In this document: positions 1 to 64,000 of the stretch, in pieces
How positions within the stretch are numbered: the first letter of the stretch is position 1
Layout of the letters: every line of letters starts with the position of its first letter
DNA from: Roseovarius amoyensis
GTDB lineage: Bacteria > Pseudomonadota > Alphaproteobacteria > Rhodobacterales > Rhodobacteraceae
Reading direction: 5' to 3'
DNA: 64,000 nucleotides
Assembly (NCBI RefSeq): GCF_003260265.1
Contig: NZ_QITQ01000006.1
Span: forward strand, 62,001 to 126,000
The notes under the pieces: generated by a model
Told to the model about the DNA's origin: nothing
What the model saw: only the letters and a program-made list of their open reading frames with translations
Databases searched by the model: none
Translations under genes and position numbers: made by a program

Positions 1-189
1 GCCGATACCGAAATCGTCAACCCCGGCATTGTTCGACGCAAAGGTCAGATCCTTCACACCCGAGTCCTGTATCGTCTTGAGCAGCAGCTCGGGGATGCCG
101 CAGAGGCCGAAACCCCCTGCGGCGATCAGCATGCCGTCATGCAACAGTCCGTCGAGCGCCTCGGCTGCGGACCCGTAGATCTTGCTCAT
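1..189 (-). CDS. 3-oxoacid CoA-transferase subunit A (partial, runs off left edge)
   Basis: Only the first 63 codons are in the window. The start MSKIYGSAAEALDGLLHDG followed by the glycine-rich GGFGLCGIPELL segment is the N-terminus of the A subunit of succinyl-CoA:3-ketoacid CoA transferase (ScoA/AtoD family). That family moves CoA between succinyl-CoA and acetoacetate or another 3-oxoacid in ketone-body or PHB use. The B subunit would be expected just beyond the left edge on the same strand. Exact substrate cannot be judged from this fragment. Confidence 0.85.
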   Translation of the reverse strand, partial: MSKIYGSAAEALDGLLHDGMLIAAGGFGLCGIPELLLKTIQDSGVKDLTFASNNAGVDDFGIG

Positions 190-292
190 GGATAACCCTC
201 CTGAATTTCATCCCGATATGGGGCAGGCAGGGCATGAGTGTCAACGCCTGCCCCGGGGATCGGGCGTCGTGCGGTTGGCCAGGGGGGAGTTT

Positions 293-315
293 GGGTATTT
301 TCGACCAGAAAGAAG
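293..315 (+). repeat. 23-base intergenic motif, copy 1
   Basis: Sequence begins GGGTATTT, has the variable pair TC, then GACCAGAAAGAAG. Three near-identical copies lie at 9489, 14599 and 53029. This copy sits between the end of topA and the start of the CoA-transferase gene, both on the minus strand, so it reads antisense to them. A weak stem (CGCCTG with CGGGCG, 246-267) precedes it. Function unknown. Confidence 0.8.
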
Positions 316-393
316 CAACAGGCACGTTTGCCCATGCTTCTTTCCGGTCCCCGGCATCTCAGCCGGCGGCATTCATTCCCGCTCGGACAGGGT

Positions 394-2913
394 CTATTTC
401 CCGGCGGCAGTCTTGCGCCGCGCGGCCGGTTTCTTGCCCTTGCCCTTTTTCGCGGCTTTCTCGGCGATCAGTTCCACGGCCTTTTCCAGCGTCATGTCGG
501 CCGGTTCGACCCCCTTGGGCAGGGTAGCGTTGATCTTGTCCCATTTCACATAAGGGCCATAGCGGCCGTCCATGACATTGACCGCGCCCCCCTTTTCGGG
601 GTGCTCGCCCAGTTCCTTCAACGGTTTGGCCGCCGCGCCGCGCCCCTTGCCACGGCTGGCGGCCTTTTGCGCCAGCACCTCGACCGCGCGGTTCATGCCG
701 ATGGTAAAGACCTCGTCGGCCTCCTTGAGGTTGGCATAAAGCTTGCCGTGACGGACGAAGGGTCCATAGCGGCCGATGCCGGCTTCGACCGGTTCGCCGT
801 CCTCGGGGTGCGGCCCGATCTCGCGCGGCAGGCTGAGCAGCTTGAGCGCGCGTTCCAGGTCCATGTCGTCCGCGTTCCAGCCCTTGGGCAGGCTGGCGCG
901 GGGCGGCTTGGGGATTTCCTCGGTCGGCTCGCCACGCTGGACATAGGGGCCGAATCGGCCGGTGCGCAGGCTGATCTCGTCGCCATTATCCTCGCCCAGC
1001 ACCCGGTCGCCGGATTCGATCTCGCCCCCGATGGGGCGGGTATAACGGCATTCGGGGTAGCGCGAGCAGCCGACGAAGCCACCCGAGCGCGAGGTCTTGA
1101 GGTGCAACTGCCCCTCGCCACACAGCGGACAGATGCGCGGGTCGCTGCCGTCCTCGCGCGGGGGGTAGAGTGTGGGCGCAAGTGCCGCGTCCAGCTTGTC
1201 GAGCACCTCGGATATGCGCAGCTCGGACGTTTCGGCGATGGCGGCCGAGAAATCGCGCCAGAAATCCGCCAGCACCTGCTTGTAGTCGGCATCTCCGGCG
1301 CTGACGACGTCAAGCTTTTCCTCGAGGTCGGCGGTAAATTCATAACCCACGTACTTGCGAAAGAAGTTCAGTAGGAAATGGGTGACGATGCGGCCCTTGT
1401 CCTCGGGGATGAGGCGGTTCTTTTCCTTGCGGACATATTCGCGTTCCTGGATCGTTGTGACGATCGAGGCATAGGTCGAGGGCCGGCCGATACCCAGCTC
1501 TTCCATCTTTTTCACCAGCGTCGCCTCGGTATAGCGCGGCGGGGGCTGGGTGAAATGCTGCTCAGGGCTGACCGCGCGTTTTTCGGCCGGCTCGCCCTCG
1601 GCAATCTGGGGCAGGCGGGCGCTGTCGCCATCGTCGCCGTTGTCGTCGCGCCCCTCTTCATAGATCTTGAGGAAGCCGTCGAACAGCACCACCTGGCCGG
1701 TGGCGCGCAGCCCGACCTGGCCGTCGGCGCTGGTGATGTCGACTGTGGTACGTTCGAGGCGGGCGGCCTCCATCTGGCAGGCCAGGGTGCGTTTCCAGAT
1801 CAGGTCATAAAGCCGCCGCTGATCGGTGTCCGAGATCCGGATCGCGCTGGCGTCGCGGGTCATGTCGGTAGGGCGGATACATTCATGCGCTTCCTGCGCG
1901 TTCTTGGCCTTGTTCTTGTACATGCGCGGGGACTTCGGCACGTATTGCGGGCCGAAACGGTCTTTGATGGCGTCGCGCGCAGCGTGCACCGCCTCGGGCG
2001 CCATGTCGATGCCGTCGGTTCGCATATAGGTGATGAGCCCGGCCTCGTAGAGCCGTTGCGCCGCGCTCATGGTCTGGCGCGCGCCCATGCCGAACTTACG
2101 GCTGGCCTCCTGCTGCAGGGTTGAGGTCATGAAGGGCGGCGCCGGGTTGCGGTTCGCGGGCTTGGCCTCGACCGAGGTGACGGTCAGGTCGCGGCTTTCG
2201 ATGGCGGCGCGGGCAAGTTCGGCCTGGGTGGCGTCGGAGATGTCGAACTTGTCGAGCTTGCTGCCCGCCAGCGTGACCAGGCGCGCCTGGTATTCCTGTC
2301 CGCGCGGGGTGACCAGCGTGGCGGTGAGGGTCCAGTATTCGCGGGGGCGGAATGCCTCGATCTCCATCTCGCGTTCGACGATCAGGCGCAGGCAGACCGA
2401 CTGCACCCGCCCGGCCGAGCGCGCGCCGGGCAGCTTGCGCCAGAGCACCGGCGACAGGTTGAAGCCGACGAGGTAGTCCAGCGCGCGGCGCGCAAGGTAG
2501 GCATCGACAAGGGCTTCGTCGACGTTGCGGGGGGATTTCATCGCCTCGGTGACGGCGGATTTGGTGATCGCGTTGAAAACGACGCGGCTGACCTTGGTAT
2601 CCTTGCGGATGGCGCGGCGCTTGCGCAGCGCCTCTTCCAGGTGCCAGCTGATTGCCTCGCCCTCGCGGTCGGGGTCGGTTGCGAGGATCAGTTCGTCGTC
2701 GTCCTTCAGCGCGTCGGCGATGGCCTTGACGTGGGGGCGGGCGTCGGTGCCGATCTCCCATTTCATGGCAAAGCCGTCATCGGGATCGACCGATCCGTCC
2801 TTTGGCGGCAGGTCCCGGACGTGCCCATAGGATGCCAGAACCGTATAGTCGGATCCCAGATACTTGTTGATGGTCTTGGCCTTGGCTGGGGATTCGACAA
2901 CGACGACTGGCAT
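394..2913 (-). CDS. topA: DNA topoisomerase I (type IA)
   Basis: Relaxes negative supercoils by transient cleavage of one strand. 839 aa. The N-terminal Toprim domain shows ESPAKAKTI (residues 7-15) and the metal-binding TDPDREGE (79-86). The catalytic tyrosine is Tyr296 in LITYMRTDG. One C4 zinc finger (CPLCG...GCSRYPEC) is followed by three GRFGPYV-type repeats and a Lys-rich tail typical of alphaproteobacterial TopA. I chose the start at MPVVVVESPAKAK because AAGGAG lies 8 bases upstream of it; the upstream in-frame Met has no such site. It follows dprA on the same strand after a 146-base gap. Confidence 0.97.
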   Translation of the reverse strand: MPVVVVESPAKAKTINKYLGSDYTVLASYGHVRDLPPKDGSVDPDDGFAMKWEIGTDARPHVKAIADALKDDDELILATDPDREGEAISWHLEEALRKRRAIRKDTKVSRVVFNAITKSAVTEAMKSPRNVDEALVDAYLARRALDYLVGFNLSPVLWRKLPGARSAGRVQSVCLRLIVEREMEIEAFRPREYWTLTATLVTPRGQEYQARLVTLAGSKLDKFDISDATQAELARAAIESRDLTVTSVEAKPANRNPAPPFMTSTLQQEASRKFGMGARQTMSAAQRLYEAGLITYMRTDGIDMAPEAVHAARDAIKDRFGPQYVPKSPRMYKNKAKNAQEAHECIRPTDMTRDASAIRISDTDQRRLYDLIWKRTLACQMEAARLERTTVDITSADGQVGLRATGQVVLFDGFLKIYEEGRDDNGDDGDSARLPQIAEGEPAEKRAVSPEQHFTQPPPRYTEATLVKKMEELGIGRPSTYASIVTTIQEREYVRKEKNRLIPEDKGRIVTHFLLNFFRKYVGYEFTADLEEKLDVVSAGDADYKQVLADFWRDFSAAIAETSELRISEVLDKLDAALAPTLYPPREDGSDPRICPLCGEGQLHLKTSRSGGFVGCSRYPECRYTRPIGGEIESGDRVLGEDNGDEISLRTGRFGPYVQRGEPTEEIPKPPRASLPKGWNADDMDLERALKLLSLPREIGPHPEDGEPVEAGIGRYGPFVRHGKLYANLKEADEVFTIGMNRAVEVLAQKAASRGKGRGAAAKPLKELGEHPEKGGAVNVMDGRYGPYVKWDKINATLPKGVEPADMTLEKAVELIAEKAAKKGKGKKPAARRKTAAGK

Positions 2914-3059
2914 GAAAACTCCTTGCGACTCGGGCCACCGCATATGGCCGGGCAGGATGTGGGCGTGCAAGCGGGAATGTCAATCGTACCGTGCTGGCCG
3001 GTGTCGCCGGTGGTTTCCGGGTCGCACGCCGCTGCACTCGCCGGAGAAGGGCGCGAGGG

Positions 3060-4292
3060 TCAGGCGCTGCGCGACAGCAGGCCGCCGGGATGGCGGGTGA
3101 TCCTGCCGTCGAGTTCCAGTTCGGTCAGCGCGGGCGCGACCGTCGCCGCCGGCGCGGCGAGATCGCGGATCAGCTGATCCTCGGCCAGCGGCGAGGGACC
3201 GAGGCGATTCAGAATGTCGCGGTGCAGCGTGGCGGTTTCGCGCGGGTTGCGCCGGTCAGGTGCAGGCGCGGGTGGCGTGCCCGGCGCGGGCGACCGGGTG
3301 GCGCGCGCAGGCGCGGGCGCGGCGTTGCGCGCCGGTATCTCTGTCAGGGCATTACGCGCCGCCGCCTCGTTCAGAGAAAGCTGAACGGGCGGTGCCTTGG
3401 CCTGCGGCAGCGCCTCTATCACGTCGGCGGCGGACCGTACCAGCGTTGCGCCGTCGCGGATCAGCATGTTGCAGCCGGCGGCGCGCGCGTCAAAAGGGTG
3501 GCCCGGCACTGCCAGCACGTCGCGCCCCTGGTCCAGCGCGGCCCGCGCCGTGATCAGCGATCCCGACCTGGCCGCCGCCTCGACCACCACCAGCGCCTGC
3601 GCCAGCCCGCTGATGATGCGGTTGCGCGACGGAAAATGACGCGCCTGCGGCACCAGCCCCATGGGTTGTTCGGAAAGGCGCACGCCATTGGCGAGGATTT
3701 CATCGCCCAGCCGAGCGTTTTCGGCCGGATAGACAACGTCGACGCCGCTGGCCAGAACCGCGACGGTGCCGGTATCGCGCGCCGCAAGATGCGCCGCGGT
3801 GTCAATCCCGCGCGCCAGCCCCGAGACAACGACATGGCCCGCCTCGCCCAGCCTGCCCGCCAGCGCGCGCGCCATTCGCAACCCCAGCGACGAGGCATTG
3901 CGCGCGCCGACCAGCGCGACCATCGGGCGCGACAGTACAGAGATGTCGCCCATCGCCCACATCAGCGGCGGTGCATCGGCGACCTGGGCCAGCGCGGGGG
4001 GATAGGCGGGATCACCAATGCAGATCATCCGTGCCCCGGCCGCGCGGGCGGCAATAATTTCGGCCTCTGCCACCTCGGGCGGGCAGGGGGTATAGCCGCG
4101 CGCCCCGGCGGTGCGGGCGATTTCGGGCAGGGCTGCCAGCGCATCGGCGGCATTGCCGTGTTCGGCCATCAGCCGGTAAAAGGTCGACGGTCCCACCCGG
4201 CGAGAGCGCAAGAGGCGAAGCCACGACACCCGGTCATCTTCCGTGGTGGGTGGGAGTGGGGGGTGAGTGGAAGGATGTGTATCCTCGGTCAT
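3060..4292 (-). CDS. dprA: DNA-processing protein DprA (Smf)
   Basis: Loads RecA on incoming single-stranded DNA during natural transformation and is widely conserved outside competent species. 410 aa. The Rossmann-like core starts near residue 125 (VALVGARNAS), with SGLARGID (157-164), PSRNRIISGL and RSGSLITARAAL, the family signatures. A Pro/Ala/Arg-rich linker leads to a C-terminal winged-helix segment at about 355-410 (LNRLGPSPLAEDQLIRDL). It lies directly upstream of topA on the same strand, a common alphaproteobacterial order. Confidence 0.96.
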   Translation of the reverse strand: MTEDTHPSTHPPLPPTTEDDRVSWLRLLRSRRVGPSTFYRLMAEHGNAADALAALPEIARTAGARGYTPCPPEVAEAEIIAARAAGARMICIGDPAYPPALAQVADAPPLMWAMGDISVLSRPMVALVGARNASSLGLRMARALAGRLGEAGHVVVSGLARGIDTAAHLAARDTGTVAVLASGVDVVYPAENARLGDEILANGVRLSEQPMGLVPQARHFPSRNRIISGLAQALVVVEAAARSGSLITARAALDQGRDVLAVPGHPFDARAAGCNMLIRDGATLVRSAADVIEALPQAKAPPVQLSLNEAAARNALTEIPARNAAPAPARATRSPAPGTPPAPAPDRRNPRETATLHRDILNRLGPSPLAEDQLIRDLAAPAATVAPALTELELDGRITRHPGGLLSRSA

Positions 4293-4377
4293 CGTGACTC
4301 CGCCGTCTTGACGGAATCACTCCTAGCGCACGCAGGGTTAATGCACGGTAAACCAGACAGACGAAATCGCGCCGCGC

Positions 4378-5802
4378 TCAGCCCGCCGCCGACCCGCCCA
4401 CCGTCAACCCGCCGATCAGAACGGTCGGCTGGCCGACCCCGACAGGCACCCATTGACCGGCCTTGCCGCAGGTGCCCATGCCGGGGTCGAGCGCCATGTC
4501 ATTCGCCAGCCCGCGAATGCGTTGCAATGCCGTCGCCCCGTCGCCGATCAGCGTGGCGCCGCGCACGGGCGCGCCAACTTTGCCGTTCTTTACCCTGTAG
4601 GCCTCGGTGCAGGAAAAGACGAACTTGCCGCTGGTGATGTCGACCTGCCCGCCACCGAATCCCACCGCGTATAGGCCGTCCTTCAGTTCGGACACCAGGT
4701 CGCCCGGTGCGGCATCGCCGCCCATCATCAGGGTGTTGGTCATCCGCGGCATCGGCATGTGGGCGTGGCTTTCACGGCGGCCATTGCCGGTGGGGGCGGT
4801 GTCCATCAGCCGCGCGTTCTGGCGGTCCTGCATCAGGCCGACCAGGATCCCGTCCTCTATCAGGACGGTGCGCGCGCCCGGCGTGCCCTCGTCATCGACG
4901 GTGAGAGAGCCGCGCCGGTCGGGGATGGTGGCGTCATCGACCACGGTCACCCCCGGCGCGGCGATGCGGCTGCCCATCAGCCCGGCAAAGGCCGAGCTGC
5001 CCTTGCGGTTGAAATCGCCCTCCAGCCCGTGGCCGATGGCCTCGTGCAGCAGGATGCCGGGCCAGCCGGGGCCAAGCACCACGTCCATCACCCCCGCCGG
5101 CGCGGGTTCGGCGCCCAAATTGACCAGCGCGATCCTAAGCGCCTCTCGCGCCTTGCCCTGCCAGTCGGCGGGGTCAAGCAGACCGTCCAGGCCAATCCGC
5201 CCGCCGCCGCCGGCGTGACCCGATTCGCGGCGTCCGTCCTGCTCGACGATGACGGCGATGTTGAGCCGCGCCATCGGGCGGGTGTCGGTGACCTCGCGCC
5301 CGTCGGGGCGCAGGATCGTGACCTCCTGCAGCCCGGCGGCCAGGGTGGCGCTGACCTGCACCACGCGCGGGTCAAGTCCGCGGGCAAAGGCGTCGATCTC
5401 GCGCAGCGTGTCGATCTTGGCGGGAAAGGTCGCGCCGGCGATCGGGTCGGCGTCTGTATAAAGGCGGGTATTGGTGCGCTGCGGCGGCGGCGCCATCACC
5501 CCGCCGCCAGCGCCAACCGCCAGCCGTGCGGTATCAACTGCGCGCGCCAGCGCCGCCTCGGAAATCTCGGTGGAGTGGGCGTAGCCGGCCACTTCGCCGT
5601 TGACCGCGCGCAACCCGAACCCCTGCGCGGCATCGTAAGAGGCGGTCTTTACCCGCCCGTCGTCGAATACCAGCGATTCGGCCCTCCGGCGTTCCAGAAA
5701 CAGCTCTCCGTCGTCGCCCCCTGCCGTCGCCGCGCGCAGATGCAGCAGCGCCGTTTCGCGGTCGATATCGGTCTCAAAGGGGCGGAAAGGGGTGTCGGTC
5801 AT
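4378..5802 (-). CDS. tldD: Metalloprotease TldD
   Basis: Large subunit of the TldD/TldE zinc protease that degrades unfolded peptides and matures some modified peptides. 474 aa, usual length. The active-site [11 protein letters not shown] is at residues 253-263. The Gly-rich C-terminal half ([22 protein letters not shown]) is typical. An AAGGA ribosome-binding site precedes the ATG. The partner tldE (pmbA) is not in the window. It is divergent from ctaC, with a 216-base intergenic region containing a perfect dyad. Confidence 0.95.
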
Positions 5803-5844
5803 GCGGTCGTCCTTGATTGTGGCGGAACCTCTGGCGGCAAACTA

Positions 5845-5866
5845 TTTTTTGACCTATGTCAAAAAA
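5845..5866. promoter_or_regulatory. Perfect dyad with FNR/CRP-like core TTGAC-N4-GTCAA
   Basis: Arms TTTTTTGAC (5845-5853) and GTCAAAAAA (5858-5866) are perfect inverted repeats separated by CTAT. The core TTGACCTATGTCAA has the length and symmetry of Crp/Fnr-family operators (FNR consensus TTGAT-N4-ATCAA). It lies 43 bases upstream of the tldD start and 153 bases upstream of ctaC. I infer a redox- or oxygen-responsive operator for the cytochrome oxidase operon, but a tldD operator is equally compatible with position. The A/T tracts could also form a terminator-like stem. Confidence 0.55.
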
Positions 5867-6018
5867 AGCGGCATCAGGCCGCATGCTCTTTCTTGTCTGT
5901 GCTGGTAGAATATGGTTTTTACCGCCTGCATACAAAGGGGTGCCGACGATTTCGCGCGGCATCGCCGGACAGAAGCTTAACGCGGCGGGAAACCGCTGCA
6001 ACCGGAACAGGGTGCAAA

Positions 6019-6861
6019 ATGCGACGACTTACCAGCCTGATGGCCGCCACGGCCGCGATGACAGCCCTTCCCGCACTGGCCCAGGAGACGGGCCAGGCGA
6101 TAGGCAAGCCGGTCGACGGTGCAATGGGTTTCCAGCCAGCCGCGACCGAGTTGGCGCGCGATCTGCAGTGGCTCGACGGAATGATCAACGTGATCATCTT
6201 CGCCATCGTCGCGCTCGTCTGCGTGCTGCTGCTGATCTGTCTGGTGCGGTTCAACGGTCGCGCCAATCCGAAGCCGTCGCGCTTTACCCACAATTCGCCG
6301 CTCGAGGTGGCCTGGACGGTGGTGCCGATCGTTATCCTGATCTTTATCGGGGCGTTCTCGTTGCCGGTGCTGTTCAAGCAGCAGGAGATCCCCGATGGCG
6401 ACATCAACATCAAGGTCACCGGCTACCAGTGGTTCTGGGGTTATGAGTACACCGATCATGATTTCGGGTTCGAGAGCTTCCTGTTGCCGCGTGAGGAACT
6501 CGCCGATTACGGATACTCGCCCGATGAATACCTGCTGGCGACCGATACCCAGATCGTCGTGCCAGTGGGCAAGACCGTGGTGATGCAGGTGACCGGCGCC
6601 GACGTGATCCATTCCTGGACCATCCCCGCATTCGGTGTGAAACAGGATGCCGTGCCGGGCCGGATCGCCCAGCTGTGGTTCACGCCCGAAAAGGAAGGTA
6701 TCTATTTCGGCCAGTGTTCCGAACTGTGCGGAAAGGACCACGCCTATATGCCGATCACCGTCAAGGTGGTGAGCGAGGCGGAATACGACGAATGGCTTGA
6801 CGGCGCGATCGAAGAATACGCCGGCACGCCGCGCACGGTGGATGTGGCCTCGGCCAACTGA
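6019..6861 (+). CDS. ctaC: Cytochrome c oxidase subunit II (aa3 type)
   Basis: Receives electrons from cytochrome c through its CuA centre and passes them to subunit I. 280 aa with a signal peptide ([14 protein letters not shown]...ALAQ), two transmembrane helices at about 52-76 and 95-117, then the periplasmic cupredoxin domain. CuA ligands are visible: His198 (VIHSW), Cys233 and Cys237 (QCSELCG), His241 and Met244. YQWFWGYEY is the aromatic electron-entry patch. First gene of a long plus-strand run; AGGG precedes the ATG. ctaD (subunit I) is not in the window, as is usual in Rhodobacter and Paracoccus. Confidence 0.98.
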
Positions 6862-6943
6862 ACTGTATAGGGTGCGGGGGCGAACAAGGCCGCGAATGCG
6901 TGCCCTGTGACGGCCCGCCGATCTGCAACGAGGGGAGAAGGGA

Positions 6944-7885
6944 ATGAGCGACGCAGGGCTTCGCAGCGCCACCGCTGATGCGGGCGATGCCGGCTTTGCC
7001 GACTTCTTTGCCCTGCTCAAGCCGCGGGTGATGACGCTAGTGGTGTTCACCGCCTTTGTCGGGCTTTACGCCGCGCCGGTGTCGGTGCATCCGCTGGTCG
7101 GTTTCGCTGCGATCCTGTTCATCGCCGTGGGCGGCGGTGCGTCGGGTGCGCTCAACATGTGGTGGGACTCTGACATCGACCGGGTGATGCGGCGCACGCG
7201 CGCCCGCCCGATCCCCACCGGCCGCATCACCGAGGCCGAGGCGTTTGGTTTCGGCATGGCGCTGGCCGGTTTCGCGGTGATCCTGCTGTGGCTAGCCACG
7301 AATGCGCTGGCGGCGGCGCTGCTGGCATTTACCATCTTCTTTTACGTCGTCATCTATTCGATGTGGCTGAAACGCTCGACGCCGCAGAACATCGTCATCG
7401 GCGGTGCCGCAGGGGCGTTTCCGCCGATGATCGGCTGGGCCGCGGCGACCGGCAGCATCGGCATCGAGGCGGTGCTGATGTTCGCGCTGATCTTCATGTG
7501 GACGCCGCCGCATTTCTGGGCGCTGGCGCTGTTCATGAAGAGCGATTACGACGATGCCGGCGTGCCGATGCTGACCGTCACCCACGGGCGCCGGGTCACG
7601 CGCACGCATATCTTGGTCTATACCGTGCTGCTGGCCGGGCTGGCACTGGGCGCGGGCTTTACCGCGCTGGGCGGTCCGATCTACCTGACCGTGGCTGTCG
7701 TGCTCAACGCGTTGTTCCTCAGGGGGGCCTGGGCGATCTGGCGGCGCGACGAGACGGCGGCAGAGGCTGACGGTTATCGCGTCGAAAAGCGGTTCTTCCG
7801 CGATTCGCTGTTCTATCTATTCGCGCATTTCGGCGCCATCGCGCTGGACACTGCGGCGGCGCCGTTCTGGGGTGGGGTTTGGTAA
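6944..7885 (+). CDS. ctaB: Heme o synthase (protoheme IX farnesyltransferase)
   Basis: Adds a farnesyl group to heme b to give heme o, the precursor of heme a in cytochrome oxidase. 313 aa with about nine hydrophobic helices. The polyprenyl-diphosphate motif [19 protein letters not shown] and the second Asp-rich region [12 protein letters not shown] are both present. Inner-membrane protein. Its stop codon overlaps the start of the next small gene (TAATG), indicating translational coupling. Confidence 0.97.
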
Positions 7886-8046
7886 TGGCGCTGTCCCGGC
7901 AACACGAGCTGCACAAGCGGCGGTTTTCAAGGAACCTGGGGTTGGGGCTGGTGCTGGGGGCGCTGGTGGCGCTCTTTTTCGGGCTGACCATCGTCAAGGT
8001 GACCAACGAAGGCGCCGCCCGGCCGACAGCAGAGGAAGCCAACTGA
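7885..8046 (+). CDS. coxF: Small CoxF-like membrane protein between ctaB and ctaG
   Basis: 53 aa: a basic N-terminus ([17 protein letters not shown]), one transmembrane helix ([20 protein letters not shown], about 18-37) and a short acidic tail ending EEAN. Its ATG overlaps the ctaB stop and its TGA overlaps the ctaG start, so it is locked into the operon by coupling on both sides. A small protein at this position is a feature of Rhodobacteraceae and Paracoccus cta operons, sometimes called CoxF. Its role is not established; I infer an assembly or stability role for the oxidase. The symbol is tentative. Confidence 0.75.
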
Positions 8047-8627
8047 TGGCGATGGATGCCAATACCCGCACGCTGACGCGGCTGGTGGGCGTGGTCGTCG
8101 TCATGGGGGCGATGGCCTGGGCGTCGATACCGCTTTACAATTGGTTCTGCCGGGTCACCGGCTATGGCGGCACCACCGGAACCCAGGTGGCCGCCCCGGG
8201 CGAGGTGCTGGACCAGACCATCAAGATACGTTTCGACGCGTCCAAGGACCGCGACTTTCCCTGGGAATTCCGCCCCCTCGTCCGCGAGACAGAGCTGCGC
8301 ATCGGCGAAACCGGGCTGGCCTTTTACGAGGCATACAACCCCACCGACCGGCCCATCGCCGGGCAGGCCGCCTATAATGTCACGCCCTTCGAGGCGGGCA
8401 GCTTTTTCAACAAGATCGAGTGCTTCTGCTTTACCGAACAGGTGCTGCAGCCCGGCGAACGGATCGAGATGCCGGTGACGTTCTACGTCGATCCGGAAAT
8501 CGTCACTGACCGCGACGCCAAGTTCGTGCACACGATCACGCTGTCCTATACCTTTTACGAAATCGACCTGCCCCTGGAACAGGCCGCGCTGGCGGCCGGG
8601 GGCGACACCGGTAATACACCCAACTGA
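8046..8627 (+). CDS. ctaG: Cytochrome c oxidase copper-assembly protein CtaG (Cox11)
   Basis: Delivers copper to the CuB site of subunit I. 193 aa: one N-terminal transmembrane helix (about 12-32, ending [20 protein letters not shown]) and a periplasmic immunoglobulin-like domain. The copper-binding CFCFTEQ motif is present, preceded by FFNKIE. The start overlaps the previous stop (TGATG), so translation is coupled to the small upstream gene. Confidence 0.97.
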
Positions 8628-8653
8628 CAAACGCTTTGGCGAGGGATACGGCT

Positions 8654-9454
8654 ATGGCACATGAGAAGAACCACGATTATCACATCCTGACCCCCTCGGC
8701 GTGGCCGCTGCTGGGGGCGGTCTCGGCCTTTGTGATGCTGTTTGGCGCAGCGCTCTATTTCCACGATGGCGGGCCCTGGATGATGCTGATCGGCATGATC
8801 GGCGTGGCCTATGTCATGTTCGGCTGGTGGGGCGAAACCATCAAGGAAAACCAGGAAGGCGATCACACCCCGGTGGTGCGGATCGGCCTGCGCTATGGTT
8901 TCATTCTCTTCATCATGTCCGAGGTGATGTTCTTTTCGGCGTGGTTCTGGACCTTCTTCAAGCACGCCATGTATCCCATGGGCCCCGATAGCCCGCTGGT
9001 CGACGGCCAGTGGCCGCCCGCCGGGATCGAGACCTTCGACCCCTGGCACCTGCCGCTGATCAACACGCTGATCCTGCTCAGCTCGGGCGCGGCGGCGACC
9101 TGGGCACACCACGCCCTGGTGCACGAGAACAACCGCAACGACATGAAATGGGGGCTGACCCTGGCGATTGCCTTGGGCGCGCTCTTTACCTTCTTTCAGG
9201 TGTATGAATACAGCCACGCCGCCTTTGGCTTTTCCGGCAACATCTACGGCGCCAGCTTCTTCATGGCGACCGGCTTTCACGGCGCGCACGTGCTCATCGG
9301 CACGATCTTCCTGTTCGTGTGCCTCATGCGGGTGCTGAAGGGGCATTTCACGCCCGAAAACCATATCGGGTTCGAAGCTGCGGCATGGTACTGGCACTTT
9401 GTCGACGTGGTCTGGCTGTTCCTCTTCGCCGTGATCTATATCTGGGGAAGCTGA
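8654..9454 (+). CDS. ctaE: Cytochrome c oxidase subunit III
   Basis: Seven-helix core subunit of aa3 oxidase that stabilises subunit I and assists proton uptake. 266 aa; [19 protein letters not shown] is the family N-terminus. Signatures are [23 protein letters not shown]-like [22 protein letters not shown] and the final [12 protein letters not shown] start at the second Met of the open frame because GAGGGA lies 7-8 bases upstream. A 115-base gap follows, containing a small stem and the second copy of the 23-base motif. Confidence 0.98.
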
Positions 9455-9488
9455 TCACGCGCGGCGAACCGGGCTTCGCCTTCGGCGA

Positions 9489-9511
9489 GGGTATTTGTGA
9501 CCAGAAAGAAG
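9489..9511 (+). repeat. 23-base intergenic motif, copy 2
   Basis: GGGTATTT, variable GT, then GACCAGAAAGAAG. It lies between ctaE and surf1, sense to both, 34 bases after the ctaE stop and 58 before the surf1 start. A perfect six-base stem (GGCGAA with TTCGCC, 9463-9480) precedes it by 8 bases. This is the only copy read in the same direction as its flanking genes. Confidence 0.8.
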
Positions 9512-9569
9512 ACGCGGGGAGGGGGGCCTCTCCGCCTCTTCGCTTTCAGGCGGATGGACAGGCAGGCGC

Positions 9570-10256
9570 ATGAACGGGCGGACGATCATTGCCCTTGTCT
9601 TTGGCATTATCGGGGTGGCGGTCCTGGTCTGGCTGGGGGCGTGGCAGGTCGAGCGGCTGGCCTGGAAAAATAGCATCCTTGCCCAGATCAAGGAGCGCAT
9701 CGCCGACGCCCCCGTGCCTCTGCCTGAAAACCCCGAACCCGAGCGCGACAAGTACCTGCCGGTGCAAATCGACGGTACATTCGGCGACGAGGCGCTGCGC
9801 GTGCTGGTCAGCCGCAAGCTGGTGGGCGCAGGGTATCGGCTGATTTCGCCGTTTGAGACCGGCGGCCGGCGGGTGCTGGTCGATCGCGGCTTTGTCGGGG
9901 TGAATGATCCGGTGCCAGCACCACGGGGCGGGAATGTGACTGTCACCGGCAACCTGCACTGGCCCGACGATCGCGGCAGCGCGACGCCGGAAAACGATAC
10001 CGGCGGCAACATCTGGTATGCGCGCGATATCGACGCCATGGCGCGGCAGTTGGGGACCGACCCGGTGCTGGTGATCGTGCGGAAATTGTCGCAGCCCGAG
10101 CAGGGTGTGACGCCTCTGCCTGTGGACACCGCCGCGATTCCGAACGATCACCTGCAATATGCGATAACCTGGTTCGCCCTCGCGGTGGTCTGGGCGGTGA
10201 TGACCGGATATTTCATTTTGCGCGCGCAGGCTGCGCGGAAAGGTGCGGGACGATGA
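9570..10256 (+). CDS. surf1: SURF1 family cytochrome oxidase assembly protein
   Basis: Assists heme a insertion into subunit I. 228 aa with the two-helix SURF1 architecture: an N-terminal helix (about 5-24) followed by the GAWQVERLAWK signature, a periplasmic domain containing VLVDRGFVGV, and a C-terminal helix (about 197-219) preceded by NDHLQYAITWFALA. Its last codons overlap the thrC start by four bases (ATGA), so it is coupled to thrC even though their functions are unrelated. Confidence 0.94.
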   Translation: MNGRTIIALVFGIIGVAVLVWLGAWQVERLAWKNSILAQIKERIADAPVPLPENPEPERDKYLPVQIDGTFGDEALRVLVSRKLVGAGYRLISPFETGGRRVLVDRGFVGVNDPVPAPRGGNVTVTGNLHWPDDRGSATPENDTGGNIWYARDIDAMARQLGTDPVLVIVRKLSQPEQGVTPLPVDTAAIPNDHLQYAITWFALAVVWAVMTGYFILRAQAARKGAGR

Positions 10257-11641
10257 AATACATCTCGACGCGGGGCAACGCCCCGGTGCTGAGTTTCGAA
10301 GAGGCGATGCTGACGGGTCTGGCGCGCGATGGCGGGCTCTACCTGCCCGAAACCATCCCCCAGATGTCGGCGGCCGACATCGCCGCGCTGGAGGGGCAGA
10401 GCTATGAAGAGGCCGCGTTCCGTGTGATGTGGCCCTATCTGGGCGGCGCCTTCACCGAGGACGAATTCCGCGCCATCATCGCGCGTGCCTATGACGGTTT
10501 CGCCCACGCGGCCCGCGCGCCGCTGGTGCAGCTGGCGCCGGGGCATTTTCTGCTGGAGCTGTTTCACGGGCCGACGCTGGCGTTCAAGGATTTCGCTATG
10601 CAGCTCATCGGCCAGCTGTTCGAGGCGTCGCTCAAACGATCGGGCCGGCGGGTGTGCATCGTCGGCGCCACCAGCGGCGACACCGGCAGCGCGGCGATCG
10701 AGGCATTTCGCGGCCTCGATGCGGTCGATGTCTTTATCCTTTACCCGCATGGCCGGGTGTCCGAGGTCCAGCGCCGGCAGATGACCACGCCGTCCGAGGC
10801 CAACGTGCACGCGCTGGCCATCGACGGGCATTTCGACGATGCCCAGGCGCGGGTCAAGGACATGTTCAATGACTTCGCCTTTCGTGACGCGGTGCACCTT
10901 GCTGGCGTGAACTCGATCAACTGGGCGCGGGTGCTGGCGCAGGTGGTCTATTACTTTACCTCGGCGGTTTCGTTGGGTGCGCCGCATCGCAGTGTCAGCT
11001 TTACCGTTCCGACCGGCAATTTCGGCGATATCTTCGCCGGCTACATCGCCAAACGGATGGGCCTGCCCATCGACCGATTGGTCGTTGCCACCAACCGCAA
11101 CGACATCCTGCACCGCTGCCTGGGCACCGGCGCCTATCGCCCCGCAGGGGTGGCCCCCACGATCAGCCCGTCGATGGATATCGAGGTCAGCTCGAATTTC
11201 GAGCGCGCGCTTTTTTGCGCCTATGGCCAGGACAGTGGCGCCGTGGCGCAACTGATGGACGAGCTGAAGGCCGGCGGTTTCAACGTCAGCCAGGGCGCGC
11301 TGGAGGCGCTGCAAGAGAGCTTTGACAGCGGCAGCGCCACCGAGGATGAAACCCGCGCCACCATTGCCCGCACCCGGCAGGAGACCGGCGAACTGATCTG
11401 CCCGCACACCGCCGTGGGCGTCAAGGTTGCCGGCGAACATCTTGCCCCCGGCACGCCGATGATCACGCTGGCCACGGCCCACGCGGCCAAGTTCCCCGAC
11501 GCGGTGGAACAGGCCAGCGGCACGCGCCCCCCCTTGCCTAAGCACATGGCTGACCTGTATGAGCGATCGGAACGGGTGACACGGGTCGCCAACGACCTTG
11601 CCGCCATCGAGGATATCATCAGGGATCGTACCGGGAATTGA
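10253..11641 (+). CDS. thrC: Threonine synthase
   Basis: PLP enzyme converting O-phosphohomoserine to threonine. 462 aa, the longer bacterial/fungal type. The N-terminal MKYISTRG and DGGLYLPE are family hallmarks. The PLP lysine is Lys112 in HGPTLAFKDFAMQ, and GATSGDTGSAA is the phosphate-binding loop. It overlaps surf1 by four bases and the next gene by four (TTGA), forming a continuous translation unit. Confidence 0.97.
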   Translation: MKYISTRGNAPVLSFEEAMLTGLARDGGLYLPETIPQMSAADIAALEGQSYEEAAFRVMWPYLGGAFTEDEFRAIIARAYDGFAHAARAPLVQLAPGHFLLELFHGPTLAFKDFAMQLIGQLFEASLKRSGRRVCIVGATSGDTGSAAIEAFRGLDAVDVFILYPHGRVSEVQRRQMTTPSEANVHALAIDGHFDDAQARVKDMFNDFAFRDAVHLAGVNSINWARVLAQVVYYFTSAVSLGAPHRSVSFTVPTGNFGDIFAGYIAKRMGLPIDRLVVATNRNDILHRCLGTGAYRPAGVAPTISPSMDIEVSSNFERALFCAYGQDSGAVAQLMDELKAGGFNVSQGALEALQESFDSGSATEDETRATIARTRQETGELICPHTAVGVKVAGEHLAPGTPMITLATAHAAKFPDAVEQASGTRPPLPKHMADLYERSERVTRVANDLAAIEDIIRDRTGN

Positions 11642-12900
11642 GTGTCAATCTGACCACCCTGCCGAACGGCTTTCGTATCGTGACCGAGCATATGCCCGGC
11701 CTGCAATCGGCCGCGGTCGGGGTGTGGGTTCTGGCCGGCGCCCGGCACGAGGAGGCAGCCGAGAACGGCATCGCGCATTTCCTCGAACACATGGCGTTCA
11801 AGGGAACCGAGCGGCGCAGCGCCTTGCAGATTGCCGAGGTGATCGAGGATGTGGGCGGCTACATCAACGCCTATACCTCACGCGAGGTGACAGCCTATTA
11901 CGCCCGTGTATTGCAGGACGACGTGCCACTGGCGGTGGACGTGCTGGCCGACATCCTGCGCGCGCCGGTCTTCGACCCGCGCGAGATCGAGATCGAACGC
12001 GGGGTGATCTTGCAGGAAATCGGGCAGGCGCTGGACACGCCCGACGACATCATCTTTGACTGGTTGCAGGAACGGGCCTATCCCGACCAGCCGCTGGGCC
12101 GCACCATCCTGGGCGAGGCCGCCGGCGTGCAGCGGTTTGCCCGTGATGACCTGACCGGGTTTGTCGGCCGTCATTACCGCCCTGCGCAGATGGTCCTTTC
12201 CGCCGCCGGCGCGGTCGATCACGACGCGCTGGTGCGCGATGCGGAACGGCTGTTCGGCGACATGGTCGGTGGCACCGCCAGCCCGGCGCCCGCCGCGCGT
12301 TTTGCCGGTGGCGAAAGCCGCCACGTCAAGCAACTGGAACAGGCGCATTTCGCGCTCGCGTTCGAGGGGCCGGATTATACCGACCCCGGCATTCACGCGG
12401 CGCAGATCTATGCCAACGCGCTGGGCGGGTCGATGTCGTCGCGACTGTTCCAGGAAATCCGCGAACGGCGGGGGCTGTGCTATACCATCTATGCCCAGGC
12501 CGGCGCCTATTCCGATACCGGCATGATGACGATCTACGCGGGCACCTCTGCCGCGCAGATGCAGGACCTGGCGCAGATCACCATCGACGAGATGAAGCGC
12601 GCCGCAGGCGACATGACCCTGGCCGAGTTGGAGCGCGGACGCGCCCAGATGAAGGCAGGGCTGCTGATGGGGCTGGAAAGCTCGTCGAACCGGGCGGAAC
12701 GGCTGGCGCGGATGCTGCAGATCTGGGGCCGGGTGCCGCCGCTGGACGAGGTGGTGGAAAAGATCGACGCGGTCACGCTGGCCGATCTGCACGACATCGC
12801 AGAACGCACCATCGCCACAGCGCCCGCCGCGATGGCGCTATACGGGCCGGTCGAGTCCGCGCCGACACTGGCCGCGCTGCAGGAAAGGCGCGCCGCCTGA
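11638..12900 (+). CDS. M16 family zinc peptidase (processing-peptidase-like)
   Basis: 420 aa, single pitrilysin/MPP-beta-like polypeptide. The inverted zinc motif HFLEH is at residues 47-51, with the third ligand Glu127 in RGVILQEIGQ, so it should be catalytically active. A glycine-rich segment typical of MPP subunits is seen as LGGSMSSRLFQEIRE. The start is a TTG overlapping the thrC stop; alignment with family N-termini (LTTLPNGFRIVTE) supports it, and the next Met is 18 residues in. Cytosolic; substrates unknown. Conserved downstream of thrC in this family. Confidence 0.92.
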   Translation: MSVNLTTLPNGFRIVTEHMPGLQSAAVGVWVLAGARHEEAAENGIAHFLEHMAFKGTERRSALQIAEVIEDVGGYINAYTSREVTAYYARVLQDDVPLAVDVLADILRAPVFDPREIEIERGVILQEIGQALDTPDDIIFDWLQERAYPDQPLGRTILGEAAGVQRFARDDLTGFVGRHYRPAQMVLSAAGAVDHDALVRDAERLFGDMVGGTASPAPAARFAGGESRHVKQLEQAHFALAFEGPDYTDPGIHAAQIYANALGGSMSSRLFQEIRERRGLCYTIYAQAGAYSDTGMMTIYAGTSAAQMQDLAQITIDEMKRAAGDMTLAELERGRAQMKAGLLMGLESSSNRAERLARMLQIWGRVPPLDEVVEKIDAVTLADLHDIAERTIATAPAAMALYGPVESAPTLAALQERRAA

Positions 12901-13484
12901 TGTTTCTGCAGCGCCGGAAGCTGCGGATAGAAACCGAGCGTCTGACCCTGCGCGAACCCCAGCTTTCCGATTTTCGCGCCTGGTCCTCCCTGCGCGCGCA
13001 AAGCGCCGAATTCCTGACCCCGTGGGAGCCGCAATGGGCGCGCGATCACCTGTCGCGCAAGGGCTTTTCCAACCGCGTATGGTGGGCGCAGCGGGCGATC
13101 GCGGACGGGTCGGCGATACCGCTGTTTCTGATCCGGCGTTCGGATGAGGAACTGGTGGGGGCGATCACGCTGGACAACATCCGCCGCGGGCCGGCGCTGG
13201 CCGGGACGCTGGGCTATTGGGTGGGCCAGCCCCATGCGCGGCAGGGCTTCATGCACGAGGCGCTGCAGGGGGTGGTGCATTACGCCTTTGAACGGCTGGA
13301 TCTCAGCCGGCTGGAGGCCGCCTGCCTGCCGGAAAACCAGCCATCGCGCCGGCTGCTGGAAACCTGCGGGTTCAAATACGAAGGCGTCGCGCAAAGCTAT
13401 CTGCAGATCAACGGGCGCTGGCGGACGCATGTTCTTTATGCCGCGCTGCGCTCCGACCGCAGGGGACGGGTGCAGGGCGGCTAG
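12900..13484 (+). CDS. GNAT N-acetyltransferase, RimJ-like
   Basis: 194 aa. The N-terminal ETERLTLREPQLSDF and the acetyl-CoA loop LGYWVGQPHARQGFMHEAL place it in the RimJ/RimL GNAT group, which acetylates protein N-termini or small amines; the substrate here is unknown. The start overlaps the M16 stop by one base (TGATG). It is the last gene of the run that starts at ctaC. Its stop overlaps the end of the convergent dddP pseudogene by four bases. Confidence 0.9.
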   Translation: MFLQRRKLRIETERLTLREPQLSDFRAWSSLRAQSAEFLTPWEPQWARDHLSRKGFSNRVWWAQRAIADGSAIPLFLIRRSDEELVGAITLDNIRRGPALAGTLGYWVGQPHARQGFMHEALQGVVHYAFERLDLSRLEAACLPENQPSRRLLETCGFKYEGVAQSYLQINGRWRTHVLYAALRSDRRGRVQGG

Positions 13485-14460
13485 CCCTCGCCCATCAGCG
13501 CGGGGTCATAGCGATAGCGGGTCAGGTTCTCGTACCCGTCCTCGGTGATCAGCACCTGGTCCTCCAGCTTTATCGAGAAATCGCCGCCTTCCTCGCCCAC
13601 AAGCGCCTCGACGCACAGTACCATGCCGGGCTCGAGCGGATAGTCGAACGCACCGGGCACCGCCGCGTCGGGATAGGCGACAAGCGGCCATTCGTCGCAC
13701 AGCCCGACCCCGTGCATCATACATCCGTATTTCTGGGCTTGGAACGCGTCGTCGAGCATATGCATGCCTTTCGATAACTCGGGGATCATCACGCCGGGCT
13801 TTAGCATTTCCATGTTGGTCATGATGTGTTCGTGCGCGTGACGCATGGCATAGATCATCGCGTTCGATGGTTTGCGATCACCGATCCACCATGTGCGCGA
13901 GATATCGACGCAGATGCCGTAGCAGCCGATCAGGTCGGTGTCGAAGGCGACGATCTTGTTCATCTGCACGATGCGGGGGCCGCATTCCTGAAACCACGGG
14001 TTGGTGCGGGGCCCGCTGGTCAGCAGGCGGGTTTCGATCCATTCGCCGCCGCGCCGGAACGCGCCTCGCGCACCAGCGGGTTGAAGGACGTAAGGAATGG
14101 CGCGTTCTTGTAGTCCCAAATCACCATATAACTATCGGCGCAGAGCAGCAGTGCCCGAAACGGGTTGCGGGTGTTCCAAAGCTGCATGTTGGTGCTGTCG
14201 GTGGCGTAGCGGATGTTGAGCGGGTCAAAAAGAAGCAGACCGGCATAGTCGCGCTCGACCACGTGCCGCGTCAGCCGTTCCCAGCGATAGCGGCGCATCG
14301 CCTGCAGGTCGGGTAGGTCCAGACCCGCCGCCGCCCACTCGGCGAAGGCCAGTTGCGTCGGCCCGATCTCGATGCGGTCGGCGTCGTTGGGGGTGTTGTC
14401 GCCCAGCCGGTCGGCGCGGCCCGGGTCGATCTTGCGGATGTCGCGGTAATGGGGCTGCAT
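13481..14460 (-). pseudogene. dddP: DMSP lyase DddP, disrupted by an internal deletion and frameshift
   Basis: DddP (M24 peptidase fold) cleaves dimethylsulfoniopropionate to dimethyl sulfide and acrylate. The first 138 codons (MQPHYRDIRKIDPG to NPLVREARSGAA) match the DddP N-terminus. The frame then changes and resumes 191 residues from the C-terminus at RRGGEWIETRLL. The C-terminal part keeps the metal residues in FDTDLIGCYGICVDISRTW, the His in HGVGLCDE, and Glu in CVEALVG and KLEDQVLIT. Family members are about 445 aa, so roughly 115 residues are missing. The breakpoint is in the tract CCGGCGCGGCG (complement of 14047-14057). Either a real null allele or an assembly error. Confidence 0.85.
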
Positions 14461-14598
14461 GGGCGGTGGTCCTGGGGGCGGCGTTTGCCCGAGCCTGCCC
14501 GCCCCTGCAGGGCCCCCGCGCGTCCGTTCACGACACGCCCCCGTGCCTGAATGCGACACACCCCCCGCAACGCCGCGTAAGCGGCCGATGTGTCGACG

Positions 14599-14621
14599 GG
14601 GTATTTGTGACCAGAAAGAAG
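14599..14621 (+). repeat. 23-base intergenic motif, copy 3
   Basis: GGGTATTT, variable GT, then GACCAGAAAGAAG: identical over 23 bases to copy 2. It lies between the end of hemE and the start of the dddP pseudogene, antisense to both. A five-base perfect stem (GCCGC-GTAA-GCGGC, 14572-14585) precedes it by 13 bases. Confidence 0.8.
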
Positions 14622-14637
14622 CGGCAGCCGGGGCCTT

Positions 14638-15672
14638 TCAGCCGCCGCGCACCGCCTCGATCATGCGGGTGACATTGTCGGGGTCGGCATCGGGGGTAAT
14701 CCCGTGGCCGAGGTTGAAGATGTGCGCGCCCTTGCGGAACGCCGCGACGATGCGGCGGGTTTCGCGCACCAGGTCATCGCCCCCCGTTACAAGGTGGCCG
14801 GGTGCGAGGTTACCCTGCACGCAGCCCGACACCTGCACGTTTTCGGCGGCCCATTCCGGCGTCACCGAATTGTCGATCGCGACGCAATCGGCGCCGGTGG
14901 CGGCGTGAAACCCGATATAGCGATCACCCGCCTCGCGCGGGAAGGCGATGACCGGGATGTCCGGGTGCCGCGCCTTGAGCTCGGAAACGATCCGGCGCGT
15001 GGGGGCGATGGCGTAGCGGTCGAAATCCTCGCCCTTCAGCGACCCGGCCCAGCTGTCGAACAGCTTGACGCACTCCGCCCCGGCCTCGATCTGGGCCGAA
15101 AGGTATTCGACGGTGGCCGCGCTGATCCGCTCGATCAGGGCATCGAACAGCGCGGGGTTCTCGGCCTTGAGCGCGTGTGCCGGCCCCTGGTCGGGGGTGC
15201 CGCGCCCGGCGATCATGTAGGTCGCCACCGTCCAGGGCGCCCCGGCAAAGCCGATCAGCGTGGTCTGCGCCGGCAGGGCAGAGGCCAGGTTGCGAACGGT
15301 GCCATAGACCGGCGCGAGCGTGTCGTGAATGTCCTGTGGTCCCGCCAGGCGGTCGAAATCGTTCTGGGTGGTGAGGGGCGAAAGGCGCGGCCCCTCGCCG
15401 GTGACGAACCACAGCTCGGCGCCCAGCGCCTGCGGCAGCAGCAGGATGTCGGCAAACAGGATCGCCGCGTCAAAGCCGTAGCGGCGGATCGGTTGCAACG
15501 TCACCTCGGTCGCAAGGTCGCTGTTGTAGCAAAGCGACAGAAAGTCGCCCGCCTTTTCCCGCGTGGCGCGGTATTCCGGCAGATAGCGGCCGGCCTGCCG
15601 CATCATCCAGATGGGCGGAATTTCCTGCACCTCGCCGGCAAGCGCCCTGAGGATGGATTTTGTCTGTGCCAT
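14638..15672 (-). CDS. hemE: Uroporphyrinogen decarboxylase
   Basis: Converts uroporphyrinogen III to coproporphyrinogen III in heme biosynthesis. 344 aa, standard length. The N-terminal [18 protein letters not shown] is the family signature (substrate-binding Arg and catalytic region), and [18 protein letters not shown] is the second. Cytosolic. It is divergent from hemC with 98 bases between the two starts, so the two heme genes may share a control region. Confidence 0.98.
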
Positions 15673-15770
15673 TGCACGGCCCTCCGTTTGGATGGGTGGT
15701 CACCTTACAGGCTTGCAATGTCAACCACCCTGCGCTTGTCAGTCGCGCCTTGCCCGTCTAGACCGGCGCC

Positions 15771-16730
15771 ATGACCAAGGATTTGCCCACCCCCGACCGC
15801 CCGCTCAGGATCGGCACGCGCGGCTCGCCGCTGGCGCTGGCACAGGCGCATGAAACCCGTGACCGGCTGGCAGCGGCGTTCGATCTGGACCCCGGTGCAT
15901 TCGAGATCGTGGTGATCCGGACCACCGGCGATGACCGTGCACTGATCGCCACCGATACGCCGCTCAAGGAACTGGGCGGCAAGGGGCTGTTCACCCGCGA
16001 GATCGAAGAGGCGCTGTTGTCGGGCGGTATCGACATTGCGGTGCATTCGATGAAGGACATGCCGGTCCTGCAACCGGCCGGGCTGGTGCTGGACACCTAC
16101 CTGCCGCGCGAGGATGTGCGCGATGCCTTTGTCTCGCCCGTGGCGGACGGGCTGGCGGCGCTGCCCGAGGGGGCCAAGGTGGGTACCTCGTCGCTCAGGC
16201 GGCGGGCGCAGGTGCTGGTCGCCTGGCCGCATCTGCAGGTGGTGGAGTTCCGCGGCAACGTCCAGACCCGGCTGCGCAAGCTGGATGAGGGCGTCGCGGC
16301 CTGCACCTTTCTGGCGATGGCGGGGCTCAACCGGCTGGGGCGCACTGACGTGGCGCGCAAGGCGCTTGCGCCCGAAGAGATGCTGCCGGCCGTGGCGCAG
16401 GGCGCCATCGGGATCGAGCGTCGCGCGGATGACAGCCGCGTGGCCGAGATGCTGGCCGCCATCCACGACGTCGAAACGGGGCAGCGGCTGGCGGCCGAGC
16501 GGGCGTTCCTGGCCACGCTTGACGGTTCCTGCGAGACCCCGATCGCGGGGCTGGCCGAACTGGAGGGCGGCACGCTGCGGCTGAGGGGCGAGATCCTGCG
16601 CCCCGATGGCAGTGAGTGCCTGAAGGACGACGCCAGCGCCCCGGTCGAGGACGGCGCCGCGCTGGGCCGCGACATGGCGCGCCGTCTGCTGGACCGCGCC
16701 GGTCCGGGCTTTTTCGACTGGCGTGGCTGA
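15771..16730 (+). CDS. hemC: Porphobilinogen deaminase (hydroxymethylbilane synthase)
   Basis: Polymerises four porphobilinogens to hydroxymethylbilane. 319 aa. The N-terminal RIGTRGSPLALAQA is typical; the substrate/cofactor region VHSMKDMP and the arginine-rich GTSSLRRRAQ are present. The dipyrromethane cofactor cysteine is Cys254 in DGSCETPIAG. It supplies heme for, among others, the oxidase encoded upstream. A short gene remnant overlaps its last codons. Confidence 0.97.
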   Translation: MTKDLPTPDRPLRIGTRGSPLALAQAHETRDRLAAAFDLDPGAFEIVVIRTTGDDRALIATDTPLKELGGKGLFTREIEEALLSGGIDIAVHSMKDMPVLQPAGLVLDTYLPREDVRDAFVSPVADGLAALPEGAKVGTSSLRRRAQVLVAWPHLQVVEFRGNVQTRLRKLDEGVAACTFLAMAGLNRLGRTDVARKALAPEEMLPAVAQGAIGIERRADDSRVAEMLAAIHDVETGQRLAAERAFLATLDGSCETPIAGLAELEGGTLRLRGEILRPDGSECLKDDASAPVEDGAALGRDMARRLLDRAGPGFFDWRG

Positions 16731-16872
16731 GCGCGCCGGGGCAGGGGCGTGGAACATCGACAAGGTCCTGATTGCACCCGATGGCAGTGTCGTGGGGGCT
16801 TGGGGTGGTATCTCCTGGCCCCAGTCGCGGACCCTGACCCGCCGCATCGAGGCATTGCTGCCACCGGGCTGA
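16723..16872 (+). pseudogene. Remnant resembling the C-terminus of glutathione peroxidase
   Basis: A 49-codon frame overlapping the end of hemC. From codon 10 it reads WNIDKVLIAPDGSVVGAW then GGISWPQSRTL, which resembles the last 40 residues of glutathione peroxidases (WNF.K.LI..DG.VV). The catalytic U/C, Gln and most of the Trp tetrad region are absent, and no upstream part is present because hemC occupies the site. I infer a residual 3' end left after a deletion. It could be translated from the GTG at 16723, but no ribosome-binding site supports this. Confidence 0.5.
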
Positions 16873-16889
16873 GCCGCGCCATTTCTCAC

Positions 16890-16918
16890 TTGACGACCGC
16901 CGGGGGCTGTCTTACCTA
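16890..16918 (+). promoter_or_regulatory. Probable sigma-70 promoter of tRNA-Met
   Basis: TTGACG (16890-16895) is a strong -35 hexamer. With 17-base spacing, TACCTA (16913-16918) is a weak -10 element. Transcription would start about 6 bases before the tRNA at 16931. The position just ahead of a stable RNA gene supports the call; the -10 match is poor. Confidence 0.5.
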
Positions 16919-16930
16919 GCGCCTCGGTTT

Positions 16931-17007
16931 GGCGGAGTAGCTCAGTTGGTTAGAGCAGCGGAATCATAATCCGCGTGTCGGGGGTTCAAGTCCCTCCTCC
17001 GCTACCA
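16931..17007 (+). tRNA. tRNA-Met (CAT), elongator
   Basis: 77 bases folding as a full cloverleaf. The acceptor stem GGCGGAG pairs with CTCCGCT (with a G-U first pair). The D arm is GCTC...GAGC, the anticodon stem GCGGA/TCCGC has loop ATCATAA with anticodon CAT, and the T arm GGGGG-TTCAAGT-CCCTC is present. CCA is encoded. The first base pair and lack of the three-GC anticodon-stem pattern argue against initiator tRNA. A lysidine-modified Ile2 reading is possible for any CAT tRNA but less likely here. Confidence 0.93.
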
Positions 17008-17180
17008 GAATATCCCTTGTCCGGCAGATGATTCCGCGCGTCTGAGACGCGGTCATGTGCGTGGTCGGACGGCCCGCAGTTATCCCGCAGTCATCCCGGC
17101 GCCAAAACCTGCGCAGATCGTCTTGCCGTTGCCGCGCCGGTTTGGCAGGGTCGCGGAAACTGACCGGATTGGCCCCCGAC

Positions 17181-17933
17181 ATGACCGATTATCTATTGCT
17201 TGCGGTTGCCGCCTTCGGTGCCGGTGTGATCAACACCATCGCCGGCGGCGGCACCTTTCTGACATTTCCGGCGCTGGTCTTTACCGGTGTGCCGCCCGTG
17301 GTGGCCAACGCCACCAGCGCGGTGGCGGTGTTTCCCGGCTATCTGGGCGGCGCGCTGGGGTTTCGGCGCGAACTGGGCGGGCATGACCGCCGCGCCCTGA
17401 TGCGTCTGGGTGCGATCACGCTGGCTGGCGGACTGGCCGGGTCGCTGTTGCTGCTGGTGTCGTCGAACCGCGCGTTTTCGGTGGTGGTACCCTTTTTGCT
17501 GTTGTTCGCCACGCTGATCTTTCTTTTCGGCGCGCAGGTTCGGGCCTGGGCCGCGCGCCATTCGCGCGCGGTGACGCCGCAAGGCGCGCTGGGGCTGTTC
17601 GCGGTCAGTGTCTATGGCGGATATTTCAACGGCGGGCTGGGCATCGTTCTGCTGGCGCTCTTTTCGCTTTGGGGGATGACGGCGATCCACCAGATGAACG
17701 GATTGAAGAACGGGCTTTCCTTTGCGCTTTCTTCGATTTCGGTCGTCACCTTCGCTGTGGCAGGGTTTGTGGAATGGCCGCAGGCCATCGTGATGATGGT
17801 CGCGGCCACGCTGGGCGGCTATGCCGGGGCGCCGATTGCGCGGGCGGCGCCGGTGTGGGCGGTGCGGGCATTCATCGCCGTGATCGGCTTTGGGATGAGC
17901 GCGGTGTTTTTCTGGCGCCTCGCCGCTGGTTGA
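17181..17933 (+). CDS. TSUP (TauE/SafE) family membrane permease
   Basis: 250 aa, about eight transmembrane helices. The N-terminal FGAGVINTIAGGGTFLTFPAL and the repeat GGYFNGGLGIVLLALFS are the TSUP/DUF81 signatures. Members export sulfite, sulfonates or related anions; the substrate cannot be assigned here. The start was set at the Met opening the first hydrophobic helix rather than the longer open frame, which runs through non-hydrophobic sequence. It stands alone between the tRNA and a gene remnant. Confidence 0.88.
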   Translation: MTDYLLLAVAAFGAGVINTIAGGGTFLTFPALVFTGVPPVVANATSAVAVFPGYLGGALGFRRELGGHDRRALMRLGAITLAGGLAGSLLLLVSSNRAFSVVVPFLLLFATLIFLFGAQVRAWAARHSRAVTPQGALGLFAVSVYGGYFNGGLGIVLLALFSLWGMTAIHQMNGLKNGLSFALSSISVVTFAVAGFVEWPQAIVMMVAATLGGYAGAPIARAAPVWAVRAFIAVIGFGMSAVFFWRLAAG

Positions 17934-17969
17934 TAGTGACAAGGCCGGTTGTCAGCCGGCCCGGCCCGG

Positions 17970-18106
17970 TTACGCGACTGCCCTTGCGGCCACGCCGGAC
18001 CCAAGCCGGATGTCCAGCCCTAGGTCGGCCATGACCATTTCCGCAGGGGTGACGTCCGACAGGGCCATGACGTGGGACAGCGACCCAAGGTGCCGATGTG
18101 GAACAC
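17970..18106 (-). pseudogene. Remnant of a class V aminotransferase C-terminus
   Basis: The region 17934-18277 holds no intact gene. On the minus strand, VFHIGTLG (18106-18083) is followed, after a shift of one base near 18085, by a frame of 38 codons containing LSHVMALSDVTPAEMVMADL and [13 protein letters not shown] before a TAA at 17972-17970. These match the C-terminal end of serine-glyoxylate/alanine-glyoxylate type aminotransferases (F.IGHLG...ATAEM...DLG..I.LGSGVAAA). The rest of the gene is missing, so this is a frameshifted fragment. The remaining bases up to 18277 carry only the patZ upstream region. Confidence 0.5.
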
Positions 18107-18277
18107 GCTGCCAGCACCCGTTCGCCCCGGCGACGTAGCGTCACAAGGGGAGTTGACCGGATTTATCGTAGCCTTCACGCTTTAAGCGGTTGACTGGCGT
18201 AATGCTGCAGCGCAGCATGGCGACCGGAAAACCGCGCCCGGCAAGGGGCGCACATACACCGGAGCCGGAGAACCGCA

Positions 18278-20959
18278 ATGGATAGCAGCCCGCTAACCCC
18301 GATGTTCGACCCGAAATCGGTTGCCGTATTCGGCGCCTCGGACAGTCCCGATTCGGTTGGCGGCCGGGTCTTTACCAATATCCGCGACAGCGGATTCAAG
18401 GGCGATATCTATCCGATCAACCCGCGTTACGAAACGGTCGCCGGGGTCAAGTGCCTGTCGGATATCGCCCAGCTGCCCAAGCCGGTCGACCTGGCGGTGA
18501 TCGCCACCCCCGCCGACACCGTGCCCGGAATCATCACCCAATGCGGCATGGCCGGCACCGCTCATGCCATCGTGCTGTCGGCTGGCTTTGGCGAGGGCGG
18601 CGGCCCCGGCAACGACAACGCCCGCAAGCTGACGATGGCGGCGCGCAAGGCCGGCGTGCGGGTCATGGGGCCCAACTGCGTCGGGCTGGTGCGGCCCTGG
18701 ATCGGGCTCGACGCCACGTTCCTGCGCTCGCACACGCCCAAGGGCGGGCTGGCGCTGGTGTCGCAGTCGGGCGCGCTGTGTTCGGCCATTGCCGACTGGT
18801 CGGCGCCGCATCACCTTGGGTTTTCCGCGCTGGTGTCGCTGGGCAATTCGCTCGATATCGATTTCGGCGACGTGCTGCATTTCCTGGCCGACGATCCCAA
18901 GACCTCGGCGATCCTGCTTTATGTCGAGGGGGTGCGCGACGCCCCGGAATTTCTGTCGTCGCTCAGGGGGGCTGCGCGCACCAAGCCGGTGATCGTGCTC
19001 AAGGCCGGGCGGCATATCCAAAGCTCGACCGCCGCGCACACCCATACCGGCGCGCTGATCGGGAATGACGCGGTGTTCGACGTGGCACTGGCGCGCGCCG
19101 GGGCGGTTCGCGCCCAGACCTTTGGCGAATTGTTCGCCGCGGCCGAGATACTGTCGCCGGGCAAACGGGTGCGGGGAAACCGGCTGGGCATCATCACCAA
19201 TGGCGGCGGCGCCGGGGTGCTGGCGGCTGATCGCGCCGGCGACCTGGGCATCGTGATGCCGCAGCCATCGGACAAGACGCTGGCCAGGCTTGACGCCGCG
19301 CTGCAGGAGTTCTGGTCGCGCGCCAACCCGATCGACATTCTGGGCGATGCCGCGCCCGAAGACTTCGCCTCCGCGCTTGGCGCGGCGCTGGAAGAGCCGG
19401 AATTCGATGGCGTGCTGGTGATGCTGACGCCGCAGGCGATGACCGACCCGACCGCGGCGGCACAGGCGGTGATCGACGCCATTCCCGAACGCACGCGCAA
19501 GCCGGTGCTTGCTTGCTGGATGGGTGAAACGGCGGTGAGTGAGGGGCGCACGCTGCTGTCCGCCTCGGGGATCCCGGATTTCAACACCCCCGAACGCGCG
19601 GTCGAGGCGTTTTCCTATCTCGCCCAGCATCAGCGTCACCGCTGGCTGGCGAACGAGGTGCCTGGCCCGCTGCACGACAGCAATCCGCCCGATGTGGATG
19701 GCGCGCGCATGATCATCGGCGGTGTCATCGCGGATGGCCGCGAGATGCTGTCGGATATCGAATCCAAGGCGCTGCTCAGGGCCTTTCGCATCCCCATCAA
19801 CATCACCATCGAGGCGGCCACCGACGTGGATGCGCTGATCGCGGCCGAAACCGTGGGTTACCCGGTTGCGGTCAAGATCAACTCGCCCCAGATCGTCCAC
19901 AAGTCGGATGTCGGGGGTGTGCGCCTGGGCGTGGCTTCGGGCGTCGAGGTCAAGCAGGCGTTTCGTGACATCGTTGCCGGCGCGAAAAAGCTGCGTCCCG
20001 AGGCCCGCATCAAGGGCGTCACCGTCGAGACGATGGCGCATATGGACGATGCGCGCGAACTGGTGGTTGGCGTCAGCCGCGACCCGGTATTTGGCCCGGT
20101 GATCCTGTTCGGGGCTGGCGGCACGATGGTCGAGGTTCTGCAGGACAGCGCCGTGTCGCTGCCCCCTCTGAACGAAGTGCTGGCCGAGCGCCTGATCAAC
20201 CGCACGCGTGTGGCGCGGCTGCTGGAGGCCTTCCGCGACAGGCCCGCCGTCGACCGGGCGGCAGTGATCGACGTGCTGTTGCGCATCTCGGACATGGTGT
20301 GCGAGATGCCGCAGATCGTCGAGATGGATATCAACCCGTTGATCGCCGGACCTGACGGTGTGCTGGCGGTGGATGCGCGCATTCGCGTGGCTCGCCCGCC
20401 ATCGCGCGACGGGGCCTATGACCACGTCGCCATCCATCCCTATCCGCGCCACCTGGTGCGTACCGAGCACCTTGCCGATGGTACTACGCTGACAATCCGT
20501 CCGATCCGGCCCGAAGATGCCGAATCGGAGGCCGCGTTCGTGCGCAGGATGTCGCCCGAGGCCAAACGCTTTCGCTTTATGGGGACGGTGAACGAATTGT
20601 CGGATGAAATGCTGGCGCGCTTTACCCAGATCGACTATCGCCGCGAAATGGCGATGGTGGCGATGGTGGGTTCGGGCGGCGATGAGGTGCAGCACGGGGT
20701 TGCGCGCTATACAATCAACCCGGACAATACCAGTGGCGAGTTTGCCATTGCGGTATCGGACGAACTGCAAGGCCAGGGGATTGGCACGCGGCTGATGAAG
20801 GCGCTTTTTGCCGCCGCCCGCGACCACGGGCTGACCAAGCTCGAGGGTTCGGTCTTGCGCGAGAACGTGCCGATGCTGCATCTGATGGAAGAACTGGGCT
20901 TTACCGTCACCCCGGATCCCGACGATCGTGAATGCGTCATGGTCGAACGCTGGCTGTAA
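18278..20959 (+). CDS. NDP-forming acyl-CoA synthetase fused to GNAT acetyltransferase (Pat/PatZ-like)
   Basis: 893 aa. Residues about 10-470 form the CoA-binding and ligase alpha parts (SVAVFGASDSPDSVGGRVF, VSQSGALCSA). About 480-700 is an ATP-grasp beta part (GYPVAVKINSPQIVHKSDVGGV). About 730-893 is a GNAT domain (TIRPIRPEDAESEAAFVRRM, ELQGQGIGTRLMKALF). Proteins of this layout acetylate lysines, notably of acetyl-CoA synthetase. In Salmonella Pat the ligase part is inactive; here His256 sits in HTGAL, where active ADP-forming enzymes carry their phospho-His, so ligase activity may persist. GGAG precedes the ATG. Followed 13 bases later by a deacetylase-family gene. Confidence 0.9.
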   Translation: MDSSPLTPMFDPKSVAVFGASDSPDSVGGRVFTNIRDSGFKGDIYPINPRYETVAGVKCLSDIAQLPKPVDLAVIATPADTVPGIITQCGMAGTAHAIVLSAGFGEGGGPGNDNARKLTMAARKAGVRVMGPNCVGLVRPWIGLDATFLRSHTPKGGLALVSQSGALCSAIADWSAPHHLGFSALVSLGNSLDIDFGDVLHFLADDPKTSAILLYVEGVRDAPEFLSSLRGAARTKPVIVLKAGRHIQSSTAAHTHTGALIGNDAVFDVALARAGAVRAQTFGELFAAAEILSPGKRVRGNRLGIITNGGGAGVLAADRAGDLGIVMPQPSDKTLARLDAALQEFWSRANPIDILGDAAPEDFASALGAALEEPEFDGVLVMLTPQAMTDPTAAAQAVIDAIPERTRKPVLACWMGETAVSEGRTLLSASGIPDFNTPERAVEAFSYLAQHQRHRWLANEVPGPLHDSNPPDVDGARMIIGGVIADGREMLSDIESKALLRAFRIPINITIEAATDVDALIAAETVGYPVAVKINSPQIVHKSDVGGVRLGVASGVEVKQAFRDIVAGAKKLRPEARIKGVTVETMAHMDDARELVVGVSRDPVFGPVILFGAGGTMVEVLQDSAVSLPPLNEVLAERLINRTRVARLLEAFRDRPAVDRAAVIDVLLRISDMVCEMPQIVEMDINPLIAGPDGVLAVDARIRVARPPSRDGAYDHVAIHPYPRHLVRTEHLADGTTLTIRPIRPEDAESEAAFVRRMSPEAKRFRFMGTVNELSDEMLARFTQIDYRREMAMVAMVGSGGDEVQHGVARYTINPDNTSGEFAIAVSDELQGQGIGTRLMKALFAAARDHGLTKLEGSVLRENVPMLHLMEELGFTVTPDPDDRECVMVERWL

Positions 20960-20972
20960 CAAAGGGGCGCCA

Positions 20973-21890
20973 ATGCTCGGCTTCATTTCCCACCCTGCCT
21001 GCCACGACCATGACGCGGGTCCGATGCACCCCGACACGCCTGATCGGCTGGATGCCATCGGCAACCAGCTGATCATGTCGGGGCTGGATTTCGTGCTGCG
21101 CCACTATGATGCGCCGCTGGCCACGCGCGAACAGCTGCTGCGCGCCCATGACCGGGCCTATCTGGATCGCATATTCGCCTCCGCCCCGACCGATGGCAGC
21201 GTCGAGATCGACGGCGACACGGTGATGTCTCCCGGCACGCTGGCGGCGGCGCTGCACGCCGCCGGGGCCGGGGTTCTGGGCGTTGACCTGATCATGCGAG
21301 CCGAGGCAAACCCGGTATTCTGCGCCGTCCGCCCGCCGGGCCACCACGCAACCCACGACACCGCGATGGGGTTCTGCCTGTTCAACAACATCGCCGTGGC
21401 GGCGGCGCATGCGCTGGCCGAATACGGGTTTTCCCGCATCGCCATCCTCGATTTCGACGTGCATCACGGCAATGGCACCGAAGAGATATTCCATTCTGAT
21501 GACAGGGTGCTGTTCTGCTCGACCTTCCAGCATCCGTTCTATCCCTTCACCGGGCATGAAAGCGACGCCACCAACCTTGTCGACGTGCCGCTGCCCGCCG
21601 GCACCGATGGCGCCGCGTTCCGCGCCGCGGTGGCCGAACACTGGCTGCCGGCGCTGGATCGGTTCAGGCCCGAGTTCCTGTTCATATCGGCGGGGTTCGA
21701 CGCACATCTGCTGGACGACATGTCGTCGCTGGCGCTGACCGAGGATGACTATCGCTGGCTCACGCGTGAACTGGTGGCGCTGGCGAACACCCATTCAAGC
21801 GGGCGCATCCTGTCGATGCTCGAAGGGGGGTATGAGCCGGGCGCGCTGGCCCGCAGCGTGGTGGCGCATATCAACGCGTTGATGGGGTAG
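20973..21890 (+). CDS. Histone deacetylase/acetoin-utilization family deacetylase
   Basis: 305 aa class II-like bacterial HDAC homologue. Active-site elements are all visible: tandem His in PPGHHATHD (His124-His125), zinc ligands Asp162 and His164 in DFDVHHGNG, and a third Asp at 243 in SAGFDAH. Members remove acyl groups from lysine or from polyamines. It lies 13 bases after the PatZ-like acetyltransferase, so the pair probably forms a writer/eraser unit, an inference from position. The start at MLGFISHPACHDH matches family N-termini. Confidence 0.92.
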   Translation: MLGFISHPACHDHDAGPMHPDTPDRLDAIGNQLIMSGLDFVLRHYDAPLATREQLLRAHDRAYLDRIFASAPTDGSVEIDGDTVMSPGTLAAALHAAGAGVLGVDLIMRAEANPVFCAVRPPGHHATHDTAMGFCLFNNIAVAAAHALAEYGFSRIAILDFDVHHGNGTEEIFHSDDRVLFCSTFQHPFYPFTGHESDATNLVDVPLPAGTDGAAFRAAVAEHWLPALDRFRPEFLFISAGFDAHLLDDMSSLALTEDDYRWLTRELVALANTHSSGRILSMLEGGYEPGALARSVVAHINALMG

Positions 21891-21920
21891 GGCGCGAATC
21901 TGCTCGGCGAAAGCGGTCCC

Positions 21921-22484
21921 TCAGGCCCGGCCGGCGTCGCCCGACAGGGTCAGCGCGCTGATGCCGAGCTTTTTCAACGCGGCCTCCCATTTCAGGGCGT
22001 CGGCAGTGTCGAACACCAGTTCGGCGTCGGCATCGCAGATCAGCCATCCGTTCTGGGCGATCTCCGCCTCCAGCTGCCCCGGCCCCCAGCCGGCATAACC
22101 GAGCGCCACTAGAACATGCGCGGGCCCGCGCCCCTGCGAGAGATCCTCCAGAATGTCGAGCGTCGCGGTCATGGCGAAATCCTCGTTCACCTCCAGCGTC
22201 GAGATGGTCGAATGATAGCCATGATCGTGCAGCACGAATCCGCGCCCGTGTTCGACCGGTCCGCCGAAATGCACGGCCATGTTTCGGGCATCGGTGCTTT
22301 GGGAAATTTCCAGCTGTTCCAGAAGGTTGGATAGACGCAGATCTTGCGTCGGCTTGTTGATGACCAGCCCCATCGCGCCCTCGGCGGAATAGGCGCACAG
22401 AAAGATCACCGAATAGGCAAAACGCGGGTCGCCCATGTCCGGCATGGCGATCAGCAGCTTTCCGTTCAGGTCGATCTCGCTCAC
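21921..22484 (-). CDS. YqgE/AlgH family protein (UPF0301)
   Basis: 187 aa, usual length. [20 protein letters not shown], then MGLVINKP and [15 protein letters not shown] are the AlgH/YqgE signatures. Function is not firmly known; AlgH was described as an alginate regulator. Starts at GTG. Convergent with the preceding deacetylase and divergent from the DsbD-like gene. Confidence 0.93.
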
Positions 22485-22624
22485 TCGGGTCTCCGGCTGG
22501 GTGTTTATCAGATGATGGGCATTCCAACGCGCCAGTGCAAGCGCAGCATGACCATCAGCCGCACGCGAGCATTCGAATTGGCTACAGTCCGCTCGCCGGA
22601 ACGTGACTTGGCATTTACGGTGTG

Positions 22625-23464
22625 ATGGCCCATTTCGGGGGCATGTTCAGACGGATCGTTCAACTCTCTTTCGCTGTTTTTATTGTGGCGCTTTTGGCGG
22701 CAACGGGGCCGGCGCGCGCCCAGCAGGCCTCCGACATGGTCGATGTGCGGCTGCTGCCCGGCTGGCGCACTGCCGAGGGGCTGCATATCGCTGCCATCGA
22801 AATGCGGCTGCGGCCGGGCTGGATGACCTATTGGCGCGCGCCCGGCGATGCCGGCATCCCGCCGGAATTCGACTGGCGCCGCTCGAAGAACCTGACCGGA
22901 GTCGAAATCGTCTGGCCCACGCCCACCATCCGCGACAAGGGCGGGCTGCGCACGATCGGCTACAGCGACGTTCTGATCCTGCCCATCCGGGTTCTGCCCG
23001 TGCGTGCCGGGGGTGACGTGATGCTGAAGGGGCGCATCGAGATGGGCGTGTGCAGCGATATCTGCGTGCCTGTCGATGTCCGTGTGTCCGGGCAGTTGCC
23101 AAAGGCCCCGGCCAAGCCTGATCCGCGCATCGCCGCGGCGCTGGCCAACCGCCCCGACACCGCGGCAGAGGCCGGGGTGCGCGCCGTCACCTGCAGCATC
23201 TCGCCCATCGACGGCGGGCTGGGCCTGCGGGCAGAGGTCGATATGCCCGGCGCCGCTGGGTACGAGGCCGCGGTGATCGAGGTCGACAACCCGCAGATAT
23301 GGGTCGCGCCCGCGAAGATGAGCCATCAAGGCAACCGGCTGATCGCCAATACCCGCCTTTACCATGCTGAGGGCCGGTCGTTTGCGCTGGATCGTTCGGG
23401 CGTTCGCATCACCGTCCTGGGGAATTCGCGCGCCGTCGACATTCAGGGCTGCACCGCCGGTTGA
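22625..23464 (+). CDS. DsbD-alpha-like periplasmic protein
   Basis: 279 aa. A signal peptide ([18 protein letters not shown], cleaved near ARAQQA) is followed by a domain resembling the N-terminal part of DsbD/Scs[20 protein letters not shown], then [12 protein letters not shown] with the cysteine pair. There is no transmembrane or thioredoxin part, so this is the stand-alone periplasmic module, perhaps a thiol-redox or copper-tolerance protein. The ATG at 22625 is used; Met at 22643, just before the signal peptide, is an equally good start. It overlaps the end of the convergent RND gene by 22 bases. Confidence 0.8.
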
Positions 23465-26400
23465 GAGCGCCCGCGCAGCCGCCACAGCCCCGCACCTGCC
23501 AGCATCAGCAGCAGGAACACCCCGACCCCTGCAAGATACAGCACGAAGGCAGAGGTCAGCGGCGAAAGCCCGGCTGCGGGCACCATAGCGGCCAGCGGCG
23601 CCGGCAGGGCGCCATTGACCAGCGTCACGCCCATCGTCGCCGCCAGCCAGCCGATTGTCACCAGCAGCGCCATACCAAGGCCCAGCCGCAGCCCCCGCGC
23701 ACGGCGCACGCGCAGCGCCCGCCGCAACGCTACCCGGTGCCGGGACAGGTCTTGCTGAATGGCGATCAGCGCCGGCACCAGCACCAGCACAAGCACCATG
23801 CCGAACCCCAGCCCATAGACCAGCGTGATCACCGTCGGTTTCAGGAACTGCGCCTGCACCGAGCGTTCGAACAACAGCGGCGCCAGACCCAGCACCGTGG
23901 TCAGGGTGGTCAACATCACCGGCCGCAGACGGTCGGCGGTGCCTTCGATGATCGCCGGGATGATGCCGCGTTCCTGCGCGTGCTCGTCGATCGTGGTCAC
24001 CAGCACGATGGAATCGTTGATGATGATCCCGATCATGCCAAGCAGCCCGACCACCGTGAACATGCTGAGCGGCACACCCCATGACCAGTGCCCCCATATC
24101 GCGCCCACCAGGCCAAAGGGAATGACCGCCATCACCACCAGCGGCCGCGTCCAGCTGGCAAAGACCCAGACCAGCACCAGGTAGATGCCGCATAGGGTCA
24201 GGATCAGGGCGGTGCGCGCGTCCGCCAGGAACTCGCCCTCCTGCTCGGCCAGCCCCGACAGGCGCCAGTCGACCTGGTGCTCGGCCTTGATGCGGGGCAG
24301 GATGTCGCTTTCCACAATGCGCGTGATCTCGGCGGCGCGGGCGGGATCGTCCTCGGCGATGTCGCCGGTTACGCTGACCTTTGCGATGCCGTTCTCGCGG
24401 CGGATGGTGGAAAAGCCGGTGCTGCGCTGAACGCTGACGATATCGGCCAGGGGAACATAGCCACCCAACGGGGTGCGCATCTGCATCCGTTCCAGGAAAT
24501 CGGCGGTCAGTTCGTCCTCGGGCAGTTCCACCCGCACCTCGGCGCTGCGCGGCCCATCCGGATAGGTGGCGGCCTCGATCCCGGTGAGACGATTGCGCAG
24601 GACGCGGCCCAGATCGCCGATGGAAAAGCCCAGCGCCTGCCCCTGCGGGGTCAGATCGAGGATCAGTTCGTCTTTGTCATAGGCCAGGTCGTCCTCGACC
24701 GCCGACACCTCGGGATACTGTTCAAGCGCGGTCTTCAGCGCCTCGGCGGCGGCTTTCAGCCTTTCGGGCGAGGCGCCGTGAAGCTCGACATCCAGCGCGT
24801 CGCCGCCGGGGCCCGAGCGCCAGCCGCGAAAGCTGACCGCCTCGGCCATCGGATGCGGCTGCACGCGGCGCTGCAACTCGGCGGCAAAGGCAAAACCGGA
24901 ATAGGGGCGCAGGTCGGCGTCGATCAGCTCGATCGAGATGCCGCCCAGCTGGTCGGGGTCCTTGGTGTCGGCTCCGGCAAGGCCCGACCCGCTGTTGCCG
25001 CCGACCTCGGCCAGCACGAAGTCCAGCGGATTGGGGCCGCCATGGCGTTCGGCGTATTCGGCGCCCAGTTCCTCGGTCGCGCGCTGCATCTCGCGCATCA
25101 TCGCCATGCTGTCGGCGCGGGTGGCCCCCGGCGCCATCATGAAGTTGCCTGAGATGCTGCTGCGTTCGGGCGCGTTGAAGAAACGCCAGACCACGTCGCC
25201 CCGGATGAACATCGCCGCCTGCGTCGCCAACAACGCGATGATGCAGGCCACCACCGGATAGCGTGCGCGCACGATCAGCGCCACGAGCGGGCGAAACAGC
25301 CTGTCGCGCACCCAGACAAAGCCACGGTTCACCACCCGGCTGGGCCAGTCATACCAGTGCGTCTGCCCGGCATGGGCCAGGGCATGCGCCATGTGGCTGG
25401 GCAGGATCAGAAAGCACTCGACCAGCGATGCCGTGAGCACCGCGATCACCGTCAGGGGAATGTCGACAATCATGTCGCCGAAGCGGCCGCCGATGGCGGC
25501 GAGGCCGAAAAAGGCGATGATGGTGGTCAGCGTGGCCGAAAAGACCGGCAACGCCATGCGCCGCGCCGCGCGTTCGGCGGCGACGACCGGGCCTTCGCCC
25601 AGCCGCCCGACACGGGCATCGGCATGTTCGCCCACCACGATGGCGTCATCGACAATCATCCCCAGCGTGATGATCAGCGCAAAGAGCGAAATCATGTTGA
25701 GCGTCAGCCCCGCGACATACATCAGCGCCACCGTCGCCAGCAGCGCCACGGGAATGCCGGCGGCCACCCAGAACGCGGTGCGCGCATTGAGGAACAGGAA
25801 CAGCAGCGCCAGCACCAGCCCCAGCCCGGTCAGCCCGTTATCCAGCAGCAGGTTCAGCCGGCCCGATATGGCCTCGGACCGGGTGCGGATCAGCGACATT
25901 TCCACGCCCTGCGGCAGGCTGCTTTGCAACTGGGCGACGACCTCTTCGACCTGGTGCTGGATGCCGATGGCGTCGCCCTGGGCGGATCGTTCCACCTGAA
26001 CCGACATCGCCGGGTTGTCGCCCACGAAATACTGCCGGTCGCGCGCGGCGCCCTCGACGACGATGCGCGCCACGTCGCCCACGGTCAGCCGGCTGCCGTC
26101 GCGCTGTGATCGCAGGGTTATGGCGGCAATGTCGGCGGCGGAGCGCTTTTGTGCGCCAGTGCGCACGCGCATGTTGGCGTCGCCGACATCGCCCGCGGGG
26201 TCGGCATCGACCTCGGCGCCGACGGCCTCGGCTATCTCGGCCATGGTGATGTCGTGGGCGATCAGATTGACCGACGCCACCTCGACCACGATCCGGGGTG
26301 CGGCCAGACCGCGGATGATGGTGCGAGTCACCCCGGCATCGAACAGCCGCGCGACCAGTTCGTCGGCAAAGCGGCCCAGCTGTTCGGGCGCGACGGGGCC

Positions 26401-26853
26401 CGAAATGACAACATTCGTCACCCCGTCGCGCCAGTTGCCCCGTCGGATCACCGGCTCGTCTGCGTCCTCGGGCAGGGTTGTGACGGTATCGACGGCGGCC
26501 TGCACCTCGTCGGCGGCGCGGCCCATGTCCCAGCCGGGTTCGAATTCCAGCGCGATGGTGGTGATGCTCTCACGGCTGGTGGCGCTGCTTGTCTCGACCC
26601 CCTCGACCGCCCGCAACACCGGTTCGAGCACCTGCACGACGCCGGCATCCATATCCTCGGGGCTTGCCCCCTCCCATGTGATCGAGACAGTGACGTTGTC
26701 GATTACCACATCGGGAAAGAACTGCGCCCGCATCTGCGGCGCCGCCGACAGCCCAAGAATCACCATCATCGCCATCAGCAGATTGGCGGCGGTGGGGTGG
26801 CGGGTGAAATATGAAAGGACGCCGGAAACCTTGGGCGAGGGGGTGCGCGTCAT
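23443..26853 (-). CDS. RND efflux transporter permease (HAE1/AcrB family)
   Basis: 1136 aa inner-membrane proton-driven pump subunit. N-terminal helix (LSYFTRHPTAANLLMAMMV), porter domains, and the proton-relay region GMIVDDAIVVGEHA are present. It is about 90 residues longer than typical AcrB-like proteins: after the last canonical helix there is an Arg-rich loop and two extra hydrophobic stretches (about 1060-1082 and 1098-1120). It starts 3 bases after the stop of the membrane-fusion protein gene, so the two form an operon. No outer-membrane factor is encoded here. Substrate unknown. Confidence 0.92.
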   Translation of the reverse strand: MTRTPSPKVSGVLSYFTRHPTAANLLMAMMVILGLSAAPQMRAQFFPDVVIDNVTVSITWEGASPEDMDAGVVQVLEPVLRAVEGVETSSATSRESITTIALEFEPGWDMGRAADEVQAAVDTVTTLPEDADEPVIRRGNWRDGVTNVVISGPVAPEQLGRFADELVARLFDAGVTRTIIRGLAAPRIVVEVASVNLIAHDITMAEIAEAVGAEVDADPAGDVGDANMRVRTGAQKRSAADIAAITLRSQRDGSRLTVGDVARIVVEGAARDRQYFVGDNPAMSVQVERSAQGDAIGIQHQVEEVVAQLQSSLPQGVEMSLIRTRSEAISGRLNLLLDNGLTGLGLVLALLFLFLNARTAFWVAAGIPVALLATVALMYVAGLTLNMISLFALIITLGMIVDDAIVVGEHADARVGRLGEGPVVAAERAARRMALPVFSATLTTIIAFFGLAAIGGRFGDMIVDIPLTVIAVLTASLVECFLILPSHMAHALAHAGQTHWYDWPSRVVNRGFVWVRDRLFRPLVALIVRARYPVVACIIALLATQAAMFIRGDVVWRFFNAPERSSISGNFMMAPGATRADSMAMMREMQRATEELGAEYAERHGGPNPLDFVLAEVGGNSGSGLAGADTKDPDQLGGISIELIDADLRPYSGFAFAAELQRRVQPHPMAEAVSFRGWRSGPGGDALDVELHGASPERLKAAAEALKTALEQYPEVSAVEDDLAYDKDELILDLTPQGQALGFSIGDLGRVLRNRLTGIEAATYPDGPRSAEVRVELPEDELTADFLERMQMRTPLGGYVPLADIVSVQRSTGFSTIRRENGIAKVSVTGDIAEDDPARAAEITRIVESDILPRIKAEHQVDWRLSGLAEQEGEFLADARTALILTLCGIYLVLVWVFASWTRPLVVMAVIPFGLVGAIWGHWSWGVPLSMFTVVGLLGMIGIIINDSIVLVTTIDEHAQERGIIPAIIEGTADRLRPVMLTTLTTVLGLAPLLFERSVQAQFLKPTVITLVYGLGFGMVLVLVLVPALIAIQQDLSRHRVALRRALRVRRARGLRLGLGMALLVTIGWLAATMGVTLVNGALPAPLAAMVPAAGLSPLTSAFVLYLAGVGVFLLLMLAGAGLWRLRGRSQPAVQP

Positions 26854-26856
26854 CGC

Positions 26857-28347
26857 CTAGCCTCCCATGCGCTGTTCAAGACCTTCGACCACGCGTACGG
26901 GCACGCGTTCCTGCTCGAGCGTGCTCAGCAGGCGCTGCCTTGCCATCGCGCTGATCTCGGGGCTGGTGCGCACAAAGCTCATCAGCCGCGCGCGGCGTTC
27001 GTCGCTCAGCTGCAGCGTGGTATCGGTGCCGATGTCCGGCTTGCTGCGCAGCGCATCCGGTTGCAGCGCGATCGGGCGCACCTTCAGCCCCGCGCCCTGC
27101 AGCGGCGTGCGTTCGGCCACCACTCGCGCCCCGGGCAGCCCGTCGCCGCGCACCAGGATGTCGTTGCCCTGGCGGCGCAACAGCGTGACCGGCAGCGCCG
27201 CAAGGCGTTCATCATCGGAAACAACCAGCACCGTGCCGTCTGCCCCCAGCGCCGCCGCGGGCAGGCGTACGCTGCGTTCCAGCGGGGATTCCTCGATTTC
27301 GACCGTGACGAAATCACCGGGTTTCAGCGCCGGTGCCTCGTAGAGCCGGGCAAAGACCAGTCGTCCGGTGCGGTCTTCGCCGACGGTGGCGGCCTCGCGG
27401 CTGATCACGCCCTTCGCGGTCAGCTCGAGCCCATGCATGCTGAGCCGGGCAACGACCGGCGCCCGTATCAGCACGCCGGTTTCGTCCACCAGCCGGGCAT
27501 ATTGCGCTGCCGATACCCGAAAGGCGACCTCCAGCGCGGTGCCGTCGACCAGTGTGCCCAGCTTTTCGTTGACCGAGACCAGCCGCCCCTCGACCACCGA
27601 AACGTCGCTCAGCGTGCCGGAAAACCCGGCCTTGATGCGGGTGTCCTCCAGCCGGCGCTCGGCCTCGTCGAGCGCGATTTTCGAGCGCGCCAGCCGGGTT
27701 TCGGCCAGGCTGACCCGGGCCTCGGCCAGCGCCAGTCCCTGGCGGGCGGCGATCACCGCCTGACGCGCCTGCGCCGCCGCCAGCCCCGCGGTTTCGACTG
27801 CCGCCGCGGTGCCGACGCCGCGCGCCTCCAGGTCGACCTGCCGGCGATAGGCGGTTTCGCGCAGGGCGGCCTGTTCCCCTGCGGCGGCAAGTTCTTCGCC
27901 AGCCAGTTCCAGCGCGCGACGGGCGTCGCGCTCCTCGGCCTGTGAATCGGTCAGTTCCGTTTGCGCCCGGCTCAGCGCGAATTCGGCATCGGCCGGGTCG
28001 ACCAGGGCCAGGATGTCGCCCTCTCTGACGGTGCCGCCTTCCTCGAAATTCTCGGCCAGCATCACCAGCGTACCTGCGGCCTTGGCTCGGATTTCCAGCG
28101 TCCGGCGGCTGAGCACCTCGCCATAGGCCGTCAGCACCGGCGTATGCGTGCCCTCGCGCGCCTCTATGACGCTGACGGTAAAGACCCTTTCCTGCCGTTC
28201 GGGAATGGCGGGGGTGTCGTTCATGCGCGCGCGCACCGCCTCGATCACGGTTTGCGCCGCGAAACCGAGAATCCCAAGGGTAAGCGCCAGGAGAAACAGA
28301 CCTGTCAGACTGTGGCGCAAAAATCGCATCCGGCGTATCGACCCCAT
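26857..28347 (-). CDS. RND efflux periplasmic adaptor (membrane fusion protein)
   Basis: About 496 aa. N-terminal anchor (FLRHSLTGLFLLALTLGILG), lipoyl-like halves (GEVLSRRTLEIRAKAAGTLV and IKAGFSGTLSDVSVVEGRLV) and a long Ala/Glu/Arg-rich coiled coil between them (about 135-225). Couples the RND permease to an outer-membrane channel. The start is uncertain: I used Met in MGSIRRMRFLRH; Met at 28329 or 28395 are alternatives and none has a clear ribosome-binding site. First gene of the pair with the permease. Confidence 0.88.
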   Translation of the reverse strand: MGSIRRMRFLRHSLTGLFLLALTLGILGFAAQTVIEAVRARMNDTPAIPERQERVFTVSVIEAREGTHTPVLTAYGEVLSRRTLEIRAKAAGTLVMLAENFEEGGTVREGDILALVDPADAEFALSRAQTELTDSQAEERDARRALELAGEELAAAGEQAALRETAYRRQVDLEARGVGTAAAVETAGLAAAQARQAVIAARQGLALAEARVSLAETRLARSKIALDEAERRLEDTRIKAGFSGTLSDVSVVEGRLVSVNEKLGTLVDGTALEVAFRVSAAQYARLVDETGVLIRAPVVARLSMHGLELTAKGVISREAATVGEDRTGRLVFARLYEAPALKPGDFVTVEIEESPLERSVRLPAAALGADGTVLVVSDDERLAALPVTLLRRQGNDILVRGDGLPGARVVAERTPLQGAGLKVRPIALQPDALRSKPDIGTDTTLQLSDERRARLMSFVRTSPEISAMARQRLLSTLEQERVPVRVVEGLEQRMGG

Positions 28348-28432
28348 CTTGCCCGGCAGGTCCGGGTCATGAAACAATGTAGGTAAACCCGGCATAAAGC
28401 CAAGTTTAGGGGGGGTTATACGTGCCGCCGGG

Positions 28433-28975
28433 TCATTTCCGTCGCAAATGTTCGTCCAGCCGTGGCATTATCTCGACAAAGTTGCAGGGCCCGTGGCGGT
28501 AATCCAGCTGCGGACCCAGTATTTCGTCCCAGGCATCCTTGCAGGCGCCGGGGCTGCCGGGCAGGGCAAAAAGATATGTTCCCCCCGCCACACCGGCTGT
28601 GGCCCGCGACTGTACCGCGCTGGTACCGATTTTCTGATACGAGACCATGGTAAAGACCGTGCCGAAGGCGTCGATCTCTTTCTCATAAACGTCGCGATGG
28701 GCCTCGACGGTCACGTCGCGCCCGGTCAGGCCGGTGCCCCCGGTCGAAATAACCACGTCGACGCCGTCGCTGGCGACCCATCCGCGCAGCTGTGCCGCGA
28801 TCTGGTCGCGCTCATCACGCACGATCACCCGGTCGGCAAGGGTATGGCCCGCCGCCTCGATCCGGTCGGCCAGCACGTCGCCTGACCGGTCCTGCGTGGC
28901 GTCGCGGGTGTCGGATACCGTCAGCACGGCGATGCGCACGGGGATAAAGGGGTTGTCATCGGCGATGCGGCTCAT
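28433..28975 (-). CDS. moaB: Molybdenum cofactor biosynthesis protein B
   Basis: 180 aa MogA/MoaB-fold protein acting in adenylylation of molybdopterin. RIAVLTVSDTRDATQDRSGD, VVISTGGTGLTGRDVTVEA and ALPGSPGACKDAWDEIL are the family motifs. Four bases separate it from the downstream end of the LysE gene, so it belongs to the same minus-strand run as the exporter, phosphoesterase and glycosylase genes. Confidence 0.95.
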   Translation of the reverse strand: MSRIADDNPFIPVRIAVLTVSDTRDATQDRSGDVLADRIEAAGHTLADRVIVRDERDQIAAQLRGWVASDGVDVVISTGGTGLTGRDVTVEAHRDVYEKEIDAFGTVFTMVSYQKIGTSAVQSRATAGVAGGTYLFALPGSPGACKDAWDEILGPQLDYRHGPCNFVEIMPRLDEHLRRK

Positions 28976-28979
28976 CGGG

Positions 28980-29600
28980 TCAGGTCCTTTCGATCAGGGC
29001 CAGGCGCAAGGCGAGGCCCGTAAAGATGGCGGCACAGACATAGCCGATACCGCGAGAGAAGGCGGGCGATGTGGCCATGCGCCGGCCCAGCCCCCCGGCA
29101 AAGATCCCGACCAGCGCGTTGACGATGAAACCGCCCACGGCGATCAGTAATCCCAGGATCAGGAACTGCGTCAGCACTCCGCCGCGCGCGGGGTCGATGA
29201 ACTGCGGCACGAAGGCCAGCACGAACAAGATCACCTTGGGGTTGGTCAGGTTCACGACCATCCCGTCACGAAAGGCCCGCGTCGGGCGCACCGGCGGTGC
29301 GTCGCCCGCCTGCGGCGGGTGGCGCAGCACATGGATGGCCAGCCAGATCAGGTAGGCGACCCCGACCCATCGGATCGCGTCAAAGAACCACGGCAACGCC
29401 GCCACGAAGGCGCCCAGCCCCAGCCCTGCCACGGTGACATGCACCATGCCGCCCGCCGCGACGCCGGCGCTGGCGGCCACCGCCGGGCGCGCGCCGGCGC
29501 GCAGCCCCTGGCCCAGGCAGAACATCATGTCCGCCCCCGGGGTCAGGTTCAGCGCCAGCGCCGCCGGAACGAAGGCCAGCAATGTCAGCGTGTCGATCAT
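28980..29600 (-). CDS. LysE/RhtB family amino-acid exporter
   Basis: 206 aa with about six hydrophobic helices. The N-terminal FVPAALALNLTPGADMMFCLGQGLR and NLTNPKVILFVLAFVPQF are LysE/RhtB signatures. Exports amino acids or derivatives; substrate unknown. Its ATG overlaps the stop of the phosphoesterase gene by four bases. Confidence 0.93.
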   Translation of the reverse strand: MIDTLTLLAFVPAALALNLTPGADMMFCLGQGLRAGARPAVAASAGVAAGGMVHVTVAGLGLGAFVAALPWFFDAIRWVGVAYLIWLAIHVLRHPPQAGDAPPVRPTRAFRDGMVVNLTNPKVILFVLAFVPQFIDPARGGVLTQFLILGLLIAVGGFIVNALVGIFAGGLGRRMATSPAFSRGIGYVCAAIFTGLALRLALIERT

Positions 29601-30196
29601 TTCCCGATCTCGAACCAGTTGGGCGTGGGGCCCAGGTTGACGACGCGGGTCGATCCGATTTGGCCCTCGCGGCCCCAGCTGTCATGGATATGACCACACA
29701 GCGTCAGTTCCGGCTGGATGCGTGCGATGGCGTCACGAATGGCGGTAGAGCCGACAGACACCCCGTCAGAGGTAACGTCGACCACGCCCTTGGGCGGGGA
29801 ATGGGTGATCAGGATGTCGGCTTGCGCACAGGTGGCAAGCAACCCGGCCGCCGCTGCCTCGGTCAGATCCCATGACCACGGGCCGAACGGCGTGACCGGC
29901 ACGCCGCCCCCCAGGCCAAAGAGGTGCAGGCCGCCGATCTCGATGGCTTCTCCATGCAGCACATGCGCCCCCTCGGGGGCCGCTGCGCGCAGTTCCTCGA
30001 TGCTTTCGGCATTGCCGGGTATCATCACCAACGGCGCGGTCATGCCGGCAAGCAAGCCCATCGCCTCGTCCAGCCCCTGGCGCATGTTGCAGAAATCGCC
30101 GGCCCCGATCACTAGATCGGCCTCGTGACTGGCCTCGACGAGGGCGGCGGCGCGGGCGCGCGCAAGGTGCAGGTCGGAAAAGGCGAGTATCTTCAT
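29597..30196 (-). CDS. Metallophosphoesterase
   Basis: 199 aa calcineurin-like phosphoesterase. Metal-binding motifs are in order: FSDLHLAR, GAGDFCN, PGNAES, HSPP, and CGHIHDSWG. Closest in pattern to small YfcE/MPPED-like bacterial enzymes; substrate unknown. The ATG at 30196 was chosen because the strand begins [10 protein letters not shown] there and it overlaps the upstream gene stop (ATGA). Confidence 0.9.
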   Translation of the reverse strand: MKILAFSDLHLARARAAALVEASHEADLVIGAGDFCNMRQGLDEAMGLLAGMTAPLVMIPGNAESIEELRAAAPEGAHVLHGEAIEIGGLHLFGLGGGVPVTPFGPWSWDLTEAAAAGLLATCAQADILITHSPPKGVVDVTSDGVSVGSTAIRDAIARIQPELTLCGHIHDSWGREGQIGSTRVVNLGPTPNWFEIGK

Positions 30197-30975
30197 GTTT
30201 TTTTCTCCAGTCGTGCCTGCAGCGCCAGCAGGTCCGCCCAAGCGAAACGCTTGTTGTGCGGGTTGCGCAGCAGCCCCGCGGGGTGAAACATCGGCAATAC
30301 GGGACGGCCCCAGGCCTCTGTCCAGTTGCCGCGGATTTTGGTGATGCCGCGCCGCCCCAATACCGCCTGGCAGCTTATATTGCCCATCAATACCAGTATT
30401 TCTGGCGCGGCCAGTGCGACATGGCGCTCGACAAAGGGCAGCATCATGGCGATTTCCTGCGGTGTCGGGTCGCGGTTCTGGGGTGGCCGCCAGGGCAGGA
30501 TGTTGGTGATATAGACCGCGTGTTCGGGGTCGTCGGCATCGCGTCGTAGCCCGATTTCGGCCAGCATCCGGTCAAGCAACTGCCCGGCGCGGCCGACAAA
30601 GGGTTTTCCGCGCATATCCTCGTCGCGGCCCGGTGCCTCGCCCAAGATCATCACCCGCGCGCCGGGCCTGCCATCGGCAAAGACCAGGTTGCGCGCGCCG
30701 CGCTTGAGTTCGCAATGCTCATAGGCATCCAGTGCTGCCGCCAGCGCCGCCAGGTCCTGCGCGTCGGCCGCTGCGGCGCGGGCGACGGCGACGGGGTCTT
30801 TGTCCGGCGGAACGGCGGCGCGGTGGGGTGCGGCGGGGCTGCGCGCGGCTTTTGGCGCGTCGCGCGGCAGATCGAAGCGGTTGACCGGCATATCCCCGAT
30901 CGCCTCGGTCGCGCCCAGTTCGATCTGCCAGGCGAGCAGCGCCAGCGCGGTGTGATGATCCAGTGCCGATTCCAT
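30193..30975 (-). CDS. Uracil-DNA glycosylase family protein (family 4-like, no Fe-S cysteines)
   Basis: 260 aa. The C-terminal half carries [40 protein letters not shown] and [13 protein letters not shown], the family 4 UDG motifs 1 to 3. Only two cysteines are present in the whole protein (EHCEL and GNISCQ), so the four-cysteine Fe-S cluster typical of family 4 cannot form. The first about 60 residues are a variable Ala/Pro-rich extension. Probably repairs deaminated cytosine. Divergent from pyrB. Confidence 0.88.
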
Positions 30976-31086
30976 GTGTCAGAGGCTATCCTGCCCCGCC
31001 GGCACTTGGAACAGGCAAGCGCACGCCGCCTTGCTCCGGCGCGCGGTGCTTTCTATAACCGCACCGTAACCGGACGGGAGCGGCGG

Positions 31087-32049
31087 ATGCAATTTTCACA
31101 AACCCACCTGCTGGGGATCGAGCCGCTCTCGCCAGTCGAGATCACCGAGGTGCTGGATCTCGCCGAACAATATGTCGATCTCAACCAGTCAGAGCGCAAG
31201 CATGCCGATGCGCTGACCGGGCTTACCCAGATCAACATGTTCTTTGAGAACTCGACCCGAACCCAGGCCAGTTTCGAACTGGCGGGCAAGCGTCTGGGCG
31301 CGGACGTGATGAACATGGCGATGCAGGTCAGCAGCCTGAAAAAGGGCGAAACCCTGATCGACACGGCGCTGACGCTGAACGCCATGCACCCCGACCTGCT
31401 GGTGGTGCGCCACCCGCATTCCGGCGCGGTCGACCTGCTGGCGCAAAAGGTCAACTGCTCGGTTCTCAACGCCGGTGACGGACGCCACGAACACCCCACC
31501 CAGGCGCTGCTGGATGCGCTGACGATTCGGCGCGCCAAGGGGCGGCTGTACCGTCTTTCCATCGCCATCTGCGGCGATATCGCGCACAGCCGCGTGGCGC
31601 GGTCGAACATCCTGCTGCTGCAGAAGATGGAAAACCGCGTCCGCCTCATCGGTCCGCCGACGCTGATGCCCGCCGGCATCGCCGATTTCGGGGTCGAGGT
31701 GTTCGACGACATGGCCGAGGGGCTGCGCGACGTGGACGTGGTGATGATGCTGCGCCTTCAGCGCGAGCGGATGGATGGCGGTTTCATCCCGTCAGAGCGC
31801 GAGTATTACTTTCGCTACGGGTTGGACGCCGAAAAACTGTCGTTTGCCAAACCCGACGCCATCGTCATGCATCCGGGCCCGATGAACCGCGGGGTCGAGA
31901 TCGACGGCGAGATCGCCGACGACATCAACCGCAGTGTCATTCAGGATCAGGTCGAGATGGGCGTTGCCGTGCGCATGGCGGTGATGGACCTGCTGGCGCG
32001 CGGCCTCAGGGCGCGTCGGCGCGAAGCGGGCAAAGGGGTAATGGCATGA
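31087..32049 (+). CDS. pyrB: Aspartate carbamoyltransferase catalytic subunit
   Basis: Second step of pyrimidine synthesis. 320 aa. [19 protein letters not shown] gives the carbamoyl-phosphate site, with [12 protein letters not shown] and [12 protein letters not shown] further on. GGGAG precedes the ATG. It overlaps the next gene by four bases (ATGA), and a dihydroorotase homologue follows; the arrangement resembles class A ATCases in which PyrB needs a PyrC-type partner for assembly. No pyrI is present. Confidence 0.97.
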
Positions 32050-32585
32050 GCGAGCGCATTCATATCCGCGCAGGCGACAGCGGGCGGGTCTGGGTCTTTG
32101 CGGTCGATCTGGACCCGGCAGAGCTGGAGGCCTTCAAGCGGCGCAACGGCCGCTGGCCGCTGCGCGATGCGCTGGGGGCCGAGGTTCTCGACCCGGACGA
32201 TGTGGAGGTTTTTCTGGTCTCGGACCTGCAGGGGATAGGGCTTTCGGGTTACCTCGAACAGGGGCACGGCATCGCCGCCGCCGACCTGGAGGGGCTGCGC
32301 GAGCGGCTCGATGCACAAAAAGGCGCGGTTTTGGTGCTGACTTCGCGCGCCCTCAGGGACCGCGAACAGACCCTCAGCCCGCGCGCGCCGCTCAGGCTGT
32401 TGGCCAGCCTTGCCGAAGACCGCCCGCCCGTCACGTTCGAGCCGCTGCCATCCGAGGCGGCCACCGGCACCGTGGCGTCCGCCACTGCCGGCCCCGCGCC
32501 ACGCGGCGGACAGGGCCGGCTGGGCGCGCTGATTTTGGTGGCGGTGGTGATCCTGGCGGTGCTGGCCGTAGTGGTGGCGATATGA
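32046..32585 (+). CDS. Conserved membrane-anchored protein between pyrB and pyrC
   Basis: 179 aa, not a recognised family. About 120 residues of soluble sequence ([65 protein letters not shown]) are followed by a Pro/Ala linker and a C-terminal transmembrane helix (about 158-178, ending VVVAI). This suggests a tail-anchored cytoplasmic domain. Coupled to pyrB by an ATGA overlap and 19 bases before pyrC. I infer a link to pyrimidine enzymes or their membrane placement from position only. Confidence 0.75.
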
Positions 32586-32604
32586 ACACGGGAAGGTCCA
32601 GCGC

Positions 32605-33879
32605 ATGAAAACCCTCTTCACCAACGCCCGTCTGGTCGACCCCGAGGCCGGCACCGATGCGCCGGGCTGGCTGCTGGTCGAGGATGGTGTGATCGGGGGC
32701 AGGGGAAACGATGCCCCGCCAGAGGGCGGCGAGCGTGTCGATTGCGGCGGCAAGTGCCTGGCCCCCGGTATTGTCGATATCGGCGTCAAGGTCTGCGAGC
32801 CGGGCGAGCGGCACAAGGAAAGCTATCGCTCCGCCGGGCTGGCCGCTGCCGCCGGGGGCGTGACCACGATGGTGACGCGCCCCGACACCACGCCCGCCAT
32901 CGACAACCCCGAGACGCTGGAATTCGTCGCCCGCCGCGCCAATGCCGCCGCCCCCGTCAACGTGCTGCCGATGGCGGCGCTGACCAAGGGGCGCGAGGGC
33001 CGCGAGATGACCGAGATCGGTTTCCTGATGGATGCCGGCGCGGTGGCCTTTACCGATTGCGACCGGGTGGTGAGCGATACCAAGGTTCTGTCGCGGGCGC
33101 TGATCTATGCCCGGGGTTGCGGTGCGCTGGTCATTGCCCACCCGCAGGATCGGGGGCTGTCGGCCGCGGCCGCCGCCACCTCTGGCAAATTCGCCTCGCT
33201 CAAGGGCCTGCCGGCGGTGTCGCCGATGGCAGAGCGCATGGGCCTTGATCGCGATATCGCGCTGATCGAGATGACGCAGGCGCGCTATCACGCCGACCAG
33301 ATCACCACCGCCCGCGCCCTGCCAGCGCTGGAACGCGCCAAGCGCAACGGGCTGGACATCACCGCCGGAACCTCGGTCCATCACCTGACGCTCAACGAGT
33401 TCGACGTCGCCGATTACCGTACCTTTTTCAAGGTCAAGCCGCCGCTCAGGTCAGAGGACGACCGCCAGGCGGTGGTTGCCGCGCTGCGCGAGGGGCTGAT
33501 CGACATCATCAGCTCGATGCACACCCCCCAGGACGAAGAAAGCAAGCGCCTGCCCTATGAAGAGGCCGCAAGCGGCGCGGTGGCGCTGGAAACCCTGCTG
33601 CCGGCAGTGCTGCGGCTCTATCATTCGGCCGATCTGACGTTGCCGCAACTGTTCCGCGCGCTGTCGCTCAATCCCGCGCGCCGACTGGGGCTGGATGCCG
33701 GGCGGCTGGCCAAGGGCGCGCCGGCTGACTTGGTGCTGTTCGACCCCGAAACGCCTTTCGTGCTGGACCGCTGGCAGCTCAGGTCCAAGTCCAAGAACAC
33801 CCCCTTTGACGGGCAGCGCATGCAGGGGCGGGTGCTGGGCACCTGGGTGGGCGGCAAGCGCGTTCACGGGGCCGCCTGA
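32605..33879 (+). CDS. pyrC: Dihydroorotase homologue lacking metal ligands (PyrC'-like)
   Basis: 424 aa class I dihydroorotase fold (amidohydrolase). Family positions are recognisable, but the first metal-binding motif D-x-H-x-H is DIGVK here (Gly60 and Lys62 replace both His). The catalytic Asp of the TDHAPH motif is Met305 in SSMHTPQ. It should therefore not hydrolyse dihydroorotate. Inactive homologues of this kind (PyrC') are structural partners of PyrB in Pseudomonas, and the pyrB operon position fits that role. An active dihydroorotase should be encoded elsewhere. Confidence 0.88.
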   Translation: MKTLFTNARLVDPEAGTDAPGWLLVEDGVIGGRGNDAPPEGGERVDCGGKCLAPGIVDIGVKVCEPGERHKESYRSAGLAAAAGGVTTMVTRPDTTPAIDNPETLEFVARRANAAAPVNVLPMAALTKGREGREMTEIGFLMDAGAVAFTDCDRVVSDTKVLSRALIYARGCGALVIAHPQDRGLSAAAAATSGKFASLKGLPAVSPMAERMGLDRDIALIEMTQARYHADQITTARALPALERAKRNGLDITAGTSVHHLTLNEFDVADYRTFFKVKPPLRSEDDRQAVVAALREGLIDIISSMHTPQDEESKRLPYEEAASGAVALETLLPAVLRLYHSADLTLPQLFRALSLNPARRLGLDAGRLAKGAPADLVLFDPETPFVLDRWQLRSKSKNTPFDGQRMQGRVLGTWVGGKRVHGAA

Positions 33880-34484
33880 TGCCGGCGCTGGAAACACCCG
33901 ACGCGTTGTTGCTGCTCTGGGCGACACTGGGGTATCTGTTGGGCTCGGTGCCCTTCGGGTTGCTCATCAGCCGCTGGCTGGGGCTGGGTAACCTGCGCCA
34001 GATCGGATCGGGCAATATCGGGGCGACCAACGTTCTGCGCACCGGCTCGAAACGCGCGGCGGCGGCGACGCTGGTGCTGGACGGTGCCAAGGGCGCGGCT
34101 GCGGTGCTGCTGGCGCGGGCCTTTGCGGCCGAGGATGCTGTGCAGGTCGCCGGGCTGGCCGCGTTTCTGGGCCATTGCTTTCCGGTCTGGCTGGGCTTTC
34201 GCGGTGGCAAGGGTGTTGCGACTTTCCTCGGCCTTTGGCTGGCGCTGGCCTGGCCGGTGGGTCTGGCCTGTTGCGCAAGCTGGGCCGTGGCGGCGGCGGT
34301 CACGCGGGTCTCGTCGATGGGGGCGCTGATGGCGGCGGCGCTGTCGACGATCTGGCTGTTCCTGTTCGGCTATACCGACACATTCGCGCTGGGCGTCGTG
34401 CTGACGCTGCTGGTCTTTGCCCGCCACCGGGCCAATATCGTGCGGCTCAGGGCGGGAACCGAGCCGAAGATCGGGCAGAAATAG
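33879..34484 (+). CDS. plsY: Acyl-phosphate:glycerol-3-phosphate acyltransferase
   Basis: First acylation of phospholipid synthesis at the inner membrane. 201 aa with five to six helices. Three PlsY motifs are present: LLGSVPFGLLISR then RQIGSGNIGATNVLRTGSK; DGAKGAAAV; and FLGHCFPVWLGFRGGKGVAT. The ATG overlaps the pyrC stop by one base (TGATG), so it is translated with the pyrimidine genes. Confidence 0.96.
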   Translation: MPALETPDALLLLWATLGYLLGSVPFGLLISRWLGLGNLRQIGSGNIGATNVLRTGSKRAAAATLVLDGAKGAAAVLLARAFAAEDAVQVAGLAAFLGHCFPVWLGFRGGKGVATFLGLWLALAWPVGLACCASWAVAAAVTRVSSMGALMAAALSTIWLFLFGYTDTFALGVVLTLLVFARHRANIVRLRAGTEPKIGQK

Positions 34485-34815
34485 GCCGGGCCTTTTCGCA
34501 AGGCGCCCATCGACGGGCCGTGGTGCGGTGACGTGACGGTGGCGTTCGCACGGTGTGAATGGGGTGGTGATTGCGCCGAAGCCAATGCCCGGAACAAGCC
34601 GCGCTCTGCGCGGCGCCGGGCAGCGCCCGACCGCCCCGATGTGCGGGCGCTTTTGCAACGGATGCAAACAGTCCCAACGCCCGGTGTGGCGGCGCCATAA
34701 ATTTACACAGCTAGACCGTCGGCGCGCCCACCCGCGGCCGGGCGCCGCCCGGCGGAACAAGGAAAAGTGGCGAACCTTTGAGGATGGCTTACCGGCCCCG
34801 CGAACTTGCCGATAA
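34485..34815. other. Convergent intergenic region, 331 bases, no gene seen
   Basis: Lies between the 3' ends of plsY and gshA. The open frames on both strands have no family resemblance and no ribosome-binding sites. The one feature is a perfect seven-base stem (GCCGGGC-GCC-GCCCGGC, 34737-34753) without a T tract on either side, so it is a poor terminator candidate. A small RNA cannot be excluded. Confidence 0.5.
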
Positions 34816-36186
34816 TCAGTAGCTGTATTCGGCGTAGATCCGGCTCAGATCGCCGTCCCATTCGCCGTGATACTTCGCCAGCAATTCATCGGCGGGCACC
34901 TGGCCCGATTCCACGCTTTCCTTCAGCGCGTTCAGGAAATGGGTTTCGTCTGCGATCATGCCGCCCGCGCCCTTGTGCGCCCGCGCCCTTAGTCCGGCCT
35001 CGGAAATCTCCAACACCTCGCGCGCCAGGTCGTGCATGCGGATATCGCCCACCACCGCGTCCAGCGCGTCCACGCTGGCGGCGACCCTCAGCGCCTCGCG
35101 CGTTTCGGCGTTCCAGCCCTTGGCCAGGTCCCAGGCCGCGTCCAGCGACGCCTGGTCATACATCAGCCCGGTCCAGAAGGCCGGCAGCGCGCACAGCCGC
35201 CGCCACGGCCCGCCATCGGCGCCGCGCATTTCCATGAATTGCTTGATCCGCGCCTCGGGAAAGATCGTGGTCAGGTGGTCGGCCCAGTCCGACAGGGTCG
35301 GCGTCTCGCCCGGCAGCGCCGGCAACTCGCCCTTGAGGAAATCGCGGAACGACTGGCCGAGCGCGTCGATATAGTTTCCGTCGCGATAGACGAAATACAT
35401 TGGCACATCGAGCGCGTAATCCACCCACGCCTCGAACCCGAAGCCGTCATCGAACACGAAGGGCAGCATGCCGGTGCGGTCGGCGTCGAGATCGCGCCAG
35501 ACGCGCGAGCGCCACGACTTGTGCCCGCAAGGCTTGCCCTCGAAGAACGGCGAATTGGCGAAAAGCGCGGTCGCCACCGGCTGCAGCGCCAGCGCGACAC
35601 GCAGCTTTTGCACCATGTCGGCCTCGGACCCGAAGTCGAGGTTCACCTGCACCGTGCAGGTGCGGTACATCATCGCCTTGCCCAGGGTGCCGACGCGATC
35701 CATGTAATCGGTCATCAGCCGATAGCGCCCCTTGGGCATCATCGGCATGTCCTCGTGTTTCCAGATCGGTGCCGCGCCCAGCCCGATAAATCCCACGCCG
35801 ACGGCGTCGGCGATGTCCTTGACGTCGGCCAGGTGGGCGTTCACCTCGTTGCAGGTCTCATGGATGGTTTCCAGCGGCGCGCCCGACAGTTCCAGCTGTC
35901 CACCCGGTTCGAGGCTGACATTGGCGCCATCCTTTTCCAGCCCGATCAGGTTGCCGGCCTCGGTCAGCGGCGCCCAGCCGTGGCGGTCGCGCAGGCCCTC
36001 GAGCACGGCCAGGATCGAGCGTTCACCGGCATAGGGCAGCGGTTTGAGCGTGTCCTTGCAATAGCCGAACTTCTCGTGCTCGGTGCCGATCCGCCAGTTC
36101 TGGCGCGGCTTGCAGCCGGATTCGAGATATTCGGCCAGTTGATCGCGGCTTTCGATCGGCCCGCCGCCGGTCTGGGGAATGGACAT
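34816..36186 (-). CDS. gshA: Glutamate-cysteine ligase, plant/alphaproteobacterial type
   Basis: First step of glutathione synthesis. 456 aa, type 3 (plant-like) GCL rather than the E. coli type. Signatures are WRIGTEHEKFGYC, SLEPGGQLELSGAP, MMYRTCTVQVNLDFGSE and FMEMRGADGGPWRRLCALPA. A near-perfect AAGGAGG precedes the ATG. It supplies glutathione for thiol enzymes such as the glutathionyl-hydroquinone reductase encoded (broken) near 52 kb. Confidence 0.96.
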   Translation of the reverse strand: MSIPQTGGGPIESRDQLAEYLESGCKPRQNWRIGTEHEKFGYCKDTLKPLPYAGERSILAVLEGLRDRHGWAPLTEAGNLIGLEKDGANVSLEPGGQLELSGAPLETIHETCNEVNAHLADVKDIADAVGVGFIGLGAAPIWKHEDMPMMPKGRYRLMTDYMDRVGTLGKAMMYRTCTVQVNLDFGSEADMVQKLRVALALQPVATALFANSPFFEGKPCGHKSWRSRVWRDLDADRTGMLPFVFDDGFGFEAWVDYALDVPMYFVYRDGNYIDALGQSFRDFLKGELPALPGETPTLSDWADHLTTIFPEARIKQFMEMRGADGGPWRRLCALPAFWTGLMYDQASLDAAWDLAKGWNAETREALRVAASVDALDAVVGDIRMHDLAREVLEISEAGLRARAHKGAGGMIADETHFLNALKESVESGQVPADELLAKYHGEWDGDLSRIYAEYSY

Positions 36187-36252
36187 GTGGCTGGCCTCCT
36201 TGCGCGGATTGGGTCGAACGGCTGTGACAACTGGCGCTATTCGGTCAAAGTG

Positions 36253-36783
36253 TCAATGCAGGCGGGCAATGCTCGCGCCAGCGTGACCGGCGCGGCGCCA
36301 GAGCGGTACCGCCTGCGGTCCCCGTTGCCGCAGCGCGCTCAGCATCCGTTCGGTGCGAAAGCCCGGCAGGGCGGCAAAGGCGTCAAACAGCGCCTCGGCC
36401 CCTTCGGCGTTCAGCGGCACATGCAGGTCGGGCTGGCCGGGTTGGGACAACACCCAGTGCCCGGGCCGGCCGGACTGGTCAAGCGTGACCGCGCCGATTT
36501 CCGACAATGCCACCGCACCCCCGGTCAGCGGCCCGAAATAGGCAATCCGCCCCTCGTCCACCTGCACCACGCCCGGCCCGCCCGACCCGGTGCGAAACCG
36601 CGCCCTTTGCAGCCCGGCCAGCACGAGGGCGGCACCGGCCAGGGCAACAACACCGCCGATCCAGGGCAGGATGCCACTGGTGCCGATCCCCCACCACAGG
36701 CCCAGCCCCAGCACGGCAGCGCCCGCCAGCACCTCGCGCCAGCGCCACAGCGTTGCGCGCGCCTCTGGCCGGATCAGGCTCAT
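36253..36783 (-). CDS. Conserved two-helix membrane protein
   Basis: 176 aa, unrecognised family. Two adjacent transmembrane helices (about 17-35 and 40-60, WREVLAGAAVLGLGLWWGIG and LPWIGGVVALAGAALVLAGL) are followed by a cytosolic beta-rich part (GVVQVDEGRIAYFGPLTGG). The layout is reminiscent of small PH-like or DUF membrane proteins. Its start overlaps the stop of rsmE by four bases, so it is coupled to that gene. It is common to see such a gene next to ubiA/rsmE in Rhodobacteraceae, but its role is unknown. Confidence 0.75.
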   Translation of the reverse strand: MSLIRPEARATLWRWREVLAGAAVLGLGLWWGIGTSGILPWIGGVVALAGAALVLAGLQRARFRTGSGGPGVVQVDEGRIAYFGPLTGGAVALSEIGAVTLDQSGRPGHWVLSQPGQPDLHVPLNAEGAEALFDAFAALPGFRTERMLSALRQRGPQAVPLWRRAGHAGASIARLH

Positions 36784-37508
36784 CCCCAGTCCCCCAGCGC
36801 CTGCTGCCAGACGGTAAGCGCGGCGACCGCCGCCGTGTCGGCGCGCAGGATGCGAGGGCCCAGCGCCACCGGATGGGCAAAGGGCAGCGCGCCCAGCTGC
36901 GTGCGTTCGGCGGGCGAAAACCCGCCCTCGGGTCCGATCAGGATCGCCCAGGGCGCGCCGGCAAGATCGCCGGGCAGGGCGCAGGCCCCGCCCGCCAGCG
37001 CCTCGTCGCAGAACATCAACTGCCGTTCTGCGGGCCAGTCGGTCAGCAGGCGGGACAGGGGCTGCAGTTCCGCCACCTCGGGCACATAGGTGCCGCCGCA
37101 TTGCTCGGCCGCCTCGACCGCGTGCGCCTGCAGCCGGTCGCGGCGGATGCGCTCTGCATTGGTGAACTCGGTCTGAACCGGCAGGATGCGCGCGGTGCCC
37201 ATCTCGGCTGCCTTCTCGACAATAAAATCGGTGCGCGCCTTCTTGATCGGCGCGAACAAGAGCCACACGTCGGGCGGGTTTGCCTGCGGTCCGCTTTGCT
37301 GTTCGGCTGTCAGGCTGCCGCCGCGCTTGCCCGCCTCGGCAACAGAGGCGCGCCATTCGCCGTCGCGCCCGTTGAACAGCAACACCCCGTCACCCGGCGC
37401 CAGGCGCATCACCCCGAAAAGGTAATGCGCCTGGTCGCGGGTCAGGGGAACCGTTTGCCCTTGCCCCAGCAAGTGATCTACATAAAGCCGGACTTTCGCA
37501 TTCGTCAT
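36780..37508 (-). CDS. rsmE: 16S rRNA (uracil-1498-N3)-methyltransferase
   Basis: SPOUT methyltransferase acting on 16S rRNA of the assembled small subunit. 242 aa. The knot motifs are ILIGPEGGFSPAER and LGPRILRADTAAVAAL; the N-terminal PUA-like part has VRLYVDHLL and HYLFGVMR. I start at MTNAKVRLYVDH; the longer open frame upstream is antisense to ubiA. Only 12 bases separate its ATG from that of divergent ubiA and there is no purine-rich ribosome-binding site, so it may be leaderless. Confidence 0.93.
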   Translation of the reverse strand: MTNAKVRLYVDHLLGQGQTVPLTRDQAHYLFGVMRLAPGDGVLLFNGRDGEWRASVAEAGKRGGSLTAEQQSGPQANPPDVWLLFAPIKKARTDFIVEKAAEMGTARILPVQTEFTNAERIRRDRLQAHAVEAAEQCGGTYVPEVAELQPLSRLLTDWPAERQLMFCDEALAGGACALPGDLAGAPWAILIGPEGGFSPAERTQLGALPFAHPVALGPRILRADTAAVAALTVWQQALGDWG

Positions 37509-37520
37509 GAGGGGGAGCTT

Positions 37521-38486
37521 ATGACCGGCAGGGACAAGACGCCAGAGGTCGCAGGCACCGTCGCCGACGCCGTGCGCGGCAACTGGGTCGACCGCCTGGC
37601 GCCGCCGCGCACGCGCCCCTATCTGCGGCTCAGCCGCGCCGACCGGCCCATTGGCACATGGCTGTTGCTGCTGCCCTGCTGGTGGGGGCTGTTGCTGTCG
37701 ATGCTGCATGACGGGCGCGGAGGCTGGTTCGATCTGTGGATCTTTGCCGGCTGCGGTATCGGTGCCGTGCTGATGCGCGGGGCGGGTTGCACCTGGAACG
37801 ACATCACCGACCGGCATATCGACGGCTCGGTGGCGCGGACAGCCTCGCGCCCGATCCCATCGGGACAGGTCAGCGTCAGGGGCGCGCTGGCATGGCTGGC
37901 GGCGCAGGCGCTTGTCGCGCTGCTGATCCTGCTGACCTTCAACAGTGCCGCCATCCTGCTGGGGGTCATTTCGCTGGCGCCGGTGTGCATCTATCCCTTT
38001 GCCAAGCGGTTCACCTGGTGGCCGCAGGTCTTTTTGGGGGTCGCGTTCAACTGGGGTGCGCTGCTGGCATGGACGGCCCATTCCGGGCGGCTGGAATGGC
38101 CGGCGGTGGTGCTGTATCTCGCCGGTATATCGTGGACTCTGTTCTATGACACCATCTATGCCCACCAGGATACCGAGGATGACGCCCTGATCGGGGTGAA
38201 ATCCACCGCCCGGCTGTTTGGCGAAAACTCGCCCACCTGGCTGCGGCGTTTTCTGGTCGTGGCTGTCACGTTGCAGGGCATCGCGGTGATCGCCGCGCTG
38301 ATCGGAGCGTCGCCGCTGGCGATGGCCGTGGCGCTGGCGGGAACATGGGCGTTCGGCTGGCACATGGCGTGGCAGTTGTCGCGCTTCGACATGACCGACA
38401 ATGACCGCCTGCTGGCACTTTTTCGCTCAAACCGCGATGCGGGGCTCTTGCCCTTGCCGTTTTTCGCCATTGCGCTGCTGCTCTGA
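37521..38486 (+). CDS. ubiA: 4-hydroxybenzoate octaprenyltransferase
   Basis: Membrane prenyltransferase of ubiquinone synthesis. 321 aa with about nine helices. The first Asp-rich motif is GCTWNDITDRHIDGSVARTA followed by SRPIPSG; the second is YDTIYAHQDTEDDALIGVKS. GGGGGAG precedes the ATG by the usual distance. Divergent from rsmE with overlapping leader regions. Confidence 0.96.
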   Translation: MTGRDKTPEVAGTVADAVRGNWVDRLAPPRTRPYLRLSRADRPIGTWLLLLPCWWGLLLSMLHDGRGGWFDLWIFAGCGIGAVLMRGAGCTWNDITDRHIDGSVARTASRPIPSGQVSVRGALAWLAAQALVALLILLTFNSAAILLGVISLAPVCIYPFAKRFTWWPQVFLGVAFNWGALLAWTAHSGRLEWPAVVLYLAGISWTLFYDTIYAHQDTEDDALIGVKSTARLFGENSPTWLRRFLVVAVTLQGIAVIAALIGASPLAMAVALAGTWAFGWHMAWQLSRFDMTDNDRLLALFRSNRDAGLLPLPFFAIALLL

Positions 38487-38547
38487 TTGCACTTGCTCGC
38501 CCGGGGGCATAAAACGGCCTGAGCAACGCACAACCGACTGCAAAAGA

Positions 38548-40545
38548 ATGCGCCTTTCCAAGATCTTCGCCATTGCCGGGGTATTCCTGGCCGCCGCGGT
38601 GCTCAGCCTTGTCTGCGCACGCTTTGCCGTGGGTGGGATCGAGGATACCACCCGCAACACGGTACGCGACAGGCTGGATGAGAACGGCATGATTTGGACC
38701 GAGGTGGACGCCAACGGTCTGCAGGTTTTCCTGGCTGGCACCGCGCCGTCCGAGGCGGCGCGCTTCAAGGCGCTGTCGGTGGCGGGCACGGTCGTGGATG
38801 CCGCGCGGGTCATCGACCAGATGCTGGTCGAAGCCCGCGACCGGATCGAGCCGCCCCGCTTTTCGATGGAAATTCTGCGCAACGAGGGCGGGATATCGCT
38901 GATCGGGCTGGTGCCTGCAGCGATGGACCGCGAGGCGTTCGTCGCCGAGGTCGAGGATGCGGCGGACGGCGTCCCCGTGGCCGATTTCCTGGAGGCCGCC
39001 AATTATCCCCAGCCCGACACCTGGGAGGATGCGACCGATTATGCCCTGCGTTCTCTCAAGCAACTCGAGCGCACCAAGATATCGCTGGACGCCACGCGGG
39101 TAGAGATCACCGCGACGACCGACAGCGCCGCGGAAAAAGCCGATATCGAGGCGCGCCTGTCCCGCCGCCGGCCCGAAGGGGTGTCACTGGCGCTGGATAT
39201 CTCGGCGCCGCGCCCGGTGATCACACCTTTCGCGCTGCGATTCGTGATCGAGGACGGCAAGGTGCGGTTTGACGCTTGTTCGGCCGACACCAAGGTCGCG
39301 CGCGAACGCATCATCGCCGCGGCGCGGGCCGCTGGCCTGACCGGGCGGGCGAACTGCCTGATCGGGCTGGGAGTGCCCTCGCCAAGATGGGCGGAGGCGG
39401 TGGAAAAGGCCATCGGCGCGCTGGCGGAACTGGGCGGCGGAAAGGTCACGTTCTCGGACGCGGACATCTCGCTTGTCGCGGACGAGACCGTGGAGCAGCG
39501 CCAGTTTGACAACGTTATCGGCGGGCTTGACAGCGCACTGCCAGAGGTCTTTGCCCTGCACGCGGTTCTGCCCCGTTCGCCCGACAAGCTGTCTCACGAG
39601 GCGCCGGAATTCACCGCCACCCTGTCGCCCGAGGGACTGGTACAGCTGCGCGGGCGTGTGTTCGCGGCCGACCGCGACATGATCGACACCTTTGCAAGGG
39701 CGCGGTTTTCGTCCGACGGGGTGCATATGGCGGCGCGTGCCGACGACGACCTGCCCGAAGGCTGGACATTGCGTACCCTGGCCGCGATTGACGCCTTGTC
39801 CCGGCTGTCGAACGGCACGGCTTGGGTCTCGCCTGACGAGGTGTCGATCACCGGTTCGACCGGCGAAGCAGACGCCGGTAACGCGATTTCGGGGATGCTG
39901 TCGGAAAAGCTGGGAAAGGGCGCACGTTTCAGCATCGACGTCGAGTATGTCGAGGCGCTCGACCCGGTGGCGAGCCTGCCCACCCCCGAGGAATGCGAGG
40001 CCCGCATCGCCGAGGTGCAGAAGGAGCACAAGATCACGTTCGAGCCGGGATCGGCCAATATCGACGCCAACGGTTCTGACATCATGGATCAGATCGCCGA
40101 TATCCTGCGCGAGTGCGGCGAGATCACGCTGGAAATCGGCGGTCACACCGACAGCCAGGGGCGCGAGGTGATGAACCAGCAGCTCAGCCTTTCGCGGGCC
40201 GAGACGGTGCTGAACGAATTACGCATGCGGCGGATGCTGACCAGCTCGATCACCGCCGTGGGCTATGGCGAAAGCCGCCCCATTGCCGACAACGACACCG
40301 AAGAGGGGCGCGAGGCCAACCGCCGTATCGAGTTCAAGGTGATCGTGCCCGAAGAGGCGGCTGAAGACGCGACCGAGGGGCAGGAGACGCTTGCAACCGG
40401 CGGCGAGACGTCGGAAGAACAGGCCGGAACGGATACCGGGGGTGCCGGCGACGGCGAAACGCCGGCCGACGATGGCGAAGCGGCACAGACCGACGCCTCC
40501 CCTGATAGCGAAACGCAGGAAGACGGGGCTGATGAACAGGACTGA
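38548..40545 (+). CDS. OmpA-family protein with BON-like repeats
   Basis: 665 aa. A single N-terminal membrane anchor or signal (LSKIFAIAGVFLAAAVLSLV) is followed by several BON-like modules of about 70 residues between 40 and 510 (NGLQVFLAGTAPSEAARFKA, EGLVQLRGRVFAADRDMIDT). The C-terminal OmpA/MotB peptidoglycan-binding domain is at about 490-600 (ITLEIGGHTDSQG...LSLSRAETVLNELRMR). The last 60 residues are a low-complexity acidic tail rich in Glu, Thr, Gly and Asp. Likely a cell-envelope anchor. It overlaps the next gene by 14 bases. Confidence 0.88.
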   Translation: MRLSKIFAIAGVFLAAAVLSLVCARFAVGGIEDTTRNTVRDRLDENGMIWTEVDANGLQVFLAGTAPSEAARFKALSVAGTVVDAARVIDQMLVEARDRIEPPRFSMEILRNEGGISLIGLVPAAMDREAFVAEVEDAADGVPVADFLEAANYPQPDTWEDATDYALRSLKQLERTKISLDATRVEITATTDSAAEKADIEARLSRRRPEGVSLALDISAPRPVITPFALRFVIEDGKVRFDACSADTKVARERIIAAARAAGLTGRANCLIGLGVPSPRWAEAVEKAIGALAELGGGKVTFSDADISLVADETVEQRQFDNVIGGLDSALPEVFALHAVLPRSPDKLSHEAPEFTATLSPEGLVQLRGRVFAADRDMIDTFARARFSSDGVHMAARADDDLPEGWTLRTLAAIDALSRLSNGTAWVSPDEVSITGSTGEADAGNAISGMLSEKLGKGARFSIDVEYVEALDPVASLPTPEECEARIAEVQKEHKITFEPGSANIDANGSDIMDQIADILRECGEITLEIGGHTDSQGREVMNQQLSLSRAETVLNELRMRRMLTSSITAVGYGESRPIADNDTEEGREANRRIEFKVIVPEEAAEDATEGQETLATGGETSEEQAGTDTGGAGDGETPADDGEAAQTDASPDSETQEDGADEQD

Positions 40546-40855
40546 ATTCGTCATCGTGACAGCGATCATCCTATTCGTGGCCTTTTGCCTGGGATGGTTT
40601 GCGAACTGGCTTGTGCACCGTTTCATCCGGGTGCCGCATTCGGATGTGGGCGAACTGGAACGGATGGCACAGGAACTGCACGAGGCCGAGGAAACCCGCG
40701 ACCAGGCGATCACCTATCTGCAACAGCGCGAGGCCGAGCTGACCAACCAGCTGGCCCAGACCGAGGCAGAACTGGCGGCCACGATGGAAGGGCTGCGCGA
40801 GGCGCGCCAAGAGGCGGAAATGATGCGCATCGAACTGGAACAGGCGCGATCCTGA
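40532..40855 (+). CDS. Small membrane-anchored coiled-coil protein
   Basis: 107 aa, unrecognised. One transmembrane helix (about 7-26, VIVTAIILFVAFCLGWFANW) followed by a continuous Glu/Gln/Ala/Leu heptad region from about 40 to the end (ELERMAQELHEAEETRDQAI), a clear coiled coil. Start chosen at MNRTEF, which overlaps the OmpA-like gene by 14 bases; the pair is probably co-expressed and may act together at the envelope. Confidence 0.75.
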   Translation: MNRTEFVIVTAIILFVAFCLGWFANWLVHRFIRVPHSDVGELERMAQELHEAEETRDQAITYLQQREAELTNQLAQTEAELAATMEGLREARQEAEMMRIELEQARS

Positions 40856-40940
40856 CCGCCCGTCGTGCGGAAATCCTGCGCGACCGGACAGGCCGGATCG
40901 CGGAACCAGGCAACATTGCATGTGCGAAGATGATGATCAC

Positions 40941-41864
40941 ATGAGCACGGCCAGCCAGCAGGGCCGGGCGGCGGGGGTCGCCTTTTGCCTGCTGGCGGCG
41001 ACGGCGTGGGGCACCACCGGCACGGCGGCGACTTTCGCGCCCGATGTGCCCGCCGTGGCCATCGGGGCCGCCGCGATGGGCATCGGCGGCCTGTTGCAGG
41101 CGATGATCGCGCTTGGCGCCATCCGGGGCGATCTGCCGCTTCTGGCCCGGCACGGGCGTTTATTGCTGGTCGGCGCGGTGTGCGTGGCGATTTATCCGCT
41201 GGCCTTTTACCTGTCGATGCGACTGGCGGGGGTGACCATCGGTACCGTCATTTCGATCGGGTCGGCCCCGGCGATTGCAGCGCTGATTGAAAACCGCATC
41301 GAGGGCAGCCGTCTGTCGCGGCGCTGGGCCACGGGCGCGGCGATGGGGATTGCCGGTATCGCCCTGCTTGGCCTGACCGAAGGGGCCGACGAGGGGCTGG
41401 CCCCGAATGTGCCGCTGGGCGTTGTTCTCGGGCTCGTCGCCGGTGCGACCTATGCGCTTTATTCATGGTCGGCGCGGCGATTGATGCAGCGCGGCGCGCG
41501 GGCGCGCGCGGCAATGGGCGCGACGTTCGGGCTGGGCGGGCTGTTGCTGATGCCGGTCCTTTTGCTGACAGGCGGGCCGTTCCTGGAAAGCGCGTCTAAC
41601 CTTGCGGTGGGGGCCTATATGGCCCTTGTGCCGATGTTCCTGGGATACATCGCCTATGGCGCCGGCCTGTCGCGCATCCCGTCCAGCCAGGCCACGACGA
41701 TTTCGCTGTTCGAGCCTATCGTGGCGGCCATGTTGGCCATTGTCGTGGTGGGCGAGCAGCTGCCGCCGCTGGGCTGGCTGGGGATCGGGCTGATCGTCGC
41801 CTGCCTTTTCTGGACGGAACTGCCGATCCCCGGCCACTGGCGCCGGTCCTTTCCCTTCAGGTGA
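40941..41864 (+). CDS. DMT (EamA) family transporter
   Basis: 307 aa with ten hydrophobic helices in two EamA repeats (FCLLAATAWGTTGTAATFAP; VPLGVVLGLVAGATYALYSW). EamA members export amino acids or other metabolites, but substrate is not predictable. Near the C-terminus ISLFEPIVAAMLAIVVVGEQ is the typical second-repeat signature. Start at MSTASQQG is favoured over the upstream in-frame codon. Convergent with the demethylase gene. Confidence 0.9.
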   Translation: MSTASQQGRAAGVAFCLLAATAWGTTGTAATFAPDVPAVAIGAAAMGIGGLLQAMIALGAIRGDLPLLARHGRLLLVGAVCVAIYPLAFYLSMRLAGVTIGTVISIGSAPAIAALIENRIEGSRLSRRWATGAAMGIAGIALLGLTEGADEGLAPNVPLGVVLGLVAGATYALYSWSARRLMQRGARARAAMGATFGLGGLLLMPVLLLTGGPFLESASNLAVGAYMALVPMFLGYIAYGAGLSRIPSSQATTISLFEPIVAAMLAIVVVGEQLPPLGWLGIGLIVACLFWTELPIPGHWRRSFPFR

Positions 41865-41885
41865 CGGGGTCCAGGGGTATGCCGA

Positions 41886-44297
41886 TCAGGCCCTTTGCCG
41901 GTCGTTGGCAGGGTCCCAGGCGGGTTCGTCAAGCAGTGCCAGCGCCCGGCGTTCCCCGAGGATGACAACCTCCAACCCCTCGGCCACGCCCGGTTCGACA
42001 TAGGCAAAGGCCAGGCTCTTGCCCGTCGCGTGGCCATAGCCGCCCGAGGTGCAGACACCGACCACGCGATCGCCCTGCATCACCGCCTCGCCGCCGTAGA
42101 TATCGCAATCGGTGGCGGAGATTTCGCCATAGACCAGCCTTGTGGTGATGCCCTGCTGGCGCACCTTCTCGGTGGCGGCGCGGCCTTTGAAGTCGCCCTT
42201 GCCGGGGGCATAGAAACGTTCGCAATCGGCCTCGATCAGGGTGATCTCGTTGGTCAGCTCGGCGCCAAAGCCGCGATAGGCTTTTTCCATGCGCAGGGAA
42301 TTGACCGCCTGAACACCGAAATCGGCGATGCCATGCGCCGCGCCCCCGGCCCGGATCGCATCGTAGAGGCGGGCCAGTTCGGCCATCGGCGCGTGCAGCT
42401 CCCACCCCAGTTCGCCGACATAGTTCACCCGCAGGGCGCGCACGGGGATGCCTGCAATTTCGATCTCCTGCCCCGACAGCCAGCGGAAACCGGCATTGGT
42501 CAGATCGGTGTCGGTCAGGGGGGCAAGGACATCGCGCGCCTTGGGGCCCGCGACCACCAACATGCCGAAATCATCGGTCACGTTGGCGATGGTCACATCG
42601 TCGCCGGCGGCAAAGGTCAGCATGTCCAGCGCCTGGCGCTCGGTGCCCGCGCCCGACAGCACGTAGAACCTGTCATCGGCCAGCCTGGTGATGGTCCATT
42701 CGCCCTCGATCCGGCCACCCTGTGACAGGACATGGGTCAGCTTGATACCGCCCTGTTTTTTCGGCAGCGTGTTGGCGGTCAGCCGATCCAGCAAGGCCTC
42801 GGCCCCCGGGCCGGTGACGTCGAACTTGGCAAAGCTCGACAGGTCCATGATGCCCACGCGTTCGCGCACGGCGCGGCATTCGGCGGCGACGATGTCAAAG
42901 ACGTTGTTGCGGCGGTATTGCAGCTTTTCCTCGAAACCCTCGGGGGCGAAATACTTGGGTCGCTCCCAGCCATACACTTCCGTATGGATGGCACCCTTGG
43001 CCTTGAGCGGTTCATAAAGCGGCGTCACCCGGCTGGGGCGTCCGGCCTCGATCTCGCGGCCCGGCAGCGGGGTTTCGAACATGTTCTCGTAGTCGTCAAA
43101 GCTTTTCGCGCGGGTATAGTCCTGGTCGGCATAGGGACCAAAGCGGCGCGGATCGACACAGTGCATGTTGATCTCGGCATCGCCGTGCACCATCCACTGG
43201 GCCAGGTACTTGCCGGTGCCTGCACCCTGCGCGATGCCGATCGCCGCGCCGCAGCACTGCCAGAAATTGCGCAGCCCCGGCGCCGGACCGACCAGCGGGT
43301 TGCCATCAGGCGTGTGGGGGATGGCGCCGTTGATGATGCGCTTGATCCCGGCATTGGCAAAGATCGGCATCCGCTCCAGCGCCTTTTCCAGCCAGGGGGC
43401 GATGCGGTCAATGTCGTCCTCGAACAGCTCGTTCTCGCTGTCCCATTCAGGGAAACCGCCCCGCCCGGCCCAGGCCTGACGGCTGCCGTAATGCTCATAA
43501 ATGCCGACCAGCCCGGCCTTTTGTTCCTGCCGGTAATAGCCCGCAGTGGCCGGGTCGCGCATGACCGGCAGTTCGGTGTCGATGTCCTTGAACTCTTCCA
43601 GCGGTTCGGTGACCAGGTACTGGTGTTCCATGTTGGTGATCGGGGTCTCGACGCCCACCCATTTGCCCACCTCGCGGGCATAGCAGCCGGCAGCATTGAC
43701 CACGTGTTCGCAGGTGATGTTGCCCTGATCGGTCACGACCTCGAATTCGCCCGAGGGCAGTACCTTGATATCCGTCACGCGGGTGCGGCGGATGATGGTG
43801 GCCCCCATCTGCCGCGCGCCCGCCGCCATGGCGTTGCAGGCGCTGGAGGGGTCGACATGGCCATCCATGTTGGTCCAGGCGCCGGCCAGGATGCAGTCGG
43901 TATCGAGCCAGGGGTTCAGTTGCCTGATCTCATCGGGGCCGATGACCTCCATGTGAAAGCCGATAGTGGCCGAGAACCCCGCGACGTGGCGAAACCAGTC
44001 CACCTCTTCTTGCGTCGTGGCCAGCCGGATGCCGCCGCAGCCATGCCACCCGGCGGGCTGGCCGGTGATTTCCTCAAGCCGCGGATAGAGCGTGTTGGAA
44101 TAATGATGGATCTTGGCCATATTGTAGTTGCTGATGAAGCTGGGGCATTGCCCTGCTGCATGCCAGGTCGAGCCGCTGGTCAGTTCGCCTTTTTCGATCA
44201 GCACTACGTCTTTCCAGCCATCTTCGGCCAAGTGATAGGCCAGGCCCACGCCCATCATGCCGCCGCCGACGATCACCACCTTTGCATGAGATTGCAT
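41886..44297 (-). CDS. FAD-dependent oxidoreductase/GcvT protein (dimethylglycine/sarcosine demethylase type)
   Basis: 803 aa. N-terminal DAO-type FAD domain (VVIVGGGMMGVGLAYHLAED) with His46 in STWHAAGQ, the position of covalent FAD attachment in dimethylglycine oxidase. A FAO middle region and a C-terminal GcvT folate-binding domain (about 420-790; DRLTANTLPKKQGGIKLTHV) follow. Such enzymes oxidatively remove an N-methyl group and pass it to tetrahydrofolate. AAGGAAA precedes the ATG. It follows an MttB-type gene after 24 bases, so the two likely act in one methylated-amine route. Dimethylglycine versus sarcosine or another N-methyl substrate is unresolved. Confidence 0.9.
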   Translation of the reverse strand: MQSHAKVVIVGGGMMGVGLAYHLAEDGWKDVVLIEKGELTSGSTWHAAGQCPSFISNYNMAKIHHYSNTLYPRLEEITGQPAGWHGCGGIRLATTQEEVDWFRHVAGFSATIGFHMEVIGPDEIRQLNPWLDTDCILAGAWTNMDGHVDPSSACNAMAAGARQMGATIIRRTRVTDIKVLPSGEFEVVTDQGNITCEHVVNAAGCYAREVGKWVGVETPITNMEHQYLVTEPLEEFKDIDTELPVMRDPATAGYYRQEQKAGLVGIYEHYGSRQAWAGRGGFPEWDSENELFEDDIDRIAPWLEKALERMPIFANAGIKRIINGAIPHTPDGNPLVGPAPGLRNFWQCCGAAIGIAQGAGTGKYLAQWMVHGDAEINMHCVDPRRFGPYADQDYTRAKSFDDYENMFETPLPGREIEAGRPSRVTPLYEPLKAKGAIHTEVYGWERPKYFAPEGFEEKLQYRRNNVFDIVAAECRAVRERVGIMDLSSFAKFDVTGPGAEALLDRLTANTLPKKQGGIKLTHVLSQGGRIEGEWTITRLADDRFYVLSGAGTERQALDMLTFAAGDDVTIANVTDDFGMLVVAGPKARDVLAPLTDTDLTNAGFRWLSGQEIEIAGIPVRALRVNYVGELGWELHAPMAELARLYDAIRAGGAAHGIADFGVQAVNSLRMEKAYRGFGAELTNEITLIEADCERFYAPGKGDFKGRAATEKVRQQGITTRLVYGEISATDCDIYGGEAVMQGDRVVGVCTSGGYGHATGKSLAFAYVEPGVAEGLEVVILGERRALALLDEPAWDPANDRQRA

Positions 44298-44321
44298 TCC
44301 GGGTTTCCTTTCCTTCTTTGA

Positions 44322-45875
44322 CTACCAGGCGTCGTTGCCGGCGATCATCCGGTCTTTCGGGAGAATGATGTTGAAATTCTGCCGCAGCTGACTGTCCACG
44401 CTCTCTGGGATATGACCGGGATAATGCTCTGCCAGGATATGGCGCACCTTGTCGCGGGCCATCTCGCGCGCGTCGCGGGCGCCGGCGTCTTCCCATTCGC
44501 TGATGCTGCGCCGGTCGGCAATTTCGGGATAGAGGTAATCGGTCTTCATCCGGCCGTAGGTCTGGGCGTGGCCCAGGTAATGCCCTTCGCCCAGCACCAC
44601 GTCGCGGATCACGTCGAAGTTCAAGCTGTCCTCGGTCACCTCGACCCCGCGCACGGTACGCAGGATAGCCCCGATCAGGTCGTTGTCCAGAACGTAGCTT
44701 TCGAAACTCGTCCCCATGAGCGAGCCATGCATGCCCGCGCATTCGTGGATCATCGACGCGCCGGCATGGGCCGCCAGCGAGATGGTATAACCCTTTTCGC
44801 CGCCGGCCTGCATGTCGGGCAGCTTGCTGTCGGTCATGCCCGCAGGCACCGAGTTGGGCAGATCGTAGAACCCGGCCATCTGGGCGCAGGCCGCCGACAA
44901 GAGCGCCTGTTCGCCCGACCCGCCCGACATCGCGCCGGTGCGCAGGTCGCTGACAAAGGGCCAGGTTGCAAAGACCGCACGGCAATCCGGGTCGATGATG
45001 TTGCACGGGATGAGACCCGCCAGCACCTCGGCACAGGCTTGCGCCACGGCCCCGGCCAGCGCGGCGGGCGCTGTCGCCCCGGCCTGACCGGCCGCGACCA
45101 GCAAGATCGGCATGCCGGCTTCGACCGCGGCCTCCAGCGCGTCGCAGCTTTCGGTGGCAAAGCGCATTGGCGGCACGACGTGGCAGCAGACGGCGGTGCA
45201 GAAGGGGCGTTTGCGAAATTCGCCCTCGCCCCCGGCGACCGCATCCAGCATTGGGATCACGGCCCTGACGCTGTTGCTGTCGGTATAGCTGACGGCGATG
45301 GATTTCGTTGTGCCGGACAGGCAGGCATAGGTGGTGTTGACGTCGAGATCGAGGATCGTTTCGGTATCGCGCGCCACGACCGAGCGGTGATACCAGTGGA
45401 TGTTGTCCATACGGTCCACCAGCCGGGCGATATCGTAAAGATCGGCCACCGTGCTTTCACGGTACTTGCCGCTATGGAAATCCATGATGGTGGGGGCGGC
45501 GCCGCCGGTGCCCGCATGGACGCGCCGGCCGCCGATCTCGATATCATGCGCCGGGTCAATCCCGTGCAGGGTGAACTTGCGCCGCGTGCGCGCGATCATG
45601 TCCTCGACCAGGGCGCGGGGAAAGCGCAGGCGCCGGTTGTCATCCATCTTGCACCCCGCCGCCACGGCACGGGCCTGCAGGCTGGGGGTGATCTGCGACA
45701 AGCCGAGATCGGCCAGCAACCTCAGCACCAGGGCGTGGATGCGCTCTATCTCGGCGGGCTCAAGCGGGCGATAGCACCCGCCGGTCATGCCCGGCGTGAT
45801 CGGCGGTGCGGCCAGGGTGGCAATCGACCTGTTGCGGCTGCGCCGGTGCGATCTTTGGATGGCGGATTCAGGCAT
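44322..45875 (-). CDS. MttB-family (non-pyrrolysine) corrinoid methyltransferase
   Basis: 517 aa. The frame is read through without an in-frame amber codon, so it is a member of the non-Pyl MttB superfamily, relatives of the glycine betaine methyltransferase MtgB. The core has RRVHAGTGGAAPTIMDFHSG and MHGSLMGTSFESYVLDNDLI. These enzymes move a methyl from a quaternary or tertiary amine to a corrinoid protein. No corrinoid protein or activating enzyme lies in the window. Start at MPESAIQR was chosen; the longer frame begins with antisense-like sequence. Upstream of the FAD/GcvT gene. Confidence 0.88.
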   Translation of the reverse strand: MPESAIQRSHRRSRNRSIATLAAPPITPGMTGGCYRPLEPAEIERIHALVLRLLADLGLSQITPSLQARAVAAGCKMDDNRRLRFPRALVEDMIARTRRKFTLHGIDPAHDIEIGGRRVHAGTGGAAPTIMDFHSGKYRESTVADLYDIARLVDRMDNIHWYHRSVVARDTETILDLDVNTTYACLSGTTKSIAVSYTDSNSVRAVIPMLDAVAGGEGEFRKRPFCTAVCCHVVPPMRFATESCDALEAAVEAGMPILLVAAGQAGATAPAALAGAVAQACAEVLAGLIPCNIIDPDCRAVFATWPFVSDLRTGAMSGGSGEQALLSAACAQMAGFYDLPNSVPAGMTDSKLPDMQAGGEKGYTISLAAHAGASMIHECAGMHGSLMGTSFESYVLDNDLIGAILRTVRGVEVTEDSLNFDVIRDVVLGEGHYLGHAQTYGRMKTDYLYPEIADRRSISEWEDAGARDAREMARDKVRHILAEHYPGHIPESVDSQLRQNFNIILPKDRMIAGNDAW

Positions 45876-45965
45876 GACGGATCTCGCGCGTTTCCCATGG
45901 TCCAGTAGCCCCGGGAAAAGCGCCCGCCTCAAACGATCATTTTGAATGCGATGCATTCCCTCAGA

Positions 45966-46886
45966 TCATGCAACGACCTTGTCGTGTTCACATTCCTCCA
46001 GCATCCAATGTACGAAGCCCTTGACCGCCGGGTTTGACATCCGGTCGATGGGGGCGCCGATATAGTAGCTGCTGGATGTTTCGAGCACCCCCCCGACGGG
46101 GGAAACCAGCTGTCCGCTGGCCAGCATTTCGTCAGTGATATAGGCCCATCCCAGCGCAACGCCGCGCCCGGCCTGGGCGCCCTGCAGCACCATCGGATAG
46201 CTGTTGAGGCGGATGCCGCGGCGCACGGGCTGTCCGGTAACCCCCTGCTGCATCAGCCAGACACGCCAGTCGACCGAGCCCCAGATTGTGCCGCCGCTGT
46301 CGAGATGCAGCAGCGTCTGGTCCAGAAAGTCGCCCGCGCGCCGCAGTTCGGGATGATCCCGCGCATAGCCGGGGCTGCAAACCGGATAGACACGTTCGCC
46401 GAACAGACGGTAGGCCTCGACCCCGTCCCAGCCGCCATCGCCGTAGAGCACGGCAATATCCGCGTCCTGCCTGGCCAGATCGACCTTTTGATCGGTTGCC
46501 AGAACCCGCAGATCGACATCGGGGTGGCGTTCGCCGAACCGTTCCAGCCGGGGCATCAGCCAGTAATAGGCGAACGCGACCGAGGCCGCGACGGTGATCT
46601 GCGGCATGTCCGCCGCGACGCGCAAGTCACCAACGCAGGTGGCGATTTCATCCAGCCCGCGGGTGACGGCATCGAACAGGCGCAGGCCATCGGGGGTCAG
46701 GTCGATGGCGCGGTGCCGGCGCACGAACAGCATTCGCCCGAGGTCGCGTTCCAGCGATCCGATCTGCCGGCTGACGGCGCTTTGGGTCAGGCACAACTCA
46801 TTCGCGGCGGCGGTAAAGCTCATCCTCCGGGCGACTGCCTCAAAGGTGTGTAGCTGCGACAATGCCGGCAGGTGGTATTTTCTCAA
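45966..46886 (-). CDS. LysR-family transcriptional regulator (GcvA-like)
   Basis: 306 aa. Helix-turn-helix at residues about 20-40 (MSFTAAANELCLTQSAVSRQ) and LysR substrate-binding domain after about 95 (ITVAASVAFAYYWLMPRLER). No ATG opens the helix-turn-helix; TTG at 46886 with GGAGGG just upstream is the best start. Same strand as the mttB gene, 90 bases upstream of it, and 166 bases downstream of the racemase gene. Likely regulates one of these flanking catabolic units. Confidence 0.88.
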   Translation of the reverse strand: MRKYHLPALSQLHTFEAVARRMSFTAAANELCLTQSAVSRQIGSLERDLGRMLFVRRHRAIDLTPDGLRLFDAVTRGLDEIATCVGDLRVAADMPQITVAASVAFAYYWLMPRLERFGERHPDVDLRVLATDQKVDLARQDADIAVLYGDGGWDGVEAYRLFGERVYPVCSPGYARDHPELRRAGDFLDQTLLHLDSGGTIWGSVDWRVWLMQQGVTGQPVRRGIRLNSYPMVLQGAQAGRGVALGWAYITDEMLASGQLVSPVGGVLETSSSYYIGAPIDRMSNPAVKGFVHWMLEECEHDKVVA

Positions 46887-47052
46887 TCGCCCTCCCCCCC
46901 CGTATCGTATGGCGATGGCCAGTTCGGATCGCGTGTCCGGGGAAACGATGCCTGAGCACCTGAAATCGAGTCCAGCAAAAAAGCGGGCGCCGCCGGGCGG
47001 GAAAATGACGCGGGCCAAGCCGGCATTGCCACCTGCGATGCCCGCTGATCGC

Positions 47053-47733
47053 TCAGCCCTTGGCAAAGGCGATGATTGCGTCGCGCAGGCAGTCCAGGCT
47101 GTCGGTGTGGGGCGGGTCGGCGGGCAATGCATCGGTCAGCAGCGACAACTCGGTGCAGGCCACCAGCAGGTGGTCGGCCCCGGCCCCCGCCAGCGATTGC
47201 GCCACCCGGCAAAGGGGCGGGGCGGCCACAGACGCGGGCGCACCCGCCTTGACGGCGCGGATCACGTCGAGCAGGCTTTTGTCGTCCTTAGGCCAGACCT
47301 GCGTCAGCCCTGCTGCCTCGAACGCGGGGTCAAAAACGCCGACCTTCCGCACGGCGGGCGAGGCGAGCATGCCGATGCGCCGCGCCCCCGTCCGGATCAG
47401 GTGATCGACGGTCAGCCCGATCATGTCCAGAAATGGCAGCGTCGTGGCGTTCCTCACCGCCAAGGCATAGTGGTGGGCGGTGTTGCACGGCATCGCCAGC
47501 GCCTGCGCGCCCGCGCGTTCCAGGTCCTGCGCCATCGACATCAGCACCGGCATCGGGTCGCGGCCCGTGCCCTCTATCAGCGCCTTGATGCGCGAGGGCA
47601 CTTGCGGGTTCTGATGCACGATCAGCGGCACATGGTCCGCATCATCCCGGGCAGGCACCGCATCCAGCACCTTTTGCATCAGCAGGATCGTGGCCTCCGG
47701 CCCCATTCCACCGAGGATACCCACGGGCTTCAT
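47053..47733 (-). CDS. Aspartate/glutamate racemase family protein
   Basis: 226 aa. GILGGMGPEATILLMQKVLD is the N-terminal signature. The two catalytic cysteines are Cys83 in MPCNTAHHY and Cys192 in LVACTELSLL, so it should be active as a PLP-independent amino-acid racemase or a related enzyme. It starts 10 bases after the cuyA-like gene, in one operon with it and the HisD-like gene. A role in changing the configuration of cysteate or aspartate would fit but is inference. Confidence 0.9.
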   Translation of the reverse strand: MKPVGILGGMGPEATILLMQKVLDAVPARDDADHVPLIVHQNPQVPSRIKALIEGTGRDPMPVLMSMAQDLERAGAQALAMPCNTAHHYALAVRNATTLPFLDMIGLTVDHLIRTGARRIGMLASPAVRKVGVFDPAFEAAGLTQVWPKDDKSLLDVIRAVKAGAPASVAAPPLCRVAQSLAGAGADHLLVACTELSLLTDALPADPPHTDSLDCLRDAIIAFAKG

Positions 47734-47743
47734 GACCCGACCC

Positions 47744-48748
47744 TCAGCGCGGCACGTCGAAACAATGGGTGTAGCCGGTCAGGCCGATGGCCCCGCCGGT
47801 GTGCAGGAACACGACCTTTTCGCCCTTGGCAAAGTGGCCCTTGCGGATCAGGTCGATCAGCCCCGCCGCGCCCTTGGCCGAATAGACCGGGTCGAGCAGG
47901 ATTGCCTCGAAACGGGCGAAAAGGTCGATCGCCTCCAGCGTGTCATCCGCCGGCATGCCGTATCCGGGGCCGACATAATCGCAGTTTGCGACCACCGCCT
48001 CGCGCGGGACGACGCCGGGGCAGCCCAGCTTTTCGGCGGTGCGGCATGCCAGGGCGAAAACGTTCTCTTCCTGCTTGTCCTTCGGTGCGCGCACACCGAT
48101 GCCCAGCAAGGGAATGCCGGCATTCATCGCGCAAAGCCCGGTGATCAGCCCGGCCTGTGTGCCGGCGCTGCCGGTGGCGTGGATGATGTGATCAACCGCC
48201 AGTCCCGTTTCAGCGAATTGTCCCATCAGTTCCAGCGCACAGTTGACATAGCCCAGTGCGCCGGTGGGGTTCGACCCGCCGCCGGGAATGGCATAGGCGT
48301 TGCGCCCCTCGGCGCGGAACTTGTCCGCCACGGCTTCCATCTCGGCATTCATATCAAGGTCGGGGCCGCGATGTTCCATCGTCGCGCCGTGCAGGTGATC
48401 GAGCAGGACGTTGCCGTTATACTTGTAATTCTCGTGGTTATAGCCGGTCCGATCCTCAAGCAGGATATGACAGTCCATCCCCAGCTTTGCGGCTGCCGCG
48501 GCGGTCTGGCGGGCGTGGTTCGACTGCGTCGCGCCCTGGGTCAGCACGATGTCGGCGCCTTGCGCCTGTGCCTCGGCCATCAGGAATTCCAGCTTGCGGG
48601 TCTTGTTGCCGCCCGTCGACAGGCCGGTGCAGTCGTCCCGCTTGATCCATATCTCGGGCCCGCCAAGATGCTCTGACAGCCGCGGCAGCGGCTCCAGCGG
48701 GGTGGGCAGATGGGCCAGACGCACACGGGGAAACCTTGCAAGATTCAT
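47744..48748 (-). CDS. cuyA: L-cysteate sulfo-lyase / D-cysteine desulfhydrase family (CuyA-like)
   Basis: 334 aa PLP enzyme of the ACC-deaminase/D-cysteine desulfhydrase fold. The PLP lysine is Lys49 in [25 protein letters not shown] and [15 protein letters not shown] are family motifs. In Ruegeria pomeroyi the close relative CuyA releases sulfite from L-cysteate. The neighbouring HisD-like enzyme, which resembles sulfopropanediol dehydrogenase, supports a sulfonate role over D-cysteine. AGGA precedes the ATG. The assignment to cuyA is likely but not proven. Confidence 0.78.
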
Positions 48749-48754
48749 GGGTAA

Positions 48755-50080
48755 CTATCCTTGGTCATTTGCGGCCAGCTTGCGCATTCGGCCCTTTCTG
48801 TCCAGCCCGCCGAACCGATTCAGGCGGATATCGGCGCTGCGGGCGTGGCCTTCCATCCCCTCTTGCCGGCTGATCGCGGCGGTGACGCGGGCCAGGTCGG
48901 GCAGCGCCTTGGCGCGTACCTCCTGCCAGGTCACGGTCTTGAGAAACTTGTGCACCGACAGCCCGCCAGTATAGCGCGCCGCGCCAGAGGTGGGCAGCAC
49001 ATGGTTTGGCCCCGCCGCCTTGTCGCCGAAGGCCACGGTCGTCTCGGCCCCCAGAAATAGCGAACCATAGGCCGCCAGCCTTTCCCGCCACCAGGCCAGG
49101 TCGCGCGCCTGCACATGCAGGTGTTCGGGCGCGCGGTCGTCGGCGTGACGGGCCATTTCCTCGGCACTGGCGCACAGGGCCACCTCGCCCAGGTCGCGCC
49201 AGGCCGTTTCAGCTGCGCTGCGGTTGGGATCGGGCAGCGTGGCGATCAGCGCCGGAACCCGCGCCAGCACCGCTTCGGCCAGGGGGCGGCTGGTGGTGGC
49301 CAGCCATACCGGCGAGGTGGCGCCGTGTTCGGCCTGCGACACCAGGTCGGCGGCGACCAGTTCGGGGTCGGCGCTGTCGTCGGCCAGGATCAGGCTGTCG
49401 GTGGGGCCTGCGAACATGTCGATGCCGACCGGGCCGAAAAGCTGGCGCTTGGCCTCGGCGACATAGGCGTTGCCGGGGCCGACAAGAATGTCGGCGGGCG
49501 GGGCGCCGAACAGCCCCAGCGCCATCGCCGCGATGCCCTGCACCCCGCCGATGGTCAGGATGCGCGTCGCCCCCGCAAGGTGCATCGCATAGAGCATCGC
49601 AGCCGGGATGCCCCCCGCCCCGGAGGGAGGAGAACAGGCGGTGATATCGGGCACCCCGGCCTCGCGCGCGGTGGCGATGGACATCAGCGCCGAGGCGATA
49701 TGCGTGTACCGCCCGCCCGGCACGTAACAGCCCGCTGCCCTTACCGAGATCTGCCGCTGACCGGCAAACAGGCCCGGGCGCAGTTCGATTTCCATGTCCT
49801 GCGCCGTGGCGCGCTGGGCGGCAGCAAAGCGCGAGATGTTGTCATGCGCCCAGCGGATATCGTCGCGCAGCTGCTGCGACACCTCGTCGGCGGCGTCATC
49901 GATGCGCGCGGCGGGCACGGTGATCGGCCCGTCCCAGCCATCCAGTCGGCGGGCGTATTCCAGCGCCACCTGCGCCCCGCCGACGCGCAACCGCGTCAGC
50001 ATGACTGCCACCATGTCGGTGACGTCGGCATCCGCCTGCGGTGGCCGGGGGGCGGCGGATTTCAGCGTGATCACTGGCAT
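48755..50080 (-). CDS. hpsN: HisD-family dehydrogenase, possibly sulfopropanediol 3-dehydrogenase (HpsN-like)
   Basis: 441 aa zinc/NAD histidinol-dehydrogenase fold. Zinc ligands are conserved: Gln249 and His252 (SQAEHGA), Asp353 (FGDKAAGPNHVLPT), and His412 (MEGHARS). The catalytic Glu319-His320 pair is in APEHL. It lacks the histidine operon context, and its position 6 bases ahead of a CuyA-like gene suggests a paralogue. HpsN oxidises (R)-2,3-dihydroxypropanesulfonate to sulfolactate, a route common in Roseobacters. True histidinol dehydrogenase cannot be fully excluded by eye. GAGGAG precedes the ATG; first gene of the operon. Confidence 0.65.
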   Translation of the reverse strand: MPVITLKSAAPRPPQADADVTDMVAVMLTRLRVGGAQVALEYARRLDGWDGPITVPAARIDDAADEVSQQLRDDIRWAHDNISRFAAAQRATAQDMEIELRPGLFAGQRQISVRAAGCYVPGGRYTHIASALMSIATAREAGVPDITACSPPSGAGGIPAAMLYAMHLAGATRILTIGGVQGIAAMALGLFGAPPADILVGPGNAYVAEAKRQLFGPVGIDMFAGPTDSLILADDSADPELVAADLVSQAEHGATSPVWLATTSRPLAEAVLARVPALIATLPDPNRSAAETAWRDLGEVALCASAEEMARHADDRAPEHLHVQARDLAWWRERLAAYGSLFLGAETTVAFGDKAAGPNHVLPTSGAARYTGGLSVHKFLKTVTWQEVRAKALPDLARVTAAISRQEGMEGHARSADIRLNRFGGLDRKGRMRKLAANDQG

Positions 50081-50202
50081 GGGCGTCTCTCCTCGCCCTA
50101 TCCTGTGGGTGCAGGGAGCTGCCCGGCAAGGGGCACCGCGCCGCGCGCCCCCTGTTTTTCCGCCCGCCGAAGGCGTGCTTCGGGAAAGCTGAACGAGCCG
50201 CC

Positions 50203-50649
50203 CTAGCCGGGCTGAAGGCTGGCTTTGAGGCCCCGCGCCGCGGTCTCGATCAGGTCCAGGACGCCGTCGAAATCGCGGGTGTAATAGGGGTCGGGAACGT
50301 GGTCTGCGCCCGTTTCGGGCGCGAAATCGGTCAGCAGGCGCACCGGCGTGGTGTTGCCGGTGGGGCGCCGGGTCTCTATTTCTTGCTGGTTGGCGGCGTC
50401 CATCGCCACGATCAGGTCGAAGCGGTCGAAATCGTCGGGCGTGAACTGGCGCGCGCGCAGGTCCGAGATGTCATGACCACGGGCGCGGGCGGCGGCCTGC
50501 ATCGGGCCATAGGGCGGCTCGCCCACATGCCAGCCGCCGGTGCCGCAGCTGTCGGTTGCGACCTCTGGGGCGAGCGCGCGAAACACCCCCTCGGCGGCGG
50601 GCGAACGGCAGATATTGCCAAGGCAGACGAACAGGATACGGTTGGTCAT
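50203..50649 (-). CDS. Low-molecular-weight protein tyrosine phosphatase
   Basis: 148 aa, normal length. The CX5R loop is Cys9-Arg15 in CLGNICRSP, and the general-acid Asp is in VPDPYYTRDF. Cytosolic; substrates unknown. Start at MTNRILFV, the family N-terminus, rather than the longer frame. Divergent from the sirtuin gene with only 28 bases between starts. Confidence 0.94.
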   Translation of the reverse strand: MTNRILFVCLGNICRSPAAEGVFRALAPEVATDSCGTGGWHVGEPPYGPMQAAARARGHDISDLRARQFTPDDFDRFDLIVAMDAANQQEIETRRPTGNTTPVRLLTDFAPETGADHVPDPYYTRDFDGVLDLIETAARGLKASLQPG

Positions 50650-50677
50650 GGCGGGTTTGATAAGGCAATCAGGGATC

Positions 50678-51367
50678 ATGGAAAAGATCGTCATTCTCAC
50701 CGGGGCGGGAATTTCCGCCGAAAGCGGGCTGGGCACCTTTCGCGGCGCCGGCGGACTGTGGGAACAGTACCCGCTGGAGGATGTCGCCACGCCCGAGGGC
50801 TTTGCCCGCGACCCTGTCCTGGTGCACGAATTCTATAATGCGCGGCGGGCACAGGTGGCTGCGGCCCGGCCCAACCCGGCGCACCGGGCGCTGGCGCGGC
50901 TGGAGGATGCGCGCGCGGGCGAGGTTCTGATCGTCACCCAGAACATCGACGCCCTGCACGAGGCCGCCGGCAGCCGCAACGTGCTGCACATGCATGGTGA
51001 GCTGTCGCGCGCGCTGTGCCGTGCCTGTGGCGCGCGCTGGGACGCGCCGGAACAGATGTCGGCGCAGGATGTCTGCCCTGGGTGCGGTGCGGCGTTGACG
51101 CGGCCCGACGTGGTCTGGTTCGGGGAAATGCCCTACGGCATGGACCGGATCGAGGCGGCGCTGGCAGGGGCCGAGATATTTGCCGCCATCGGCACCTCGG
51201 GGCAGGTCTGGCCGGCGGCGGGCTTTGCGCGGCTGGCGCACGAGATGGGCGCACACACGGTCGAGCTGAACCTTGAACCGTCTGCCGCCTCTGCCGATTT
51301 CCACGAGCATCGGCAGGGCCGGGCAAGCGAGGTCGTGCCGGAATGGGTGGCGGAACTTCTGGGCTGA
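50678..51367 (+). CDS. cobB: NAD-dependent protein deacylase (sirtuin, CobB)
   Basis: 229 aa. NAD-binding GAGISAESGLGTFRG and TQNIDALHEAAG are canonical; HMHGEL holds the catalytic His. The zinc site is CRACG...CPGCG. Removes acetyl or succinyl groups from lysine. With the PatZ-like acetyltransferase and the HDAC-type enzyme at 18-22 kb, the window holds one writer and two erasers. AGGGATC precedes the ATG. Followed by a shared terminator and convergent rpmB. Confidence 0.95.
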   Translation: MEKIVILTGAGISAESGLGTFRGAGGLWEQYPLEDVATPEGFARDPVLVHEFYNARRAQVAAARPNPAHRALARLEDARAGEVLIVTQNIDALHEAAGSRNVLHMHGELSRALCRACGARWDAPEQMSAQDVCPGCGAALTRPDVVWFGEMPYGMDRIEAALAGAEIFAAIGTSGQVWPAAGFARLAHEMGAHTVELNLEPSAASADFHEHRQGRASEVVPEWVAELLG

Positions 51368-51373
51368 AACGAC

Positions 51374-51403
51374 AAGGCCCCGCCGCAAGCGACGGGGCCT
51401 TTG
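51374..51403. terminator. Bidirectional intrinsic terminator between cobB and rpmB
   Basis: A strong stem AAGGCCCCG (51374-51382) pairs with CGGGGCCTT (51393-51401), loop about 10 bases. The plus strand continues TTTGG and the minus strand TTGTCGTTT, so it can end both convergent cobB and rpmB. T tracts are short, but the stem is nine base pairs and GC-rich, and its place between two 3' ends is as expected. Confidence 0.8.
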
Positions 51404-51428
51404 GCCGGCCAGTGGCGGCGCGTCACCC

Positions 51429-51719
51429 TCAGGCGGTCGCGGCCTTGGCCTTGGCGATCTCTTTCTTGACCTTCAGCGCGTTCGCCGACAGCTCGGTATC
51501 CTTGGCCTTGGCCAGGAAGGCATCCAGCCCGCCGCGGTGATCGACGCTGCGCAGCGCGGCGGCCGAGATCCGCATCTTGATGCCGCGGCCCAGCATTTCG
51601 GACTGAAGCGTCACGTCGTTGAGGTTCGGCAAATAGCGCCGCCTGGTCTTGTTCTTGGCGTGGCTGGAATTGTTGCCAACCATCGGGCCTTTTCCGGTCA
51701 GTTCGCAGACACGCGACAT
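51429..51719 (-). CDS. rpmB: 50S ribosomal protein L28
   Basis: 96 aa. [20 protein letters not shown] is the classic L28 N-terminus, then [14 protein letters not shown]. It lacks a zinc CxxC pair, as in most alphaproteobacteria. I use the second of two nearby ATGs because GAGG lies about 10 bases upstream of it. The 220 bases upstream to the next gene contain its promoter region; nothing else is seen there. Confidence 0.97.
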
Positions 51720-51940
51720 TTGGATCATCCTCGTCCTTGGCTGGGCACATGGGGTGCCCGGCAATGCAAATGGGCACCGCAAGCGGCGGCGCCCCGAATT
51801 CCGTTGTCGGTCTTTACGTCCAAGGGGCACAGGCGTCAAGGGATTCGGGGGCGAAAATCGCCTGCTGCGCCTCTCGCTTGCGTGCGGCGGCCTGCGGCCC
51901 TGATGCCGCGCGAGCGCAGCAGGAGTGGGTTCACTTCCCC

Positions 51941-52915
51941 CTATCCCCGCCCGTGCGGCGCATCGAAATCGGGTCGGGGGCCGATCGGCACGATCGCATG
52001 CGGGTTCACCGTGCGCTGGCTGACGTAATAGTGCCGGGTGATGTGGTCGAAATCCACCGTCTGGCGCACCCCCGGCCACTGGTAAAGTTCGCGCAGATAG
52101 CCCCAGAGGTTGGGGTAATCGACGATCCGCGCGCGGTTGCACTTGAAATGGGTGTGATAGACCGCGTCAAAGCGGATCAGCGCGGTGAAGAGCCGCCAGT
52201 CGGCCTCGGTCAGCGTGTCGCCCATCAGATAGCGGCCCCGGCCCAGCCGATCTTCCAGCCAGTCGAGCGTGTCGAAGAGCGGATGAATGGCTGCATCATA
52301 GGCTGCCTGGGTAGTGGCAAAGCCGGCCTTGTAGACGCCGTTGTTGAGGGTGTCGTAGACGCGTATGTTCACCGCATCGATCTGGTCGCGCAGCGGCGCG
52401 GGCCAGTAGTCGTCAGTGTTGCCCGTGATGTGGTCGAAGGCCGAATTCAGCATGCGGATGGTCTCGGCGCTTTCGTTCGAGACGATGGTTTCGCGGCTCC
52501 GGTCCCAAAGCACCGGCACCGTCACCCGGCCCGACAGCCCGGGGTCAGCCTTGAGGTAAAGCTCGCGCAGGTAGCGCAGACCATAGAGCGTGTCACTCGT
52601 CGCGCCGGGAAAGTCGGTTCGAAATTCCCACCCCTCGGCCAGCATATCGGGATGCACGACCGAGACGCCGATGTGCCCCTCAAGCCCCTTGAGCACGCGA
52701 AAGATCAGCGTGCGATGCGCCCAGGGGCAGGCAAGCGAGACATAAAGGTGATAGCGCCCGCTTTCTGCCGCGAACCCGCCCTCGCCAGAAGGGCCGGGCC
52801 GGCCGTCGGGCGTGATCCAGTTGCGGAACTTGGCGCCCGAGCGAACGAACTCGCCCCCGGTTGATTCGGTATCGTACCACTTGTCGTGTCATTGCCCTTT
52901 GACCAGCAGTCCCAT
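51941..52915 (-). pseudogene. Glutathionyl-hydroquinone reductase (Xi-class GST) with premature TGA at codon 9
   Basis: From the expected start MGLLVKGQ the next codon is TGA (complement of 52889-52891) where the family has Trp. The frame then continues intact: HDKWYDTESTGGEFVR, the catalytic Cys in SLACPWAHRTLIF, and a full C-terminal GST helical domain to the natural stop, about 324 codons as in YqjG/ECM4 homologues. Family members reduce glutathionyl-hydroquinones. A single G-to-A change would explain the stop. The downstream GTG at 52696 starts after the active site and would not yield an enzyme. May be a recent null allele or a base-call error. Confidence 0.82.
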
Positions 52916-53028
52916 TGGCGGCCTCCTTTCGCGGCGTTTCCTGCCACAAAGCTAGGCTCTGGTGCCGGCCCCGCCCAGTTGCGCACCCGCGCAGCGCCGG
53001 TGCGGTTGCGCACATGGGGTCGGGGGTC

Positions 53029-53051
53029 GGGTATTTGAGACCAGAAAGAAG
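53029..53051 (+). repeat. 23-base intergenic motif, copy 4
   Basis: GGGTATTT, variable GA, then GACCAGAAAGAAG: one mismatch from copies 2 and 3. It lies in the 287-base gap between the glutathionyl-hydroquinone reductase pseudogene (minus) and the next plus-strand gene. A perfect five-base stem (GTGCG-GTTG-CGCAC, 53000-53013) precedes it by 15 bases. Confidence 0.8.
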
Positions 53052-53202
53052 CAGGGCGGCAGGTGCCGTGGGCCTGCGTGTCCGCACCCCTGCGCTGGAA
53101 AGCCACAGCCTGGAGTCGAAATCGGCCCGGGCTGGCAAAGCATCGTGACTCCCTATCCCGTGGCGCTACGGTTCAGGGAAACGAAACGCTTTGGATGAGA
53201 CC

Positions 53203-53568
53203 ATGCAGGATTATTTGCCGCCGGAAATCCAGGCCGGCCTGGAAGAGGCCCGCAAGCGGGCCTGGCGCAAGGGTCACCGCCTGCGGGTGCGGGCGGGAGA
53301 GGATGAATACCCCGTGCTGGGCGCGTGGGAGGATGGGTTCGCCGTCACCCGGCAGGTTGCCGGGCATCTGCGCGGGCATGTGACGCTGTACGATGGTGCG
53401 CGGCTGATCGCCGATTGCCTGATCGTCGCTGCGGAAGAAGAGGACGGCGGCGAAGCGGTGCGTTTCGAATACAAGCGCGTGACCGAACCGGTCACCGCCC
53501 CGCCGGCGGACTTCGAACGCGCGCCGGATGCGCCGGTGGCCCTGATCGGACGTGATCCCGAACGCTGA
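53203..53568 (+). CDS. Conserved hypothetical protein
   Basis: 121 aa, not recognised. N-terminal helix-forming segment (PPEIQAGLEEARKRAWRKGH), then a mostly beta sequence with VRAGEDEYPVLGAWEDGFAV and GHVTLYDGARLIADCLIV, and a loose acidic tail. No signal peptide or membrane helix. I use the ATG preceded by GGATGAG; a TTG four codons upstream also opens the frame. Looks like a small beta-barrel PilZ-like or similar fold, but I cannot support an assignment. Confidence 0.7.
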   Translation: MQDYLPPEIQAGLEEARKRAWRKGHRLRVRAGEDEYPVLGAWEDGFAVTRQVAGHLRGHVTLYDGARLIADCLIVAAEEEDGGEAVRFEYKRVTEPVTAPPADFERAPDAPVALIGRDPER

Positions 53569-53610
53569 GAACCACGAAACGGAAACCCCGACCAACAGGT
53601 CCGGCTGGTC

Positions 53611-53812
53611 GTGCTGACCGGGCTTTGTGCCGGCCTGGCATTCGGCCTTTTCTGGTGGCCGATTCGCGCAATCGGGAAAGCGGGAGTCAAAAGGCCCCGG
53701 GGTGATCGCGCTGCTGGCGGGGGTGCTGATCGTCTGCGCCGGGCTGGTGGAACCTGCCGTGGTGACTTGGAAGCGGGGGCGAAACGGCGCGGCGGCGGAT
53801 CACCTGCCCTGA
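53611..53812 (+). pseudogene. Possible frameshifted two-helix membrane protein
   Basis: Two hydrophobic segments occur in different frames. The first frame, from GTG at 53611, gives LTGLCAGLAFGLFWWPIRA then GKAGVK. A shift near 53692 leads to VIALLAGVLIVCAGLVEPAV, ending DHLP before a TGA at 53810. Together they would make a protein of about 66 residues with two helices, typical of small membrane proteins. No ribosome-binding site is evident, so this may be a remnant. Confidence 0.35.
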
Positions 53813-53919
53813 AGCGCATGCTTGCGGTGCGCCCGCGGTGGGCATAGCTTGCGTGCGACACACCCGTGCGGCTGCAATTCGCGCCGCGCCCCCAACGCAA
53901 CATGATAGCGGAGCCCCAC

Positions 53920-56364
53920 ATGCCGCAGCCCGACCAACCCGCCGCCCTGCCGCCCGAGGCGTTGCGCGCCCCGGTCTCGGAATCGGAATTCGATTTCGAC
54001 ACCACCCGATCGGTGGAACCGCTGGGTGCTTGGCTGGGACAGGACCGCAGTATCGGGGTCATGCGCATGGCCGCGGCGATGGAGCAGGGCGATTTCAACG
54101 CCTTCGTGATGGGCAACCCCGGCAGCGGCCGCCACCGGATCACGCGGGCGATCCTGGCCGATGCCGCCAGCGGCAGGCCCAGCCCGCGGGACTGGGTCTA
54201 TGTCAACAACTTCGACGCCCCGCACAAGCCCATCGCCATCGCGTTGCCGCCGGGGGATGCGGAACGTTTCCGCAAGGCGATGGAAGAACTGATCGACGAT
54301 CTGGCTGCCGACATCCCCGCGCTGTTCGAATCGGACGACTACCAGACCCGCCGCCGCGCCATCGAAGAGGCCTTTGCCTCGACCCATGAAGAGGCGATGA
54401 GCGCTGTCTTCGAAGAGGCCCGCGCGCGCAAGGTGGCGATCATCAGAACGCCCATGGGGTTCACCTTCGCCGGGATGCACGGCGACGAGGTGATGACCAA
54501 GGAGCAGTACGAAGCACTGTCGGACGCAGAGCGCGAGGCACTGGACGCCGCGATGGAGGAGATCCAGGAAAAGCTGTCCGAGGTGCTGCGCGCCCTGCCC
54601 AAGCAGCAAAAGGCCCACCGCCAGGAGGTCGAGGAACTGAATTCCGGACTGGCACGGCAGGGGGTCGATGCCGCCATCGCCGGGGTGCGCGAGGCGTTCG
54701 CCGGGCAGGAACGGGTGGTGGAACATCTCGACCGGGTGCGCGACCACCTGATCGAGAATGCCGGCCTGTTCATGCAACGCCCCGCGGGAGAGGAGGCCGG
54801 CCCGTCCTTCCCTGTCGCCACGTCGCCGCATGTCACAAAGGAGCAGTTTCAGCCCTACACGGTCAACGTCATGGTCTCGAACGGCAAGCAGGAGACCGGC
54901 GCGCCGGTGGTGGTCGAGGACCTGCCGACGCTGGACAACCTGATCGGGCGGGTCGAATACGTCTCGCAGATGGGGGCGCTGGTCACCAACTTCACCATGA
55001 TCAAGCCCGGCGCGCTGCACCGCGCCAATGGCGGCTATCTGGTTCTCGATGCGCTCAGGGTGCTGAGCGAGCCGATGGCGTGGGATGCGCTCAAACGCTG
55101 CCTGCGCACCGGCGAAATCCCGATCTATTCGGCGGGTGAGCGGATGGGCCTGCTTTCGACCGTGTCGCTGAAACCCGAACCGGTGCCGCTGAAGGTGCGG
55201 GTGATCCTGATTGGTGAGCGCCAGCACTATTACCTGCTGTCGGCGCTGGACCCGGATTTTCCCCAGCTTTTCAAGCTGGAGGCCGATTTCGACGATCACC
55301 TGCCGCTGGCTGACGAAAACCGCACGGGCTATGCCCGGCTGATCGCCGGGCTGGCGCGCCGGGTGGATGCGCGCCCTCTGGAGGCCGGCGCCGTCGCCGC
55401 GCTGATGCGCGAAAGCCTGCGCGCCACGGGTGATGCCGAACGCCTGTCGCTCAATACCGGGTTCCTGACAGATTTCATACAAGAGGCCGATTTCTGGGCC
55501 GCTCAGCGCAAGGCGGCCCATATCTCTGCCGCCGACATCGACACAGTGACGGCCGAGCGCGAACGCCGCGCCGGGCGGCTGCGCGAGCTCAGCCACGAGG
55601 CGATCACCCGCGGCACCATGCTGATCGACACCGACGGCGCGCGGGTGGGTCAGATCAACGCCCTGTCGGTGCTGCAGATCGGCGGCTACATGTTCGGCCG
55701 CCCGTCGCGGCTGACGGCGCGGGTGCGGCCGGGTGCCGGCAAGGTGGTCGATATCGAGCGCGAGACGGAACTCGGCGGGCCGATCCATTCCAAGGGCATG
55801 CTGATCCTGCAGGGCTATCTTGCCGCCACCTATGCCACCACCGCCCCGATGTCGCTGTGGGCCAGCCTGGTGTTCGAGCAAAGCTATGGCGGCGTCGACG
55901 GCGACAGCGCCTCGGCGGCGGAACTCATCACGCTGTTGTCGGCGCTGGCCGAGGCGCCGATAGACCAGTCCTTTGCGATCACCGGCTCGGTCAACCAGTT
56001 CGGCGACATCCAGCCCATCGGCGGGGTCAACGAAAAGATCGAAGGCTTCTTCGACATCTGTGCCGCGCGGGGGCTGACGGGCTCGCAGGGCGTGCTGATC
56101 CCGGCCTCGAACGTCAAGAACCTGTGCCTGCGCCAGCGGGTGGTCGACGCGGTTGAGGCGGGGCAGTTTCGCATCATCCCGATGACGACGATCGCGGACG
56201 GGCTGGCTGTGCTGACCGGGCTGGAGCCGGGCGAACGGGGCCCCGACGACGCCTTCCCCGAGGGCAGTCTCAACGCGCGGGTCGAGGCGCGGCTGACCGC
56301 GTTTGCCGACATCCGCAGACGCTTTGCCAGGGAGGCGCGCAATGGTTCCGCAGAGCAGCGCTGA
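53920..56364 (+). CDS. LonB-like ATP-dependent protease (AAA_32/Lon_2 type)
   Basis: 814 aa. An AAA-type region with a degenerate Walker A (MGNPGSGRHRI, about 64-74, Arg in place of Lys) carries a long Ala/Glu-rich helical insert (about 115-290). A VVVEDLP and LTNFTMIKPGALHRANGGYLV region follows. The C-terminal Lon protease domain has catalytic Ser663 in DGDSASAAEL and Lys706 in GGVNEKIEGF. Related to archaeal LonB and E. coli YcbZ; cytosolic. I start at MPQPDQP because GGAG lies 7 bases upstream. It overlaps the next gene by 23 bases. Confidence 0.9.
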   Translation: MPQPDQPAALPPEALRAPVSESEFDFDTTRSVEPLGAWLGQDRSIGVMRMAAAMEQGDFNAFVMGNPGSGRHRITRAILADAASGRPSPRDWVYVNNFDAPHKPIAIALPPGDAERFRKAMEELIDDLAADIPALFESDDYQTRRRAIEEAFASTHEEAMSAVFEEARARKVAIIRTPMGFTFAGMHGDEVMTKEQYEALSDAEREALDAAMEEIQEKLSEVLRALPKQQKAHRQEVEELNSGLARQGVDAAIAGVREAFAGQERVVEHLDRVRDHLIENAGLFMQRPAGEEAGPSFPVATSPHVTKEQFQPYTVNVMVSNGKQETGAPVVVEDLPTLDNLIGRVEYVSQMGALVTNFTMIKPGALHRANGGYLVLDALRVLSEPMAWDALKRCLRTGEIPIYSAGERMGLLSTVSLKPEPVPLKVRVILIGERQHYYLLSALDPDFPQLFKLEADFDDHLPLADENRTGYARLIAGLARRVDARPLEAGAVAALMRESLRATGDAERLSLNTGFLTDFIQEADFWAAQRKAAHISAADIDTVTAERERRAGRLRELSHEAITRGTMLIDTDGARVGQINALSVLQIGGYMFGRPSRLTARVRPGAGKVVDIERETELGGPIHSKGMLILQGYLAATYATTAPMSLWASLVFEQSYGGVDGDSASAAELITLLSALAEAPIDQSFAITGSVNQFGDIQPIGGVNEKIEGFFDICAARGLTGSQGVLIPASNVKNLCLRQRVVDAVEAGQFRIIPMTTIADGLAVLTGLEPGERGPDDAFPEGSLNARVEARLTAFADIRRRFAREARNGSAEQR

Positions 56365-57058
56365 CTACACGGCCGGGCACGCCCGGCGGCGCGTGGTGCT
56401 GGGGGCAACCTGTTTCGCCGATGCCGAGGGCGGGCTGCACATCGCGGTGGAACTCGCGCGCCATGCGGGGGCCGAACTGCACGGGCTGCTGGTGCGCGAA
56501 GAGGCCAGCCTCAGCGCGGTGCGGGTGTTCCGGGCGCGCACGATTTCGTTCACGGGCGAACCGGCATCCGAAGTGACCGAAACGGCGCTGCTGCGGGCCT
56601 ATCGCGCCGATGCCCGCCGCTTTGCCGAGCGGCTGGGTGGCGCTGCGCGTCTGGCGCGGGTCGCGGCCGAATTCCAGGCCACCGAGGGACGGTTGTGGGA
56701 CGCGGTGCAAAAGGCCGCCGGCCCGGGCGGGGTGGCGGTGTTCGGCTATCGCCGCGCGGTGGGCGACAGTGGCAGCGTGGTGCTGGTGCTCGGGCAGGGC
56801 CGCGACGTGCCCGGCTTTGCCGCGTCGCTGGCGGCGGGGATGAAAAAGCACCTCGTCATCCTGTCGGAGGGGGCGCAGCAGCCCGCGCGCGCGGCAGGCG
56901 AGGTCTATCACGGCCCGGACGAGCTGTTGCAGCGGCTGGGCGCGCTCAGCCCGGCAGCGGTGATCGTCGCGGCCGACCCCGCCACCCTGCCGCCCGCCGC
57001 GCGGGTGGTCGAGGCGGCGCGCTGTCCGGTGGTCTTTGCCGCCGCGAAGGAGGGGTAA
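56342..57058 (+). CDS. Hypothetical protein with universal-stress-like N-terminus
   Basis: 238 aa. RRRVVLGATCFADAEGGLHI followed by VELARHAGAELHGLLVREEA resembles the first beta-alpha-beta unit of universal stress proteins. The rest (about 90-238) is Ala/Arg/Val-rich, with a possible second alpha/beta unit (AAVIVAADPATLPPAARVVE). No membrane helix. Its start lies inside the end of the Lon-like gene, so it is translationally linked and may be a partner or substrate adaptor. Family not recognised with certainty. Confidence 0.72.
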   Translation: MVPQSSADYTAGHARRRVVLGATCFADAEGGLHIAVELARHAGAELHGLLVREEASLSAVRVFRARTISFTGEPASEVTETALLRAYRADARRFAERLGGAARLARVAAEFQATEGRLWDAVQKAAGPGGVAVFGYRRAVGDSGSVVLVLGQGRDVPGFAASLAAGMKKHLVILSEGAQQPARAAGEVYHGPDELLQRLGALSPAAVIVAADPATLPPAARVVEAARCPVVFAAAKEG

Positions 57059-57066
57059 GGCGCCCC

Positions 57067-60000
57067 TCAGGTCTTGGCGATGCGATAGATCGCCGGGATG
57101 ACCAGCACCGTCAGCGCGGTCGATGACAACAGCCCGAACAGCAGCGAGATCGCCAACCCCTGAAAGATCGGGTCGGTCAGGATCACCGCCGCGCCGATCA
57201 TCGCCGCCAGCGCGGTCAGCAGGATCGGCTTGAACCGTGTCGCGCCGGCCTCGATCAGGGTTTCGACGGTAACCTTGCCGCCGGGGTCGGCGTGGCGGAT
57301 GAAATCGACCAGCAGGATCGAGTTGCGCACGATGATGCCGGCCAGCGCGATGAAGCCGATCATTGAGGTGGCCGAGAACGGCGCGCCGAAAAGCCAGTGC
57401 CCGGCCATGATGCCGAGAAATGTCAGCGGCACCGGCGTCAGGATCACCAGCGGCAGGCGGAAGCTGCCGAATTGCGCCACGACCAGGATGTAGATGCCCA
57501 AGAGCGCCACCGCGAATGCCGCGCCCATGTCGCGGAAGGTGACCCAGGTGACCTCCCATTCGCCGTCCCAGAGCAGGGTCGGGGTGTTGGTGTTTTCGGG
57601 CTGGCCGTGCAGGCTGATCTTCGGTTTCGGCAGGTCGGACCAGTCCATCGCGTCCAGCGTTCTGGCCACCTCGATCATGCCGTAAAGCGGCGCCTCGAAC
57701 GTGCCGGCCAGTTCGCCCGTGACCATGATCGCGTCATAGCCGTTATGGCGGAAGATCGGATAAGAGGCGCGTTCCTGCACGATGTTGACCACGTCGCCCA
57801 GTTCGACCACGCCGCGCCCGCCGGGCAGGGCGTTGGCCGGCACCGGCGTCGACAGCGTGGCGGCGTCCATCACCCGCTGGGACTTGGGGCGCTCGACCAT
57901 GATCGGGATCGGGCGCCGCCCCTCGCCGCGATGGGAATAGCCCACCGTGCTGGGACCATTGAGCAGGCGCAGGGTCTGCAACACGTCCGCCTCTTCGACG
58001 CGGTAGAAATCCAGGTCGGCGGGGCGCAGTTCGGCCCGCATGCGCCGCGCGCGGGTGCCATAGCTGTCATCCACGTCCACGACGAAGTCGACCGACTCGA
58101 ATGCCGTGCGCACGCGTTCGGCCACAGCGCGGCGGGTGTCCGGGTCGGGGCCATAAATCTCGGCCAGCAGGGTGGCCATGACCGGCGGGCCGGGGGGCGG
58201 CTCGACCACCTTGACGACGGTGCCCTCGGGCATCGACAGGGCTGAAAGCCGCTGACGCAGTTCCAGCGCGATGTCGTGGCTGGCGCGCTCGCGGCTGTCC
58301 TTGGGGCGCAGGTTCAGCTGCACATCGCCCATCTCGGGCGAGGACCGCATGTAGTAATGCCGCACCAGCCCGTTGAAGTTGAAGGCAGACGCCGCGCCGG
58401 CATGGGTCTGGGCCGAGACGACCTCTGGCAGGGTCATGGCGATGCGGGCGGCGTCCTGCAACATGGCATCGGTCGCCTCGACGTTGGCGCCCTCGGGCAG
58501 GTCGATGACGATGGACAGCTCGGACTTGTTGTCAAAAGGCAGCAGCTTGACCGCCACGTCCTTGGTGTAAAGCAACCCCAGAGAGCCGAACGACAGCGCC
58601 GCCGCCCCCGCCAGAAACAGCCCGCTGCGCCCCTTGCCGGCCAGAACGGGCCGGGCGATGGCGGCATAGAAGCGCCCCAGCCGCCCGCCGGGAAAGCCGC
58701 CGCCGGTTTCGTGGTGCAACGGCGCGCGCCCCGCGATCCGCAGCATCAGCCAGGGCGTGATCGTCACCGCCACGAAGAAGGAAAAGATCATCGCCGCCGA
58801 GGCGTTGGCGGGAATGGGGCTCATGTAGGGGCCCATCATCCCCGACACGAACAGCATCGGCAACAGCGCCACCACCACCGTCAGCGTGGCCACGATGGTG
58901 GGGTTGCCGACCTCTGCCACCGCCTCGACCGCGGCGGTCAGGCGCGGCTTTTTCGGCTCGAGACCCCAGTGCCGGGCGATGTTCTCGATCACCACGATGG
59001 CGTCATCGACCAAAATGCCGATGGAAAAGATCAGCGCGAACAGCGACACGCGGTTGAGCGTGTACCCCATGATCCAGGCGGCAAAGAGCGTCAGCAGGAT
59101 CGTGACCGGGATCACCACCGCGACGACCAGCGCCTCGCGCCAGCCGATCGCCAGCCAGACCAGCGCGACGATCGAAATCGTGGCGAGGCCGAGGTGAAAC
59201 AGCAACTCGTTGGCCTTTTCATTGGCGGTTTCGCCATAGTCGCGGGTGACCTCGACCTCGACACTGTCGGGGATCAGCTTGCCCTTCATCTGGTCGAGCC
59301 GGTGAAGGATCTCTTCGGCCACCAGAACGGCGTTGGCGCCGGATCGCTTGGCCAGGGCCAGGGTGACGGCGGGGCGGCGGGTGATTTCGCCATCGCTATC
59401 GCGCGACAGCGTGGCGACATGGCGTTCGTCGGTGCCGCTGACAAAGCCCACATCGGCCACGTCGCGGACATAGACGGTACGCCCGTCGCGCGCGGTCAGT
59501 TCCAGGTTTCCGATCTCGTCCGGTGTCGCCAGCGTCTTGCCGATGATCAGGTCGATCTGCTGGCCGCCGTCGCGCAGATCGCCCGCCGGCGCGGAACTGT
59601 TGGCGCCGCCGACCTTTCCGGCGAGCTGTTGCAGGGTGATGCCGTAAAGCGCCAGGCGCGCCGGGTCGGGGGCCACGCGCAGCACCTCTTCCTCGGCGCC
59701 GATGAGATAGCTCAGCCCCACATCCTGGATCCGTGCCAGCCGCACCTCGACCTCGCGCGCGATGCGGGTGAGATCGGCGGCACTGATCGCGGCGTTGCCC
59801 GGCGCGGGGCTGAAGGTGAGCGTGACGATGGCAACGTCGTCGATGCCGCGCCCGACGATCAGCGGCTCTGGGATGCCGACGGGGATACGGTCCATGTTGG
59901 CCAGTATCTTGTCGCGCACCCGCAGGATGGCGGTGTCCGAGGGCACGCCGACCTCGAAGCGCGCGGTCACCATCGCGCCGTCGTCGCGGGTTTCGGAATA

Positions 60001-60282
60001 GACATGTTCGACCGCGCCGATGCCCTTGACGATGGTTTCCAGCGGTTCGGTGACCAGCTTGACCGCGTCCTCGGCTTTCAGCCCGTCGGCGCGCAAGAGG
60101 ATGTCGACCATCGGCACGGAAATCTGCGGCTCTTCCTCGCGCGGCAGGCCGACAAGGGCCAGCAGCCCCACCGCCAGCGCGGCCAGCAGGATGAGCGGCG
60201 TCAGCGGCGATGCGATGAAGGCCTGCGTCAGATACCCCGCAAGCCCCAGCGTGGTTCGGGATGCGTCGTCGCGGTCACTCAT
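57067..60282 (-). CDS. RND efflux transporter permease
   Basis: 1071 aa inner-membrane pump subunit. Twelve helices, the proton-relay region IGILVDDAIVVIENIARHWG, and MVDILLRADGLKAEDAVKLV in the first porter loop. The second RND system of the window, standard length, unlike the extended one at 23-27 kb. Its start overlaps the adaptor gene stop by eight bases. Substrate is not predictable; no outer-membrane factor is present. Confidence 0.92.
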   Translation of the reverse strand: MSDRDDASRTTLGLAGYLTQAFIASPLTPLILLAALAVGLLALVGLPREEEPQISVPMVDILLRADGLKAEDAVKLVTEPLETIVKGIGAVEHVYSETRDDGAMVTARFEVGVPSDTAILRVRDKILANMDRIPVGIPEPLIVGRGIDDVAIVTLTFSPAPGNAAISAADLTRIAREVEVRLARIQDVGLSYLIGAEEEVLRVAPDPARLALYGITLQQLAGKVGGANSSAPAGDLRDGGQQIDLIIGKTLATPDEIGNLELTARDGRTVYVRDVADVGFVSGTDERHVATLSRDSDGEITRRPAVTLALAKRSGANAVLVAEEILHRLDQMKGKLIPDSVEVEVTRDYGETANEKANELLFHLGLATISIVALVWLAIGWREALVVAVVIPVTILLTLFAAWIMGYTLNRVSLFALIFSIGILVDDAIVVIENIARHWGLEPKKPRLTAAVEAVAEVGNPTIVATLTVVVALLPMLFVSGMMGPYMSPIPANASAAMIFSFFVAVTITPWLMLRIAGRAPLHHETGGGFPGGRLGRFYAAIARPVLAGKGRSGLFLAGAAALSFGSLGLLYTKDVAVKLLPFDNKSELSIVIDLPEGANVEATDAMLQDAARIAMTLPEVVSAQTHAGAASAFNFNGLVRHYYMRSSPEMGDVQLNLRPKDSRERASHDIALELRQRLSALSMPEGTVVKVVEPPPGPPVMATLLAEIYGPDPDTRRAVAERVRTAFESVDFVVDVDDSYGTRARRMRAELRPADLDFYRVEEADVLQTLRLLNGPSTVGYSHRGEGRRPIPIMVERPKSQRVMDAATLSTPVPANALPGGRGVVELGDVVNIVQERASYPIFRHNGYDAIMVTGELAGTFEAPLYGMIEVARTLDAMDWSDLPKPKISLHGQPENTNTPTLLWDGEWEVTWVTFRDMGAAFAVALLGIYILVVAQFGSFRLPLVILTPVPLTFLGIMAGHWLFGAPFSATSMIGFIALAGIIVRNSILLVDFIRHADPGGKVTVETLIEAGATRFKPILLTALAAMIGAAVILTDPIFQGLAISLLFGLLSSTALTVLVIPAIYRIAKT

Positions 60283-61246
60283 CGGGTATGACCACCACCT
60301 CGCCGGGGGTCAGCCCGGACAGGATCTCGCGCATCTGTGTGCCGTCATGCTCTGCCACGGCGCCGGGCACGATGGCGCGGTGCATCTCGCCGCTCTCGGT
60401 TCTGACGGTGACGAAGTCGAGCCCGCCCTCGCGGCTGAGCGCGGCCTCTGGCACCAGGATCGCGTCGCGCGTGCCCACCGGCAGGCGCACCGGCAGGCGG
60501 CGGCCTACGAAACGGGGGTCGAGGCCCTCGACCTCGACATCGGCCTGCACGCGCCCGCCCTCGATCAGCGGATAGATCCGGGCCAGAACGCCGCTGCGGC
60601 CCGCCCCGGTGCCGCCGATCTCGATGCTGTCGCCCTCGGTCAGGTCGGTGGCGTGGCGTTCGGGCACCGCAAGGCGCAGAAAGACGCCGCCGCCGCCGAT
60701 CTCGGCAACCGCCTCGCCCGGTGTGACGACAGAGCCGCGTGAAAGCGGAACCGACAGCACGATGCCGGCGTCGGGGGCCAGAACGCGGCCCTCTTCGATC
60801 TGGCGGCGCACAACGGCGCGTTCGGCTTTGATGCTGGAAATCTCGCCCTCGATCACGTTGACGTCGGTGCGCAGCGTTTCCAGCCGCTGGGTGGTGATGA
60901 CGCCGCGTTCGATCAGCGTCTCGCCGCGGGCCAGCTCGGCGCGTGCGGTTTCCAGCCTCGAGGCAAGCGCCGACAGCCGGGCATCCAGCGCGTCGATCTG
61001 AAAGTCCAGCTTGACGTCCTCGATCCGCGCGATGGTGGCGCCTGCCTTGACCCGGTCGCCCTCGGTTACGGTCAGTTCGACGATGGTGCCGCCGATGCGG
61101 GCACGGGCGGGCACGCGGTCGCGCGTCTCGACCTGGCCATAGACGGGTTTCCACTCGGTCACCGAGACCGGCGCGACGGTGACCTCAGCGGCGTGGGCGG
61201 CGAAGGCAAGAACGAAGAGCCCGCAAAGGGCAGGGGTCAGACGCAT
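60275..61246 (-). CDS. RND efflux periplasmic adaptor
   Basis: 323 aa. Signal peptide (MRLTPALCGLFVLAFAAHAA), lipoyl-like half (RDRVPARARIGGTIVELTVT), a short coiled coil (about 80-140) and a beta-barrel region (LRLAVPERHATDLTEGDSIE). Soluble-processed, not lipidated (no lipobox Cys at the expected site). Pairs with the overlapping permease gene. AGGAG precedes the ATG by 10-11 bases. Confidence 0.9.
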   Translation of the reverse strand: MRLTPALCGLFVLAFAAHAAEVTVAPVSVTEWKPVYGQVETRDRVPARARIGGTIVELTVTEGDRVKAGATIARIEDVKLDFQIDALDARLSALASRLETARAELARGETLIERGVITTQRLETLRTDVNVIEGEISSIKAERAVVRRQIEEGRVLAPDAGIVLSVPLSRGSVVTPGEAVAEIGGGGVFLRLAVPERHATDLTEGDSIEIGGTGAGRSGVLARIYPLIEGGRVQADVEVEGLDPRFVGRRLPVRLPVGTRDAILVPEAALSREGGLDFVTVRTESGEMHRAIVPGAVAEHDGTQMREILSGLTPGEVVVIPDE

Positions 61247-61331
61247 GGATCATGTGCTCCTGCGGTTGGCGGCGGGGCAGGGGCGTGGTGCGGCCTGCGA
61301 AGGGCGTATTTGATATTCAGCAAATGGAATG

Positions 61332-62477
61332 TCAAGTGCGCGCTTCGGTTGCCGCCCCCAGTTCGCGGCGGATGCCGATATGGGCGACGATGTCGCGCAT
61401 TGTCAGCATGCCGATCAGTTCGCCCGCCTCGGCCACCATCAGGCGGCTGACATTATGCGTTTGCATGACTTTCATCGCCTCCAGCACCGGGCTGTCGGGG
61501 CCGATGGTGCGCGCGGCGCTGTCGGCGGCCAGTATGTCGCCGGCGGTGCGGCTGGCGCGCTCCTGGGGCGGAACCGGGCCGACATCGTCCAGCCGCACGC
61601 AGCCCAGCAGCACGCCGTCGCGCAGGACCGGAAAGACCTTGTGGTTGAAGCGGTAAAAGTAGTTCTCGATCAGGTAATCGACCGGGGTGTCGTCGGGCAC
61701 GGTGATCGGGTGCGCCACCATCAGCCGGCGCACGGGGATGTCTTCCAGCAGGGTGGTCATCGTCAATCGCGTCTCGGTCGATCGCGCGGCGCCGATGATG
61801 AAAAGCCCGATCAGCGCCTGCCACATGCCGCCGACAATGTTGCCGGTCAGCGCGTTGAGGAAGCCGAGCGCCACCAGGACCGAGCCCAGGAACCGCCCGG
61901 TGCCGGCGCCGATGCGGGTTGCGCGGTCCAGGTCACCCGTCCACCACCAGATTGCCGCCCGCAGCACCCGGCCCCCATCCAGCGGAAAGGCGGGGACAAG
62001 GTTAAAGATCGCCAGCACCGCGTTGATCAGCGCCAGATAGGAAAACAGCGCCACCAGCGTCGACTCGTCCATCGCGCCGGGCAGGGCCATGGCGATGCTT
62101 TGAAACACCAGCGCCAGGAAAAAGCTCATGATCGGGCCGGCGATGGCCATCAGGAATTCGGATTTGGCGCTGGGGGGTTCTTCCTCCATCTCGGCGACGC
62201 CGCCGAATATGAACAGCGTGATCCCCTTGATCTGAATATCGTAACGCCGCGCCACGATGGCGTGGGAAAACTCGTGCAGGATGATCGAAACGAACAAGCC
62301 CAACGCCCCGGCGATACCCATTGCAACGGCGGTACCGGTCGAAATCCCCTCGATCACAGAGGGGAAATAGCCACCGGCGAGCGACCACACGATCAGGATC
62401 GCAAGAATGAACCAGGTCAGGTCCAGGCTGACGCGAAAGCCGAGAATCGTGAACAGGTCGATCTTGTTGGTGAACAT
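61332..62477 (-). CDS. Site-2 protease family protein with CBS domains
   Basis: 381 aa. Membrane M50 metalloprotease: His68-Glu69-x-x-His72 in LHEFSHAIVARRY and the third ligand Asp167 in VPAFPLDGGRVLR. About six helices are followed by two cytoplasmic CBS repeats (about 240-375; VRRLMVAHPITVPDDTPVDY, VMQTHNVSRLMVAEAGELIG), which bind adenylates and probably control activity. Related to SpoIVFB-type proteases. Start at MFTNKIDLFT, the conserved N-terminus, with AGGCGAG upstream. Confidence 0.93.
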   Translation of the reverse strand: MFTNKIDLFTILGFRVSLDLTWFILAILIVWSLAGGYFPSVIEGISTGTAVAMGIAGALGLFVSIILHEFSHAIVARRYDIQIKGITLFIFGGVAEMEEEPPSAKSEFLMAIAGPIMSFFLALVFQSIAMALPGAMDESTLVALFSYLALINAVLAIFNLVPAFPLDGGRVLRAAIWWWTGDLDRATRIGAGTGRFLGSVLVALGFLNALTGNIVGGMWQALIGLFIIGAARSTETRLTMTTLLEDIPVRRLMVAHPITVPDDTPVDYLIENYFYRFNHKVFPVLRDGVLLGCVRLDDVGPVPPQERASRTAGDILAADSAARTIGPDSPVLEAMKVMQTHNVSRLMVAEAGELIGMLTMRDIVAHIGIRRELGAATEART

Positions 62478-62573
62478 GGTCTCGCCTTTTCGGGTTGTGC
62501 CGCACGGGCGCGGCCTGACGCCATCATGCACACGTATATTGCCATTGCCTTGATACGGGTCAATGACCGCGCG

Positions 62574-63947
62574 CTAAGGCGTCAGCTGTCCCCACAGGTC
62601 GTATTCCGACGCCTCGTCCACCGTAACGGTGACGATGTCGCCGGGGGCGAGGGTATCGGTGCCCTCGTCGATGAAAAGACAGCCGTCGATCTCGGGCGCG
62701 TCGGCGCGGGTGCGACAGGTGGCGATGCCGTCGGCGTCGATATCATCGACAATCACCTCTTGTCGGGTTCCGACCTTGGCGGCCAGTTTATCCGCAGAAA
62801 TGGCCTGCGCCTTTTCCATGAACCGCTGCCAGCGCTCTTCTTTCACAGGCTCGGGGATATGGTCGGGCAGGTCGTTTGACCGCGCCCCGGCCACGTTTTC
62901 GTACTTGAAACATCCCACCCGGTCGAGACGCGCCTCATCGAGCCAGTCCAGCAATGTCTGGAACTCGGCCTCGGTTTCGCCCGGATAGCCGACGATGAAT
63001 GTCGAGCGGAGCGCGATATCGGGGCAGATCGCCCGCCAAGCCATTATTTCATCCAGGGTTTTCGCCGCCGCCGCCGGCCGCGCCATGCGCTTCAGCGTGT
63101 CGGGGTGGGCGTGCTGAAAGGGGATGTCGAGATAGGGCAGGATCAGACCTTCGGTCATCAGCGGCACCAGGTCGCGCACATGCGGATAGGGATAGACATA
63201 GTGCAGCCGCACCCAAGCGCCGAGACTGCCAAGGTCGCGCGCCAGATCGGTGATGTGGGCGCGATGGCCGTTGCGGGTTTCGTGTTTCAGGTCAACGCCA
63301 TAGGCGGATGTGTCCTGGCTGATCACCAGCAGCTCGCGCACGCCGCTTTCGACCAGTTTCTCGGCCTCGCGCAGGACCGCGTGCGCGGGGCGAGAGGCCA
63401 GCCGCCCGCGCATGTCCGGGATGATGCAGAACCTGCACTTGTGATTGCAGCCCTCGGAAATCTTTAGGTAACTGTAATGGCGTGGCGTCAGCCTGACGCC
63501 CGCGGGAGGCAGCAGGTCAACAAAGGGGTCGGGGTCAGGCGGAACGGCCGCATGTACCGCGTCGAGTACCTGTTCGTATTGATGCGGGCCGGTCACCGCC
63601 AGCACCCGGGGATGGGCGCCGGTGATGAAATCGGGCTCTGCCCCCAGACAGCCGGTCACGATCACCCGGCCGTTTTCGCGCAACGCCTCGCCGATGGCGT
63701 CCAGGCTTTCTGCCTTGGCACTGTCGAGGAATCCGCAGGTGTTCACGATCACCGCGTCGGCACCGTCGTAGTCGGGTGAGATGCCATAACCCTCGGCGCG
63801 CAGGCGGGTCAGGATGCGTTCGCTGTCGACCAGCGCCTTGGGACATCCAAGCGAAACCATGCCGATCACCGGCTGGCCGGGGCGGCGGGTCTCGGTCAGG
63901 TGGCTGCGTGCCATATCGGGGCGCAGCTCGGGGGGATTGGCGCTCAT
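62574..63947 (-). CDS. rimO: Ribosomal protein S12 methylthiotransferase RimO
   Basis: Radical-SAM enzyme that methylthiolates Asp of ribosomal protein S12. 457 aa. N-terminal MTTase domain with cluster cysteines Cys35 ([12 protein letters not shown]), Cys71 (NTCGF) and Cys100 (GCLGAEP). The radical-SAM Cys167, Cys171 and Cys174 lie in [14 protein letters not shown] domain closes the protein (EVIVDDID). [13 protein letters not shown] distinguishes RimO from MiaB. I use the Met of [10 protein letters not shown] as the start. The remaining bases to the window end hold nothing I can assign. Confidence 0.97.
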
Positions 63948-64000
63948 GCCGCGCGATATAGACTGTCGCTGCGGTGGCGGCAAAGCGAAAAGGTGTTGTT

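What the first reader, a model, noticed from the sequence alone, without database searches (positions are those of the whole stretch)
13481..14460. dddP inactivated by a probable microhomology-mediated deletion
The N-terminal (138 codons) and C-terminal (191 codons) parts of DddP are both clean but lie in different frames, with about 115 family residues missing between them. The tract CCGGCGCGGCG at the junction (complement of 14047-14057) matches what is expected at both deletion endpoints from the conserved RSGA and IRRGGEW codons, so slippage between short direct repeats would explain loss and shift together. It suggests recent loss of one DMSP-cleavage route.
Basis: partly seen in the sequence, partly recalled or inferred. 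Interest (0 to 1): 0.7.

Follow-up and report, generated by a model that had tools for sequence, protein, structure and literature searches.

The report
dddP broken by one 364-base deletion
A marine Roseovarius-type bacterium carries its DMSP-cleaving gene dddP broken by a single 364-base deletion; this is an ordinary kind of gene loss, caught while still young, in a genome with few other signs of DMSP breakdown.

Summary
The reverse-strand gene at 13481-14460 is DddP in two frames (family positions 2-136 and 256-443). Intact relatives typically have 1344 nt; 980 + 364 = 1344, so one 364-nt deletion (121 codons + 1 base) explains both the missing segment and the frame change. The closest intact copy found (G080/L033) lies in the same gene order, thrC-M16-GNAT-dddP-hemE-hemC. 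The missing segment was not found elsewhere in the genome, with positive controls.

The microhomology is plausible but at most 10 nt (TCCGGCGCGG, 14049-14058), not 11; its true length is unknown. A compatible window this long arises at 0.8% of random deletions.

The remnants show no clear relaxation of selection (dN/dS 0.134; neighbours 0.124-0.199), so the loss looks recent. Contrary to 'one route', no DmdA and no DddD-sized frame were found. One divergent cupin keeps the DddQ catalytic residues, so DMSP cleavage may persist. dddP is over the family cut-off in 59 of 83 genus genomes: such loss is ordinary. An assembly artefact is not excluded without reads.

The parts
14047..14460 (-). N-terminal part of dddP, codons 1-138 from the ATG at 14460; the frame then runs on to a stop at 14020-14022 (146 codons in all)
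   Evidence: NF043017 positions 2-136, E 2.3e-77; ORF list; frames
13481..14053 (-). C-terminal part of dddP in another frame, from the RGGEW motif to the stop; keeps Asp295, Asp297, Asp307, His371, Asp377, Glu406, Glu421
   Evidence: NF043017 positions 256-443, E 2.3e-114; PF00557; aligned to 4rzy residues 258-445; residues checked
14049..14058 (-). Deletion junction: TCCGGCGCGG, which could stem from either end; 364 nt are missing here relative to intact copies
14638..15672 (-). hemE, syntenic neighbour, intact
   Evidence: 90% identical to the G080 neighbour in the same order
12897..13484 (+). GNAT acetyltransferase, convergent syntenic neighbour (start codon assumed)
   Evidence: 85% identical in G080, same order
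11638..12900 (+). M16 peptidase, syntenic neighbour
   Evidence: 88% identical in G080
10253..11641 (+). thrC, syntenic neighbour
   Evidence: 89% identical in G080
15771..16730 (+). hemC, syntenic neighbour
   Evidence: 89% identical in G080

Best explanation
A recently formed dddP pseudogene. An intact 447-codon gene, inherited at the thrC-M16-GNAT-dddP-hemE-hemC locus, lost 364 nt in one event, most likely by slippage or end-joining between short direct repeats (up to 10 nt). The loss takes about residues 135-256: the second half of the N-terminal domain, the hinge and the first part of the catalytic domain. It also shifts the frame, so translation from the normal start ends after 146 codons. 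Shown: deletion size, orthologous locus with an intact gene in G080, no copy of the segment elsewhere in the assembly. Inferred: loss of lyase activity, the slippage mechanism, and recency.
For: Two-frame DddP; 122 codons between the anchor motifs in 23 of 23 intact genus copies, giving a 364-nt gap; G080 gene 1344 nt and best breakpoint at base 401-402; same gene order in G080; segment absent from G000 but found in G080, G004 and G053 with the same query; no listed row from another genome runs across the junction; 10-nt compatible window in 0.78% of 40,000 random deletions; dN/dS 0.134 like the neighbours; RdDddP domain layout (PMC4108388, passages).
Against: No reads, so an artefact is possible. 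Microhomology length is modelled at 0-10 nt, mean 4.4, about 53% below 5 nt; in G080 both ends share 5 nt. Four substitutions at columns at least 97% conserved hint at some decay, but 2 of the other 96 sequences have as many or more. No activity was measured.
Confidence: 0.9

Rival explanations
1. Assembly or library artefact: the organism has an intact dddP and the 364 nt were dropped by a chimeric read or a faulty join.
For: The genome is a draft of 85 contigs and no reads are at hand; a few other broken frames exist in it.
Against: Genome 99.99% complete, 0.03% contamination; the segment is nowhere else in the assembly; a 10-nt overlap is shorter than the words that short-read assemblers normally join on (recalled); the flanking genes are open and syntenic.
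Confidence: 0.07
2. The C-terminal fragment is still made and does something as a small metal-binding protein.
For: All six metal ligands and Asp377 kept, frame open; no clear relaxation of selection.
Against: It lacks the N domain, hinge and the start of the catalytic fold; in RdDddP the partner's N domain walls the tunnel to the active site (PMC4108388, passages). Normal substitution counts are equally expected of a young pseudogene.
Confidence: 0.03

Closest known systems
DddP DMSP lyases (NF043017; solved chains 4rzy, 4s00, 4s01, 4b28)
   Same: Sequence of both parts; all metal ligands; the locus is orthologous to the intact G080 gene
   Different: 364 nt missing, frame shifted, so no full-length product
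G071 dddP (L149)
   Same: Another genus member with dddP broken into two frames, its two parts also matching DddP
   Different: Break at about residue 250 with a one-base overlap of the frames and no missing segment: a separate event
Pseudogenes made by deletion between short direct repeats (general knowledge, recalled)
   Same: One deletion with a short stretch compatible with both ends
   Different: The repeat itself is not proved here

Membership tests
Functional DddP DMSP lyase | Full-length match over the NF043017 cut-off (600 bits) in one frame | tested here: not met
   Parts score 260.6 and 382.6 bits separately; no other match in G000 at E <= 1e-40
Functional DddP DMSP lyase | Six metal ligands and catalytic Asp377 | tested here: met
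   All present in the C part, in the shifted frame (residue roles from PMC4108388)
Functional DddP DMSP lyase | Cleaves DMSP to DMS and acrylate | not testable with these tools
   Needs an assay
dddP pseudogene | Orthologous locus with an intact gene in a close relative | tested here: met
   G080: same order, intact 1344-nt gene
dddP pseudogene | Lesion confirmed by reads | not testable with these tools
   No reads available
Deletion between direct repeats | The same short sequence at both ends of the lost segment in the unbroken allele | tested here: inconclusive
   At most 10 nt; exact 10-mer upstream in 7 and downstream in 16 of 99 intact copies; 5 nt shared in G080
Cupin DMSP lyase (C5 protein of G000) | PF16867 match and the residues Tyr120, His123, His125, Glu129, Tyr131, His163 of DddQ | tested here: met
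   47.5 bits, cut-off 27; all six residues in the alignment (roles from PMC4437653, passages). Activity untested; no NCBIfam match

The most novel reading that the evidence does not exclude
An otherwise complete, 3.8-Mb member of a DMSP-degrading genus has recently lost its last working DMSP-catabolic enzyme and is a freshly made, naturally 'DMSP-blind' Roseovarius.
Probability: 0.3. Interest if true: 0.4.

Novelty: new member of a known kind. Interest (0 to 1): 0.25.

Why it matters
Surveys that count dddP fragments as DMS potential would miscount this strain, since both remnants match DddP strongly. If reads and an assay confirm it, this strain and its G080-type relative form a natural pair for asking what loss of DMSP cleavage costs a marine roseobacter. 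Otherwise it is one more loss in a genus where dddP is often absent.

Tried and rejected
Relocation or an intact second copy: not found; the segment has no match in G000, and the other M24 hits there do not reach E 1e-40 with the DddP model. Clear relaxed selection: not found (in one search G000 had fewer lineage-unique changes than G080, on average 10.6 against 17.5 residues over 95 outgroups). The hemE comparison covered only 198 of 344 codons; not followed up.

My first idea that only PF16867 hits above about 100 bits are real lyases: dropped. I therefore compared the C5 cupin directly.

Other DMSP enzymes: five PF13607 proteins exist; of the four large ones, three were scanned with NCBIfam (the C36 one was not) and none got a DMSP label, which does not exclude DddX. 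DddY, DddK, DddU and Alma1 were not searched on their own.

Print: searches for a reported broken dddP were 2 papers; 1; 7; 7. Passages of four papers were read; none describes a broken dddP. The others were seen as listings only. (deletion by short repeats) was seen as a listing only.

Full report
Observation. The reverse-strand stretch 14460-13481 starts as DddP in one frame and ends as DddP in another. NCBIfam NF043017 (DddP) matches the first 138 residues at positions 2-136 (E 2.3e-77) and the last 191 at 256-443 (E 2.3e-114). A whole-genome search with this model finds only these two pieces in G000 at E <= 1e-40.

Deletion. Of the 25 loci, I set aside the own locus (L007) and one cut by a contig end (L008). 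In the other 23 the frame is intact and the two anchor motifs are 122 codons apart. Of 99 distinct intact copies from 127 loci, 58 are 1344 nt long, 32 are 1341, 7 are 1347 and one each 1338 and 1350; that of G080 is 1344. The window gene is 980 nt; the difference is 364 = 3 x 121 + 1. Matching the window gene from both ends against G080 gives the best breakpoint at base 401-402, with 821 of 980 bases identical. One event explains the loss and the frame change.

Orthology. G080's contig has the same length (845,710) as the record of L033, titled Roseovarius sp. isolate FR_34. It has thrC, M16 peptidase, GNAT, dddP, hemE and hemC in the same order at 85-90% protein identity, with dddP intact. 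In the genus DNA search (84 genomes, 76 with a match) no listed row from another genome runs across the junction; the listing was cut at its weak end. The lost segment has no match in G000 at E <= 0.01, while the same query finds it in G080, G004 and G053.

Microhomology. The junction bases that could stem from either end are TCCGGCGCGG (14058-14049). The left neighbour T differs from the downstream base (A in 93, G in 6 of 99) and the right neighbour C from the upstream base (A in 94, C in 4, G in 1 of 99), so the repeat is at most 10 nt. Many of these bases are silent positions: 7 of 99 intact copies have the exact 10-mer upstream and 16 of 99 downstream. Combining observed ends that agree with the junction gives 0-10 nt, mean 4.4, about 47% at 5 nt or more. 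G080 shares 5 nt (CGCGG). In 40,000 random deletions in 96 of the 99 copies, a compatible window of 10 nt or more arose in 0.78%, and actual homology of 5 nt or more in 0.76%. A repeat probably helped; this is inference.

Consequence. RdDddP has an N-terminal domain (51-206), a hinge (207-208) and a pita-bread domain (209-444), and the partner's N domain walls the substrate tunnel (PMC4108388, passages). The deletion takes about residues 135-256. The six metal ligands and Asp377 remain in the C part but in the shifted frame; the normal start leads to a 146-codon product. A dddP mutant of R. nubinhibens made only 10% of wild-type DMS (PMC5395565, passages). Loss of activity here is inferred.

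Age. For 320 retained codons dN/dS against G080 is 0.134; thrC, M16, GNAT, hemE (198 codons only) and hemC give 0.124-0.199. pN/pS of G000 against 92 sequences of similar pS averages 0.244, against 0.203 (sd 0.049) for 3940 other pairs; by mean pN/pS G000 ranks 9th and G080 first of 97. G000 has fewer lineage-unique changes than G080. Against this, four substitutions hit columns at least 97% conserved (175 such columns), where the mean over 97 sequences is 0.6; only 2 of the other 96 have as many or more. Overall the gene was under normal constraint for most of the time since the split, so the deletion looks young.

Genome context. DmdA (NF009133) is over its cut-off in 60 of 83 genus genomes; G000 has nothing at E <= 1e-60. 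Of its 12 GCV_T hits, the only full-length one in a frame of DmdA size (394 aa) is GcvT. Of 17 CoA_transf_3 hits the longest frame is 472 aa, too short for two-domain DddD (size recalled). PF16867 gives one protein on C5, 47.5 bits, with best solved-structure matches 5cu1 and 4b29 at about 3e-10. In an alignment of 20 genus cupins it groups with those of G080, G006, G012, G035, G053 and G064 (69-79% identical), is 28-38% identical over 90-166 residues to the two G068 cupins, and keeps all six residues named as essential in DddQ (PMC4437653, passages). It could be a lyase. As its G080, G006 and G053 relatives stand beside intact dddP genes in the same genomes, it is not a replacement that came in after the loss.

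Genus. DddP is over the cut-off in 59 of 83 genomes; some of the other 24 are incomplete. By my reading, of 71 genomes at least 90% complete and at most 5% contaminated, G000, G015 and G073 lack DddP over cut-off, DmdA over cut-off and any PF16867 hit of 50 bits or more (G000's stands at 47.5). G080, with no DmdA hit (91% complete), keeps dddP and a 178-bit PF16867 protein. G071 has a separate frame break at about residue 250.

Verdict. A real, probably recent, single-deletion pseudogene. Ordinary in kind, well documented.

Noticed in passing
L149 (G071:C55), reverse strand, about DddP residue 250: dddP of another genus member is split into two frames overlapping by one base, with no segment missing.
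   Followed up: partly
G052:C1:2362453-2363771: An extra dddP-like copy in two pieces with one TGA, besides an intact one.
   Followed up: no
L140:907-909 (G000:C54): A frame with a GCV_T domain is cut by an in-frame TAA; the reading continues in the same frame after it.
   Followed up: partly
L006:1501-1779 (G000:C77:146447-146725): A degraded M24 peptidase remnant with two TGA, beside an intact frame that looks like an ammonia-lyase (my reading of the translation).
   Followed up: partly
G000:C36:9674-10754: A CoA_transf_3 gene is split between two frames, one part with a TGA.
   Followed up: no
L180 (G000:C5:79200-81200): A cupin of the PF16867 superfamily, with close relatives in at least six other genus genomes, carries the DddQ catalytic residues but no NCBIfam name.
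   Followed up: partly
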